This document shows, one piece after another, positions 1 to 12,814 of a stretch of 12,814 bases of DNA. The translations under genes were made by a program, and so were the position numbers. Numbering within the stretch: position 1 is the first letter of the stretch; each line of letters begins with the position of its first letter. Origin of the DNA: Pseudomonas sp. (GTDB lineage Bacteria; Pseudomonadota; Gammaproteobacteria; Pseudomonadales; Pseudomonadaceae); NCBI GenBank assembly GCA_003527165.1, contig DPSI01000558.1, positions 1 through 12,814 of the forward strand, given 5' to 3'. Below the pieces are notes generated by a model, which saw nothing but the letters and a program-made list of their open reading frames with translations, did not search any database and was not told the DNA's origin.

Positions 1-165
1 CATGACGATATCCATCAGGACGGCGTCCGGCTTTTCCTGGCGAGCAAGCGCTACGCCATCGGCGCCGTTTTCGGCTTTCAGGACGACATGACCATGCTTC
101 TCGAGCATGGCCGTCAGCTTGTACATCTCGGTCGGCGAGTCATCAACAATCAGAACGCGGGCCAT
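1..165 (-). CDS. pilH: Twitching motility response regulator PilH (N-terminal part, runs off window)
   Basis: Single-domain CheY-like receiver of the Pil-Chp chemosensory system, which controls type IV pilus extension and retraction. The minus-strand reading from the ATG at 165-163 gives 55 codons, beginning MARVLIVDDSPTEMYKL and ending MDIVM at the window edge, so the C-terminal half lies outside. Visible landmarks are the acidic pair D8/D9 and the phosphoacceptor Asp at about residue 52 (in AVLMDIVM). A good Shine-Dalgarno (GGAG) sits just upstream of the ATG. It lies 44 bp downstream of pilG in the same direction, matching the pilG-pilH order of the Pseudomonas pil-chp operon. Many receivers look alike, so the specific name rests on the pilG neighbour as well as the sequence. 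Confidence 0.92.
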   Translation of the reverse strand, partial: MARVLIVDDSPTEMYKLTAMLEKHGHVVLKAENGADGVALARQEKPDAVLMDIVM

Positions 166-209
166 GGTTTCTCCGTGGGAAAGGCTTCAGCGGCACACAG
201 GGCCGAACT

Positions 210-617
210 TCAGGATACTTGCTCAACCGGTGCGAAATCAGGCACATGCGCCTTGATAGCACCGAGCAACTCTTCTTTGCTGAAAGGCTTGGTAAGGTAT
301 TGATCTGACCCCACGATCCGCCCCTTGGCCTTGTCGAACAGGCCATCCTTGGAGGACAGCATGATCACCGGGGTGGACTTGAATGAACTGTTGTTCTTGA
401 TCAGCGCGCAGGTCTGATAACCATCAAGCCGGGGCATCATGATATCGACGAAAATGATGCGCGGATGGCTATCCGCGATCTTGGCGAGCGCATCGAAGCC
501 ATCCACCGCAGTGATCACATCACAACCTACTTTTTTCAGCAGCGTTTCGGCGGTGCGACGAATCGTTTTCGAATCGTCGATCACCATGACCTTCAAGCCC
601 TCGGAGTGCTGTTCCAT
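210..617 (-). CDS. pilG: Twitching motility response regulator PilG
   Basis: Encodes a 135-residue, receiver-only protein, the length I recall for P. aeruginosa PilG. In the family it is phosphorylated by the histidine kinase ChpA and acts on type IV pilus assembly and cAMP signalling. The receiver landmarks are all present: acidic pair D14/D15 (VMVIDDSKT), phosphoacceptor D58 (IIFVDIMMPRLDG), switch Ser in IMLSSKD near residue 88, and the conserved Lys K110 (QYLTKPF). There is no output domain. The ATG at 617-615 is preceded by a modest TAGGGC ribosome site. pilH follows after 44 bp, and gshB is divergent across a 236-bp spacer. Very similar to Pseudomonas PilG along its full length, so the call is firm. 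Confidence 0.96.
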   Translation of the reverse strand: MEQHSEGLKVMVIDDSKTIRRTAETLLKKVGCDVITAVDGFDALAKIADSHPRIIFVDIMMPRLDGYQTCALIKNNSSFKSTPVIMLSSKDGLFDKAKGRIVGSDQYLTKPFSKEELLGAIKAHVPDFAPVEQVS

Positions 618-620
618 TTC

Positions 621-686
621 GCCCTACCATCGCCTCGGTGAGTCGTAGTTTATCGTTATGTCAGTGCGCCAGAGGCCCTACCATCG
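621..686. repeat. 12-bp direct repeat in pilG/gshB divergent spacer
   Basis: The 12-mer GCCCTACCATCG occurs at 621-632 and again at 675-686. The copy nearer pilG includes the probable pilG ribosome-binding site (read on the minus strand as TAGGGC); the distal copy merges into the perfect palindrome CCATCGATGG (681-690). The spacer (618-853) holds no gene and I see no convincing sigma-70 or sigma-54 promoter in it. The repeat may be a regulator half-site pair or coincidence. Confidence 0.5.
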
Positions 687-853
687 ATGGGCTGCACCCA
701 ATCGCCGGACCTTTTTAGCACACTCCTCTAGTGCAAGCTATCTGCCGCCAGGGCAGCGGGATTTTCCTTGACCCAACGCACAACCGCCGCCAATCTGCGT
801 CGACATTTCAAGCACTCGGCAGCTCCGTTCTGCCTTTCGTTGGAGATCATCAC

Positions 854-1816
854 ATGACTGTTCGCGTCGGGATCATCATGGACCCAATCGCGCAGATCGC
901 CTTCAAAAAGGACAGCTCCCTGGCCATGCTGCTTGCAGCCCAGGCTCGCAGCTGGACGATCTACTATATGGAGCAGCGCGACCTGTACCAGCTCGGCGGC
1001 GAGGCACGGGCCCGCATGCGCCCGCTCAAGGTCTTCACCGATCCTCAGCACTGGTACGAAGCCGGCGAGGAGCTTGACAGCCCTCTGGCCGAACTCGACG
1101 TCATCCTGATGCGCAAGGACCCGCCTTTCAACAGCGAATACGTGTACGCGACCTACCTGCTGGAACTCGCCGAACAGAGCGGCACGCTGGTGGTGAATCG
1201 CCCCCAAAGCCTTCGCGATTGCAACGAGAAGTTCTTTGCCACTCAGTTCCCGCAATGCACGCCGCCGACGCTTGTCAGTCGGCGGTCCGACATTCTGCGG
1301 GAGTTTGCCCGCGAGCAGCGTGACATCATTCTCAAACCACTGGATGAAATGGGTGGTGCCTCGATTTTCCGCCATCGAGAAGGCGATCCGAACCTTTCGG
1401 TGATTCTCGAGGTGCTGACCGAGCATGGCAGCCGCCAGATCATGGCGCAGCGTTATATCCCAGCCATCAAGGATGGCGACAAACGAATCCTGATGATCGA
1501 CGGCGAGCCGGTGCCCTATTGCCTGGCACGCATCCCTGCAGTTGGCGAAACCCGTGGCAATCTCGCCGCTGGCGGACGCGGTGTAGCACAACCACTGTCG
1601 GACCGAGATAGAGAGATTGCCGCCATCGTCGGACCGGAGTTGCGCAAGCGCGGCCTGCTCTTTGTCGGTCTGGACGTGATCGGCGAATTCCTTACCGAGA
1701 TCAACATCACCAGCCCGACCTGCATTCGCGAGATCGACAACGCATTCGACACCCGCATAGGCGATCATCTGATGGACGCCATCGCCGCAAAACTACAAAA
1801 CCGACCCAACACCTAG
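854..1816 (+). CDS. gshB: Glutathione synthetase
   Basis: Catalyses the ATP-dependent joining of gamma-glutamylcysteine and glycine, the last step of glutathione synthesis, in the cytosol. The 320-residue product is close to the usual length (about 316-320) and has the ATP-grasp layout: N-terminal substrate domain (1-120, with MRKDPPF at 86-92), ATP-grasp core with KPLDEMGG (161-168), a glycine-rich loop RGNLAAGGRG (234-243), and the metal/ATP-binding EINITSPT (282-289). I chose the ATG at 854 because the protein then starts MTVRVGIIMDPI, as in other GshB proteins, and GGAG lies 8 bases upstream. An in-frame GTG at 731 would add 41 residues unlike the family. Divergent from pilG; tonB3 follows after 181 bp. 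Confidence 0.97.
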   Translation: MTVRVGIIMDPIAQIAFKKDSSLAMLLAAQARSWTIYYMEQRDLYQLGGEARARMRPLKVFTDPQHWYEAGEELDSPLAELDVILMRKDPPFNSEYVYATYLLELAEQSGTLVVNRPQSLRDCNEKFFATQFPQCTPPTLVSRRSDILREFAREQRDIILKPLDEMGGASIFRHREGDPNLSVILEVLTEHGSRQIMAQRYIPAIKDGDKRILMIDGEPVPYCLARIPAVGETRGNLAAGGRGVAQPLSDRDREIAAIVGPELRKRGLLFVGLDVIGEFLTEINITSPTCIREIDNAFDTRIGDHLMDAIAAKLQNRPNT

Positions 1817-1824
1817 CCAGACGT

Positions 1825-1849
1825 GCGGTTGGTGCGCCGAGCCAACCGC
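1825..1849. terminator. Hairpin downstream of gshB, possible terminator
   Basis: Inverted repeat GCGGTTGG (1825-1832) and CCAACCGC (1842-1849) with a 9-base loop, starting 8 bases after the gshB stop codon. It is perfect over 8 bp but has no T-run after it, so it is at best a weak or Rho-assisted terminator. The rest of the gshB-tonB3 gap (1850-1997) shows no gene. Confidence 0.4.
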
Positions 1850-1997
1850 CACCGCCGGTACGGATGCCTGCGGCCTCCTGGCTGCGTCGCGCCGCGAATT
1901 ACCTCATCACACCGACGCGCCAAAGCTGCCGCCTGGTTCATAGACTTTTGCAGTCGCGCTGGGCAGACTGCGCGCACTTCGAGTCGACTGAAATGCG

Positions 1998-2894
1998 ATG
2001 AACGCCGCTACACGCCAACCCACCCCTGCCCATACCGGCGTCCGCCCGGCGGATCGTCTCGGCTTCACGATTTTTCTCGCAGCCGCCCTGCATGCAGCGC
2101 TCATCCTAGGGCTCGGCTTTACCCTGTCCGAGCCGAAGCAGATCAGCAAGACGCTGGAAATCACCTTGTCTACGTTCAAAAGCGAAGACAAGCCGAAGGA
2201 AGCCGACTTCCTCGCCCAGGATAACCAGCAGGGCAGCGGCACGCTGGAGCACAAAGCGTCGCCGAAGACGACCGAGCAAGCGCCGTTTCAGGACACCCAG
2301 GTACGCAAGGTGACGCCGGCTTCCTCTCCGCCACCAAGCAATCGCAGCGAGGCACCGAAATCCGCCGTCGCGACACGTGCACCGCAGCCAGACAAGACTC
2401 CGGTAAAGCCCCAGGAAAACAAGCCGCAACCACAGGCGCAGCCAGCGCCTGTCTATGACAGCTCGCAGCTCAGCGCGGAAATCGCCAGCCTTGAGGCAGA
2501 GCTCGCCCAACAGGTCGAGCAGTACGCCAAGCGGCCTCGCGTCAGTCGCCAGAACAGCGCCGCCACCATGCGGGACATCAGCGCCTGGTACCGCGATGAA
2601 TGGCGCAAAAAAGTCGAGCGCATCGGCAATCTCAACTACCCCGACGAAGCTCGTCGTCAGCAGATCTACGGCAGCCTGCGCATGCTGGTGGTCATCGACC
2701 GCAACGGCGCGGTGCAAGAGCTGCGGGTGCTCGAGTCTTCAGGGCAAGCGGTGCTCGACGAGGCGGCTATGCGCATCGTCAGGCTCGCGGCACCTTTCGC
2801 GCCTTTCTCAGGGGAGCTGGCGCAGAAGTTCGACCAGGTCGAGATCATCAGAACCTGGCGCTTCGAGCGTGGCGACCGACTGTCGAGCCGCTGA
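1998..2894 (+). CDS. tonB3: TonB-family energy transducer (TonB3-like)
   Basis: TonB proteins span the inner membrane and carry proton-motive energy from ExbB/ExbD-type motors to outer-membrane partners. The 298 residues show one membrane anchor (about 21-43) with a His (H32) placed like the conserved TonB anchor His, a Pro/Lys/Gln-rich periplasmic linker (about 105-152), a short charged possibly coiled helix (155-180), and a TonB C-terminal domain (about 205-292) with LNYPDEARRQQIYGSLRM and a final IIRTWRFERG. The place between gshB and algH is that of P. aeruginosa tonB3, a gene reported to be needed for twitching motility; pilG and pilTU in the same window fit this. No exbB/exbD lies next to it. 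The ribosome site before the ATG is poor, so the exact start is less certain. Confidence 0.88.
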   Translation: MNAATRQPTPAHTGVRPADRLGFTIFLAAALHAALILGLGFTLSEPKQISKTLEITLSTFKSEDKPKEADFLAQDNQQGSGTLEHKASPKTTEQAPFQDTQVRKVTPASSPPPSNRSEAPKSAVATRAPQPDKTPVKPQENKPQPQAQPAPVYDSSQLSAEIASLEAELAQQVEQYAKRPRVSRQNSAATMRDISAWYRDEWRKKVERIGNLNYPDEARRQQIYGSLRMLVVIDRNGAVQELRVLESSGQAVLDEAAMRIVRLAAPFAPFSGELAQKFDQVEIIRTWRFERGDRLSSR

Positions 2895-2938
2895 TCAGCC
2901 GCATCCAGACACAGGCGGCGCCGCAGGCAACGCGGCAA

Positions 2939-2970
2939 GCGGGCGCGTGCGGCTTCACGGCCCCGCCCGC
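2939..2970. terminator. GC-rich hairpin between tonB3 and algH
   Basis: Arms GCGGGCG (2939-2945) and CGCCCGC (2964-2970) with an 18-base loop, located in the 95-bp gap between tonB3 and algH. No T-run follows. It might attenuate or end tonB3 transcription and mark algH as the start of the next transcription unit, but this is weak evidence. Confidence 0.25.
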
Positions 2971-2989
2971 AACGCTTAAGCTAGCACCC

Positions 2990-3559
2990 ATGAACGCGAC
3001 CTCGCCCAGCTACCTCAAGCATCATTTCCTGATTGCCATGCCGCACATGGCAGACCCCAACTTCGCCCAGGCGTTGATCTATCTGGTGGAACACACTCGG
3101 GACGGCGCTATGGGACTCATCGTCAATCGACCGAGCAGGCTGAATCTGGCCGACATACTCGAACAACTGCGCCCGGACGAACCCGTGGATCCCGTCAACC
3201 AGCACCTGCCGATCTACTCCGGTGGTCCGGTACAGACGGATCGGGGCTTCGTATTGCACCCGGCCGACGCTCAGTTCCAGGCAACGCTCGGCCTTGGCGA
3301 GCTGGGCGTAACCACCTCCCAAGACGTGCTCTTCGCCATTGCCGACGGCTACGGCCCCAAGCAACACTTCATTGCCCTCGGCTACGCCGGCTGGGAGCCG
3401 GGCCAGCTCGAGACAGAGCTGGCCGATAACGCCTGGCTGAGCTGCCCGGCGCAGCCGCATATTCTCTTCGATCTGCCGTATGAGCAACGCTTGGCCGCCG
3501 CTGCTGCGTCGCTCGGGGTCGATCTCAGACTTTTAAGCAGCCAGGTCGGCCACGCATGA
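2990..3559 (+). CDS. algH: YqgE/AlgH family protein
   Basis: A 189-residue cytosolic protein, the same length I recall for P. aeruginosa AlgH. The family was named for an effect on alginate gene expression, but its biochemical role is not settled. Characteristic stretches are visible: HHFLIAMPHMADPNF (11-25), GLIVNRPS (42-49), GGPVQTDRGFVLH (78-90) and GYAGWEPGQLE (131-141). The ATG at 2990 gives the family's usual N-terminus (YLKHHFLIAMP within 20 residues); the reading frame stays open far upstream but that part overlaps tonB3 in another frame and is not plausible coding. No strong Shine-Dalgarno is present. The stop overlaps the ruvX start (ATGA), so the two are translationally coupled, a pairing that is widely conserved. 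Confidence 0.95.
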   Translation: MNATSPSYLKHHFLIAMPHMADPNFAQALIYLVEHTRDGAMGLIVNRPSRLNLADILEQLRPDEPVDPVNQHLPIYSGGPVQTDRGFVLHPADAQFQATLGLGELGVTTSQDVLFAIADGYGPKQHFIALGYAGWEPGQLETELADNAWLSCPAQPHILFDLPYEQRLAAAAASLGVDLRLLSSQVGHA

Positions 3560-3984
3560 GTGCCCTGCGCCTGCTGCTGGGTTTTGACTATGGCACCAAG
3601 CAGATCGGGGTTGCGGTCGGCCAGGTGATTACCGGCCAGGCTCGAGAGCTCTGCGTGCTCAAAGCGCAGAATGGCGTCCCCAACTGGTCGCAGATCGAGG
3701 GGTTGTTACGCGAATGGCAGCCGGACGCGCTGGTGGTCGGCCTGCCGCTGAACATGGACGGCAGCCCCAGCGAAATGAGCGCCCGTGCGGAGAAGTTCGC
3801 TCGGCGCCTCAACGGCCGCTTCAACCTGCCGGTGCATACCCACGACGAGCGCCTGACGACCTACGAGGCCAAAGGCGAGCGCCTGCGCGGAGGGCAGCAC
3901 GGCGGCTACCGTGAGCGCCCCGTCGACGCCCTCGCCGCGGCCCTTTTACTCGAAGGCTGGCTGACAGCGCAGCAGGGCGCCTGA
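3556..3984 (+). CDS. ruvX: Holliday junction resolvase-like protein RuvX (YqgF)
   Basis: A 142-residue RNase H-fold nuclease of the YqgF family. Family members are described both as putative Holliday-junction resolvases and as the enzyme for 16S rRNA 5'-end processing; the latter role is the better supported in E. coli. The acidic catalytic set is present: D11 in [13 protein letters not shown]97/E98 in HTHDERLTT, and D124 in [19 protein letters not shown] (60-70) is also typical. The start ATG overlaps the algH stop by four bases. pyrR follows after 20 bp, making a continuous transcription unit with the pyrimidine genes likely. Confidence 0.96.
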
Positions 3985-3992
3985 AGCGCCCT
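3974..3992 (+). promoter_or_regulatory. Hairpin at ruvX stop / pyrR leader
   Basis: AGGGCGC (3974-3980), loop CTGAA, GCGCCCT (3986-3992): a perfect 7-bp stem that contains the ruvX stop codon in its loop and ends just before the pyrR Shine-Dalgarno (AAGGAG, 3994-3999). There is no T-run, so it is not a classical terminator. It could affect pyrR translation or mRNA stability; no function is shown. Confidence 0.35.
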
Positions 3993-4004
3993 CAAGGAGA
4001 AACG

Positions 4005-4517
4005 ATGACCCTGCCGAACCCCGATCAGCTGCTGCCGGAAATGGCTGCGGCGCTGGATCAACATCTGAACAGCCGCAGCATATCGGAGCCCCGCTTTATC
4101 GGTATCCACACCGGTGGCGTCTGGATTGGCCAGGCATTACTGGACCTGCGCGGCAAGCAGGAAGCGCTCGGCGTCTTGGATGTGTCCTTTTATCGCGACG
4201 ACTTCACCCAGAATGGCCTGCATCCGCAGGTCCGCCCCTCGGCACTGCCATTCGAGATCGATGGCCAGCACCTGGTGTTGATCGACGACGTACTGATGAG
4301 CGGGCGCACCATTCGCGCCGCACTCAACGAGCTGTTCGACTATGGCCGGCCCGCCAGTGTCAGCCTGGTCTGCCTGCTCGACCTCAACGCCCGCGAGCTG
4401 CCAATCCGACCGGATGTGGTCGGTGCGACGTTGTCCCTGCCGTCCGATCAGCGGGTCAAGCTGCTCGGCCCGGCACCGCTCGCCCTCGAGTACCAGACCC
4501 TCGCCTCCGCCAATTGA
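4005..4517 (+). CDS. pyrR: Bifunctional pyr operon regulator / uracil phosphoribosyltransferase PyrR
   Basis: A 170-residue type I phosphoribosyltransferase-fold protein. The PRPP-binding motif is clear: [12 protein letters not shown] at 91-102. [15 protein letters not shown] (31-45) and a FYRDDF segment (62-67) are also typical of PyrR. In Bacillus PyrR is an RNA-binding attenuator with minor UPRT activity; in Pseudomonas it has been reported to regulate pyr genes, by a mechanism I cannot read here. AAGGAG lies 5 bases before the ATG. It sits directly upstream of pyrB (10-bp gap), the standard Pseudomonas order pyrR-pyrB-pyrC'. No classical anti-terminator/terminator leader is visible upstream beyond the short hairpin at 3974-3992. 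Confidence 0.96.
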
Positions 4518-4527
4518 GATTCTCGCG

Positions 4528-5544
4528 ATGACGCCTACCGACGCCAAGCGCCCGTTACAGCTGAACGACAATGGTCAGCTGCGCCATTTCCTGTCCCTGG
4601 ATGGCCTGCCGCGCGCACTGCTTACCGAAATCCTCGACACCGCCGATTCCTTTCTCGAAGTCGGCGCCAGAGCGGTCAAGAAGGTCCCGCTGCTGCGTGG
4701 CAAGACCGTCTGCAACGTTTTCTTCGAGAATTCCACGCGCACCCGCACCACCTTCGAACTGGCGGCCAAGCGTCTCTCGGCGGACGTGATCACGCTGAAC
4801 GTCTCGACATCGTCCACGAGCAAGGGCGAAACCCTTACCGATACGCTGCGCAACCTCGAGGCCATGGCGGCGGACATGTTCGTCGTGCGTCATGCCGACT
4901 CCGGTGCGGCGCACTTCATCGCCGAGCACGTCTGCCCCGATGTAGCGGTCATCAATGGCGGTGACGGCCGTCATGCGCACCCGACCCAGGGCATGCTCGA
5001 CATGCTGACCATCCGGCGCCACAAGGGTGACTTTCAAAAGCTGTCGGTGGCCATCGTCGGCGACATCCTGCATTCGCGGGTGGCGCGCTCCAACATGCTG
5101 GCGCTGAAAACCCTCGGCTGTCCGGACATCCGAGTGATAGGGCCGAAAACGCTATTGCCGATCGGTCTGCAGCAGTACGGCGTCAGCGTCTACCACGACA
5201 TGAACGAAGGCCTGCGCAATGTCGACGTGGTGATCATGCTGCGCCTGCAGCGGGAGCGCATGCAGGGCGGCCTGCTGCCCAGCGAGGGTGAGTTCTACCG
5301 CCTCTACGGCCTCACCACGCAGCGCATGGCGCTGGCCAAGCCGGACGCCATCGTCATGCATCCGGGGCCGATCAACCGCGGCGTCGAGATCGAATCGGCG
5401 GTGGCGGACGGCACTCAGTCGGTCATTCTCAACCAGGTAACCTATGGCATCGCGATTCGCATGGCGGTGCTTTCCATGGCCATGAGCGGCCAGACCACCC
5501 AGCGACAACTCGAAAACGAGTACGCGGCCGAGGAGCAGCACTGA
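4528..5544 (+). CDS. pyrB: Aspartate carbamoyltransferase catalytic subunit
   Basis: Joins carbamoyl phosphate to aspartate, the committed step of pyrimidine synthesis. The 338-residue product, slightly longer than typical catalytic chains, carries the carbamoyl-phosphate motif [10 protein letters not shown] (68-77), the [10 protein letters not shown] loop (93-102, with the active-site Lys), DGRHAHPTQ (146-154) and HPGPINRG starting at residue 278. The ATG at 4528 was chosen because the next residues ([20 protein letters not shown]) match Pseudomonas PyrB, whose longer N-terminus is thought to help regulation. There is no pyrI nearby: Pseudomonas uses the class A holoenzyme in which PyrB pairs with the inactive dihydroorotase homologue encoded next. 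The stop codon shares one base with the pyrC' start. Confidence 0.97.
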
Positions 5545-6815
5545 TGCCTATCGAAATCCTCGACGCTCGGCTGATCGACCCCGCCAGCGGGCGCGATGAA
5601 GTCACCGGTATCTACTGTCAGGACGGCAAGATCGTGGCCATCGGCCAGGCGCCGGCGGGCTTCAGCCCGGCGCATACTATCAATGCTCAAGGGCTGGTCG
5701 CAGCGCCCGGCCTGGTCGATCTGTCGGTTGCCCTGCGCGAGCCGGGCTACAGCCGCAAGGGCAGCATCGCCAGCGAAACATTGGCCGCTACCGCTGGCGG
5801 CATTACCAGCCTGTGCTGCCCGCCGAACACCAAACCGGTACTGGACACCGCCGCGGTCGCCGAGCTGATTCTCGACCGGGCGCGCGAATCCGGCCATGCC
5901 AAGGTGTTTCCGGTCGGCGCCCTGACCCGGAATCTGGCGGGTGAACAGCTCGCCGAACTGGTCGCGTTACGCGATGCCGGTTGCGTCGCCTTTGGCAACG
6001 GCCTGACCAACTTCACCAGCAACCGGAATCTGGGTCGAGCACTGGAATATGCGGCGACCTTCGATCTCACCGTCGTAATCCATTCTCAGGACGCCGACCT
6101 GGCCGCAGGCGGGCTGGCCCATGAAGGTCCCGCGGCGGCCTTTCTAGGGCTGGCCGGTATCCCGGAAACAGCCGAAACCATCGCCCTGGCGCGCAACCTG
6201 CTGCTGGTGGAACAGACTGGCGTCCGCGCCCACTTCAGCCAACTCACCACCGCCCGGGGCGCGCAGATGATCGCTGACGCCCAGACGCGCGGCCTGCCGG
6301 TCACCGCCGATGTGGCGATGTATCAGCTGATACTGACCGATGAAGCGCTGCATGGTTTTTCCAGTCTTTACCACGTGCAGCCGCCGCTACGTAGCACAGC
6401 CGACCGTGACGGGTTGCGCGAAGCTGTCAAATCCGGGGTCATCTCGGCGATATCCAGCCATCACCAACCCCACGAGGCGGATGCCAAACAGGCGCCGTTC
6501 GGGGAAACCGAGCCCGGTATCAGCAGCGCGGAAATCCTTTTGCCGCTGGCATTGACGCTGGTCGAAGATGGCCTGCTCGATTTGCCGACCCTGCTGGCCC
6601 GCCTGAGCAGCGGCCCGGCCACCGCACTGCAACTCCCGGCTGGTCGCCTGGCTGTCGGCGCCGCCGCGGACCTGGTCCTGTTCGACCCACGCAGCTCGAC
6701 TCTCGCTGGCGAAGCCTGGCACTCGAAAGGCCGTAATTGCCCCTTCATCGGCCACTGCCTACCGGGCGCGGTGCGCCATACGATCGTGGACGGCAGAGTC
6801 GCCTTTCAAGCCTGA
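5544..6815 (+). CDS. pyrC': Inactive dihydroorotase homologue, ATCase partner (PyrC'/PyrX)
   Basis: A 423-residue amidohydrolase-fold protein, the length I recall for P. aeruginosa PyrC'. It aligns with dihydroorotases but the metal site is broken: the usual D-x-H-x-H is D59-L-S-V-A63 (GLVDLSVALREPG), so both His are lost, and the catalytic Asp of the usual ATDHAPH motif is replaced by His306 (ISSHHQPH, 303-310). H180 and H230 remain. In Pseudomonas this subunit is known to be catalytically dead and needed to assemble and stabilise the large ATCase holoenzyme with PyrB. The ATG overlaps the pyrB stop (TGATG), giving tight coupling and presumably stoichiometric synthesis. A true PyrC must be encoded elsewhere. 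Confidence 0.95.
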   Translation: MPIEILDARLIDPASGRDEVTGIYCQDGKIVAIGQAPAGFSPAHTINAQGLVAAPGLVDLSVALREPGYSRKGSIASETLAATAGGITSLCCPPNTKPVLDTAAVAELILDRARESGHAKVFPVGALTRNLAGEQLAELVALRDAGCVAFGNGLTNFTSNRNLGRALEYAATFDLTVVIHSQDADLAAGGLAHEGPAAAFLGLAGIPETAETIALARNLLLVEQTGVRAHFSQLTTARGAQMIADAQTRGLPVTADVAMYQLILTDEALHGFSSLYHVQPPLRSTADRDGLREAVKSGVISAISSHHQPHEADAKQAPFGETEPGISSAEILLPLALTLVEDGLLDLPTLLARLSSGPATALQLPAGRLAVGAAADLVLFDPRSSTLAGEAWHSKGRNCPFIGHCLPGAVRHTIVDGRVAFQA

Positions 6816-6829
6816 ACCCTGAGTAGAGG

Positions 6830-6853
6830 CGGCCCGGCACACAGGCCGGGCCG
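6830..6853. terminator. Terminator-like hairpin between convergent pyrC' and TM2 gene
   Basis: CGGCCCGGC (6830-6838), loop ACACAG, GCCGGGCCG (6845-6853): a 9-bp, all-GC stem between two convergent stop codons, 14 bases after pyrC' and 17 bases beyond the TM2 gene. It lacks a T-run on either strand. The position and stability suggest a bidirectional transcription end, perhaps Rho-assisted. Confidence 0.55.
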
Positions 6854-6870
6854 TGCCTCGAAGCTCATGG

Positions 6871-7269
6871 CTACCAGCGCTTCTCAATATTGCGCATCGA
6901 TACCTGGCTGTTCAGCGTCCAGAAATCATAGAGCACGCCCACGAAGAACAGCCCGCCGGTGCACAGATAGATCAGGCCAGTAATCCATTTGCCCTGATAC
7001 ATCCGGTGCACGCCGAAGACCCCCAAGAAGGTCAGTAGGATCCAGGCCACGGTGTAGTCGATTGGCCCCGGCTGGAAGCGCATGTCGGCCTCCCGATCCA
7101 TCGATGGAATAAGAAACAGATCGATGATCCAGCCAACGAAGAACAGGCCGAGGGTGAAGAACCAGATGGTGCCAGTGATCGGCTTGCCGTAATAGAAGCG
7201 GTGGGAACCGAGGAATCCGAAAATCCACAGGAGATAGCCGATCAGGGTGCTATGGGTGTTCTGCCGCAT
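6871..7269 (-). CDS. Small membrane protein with two tandem TM2 domains
   Basis: A 132-residue predicted inner-membrane protein. Two TM2-type units are visible, about 11-53 and 75-117, each a hydrophobic helix, an HR turn (H23/R24 and H88/R89), a GK-IT-G segment, then a second helix with the identical hexapeptide GLFFVG (41-46 and 106-111); the offset is 65 residues throughout, so the protein has about four membrane spans. The cellular role of bacterial TM2 proteins is unknown to me. I chose the ATG at 7269-7267 because GAGG lies 5 bases upstream and the product then starts just before the first TM2 unit. The frame is open up to an ATG at 7401, but that extension is poorly conserved-looking and would overlap the divergent gene's LexA box. 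Converges on pyrC'. Confidence 0.85.
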   Translation of the reverse strand: MRQNTHSTLIGYLLWIFGFLGSHRFYYGKPITGTIWFFTLGLFFVGWIIDLFLIPSMDREADMRFQPGPIDYTVAWILLTFLGVFGVHRMYQGKWITGLIYLCTGGLFFVGVLYDFWTLNSQVSMRNIEKRW

Positions 7270-7358
7270 CTGAGCCTCGCTGTCTGGTTTGGGTAACGCG
7301 TCCTTGAGCTTATCTGATTTGGACGAGTTGACGCTTCCGCCGAGCGGGCCTTGTTCCA

Positions 7359-7385
7359 TTGACTGACCGTGATACTGTATATAAA
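7359..7385 (+). promoter_or_regulatory. Possible sigma-70 promoter for the radical SAM operon
   Basis: TTGACT (7359-7364, five of six to TTGACA) and TATAAA (7380-7385, five of six to TATAAT) are separated by 15 bp, shorter than the ideal 17. The -10 falls inside the LexA box, as expected for an SOS promoter. A perfect TATAAT at 7391-7396 is an alternative -10 but has no good -35 and would place the transcript start almost at the coding start. Confidence 0.45.
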
Positions 7386-7392
7386 ACCAGTA
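7373..7392. promoter_or_regulatory. LexA-binding site (SOS box)
   Basis: TACTGTATATAAAACCAGTA agrees with the E. coli consensus TACTGTATATATATACAGTA at 17 of 20 positions and keeps the invariant CTG-N10-CAG core (7375-7390). It overlaps the putative -10 and ends 14 bases before the chosen start of the radical SAM gene, an ideal place for repression. It lies in the 137-bp divergent spacer, so the TM2 gene might also respond. Predicted from sequence only. Confidence 0.78.
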
Positions 7393-7406
7393 TAATGGCA
7401 ATCTCC

Positions 7407-8618
7407 ATGCAACTGATCGAAAAACTCAGCGTCCTTGCCGACGCCGCTAAATATGACGTGTCATGTGCCAGCAGCGGCGCGCCAAAGCGCAGCTCCAAAG
7501 GCCGCAGCGGACTGGGCGCCACGGACGGCATGGGCATCTGCCACAGCTTCACGCCGGACGGCCGCTGTGTGGCCCTACTCAAGGTGCTGCTGACCAACTT
7601 CTGCCTGTACGACTGCCAGTACTGCGTCAATCGGCGTTCCAGTGACGTGCCCCGGGCACGCTTTACTCCGGAAGAAGTGGTCACGCTGACCCTCGACTTC
7701 TACCGCCGTAACTGCATCAGCGGCCTGTTTCTCAGCTCCGGCATTATTCGCTCGGCCGACTACACCATGGAACAGCTGATCCGCGTGGCCAAGCAGTTAC
7801 GCGAGGAGCACGAGTTTCGCGGTTACATCCATCTGAAAACCATCCCGGATGCAGATCCGATGCTGATCGCCGAAGCTGGCCGTTACGCTGACCGCCTCAG
7901 CGTCAACATCGAACTGCCGACCGGCTCCAGCCTGATCCGCCTCGCGCCGGAGAAACAGGTCGTGACCATCAAGCAGGCCATGCAGGTCATTTGCGAGGGT
8001 GAGACCGAAGCACAGGCGGAGAAACGGGCGCCGCGCTTCGCGCCGGCGGGCCAGAGCACCCAGATGATCGTTGGCGCCGATGCGACGGACGACAGCACCA
8101 TTCTCCGCACCGCTCAGTCGCTGTATGGTGACTACCGTCTGCGCCGCGTCTATTACTCGGCATTCAGCCCCATTCCGCACAGCCCTAAGACGGTACCCTT
8201 CGAAGCACCGCCACTGCTGCGCGAACATCGCCTGTATCAGGCCGACTTCTTGATGCGCGGTTACGGCTTTCGGGCCGGCGAATTGCTCGCTGGCCCAGGA
8301 AACCTGCCGCTGGATATCGACCCCAAGCTTGCCTGGGCGCTGTCCAACCGCGAGCAGTTTCCGGTCGACCTGAATCGGGCCGACCCATCACTGATCGCGC
8401 GCATCCCCGGGATTGGAATCCTCAGTGCCAAGCGCCTGGTCGCTCTGCGCCGGCAGAAGCGCATCCGCTTCGAAGACCTGGCACGCCTTCGCTGCTCGCT
8501 GGAAAAAGCCAAACCCTTCGTCATTACCCAGGACTACCGACCGAGCCTGGCCTACCAGGAGTCTAGTGCCTTGCGACGACAACTCAGCGAGGGGCCTGTG
8601 CAGATGGGGTTGTGGTGA
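7407..8618 (+). CDS. Putative DNA modification/repair radical SAM protein
   Basis: A 403-residue member of the radical SAM family annotated as 'putative DNA modification/repair' (TIGR03916 type); substrate and reaction are unknown. The [4Fe-4S]/SAM motif is C66-x3-C70-x2-C73 (NFCLYDCQYC). Further Cys at 20, 45 and 54 upstream of it could bind another metal or cluster. A radical SAM barrel spans about 55-290. The C-terminal part (about 320-365) reads as a helix-hairpin-helix DNA-binding motif (DLNRADPSLIARIPGIGILS), which supports a nucleic-acid substrate. I chose the ATG at 7407 because MQLIEKLSVLADAAKYDVSC resembles the family N-terminus; the ATG at 7395 would add four residues, and neither has a clear Shine-Dalgarno. 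Preceded by a LexA box and overlapping its partner gene downstream. Confidence 0.9.
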   Translation: MQLIEKLSVLADAAKYDVSCASSGAPKRSSKGRSGLGATDGMGICHSFTPDGRCVALLKVLLTNFCLYDCQYCVNRRSSDVPRARFTPEEVVTLTLDFYRRNCISGLFLSSGIIRSADYTMEQLIRVAKQLREEHEFRGYIHLKTIPDADPMLIAEAGRYADRLSVNIELPTGSSLIRLAPEKQVVTIKQAMQVICEGETEAQAEKRAPRFAPAGQSTQMIVGADATDDSTILRTAQSLYGDYRLRRVYYSAFSPIPHSPKTVPFEAPPLLREHRLYQADFLMRGYGFRAGELLAGPGNLPLDIDPKLAWALSNREQFPVDLNRADPSLIARIPGIGILSAKRLVALRRQKRIRFEDLARLRCSLEKAKPFVITQDYRPSLAYQESSALRRQLSEGPVQMGLW

Positions 8619-9457
8619 TGCGTCAGGTGCGCTTTGACAGCAGTTTCGATGGCTGGCGCGCCGCCGCGCGTGAGCTGCTCCGCGACGGGATCGCGCCGCA
8701 TCAGGTGGAATGGCTCGGCGGCAGTGATGCGGGTGGATTGTTCGACGAGCCCGATGCGCTCAAACCGATCGAATCGATTGAGCCGGCACCACCGGTACGC
8801 ATTCCGAGGCAGCTGATCGTCGAACTGGAAAGCGCGGCGCGCTTTCGCACCGGCGACCGCTGGAGCCTGCTGTATCGCATTCTCTGGCGTGTCGCCCAGG
8901 GCGATCCGACGGCCAGACTGGCCGGCGACGTCGATGGCAGCAAACTGCATGCGCGGATCAAGGCCGTACGCCGCGAAGCGCACCATATGCACGCTTTTCT
9001 ACGCTTCAGCCCAACGGACAGCGACAGCGTCCCGCACTATGTGGCCTGGTTCGAGCCTGCGCACGACATCTTGATCAGCGCGGCGCCGCACTTCGCCGAG
9101 CGAATGGGCCTGCATTCCTGGCTGATCGCGACGCCAGATGATGCAGTCTTTTGGGATGGGCAGGGCATGCACTACGCCAGTCCTTGTCCGCCCGCCTGGC
9201 ATCAACTGGCGCAAACCGCGCAAGATCCCGGCGCGGAACTGTGGAAGACCTATTACGAGAGCACCTTCAACCCGGCGCGACTGAACCGCGAGGTGATGCA
9301 AAGCAATCTGCCGGTGCGCTTCTGGAAGAACCTGCCCGAAGGGCAGCTGATACCGCAATTGCTGAGCCGTGCTCGCGCTGGAGCCCAACGTGACGGCCAG
9401 GCCGAACGCGTCGCCAAGCGGGCGGGCAAGCGCATCGGCCTGCCAAGGCAGACCTGA
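8618..9457 (+). CDS. TIGR03915/DUF4130 family putative DNA metabolism protein
   Basis: A 279-residue protein of the family found next to the radical SAM protein above; in other genomes this domain is fused to a UdgX-type uracil-DNA glycosylase domain. No glycosylase domain is present here. Visible family features are a basic, His-rich helix REAHHMHAFLRF (119-130), FEPAHDILISAAPHF (145-159), a WKTYYESTFNPARLN stretch (209-223) and RFWKNLPEGQLIPQLL (234-249), then a Lys/Arg-rich tail (253-277). The ATG at 8618 overlaps the upstream stop (TGATG); two in-frame GTG codons just before it (8612, 8615) are less likely starts. The function is not known; co-expression with the radical SAM protein under LexA is inferred. 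Its stop codon abuts the pilU stop codon on the other strand with no gap. Confidence 0.85.
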   Translation: MRQVRFDSSFDGWRAAARELLRDGIAPHQVEWLGGSDAGGLFDEPDALKPIESIEPAPPVRIPRQLIVELESAARFRTGDRWSLLYRILWRVAQGDPTARLAGDVDGSKLHARIKAVRREAHHMHAFLRFSPTDSDSVPHYVAWFEPAHDILISAAPHFAERMGLHSWLIATPDDAVFWDGQGMHYASPCPPAWHQLAQTAQDPGAELWKTYYESTFNPARLNREVMQSNLPVRFWKNLPEGQLIPQLLSRARAGAQRDGQAERVAKRAGKRIGLPRQT

Positions 9458-10603
9458 TCAGCGAAAGTTGCGCCCCGGATCGTCCTCGCTGACCTCCAGG
9501 GTCAACCCCTGAGAAACACTGGTCAGATGCTCGCCATCGGTTTCCGAACCCAGCTTGATCATCAGTCGCAAATCGTTGGACGAGTCGGCGTGCAGCAAGG
9601 CGTCTTCATAGGTGATTTCGCCCTGCACATAGAGGTTGTACAGCGCCTGGTCAAAGGTCTGCATGCCCAGATCTGTGGAGCGCTTCATCAATGACTTGAG
9701 TTCGTGAACCTCGCCCTTGCGGATCAGGTCAGCCGCCAGCGGCGTATTGATCAGCACTTCGATGACCGCGCGACGGCCCTTGCCATCGGGCGTCGGGATC
9801 AGTTGTTGGGCGACGATGGCCTTGAGGTTCAGCGACAGGTCCATCCAGACCTGCTGCTGCCGATCGGCAGGGAAGAAGTTGATGATCCGGTCCAGCGCCT
9901 GGTTGGCGTTGTTGGCGTGCAAGGTCGCTAAGCAAAGGTGGCCGGTTTCGGCGAATGCGACTGCGTAGTCCATGGTCTCGCGGGTGCGTACCTCACCGAT
10001 GAGGATCACATCCGGCGCCTGGCGCAGGGTGTTCTTCAGCGCCACGTCGAAAGAATCGGTGTCGATCCCGACCTCACGTTGGGTGACGATGCAACTCTGA
10101 TGCTGATGAATGAACTCGATCGGGTCTTCGATGGAAATGATGTGACCGCTGGAGTTCTTGTTGCGGTAGCCAATCATCGCCGCCAGCGAGGTCGACTTGC
10201 CGGTACCGGTCGCACCGACAAATAGCACCAGCCCGCGCTTGGTCATCGCCAATTTTTTTAGCACGTCCGGCAGTTTCAGATCTTCGAGCGTCGGGATATT
10301 GGTCTCGATGCGGCGCAGCACCATCCCAGCGAGATTGCGCTGATAGAAGGCACTGACGCGGAAACGGCCGATGCCCCGCGCGCTGATGGCGAAGTTGCAT
10401 TCGTGGTTTTCGGTAAATTCGCGGCGCTGCTGCTCGTTCATCACCGCGTGCACGGTTTCGCGGGTCATTTCCGGAGACATCGGCGTCTTGTTCACCGGCA
10501 GTATCTTGCCGTTGACCTTCATCGAAGGCGGCACGCCAGCCGTAATGAACAGATCGGAGCCGCCCTTTTCGACCATCAGGCGCAACAGTTTCTCGAATTC
10601 CAT
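9458..10603 (-). CDS. pilU: Type IV pilus retraction ATPase PilU
   Basis: A 381-residue hexameric secretion-type ATPase; PilU works with PilT to pull pili back and is needed for full twitching under load. Motifs: Walker A GATGTGKST (130-138), Asp box SIEDPIE (157-163), Walker B DVILIGE (198-204), His box with H222 and H229 (ETGHLCLATLHANN). The N-terminal PAS-like domain covers about 1-110. Sequence and length match Pseudomonas PilU closely, including the C-terminal DDPGRNFR. It lies 78 bp downstream of pilT in the same direction; its stop codon is immediately next to the stop of the convergent gene. The ribosome site (GAGAACGACG before the ATG) is weak, so translation may be lower than for pilT. 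Confidence 0.97.
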   Translation of the reverse strand: MEFEKLLRLMVEKGGSDLFITAGVPPSMKVNGKILPVNKTPMSPEMTRETVHAVMNEQQRREFTENHECNFAISARGIGRFRVSAFYQRNLAGMVLRRIETNIPTLEDLKLPDVLKKLAMTKRGLVLFVGATGTGKSTSLAAMIGYRNKNSSGHIISIEDPIEFIHQHQSCIVTQREVGIDTDSFDVALKNTLRQAPDVILIGEVRTRETMDYAVAFAETGHLCLATLHANNANQALDRIINFFPADRQQQVWMDLSLNLKAIVAQQLIPTPDGKGRRAVIEVLINTPLAADLIRKGEVHELKSLMKRSTDLGMQTFDQALYNLYVQGEITYEDALLHADSSNDLRLMIKLGSETDGEHLTSVSQGLTLEVSEDDPGRNFR

Positions 10604-10681
10604 CGTCGTTCTCGTAGTCCGGCGTAGCCGCGTCGTAGCGAAGCGGAAGCCAGGCGACAGCGCCGCCGAGCCTCCCGTAGG
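10604..10681. other. pilT-pilU spacer, no gene seen
   Basis: A 78-bp GC-rich stretch (read on the minus strand from CCTACGGGAGGCTCGGCGGC) with no promoter or terminator that I can support. Its base composition and wording recall short dispersed intergenic repeats of Pseudomonas, but I cannot check other copies from this window. Confidence 0.3.
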
Positions 10682-11716
10682 TTAGAAGTTTTCCGGCTGC
10701 TTGGCTTTTTCCTTGGCACTGTCGCGCGAAATCAGCCCTTTGGCCAACAGACCTTTGAGGCAAGCGTCAAGCGTCTGCATGCCCAGCGAACCACCGGTCT
10801 GAATCGCGGAATACATCTGCGCGACTTTGTCCTCGCGGATCAGGTTCCGGATCGCGGGCGTGCCGATCATGATCTCGTGCGCCGCCACCCGCCCACCGCC
10901 GACCTTCTTCAGCAGGGTCTGGGAGATCACCGCCTGCAGCGACTCGGAGAGCATCGAGCGGACCATGGATTTTTCTTCCGCCGGGAACACGTCGACCACA
11001 CGGTCGATGGTCTTGGCCGCCGAGGTGGTGTGCAGGGTGCCGAACACCAGGTGCCCGGTTTCCGCAGCGGTCAGCGCCAGGCGGATGGTCTCCAGATCGC
11101 GCATTTCGCCGACGAGAATGATGTCCGGGTCTTCCCGCAATGCCGAACGCAGCGCTTCGGAGAAGCCGAGCGTGTCGCGATGTACCTCACGCTGGTTGAC
11201 CAAACACTTCTTGGATTCGTGAACGAACTCGATGGGGTCCTCGATGGTGAGGATATGGTGGTACTTGGTGCTGTTCAGGTAGTCGAGCATGGCCGCCAGG
11301 GTGGTCGACTTGCCCGAACCGGTGGGGCCGGTGACCAGTACCAGGCCGCGCGGCACGTCGGTGATCTGGCGGAAAACTTCGCCCATACCGAGGTCCTCCA
11401 TGGTCAACACCTTCGATGGAATGGTCCGGAACACCGCACCTGAACCGCGGTTCTGGTTGAACGCGTTGACGCGGAAACGCGCCACGCCCGGCACTTCGAA
11501 CGAGAAGTCAGTCTCGAGGAACTCTTCGAAATCCTTGCGCTGCTTGTCGTTCATGATGTCGTAGATCAGCGCGTGTACCTGCTTGTGGTCCATCGCCGGC
11601 AGGTTGATTCGGCGCACATCGCCGTCAACGCGAATCATCGGCGGCAGGCCGGAAGACAGGTGCAAATCAGACGCACCCTGCTTGGCACTGAAGGCCAGCA
11701 GTTCTGTGATATCCAT
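10682..11716 (-). CDS. pilT: Type IV pilus retraction ATPase PilT
   Basis: The main motor for pilus retraction, acting at the cytosolic face of the inner-membrane platform. The 344-residue product has the length I recall for P. aeruginosa PilT: Walker A GPTGSGKST (130-138), Asp box TIEDPIE (157-163), Walker B DIILVGE (198-204), His box H222/H229 (ETGHLVFGTLHT), and the retraction-specific AIRNLIRE (288-295). I chose the ATG at 11716-11714 (MDITELLAFSAKQ) because GGGGAG lies just upstream and the family begins there; an in-frame codon 12 bases earlier would add MGSP. First gene of pilT-pilU, divergent from yggS across 66 bp in which I see no convincing promoter. Confidence 0.98.
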   Translation of the reverse strand: MDITELLAFSAKQGASDLHLSSGLPPMIRVDGDVRRINLPAMDHKQVHALIYDIMNDKQRKDFEEFLETDFSFEVPGVARFRVNAFNQNRGSGAVFRTIPSKVLTMEDLGMGEVFRQITDVPRGLVLVTGPTGSGKSTTLAAMLDYLNSTKYHHILTIEDPIEFVHESKKCLVNQREVHRDTLGFSEALRSALREDPDIILVGEMRDLETIRLALTAAETGHLVFGTLHTTSAAKTIDRVVDVFPAEEKSMVRSMLSESLQAVISQTLLKKVGGGRVAAHEIMIGTPAIRNLIREDKVAQMYSAIQTGGSLGMQTLDACLKGLLAKGLISRDSAKEKAKQPENF

Positions 11717-11782
11717 GGGACTCCCCAATTACAAGCAAGCAGGTAGAATGCCGCGCAGACCCTAAGGTGGCAGGCGCAGGTA

Positions 11783-12511
11783 ATGTCCACGATAGCGAAC
11801 AATATTGCAAAGGTCGCAGCGCGCATCCGTGAGGCGGCGCAAGCTGTAGCGCGCGATCCCGACGAGGTGCGCCTGCTGGCTGTGAGCAAGACGCAGCCAG
11901 CCGACGCTATCCGCCAGGCCAGCGACGCCGGGCTGCGTGATTTCGGCGAGAATTACCTGCAGGAAGCTCTGGAGAAGCAGATCGCCCTGAGCGACCTTTC
12001 CCTCACCTGGCATTTCATCGGTCCGATCCAGTCAAACAAGACCAAGGCAATCGCCGAACACTTCGACTGGGTGCATTCGGTGGATCGCCTGAAAATCGCT
12101 CAGCGCCTCTCCGACCAACGCCCCGAGTCGCTGCCGTCCCTGAACATTTGTTTGCAGGTCAACGTCAGTGGCGAAGCCAGCAAGTCCGGCTGCGAACCGC
12201 AGGACGTGTCGGAACTGGCGCACGCCATTGCTGCCCTGCCTCGCCTGCGCCTGCGCGGACTGATGACAATTCCTGAGCCAACCGAGGACCCGGCCGAGCA
12301 GCGCGCTGCTTTCGCCCGCCTGCGGCAGCTACAACGCAATCTTGACCTCGATCTCGACACCCTTTCTATGGGCATGAGCCAGGACCTGGAGGCCGCCATC
12401 GCCGAAGGCGCCACCTGGGTCCGCATCGGCACCGCCCTGTTCGGCGCCCGCGCTTATCCGTCGCAGACAGCTACGGACGCCCTCCGCATGAATAAAGGAA
12501 CCTCCTCATGA
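11783..12511 (+). CDS. yggS: YggS family pyridoxal phosphate homeostasis protein
   Basis: A 242-residue single-domain TIM-barrel protein that binds pyridoxal 5'-phosphate without known enzyme activity and keeps vitamin B6 and some amino-acid pools balanced (family knowledge). The PLP lysine is K36 (RLLAVSKTQP). Other family marks are FGENY (54-58), WHFIGPIQSNK (76-86), SMGMSQDLEAAI (195-206) and VRIGTALFG (213-221). Its C-terminal tail, about 20 residues past the last motif, is somewhat longer than usual (about 230 in many homologues). The stop overlaps the proC start by four bases (ATGA); yggS-proC linkage is widely conserved. The ribosome site (GCAGG) is modest. Confidence 0.96.
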   Translation: MSTIANNIAKVAARIREAAQAVARDPDEVRLLAVSKTQPADAIRQASDAGLRDFGENYLQEALEKQIALSDLSLTWHFIGPIQSNKTKAIAEHFDWVHSVDRLKIAQRLSDQRPESLPSLNICLQVNVSGEASKSGCEPQDVSELAHAIAALPRLRLRGLMTIPEPTEDPAEQRAAFARLRQLQRNLDLDLDTLSMGMSQDLEAAIAEGATWVRIGTALFGARAYPSQTATDALRMNKGTSS

Positions 12512-12814
12512 GCAATCCTCGTATCGCCTTTATCGGCGCCGGCAATATGGCCGCCAGCCTGATCGGCGGGCTACGCGCCCAGGGCATCCCCGCCACGTCC
12601 ATCTGCGCCAGTGATCCCGGCGCCGACAAACGTGCAGAGCTCGAAGCCACGCATGGCGTCGAGACCTTTGCCGACAACGGACAAGCGCTCGCCGGGGTCG
12701 ACATCGTCGTGCTCGCCGTCAAGCCGCAGGTGATGCAGGCAGTCTGCCGCGATCTCGCTGCTCACCTGCAATCGAATCAGCTGATCGTGTCGATCGCGGC
12801 CGGCATCACCTGCG
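12508..12814 (+). CDS. proC: Pyrroline-5-carboxylate reductase (N-terminal part, runs off window)
   Basis: Reduces 1-pyrroline-5-carboxylate to L-proline with NAD(P)H, the last step of proline synthesis. The window shows the first 102 residues: Rossmann nucleotide-binding loop FIGAGNMAASLIGG (8-21), then VLAVKPQVM (68-76) and VSIAAGIT (94-101), all typical of ProC. The ATG at 12508 overlaps the yggS stop and has AGGA 8 bases upstream, inside the yggS 3' end, so the genes are translationally coupled. The C-terminal dimerisation domain is outside the window. Confidence 0.96.
   Translation, partial: MSNPRIAFIGAGNMAASLIGGLRAQGIPATSICASDPGADKRAELEATHGVETFADNGQALAGVDIVVLAVKPQVMQAVCRDLAAHLQSNQLIVSIAAGITC

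Follow-up and report, generated by a model that had tools for sequence, protein, structure and literature searches.

A Radical SAM–DUF4130 Gene Pair with a LexA Box in Pseudomonas, a Candidate DNA-Damage Repair Cassette

Described Systems

To our knowledge, spore photoproduct lyase (SplB) is the one well-established radical SAM (rSAM) enzyme that repairs DNA. Repair of DNA by SplB is stated in PMC8307549, a table of which also includes a putative DNA modification/repair radical SAM protein, and LexA regulation of SplB is reported for several species (PMC8565304). The latter source describes a UDG-COG4277 operon as LexA-regulated in Bacteroidetes, cites LexA control also for Verrucomicrobia (PMC4951493) and Alphaproteobacteria, with Caulobacter as the example (PMC2238201), and presents COG1573-COG4277 as a putative base excision repair system. 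The association of DUF4130 with an SplB-like rSAM protein and a uracil-DNA glycosylase (UDG) was already printed in a figure legend in 2013 (PMC3765255).

The stretch of DNA analysed here (12,814 nucleotides, referred to as the window) belongs to a genome bin of 3.4 Mb that is 71.6% complete, and the nearest matches to its cassette proteins are from Pseudomonas and Stutzerimonas. A sequence-only reading proposed an uncharacterised DNA-damage response system. That description stands for the chemistry and not for the pair or its SOS link, both of which are already in print (PMC3765255 and PMC8565304) and in NCBIfam; the pair is catalogued there and is widespread. Four aspects were not found in print: the conservation of three LexA motifs with controls, the dispensability of UdgX, an invariant set of extra cysteine and histidine residues, and the fold leads.

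The Cassette in the Window

The cassette is a two-gene unit on the + strand, flanked on one side by a TM2-domain gene, past which lies dihydroorotase, and on the other by pilU. Its features are as follows.

7369..7396, + strand: promoter-like site GTGATA-16-TATAAT, 10/12, spacer occupied by the SOS box; consensus match only
7373..7392, no strand assigned: SOS (LexA) box TACTGTATATAAAACCAGTA, 17/20 of the gammaproteobacterial consensus TACTGTATATATATACAGTA
7407..8618, + strand: radical SAM gene, TIGR03916 (rSAM_link_UDG), 403 aa; start ATG 7407 picked from homologue lengths
7464..7568, + strand: extra conserved C20 (7464-7466), C45 (7539-7541), H46 (7542-7544), and C54 (7566-7568), in 174/175 sequences; proposed auxiliary metal or Fe-S site
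7602..7625, + strand: radical SAM cluster motif CxxxCxxC (C66, C70, and C73, counted from ATG 7407), in 175/175 sequences
about 8361..8486, + strand: C-terminal helix-hairpin-helix (HhH) domain HHH_3, 27.1 bits, barely above the cut-off of 27; ComEA-related chain, E 4e-4
8618..9457, + strand: DUF4130 gene, TIGR03915, 279 aa from ATG 8618; profile matches

The rSAM protein scores 540.7 bits against TIGR03916 ("putative DNA modification/repair radical SAM protein", cut-off 343.5), its sole NCBIfam match, and 26.8 bits against PF04055, slightly below the cut-off of 29.5. We take TIGR03916 to be COG4277, which fits the record name of a homologue, "predicted DNA-binding helix-hairpin-helix protein". 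The DUF4130 protein scores 205.2 bits against TIGR03915 (cut-off 112.25) and also matches PF13566. The stop codon of the first gene and the start codon of the second share one base (TGATG at 8616-8620). The overlapping operon, the C-x3-C-x2-C motif, and the C-terminal HhH of the sequence-only reading are all recovered, the last of them marginally. The starts that it had used, TTG 7359 and GTG 8612, are replaced by the likely ATG 7407 and ATG 8618; an in-frame ATG at 7395 is a possible alternative start of the rSAM gene.

The SOS Box and Promoter Region

The near-consensus SOS box that had been noticed before the operon is well separated from the rest of the window, in which the second-best 20-mer matches the consensus at 11/20 positions. 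With respect to the operator of a LexA regulon member, a near-consensus box at a promoter-like site is present. The promoter-like pair is weak evidence by itself because two such sites are seen in 3.1 kb versus 0.9 expected.

Six sites in the same genome lie within three mismatches of CTGTATATATATACAG, versus one for the reversed control pattern. Besides the cassette, near-consensus sites precede recA, recN, imuA, a PA0069-family rSAM gene, and a YccA-like gene. The first four products each score above an NCBIfam cut-off and the YccA-like one below; four of these five other sites precede SOS-type genes.

The PA0069-family gene (L231, G000:C109:2329-5329, site at 1501) has its own near-consensus box, such that one bacterium harbors two different rSAM families, both with SOS boxes. 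The YccA-like gene (L234, G000:C279:150-3150, site at 1501) has an SOS-like site with three mismatches some 10 bases upstream of its likely start. The minus-strand TM2-domain gene of the window (6871-7401) runs in the opposite direction from the cassette. A weak promoter-like site at 7401-7374, on the same strand as this gene, shares bases with the SOS box; LexA could thus touch both directions.

LexA Motifs Upstream of Relatives

Proteins above the TIGR03916 cut-off are found in 9/276 gammaproteobacterial genomes and 85/348 Pseudomonadota genomes, which gives 89 distinct loci. A further set comprises the best 80 of 590 confirmed stretches from named genomes for a Bacillota-led alignment query; it is mostly Bacillota by title, and other phyla are therefore hardly sampled. 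Ten loci that duplicate longer stretches (L001-L004, L006, L007, L009, and L020-L022) were dropped before counting, and L110-L114 lie outside the 80. Motif scores refer to the 150 bases upstream of the conserved start, and the upstream regions of other genes in the same loci served as controls.

Three motifs, in agreement with Table 1 of PMC9578287, precede the relatives. The gamma/beta motif at ≥14/20 is present at 27/34 loci (window counted) versus 0/210 controls. The alphaproteobacterial direct repeat GTTC-N7-GTTC, or its complement, is found at 55/55 loci (56 if L115, which was excluded, is included) versus 0/270 controls; with one mismatch allowed, 20/270 controls match, and the motif no longer discriminates. 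In the mostly Bacillota set, the motif GAAC-N4-GTTC is present exactly at 26/80 loci versus 2/459 controls, and with at most one mismatch at 52/80 versus 9/459. Random windows match the gamma/beta, alpha, and Bacillota motifs in 0/602, 2/983, and 1/1475 cases, respectively. Several loci are near relatives, four of them sharing one identical box, and the locus counts are therefore not independent events.

The sequence-only reading had named the lack of a conserved LexA box before homologous pairs as grounds for its own rejection; the box is conserved in three sets of relatives, by three motifs, if not at every locus. Because the three motifs differ, control has apparently been kept through changes of LexA specificity, which suggests that selection retained SOS control while the motif itself changed. 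The three LexA motifs thereby link a second, wider rSAM family to the SOS response.

Seven of the 34 gamma/beta loci fall under the threshold. Among these, L081 and L052 score 13, L104 scores 10, and L100 comes from another family of the same order, at a guess Moraxellaceae. Acinetobacter is described as being without LexA in PMC3978071, and the motif scan finds no box before the rSAM gene on an Acinetobacter plasmid copy (L113). The other three loci below the threshold belong to one genus, g148 (L057, L061, and L108); a private inverted repeat, TCTCAT-CCA-ATGAGA, takes the place of the SOS box there. This repeat was considered as a new LexA motif of the genus and rejected: the exact copy occurs once per genome in three genomes, always at the cassette, with one additional 1-mismatch site in one genome, and this single exact occurrence is unlike that of a regulon motif.

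Pairing with DUF4130 and the Neighborhood

DUF4130 lies downstream on the same strand at 89/89 Pseudomonadota loci, the distance being ≤0.6 kb at 87 loci and about 3 kb at the other two, and within ≤1.3 kb at 78/80 of the other loci. The latter count depends on the profile, as an early Pseudomonadota-based version missed 9/80 loci and a wider one 2/80. No DUF4130 is detected within the approximately 1.2 and 2.7 kb examined downstream of the rSAM gene in L118 and L119 (Oscillospiraceae), respectively; at these two loci, the rSAM sequence lies inside a far longer open frame (717 codons). An rSAM paralogue on a Gemmatirosa plasmid (L112:3501-4646) keeps the barrel motif and the HhH and is without the extra Cys/His set or a nearby DUF4130.

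The clearest recurring neighbor other than DUF4130 is an XPD/DinG-type helicase, found at 11 loci by BLAST cluster and 12/80 by motif. It lies downstream of the cassette (L174:2916-5273 and 11 other loci), and the L174 copy, the one scanned against Pfam and NCBIfam, has an N-terminal PD-(D/E)XK nuclease. The remaining clusters in ≥4 loci resemble core genes that related genomes share, an ABC ATPase, a repressor of the HTH type (4 loci), or reverse-strand shadows; no mutagenic polymerase is among the recurring neighbors listed.

The impression that the cassette fills a gap in a conserved region was examined at pilU. A set of 39 genomes belonging to the family yielded 30 pilU loci: pilU adjoins the cassette, or at least the DUF4130 end of it, in nine (window included), TM2 takes that place in 11, dihydroorotase alone is found in one, and none of these lies within ~1.5 kb in nine. 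The pilU neighborhood is thus one site with variable presence of the cassette.

UdgX as an Optional Module

As the sequence-only reading had stated, DUF4130 is fused to UdgX in other genomes. A DUF4130-UDG fusion is present at 62/89 Pseudomonadota loci, and two further loci (L055 and L059) have UdgX just outside the examined stretch, giving at least 64/89. Of 63 UDG frames, 60 contain GEQPGD and 60 an R-x-H ending of the R-loop, the UdgX signatures given in PMC10359453. The window differs in that the domain scan of its DUF4130 protein returns DUF4130 only, the GEQPG and KRRIH motifs are absent from that protein, and TIGR03914 has no match in its own genome (71.6% complete). The fused UDG of another genome, G593 (L079), scores 118 bits, far under the cut-off of 190, and is without both UdgX motifs; this module may be in the course of being lost in Pseudomonas.

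By the first scan, 26 Pseudomonadota loci had DUF4130 alone; L055 and L059 were later found to be fused, and L054 ends near a contig end. Twenty of the 22 genomes tested from this group are without a UdgX domain above the cut-off, although three of these 20 have weaker UDG-superfamily matches (110-154 bits). The remaining two genomes are those of the L055 and L059 fusions. A two-sequence profile finds no UDG match at the 80 mostly Bacillota loci, 75 of which cover ≥2.5 kb downstream. The rSAM-DUF4130 pair persists at UDG-less loci, in many cases with an SOS box. On these counts, UdgX is optional.

These counts bear on two explanations in which uracil is central. The first assigns the cassette an auxiliary role in uracil excision repair, in which it handles uracil or abasic sites and UdgX-DNA adducts arising from SOS replication. 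It accords with the putative base excision repair system of PMC8565304 and with the fusion at most Pseudomonadota loci, nearly all with UdgX motifs, and is disfavored by the window, by the 20 tested genomes and 80 loci described above, and by the persistence of the pair, often with its SOS box, where UDG is missing; Bacteroidetes, outside the sample, may differ. Because UdgX is dispensable, UDG-based excision is an unlikely core function, and the published "UDG base excision" label probably misses that function, which the UDG-less Pseudomonas and Bacillota loci place in the rSAM and DUF4130 proteins.

In the second, the rSAM enzyme turns a damaged or normal DNA pyrimidine into uracil or a uracil-like base, which marks it for excision or for mutagenic copying. 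The legend in PMC3765255 calls DUF4130 a predicted mutagenesis-related enzyme that occurs with an SplB-like rSAM and a UDG "which might modify thymines". Support also comes from relatives in which UdgX is fused to DUF4130. The UDG-less loci and the lack of a mutagenic polymerase among the recurring neighbors listed make this conversion improbable. We also know of no chemistry by which an rSAM enzyme converts a DNA pyrimidine to uracil.

Fold and Sequence Leads

The window rSAM protein has both the CxxxCxxC motif and the SAM barrel of radical SAM enzymes. Its barrel is of the lipoyl-synthase/HydE type by the nearest folds among the matches listed, which include LipA, HydE, BioB, RlmN, and MiaB; solved SPL is not among the 50 listed, an absence that carries no weight. 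Such a fold, together with the extra conserved Cys/His set, could fit damage-induced modification of RNA or protein, with tRNA or a protein partner as the substrate in the SOS response. We give this little credence, as the HhH and UdgX point to DNA and the fold by itself shows no substrate.

By sequence, solved structures yield generic rSAM and HhH matches for the rSAM protein, with no closer relative, and for DUF4130 one chance-level match to a designed protein (E 0.92). The earlier statement that no reaction is known for the cassette agrees with these matches and with the full-text literature searched (most subscription journals lie outside it), in which there is no functional study of the cassette. 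The DUF4130 fold may weakly resemble RecJ/Cdc45. Membership in the DHH/RecJ group by sequence was tried and rejected: in hhalign, 88 DUF4130 sequences gave probabilities of 0.9, 0.3, and 0.4% against RecJ-like (12), NrnA-like (6), and long DHHA1 (2) sequences from 11 genomes, respectively, and the rSAM control gave 0.3%. The DHH metal-binding motif is absent from the window DUF4130 protein, and the most conserved residues of DUF4130 are Arg, Glu, Phe, Pro, and Trp. An anti-phage library gave no match, and PHROGs gave one weak, generic rSAM match.

Proposed Function

The best explanation, to which we assign a probability of about 60%, is a LexA-repressed, DNA-damage-induced two-protein repair cassette in which a damaged nucleotide undergoes radical chemistry and DUF4130 is the partner that handles the lesion. 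Read from sequence, the SOS box lies over a promoter-like site and is conserved in relatives, the pairing is constant, and the domain make-up is that of an rSAM-HhH protein with DUF4130. From these features, repression by LexA and induction upon DNA damage would be expected; radical chemistry on DNA, a damage phenotype, and a resemblance to spore photoproduct lyase are inferences as well.

The rSAM protein may bind DNA via its C-terminal HhH and generate a 5′-deoxyadenosyl radical at the [4Fe-4S] cluster of CxxxCxxC. Hydrogen abstraction from the damaged nucleotide would then either reverse the damage or leave a form for ordinary repair to complete. C20, C45, H46, and C54 could coordinate an auxiliary metal or Fe-S site that serves in electron transfer or in binding the substrate. 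DUF4130 would be an obligate partner, its conserved Arg, Glu, and aromatic residues possibly binding the lesion-bearing strand. Where fused to DUF4130, UdgX is probably an add-on that captures uracil or abasic intermediates covalently, and the window version would work without it.

A UV photoproduct is unlikely to be the only substrate because the same SOS-linked pair occurs in gut Clostridia; alkylation, cross-links, and abasic-site adducts appear to be better candidates. A broader proposal, which we regard as tentative and rather doubtful, is a pathway of several phyla in which an SOS-induced rSAM enzyme with an auxiliary metal cluster acts with a catalytically dead, RecJ/Cdc45-like, strand-holding DUF4130 in radical direct repair unrelated to spore photoproduct lyase, with UdgX as an intermediate trap in many Pseudomonadota. 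To find the reaction, the versions without UDG in Stutzerimonas and Clostridia offer the simplest systems; with two small proteins, the lesion can be tested directly.

Comparison with Known Systems

The window matches the TIGR03916/TIGR03915 cassette in that both proteins exceed the cut-offs, the genes adjoin on the same strand, and an SOS link is present. UdgX, fused to DUF4130 in many relatives and absent from the window, is a common and not a defining part of that cassette. The operon of PMC8565304 is, in the part of that paper devoted to it, described purely as a UDG repair system, whereas the window version is without UDG.

SplB shares the radical SAM character of the window protein; the NCBIfam match of the latter is TIGR03916 alone. 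Its extra Cys/His set, its HhH, and the DUF4130 partner are not known to be SplB features. The PA0069-family rSAM gene resembles the cassette in having a near-consensus SOS box in the same genome, yet it belongs to a separate family (NF033668) and lies on another contig.

DUF4130 differs from RecJ and Cdc45 (DHH-DHHA1) in being without the DHH motif or profile-profile support. Lipoyl synthase, HydE, and biotin synthase are the closest barrel folds to the rSAM protein among the matches listed. The N-terminal motif of lipoyl synthase, which we take to be CX4CX5C, is unlike the spacing of the extra cysteines in the window protein, which follow C-x24-C-x8-C (residues 20, 45, and 54).
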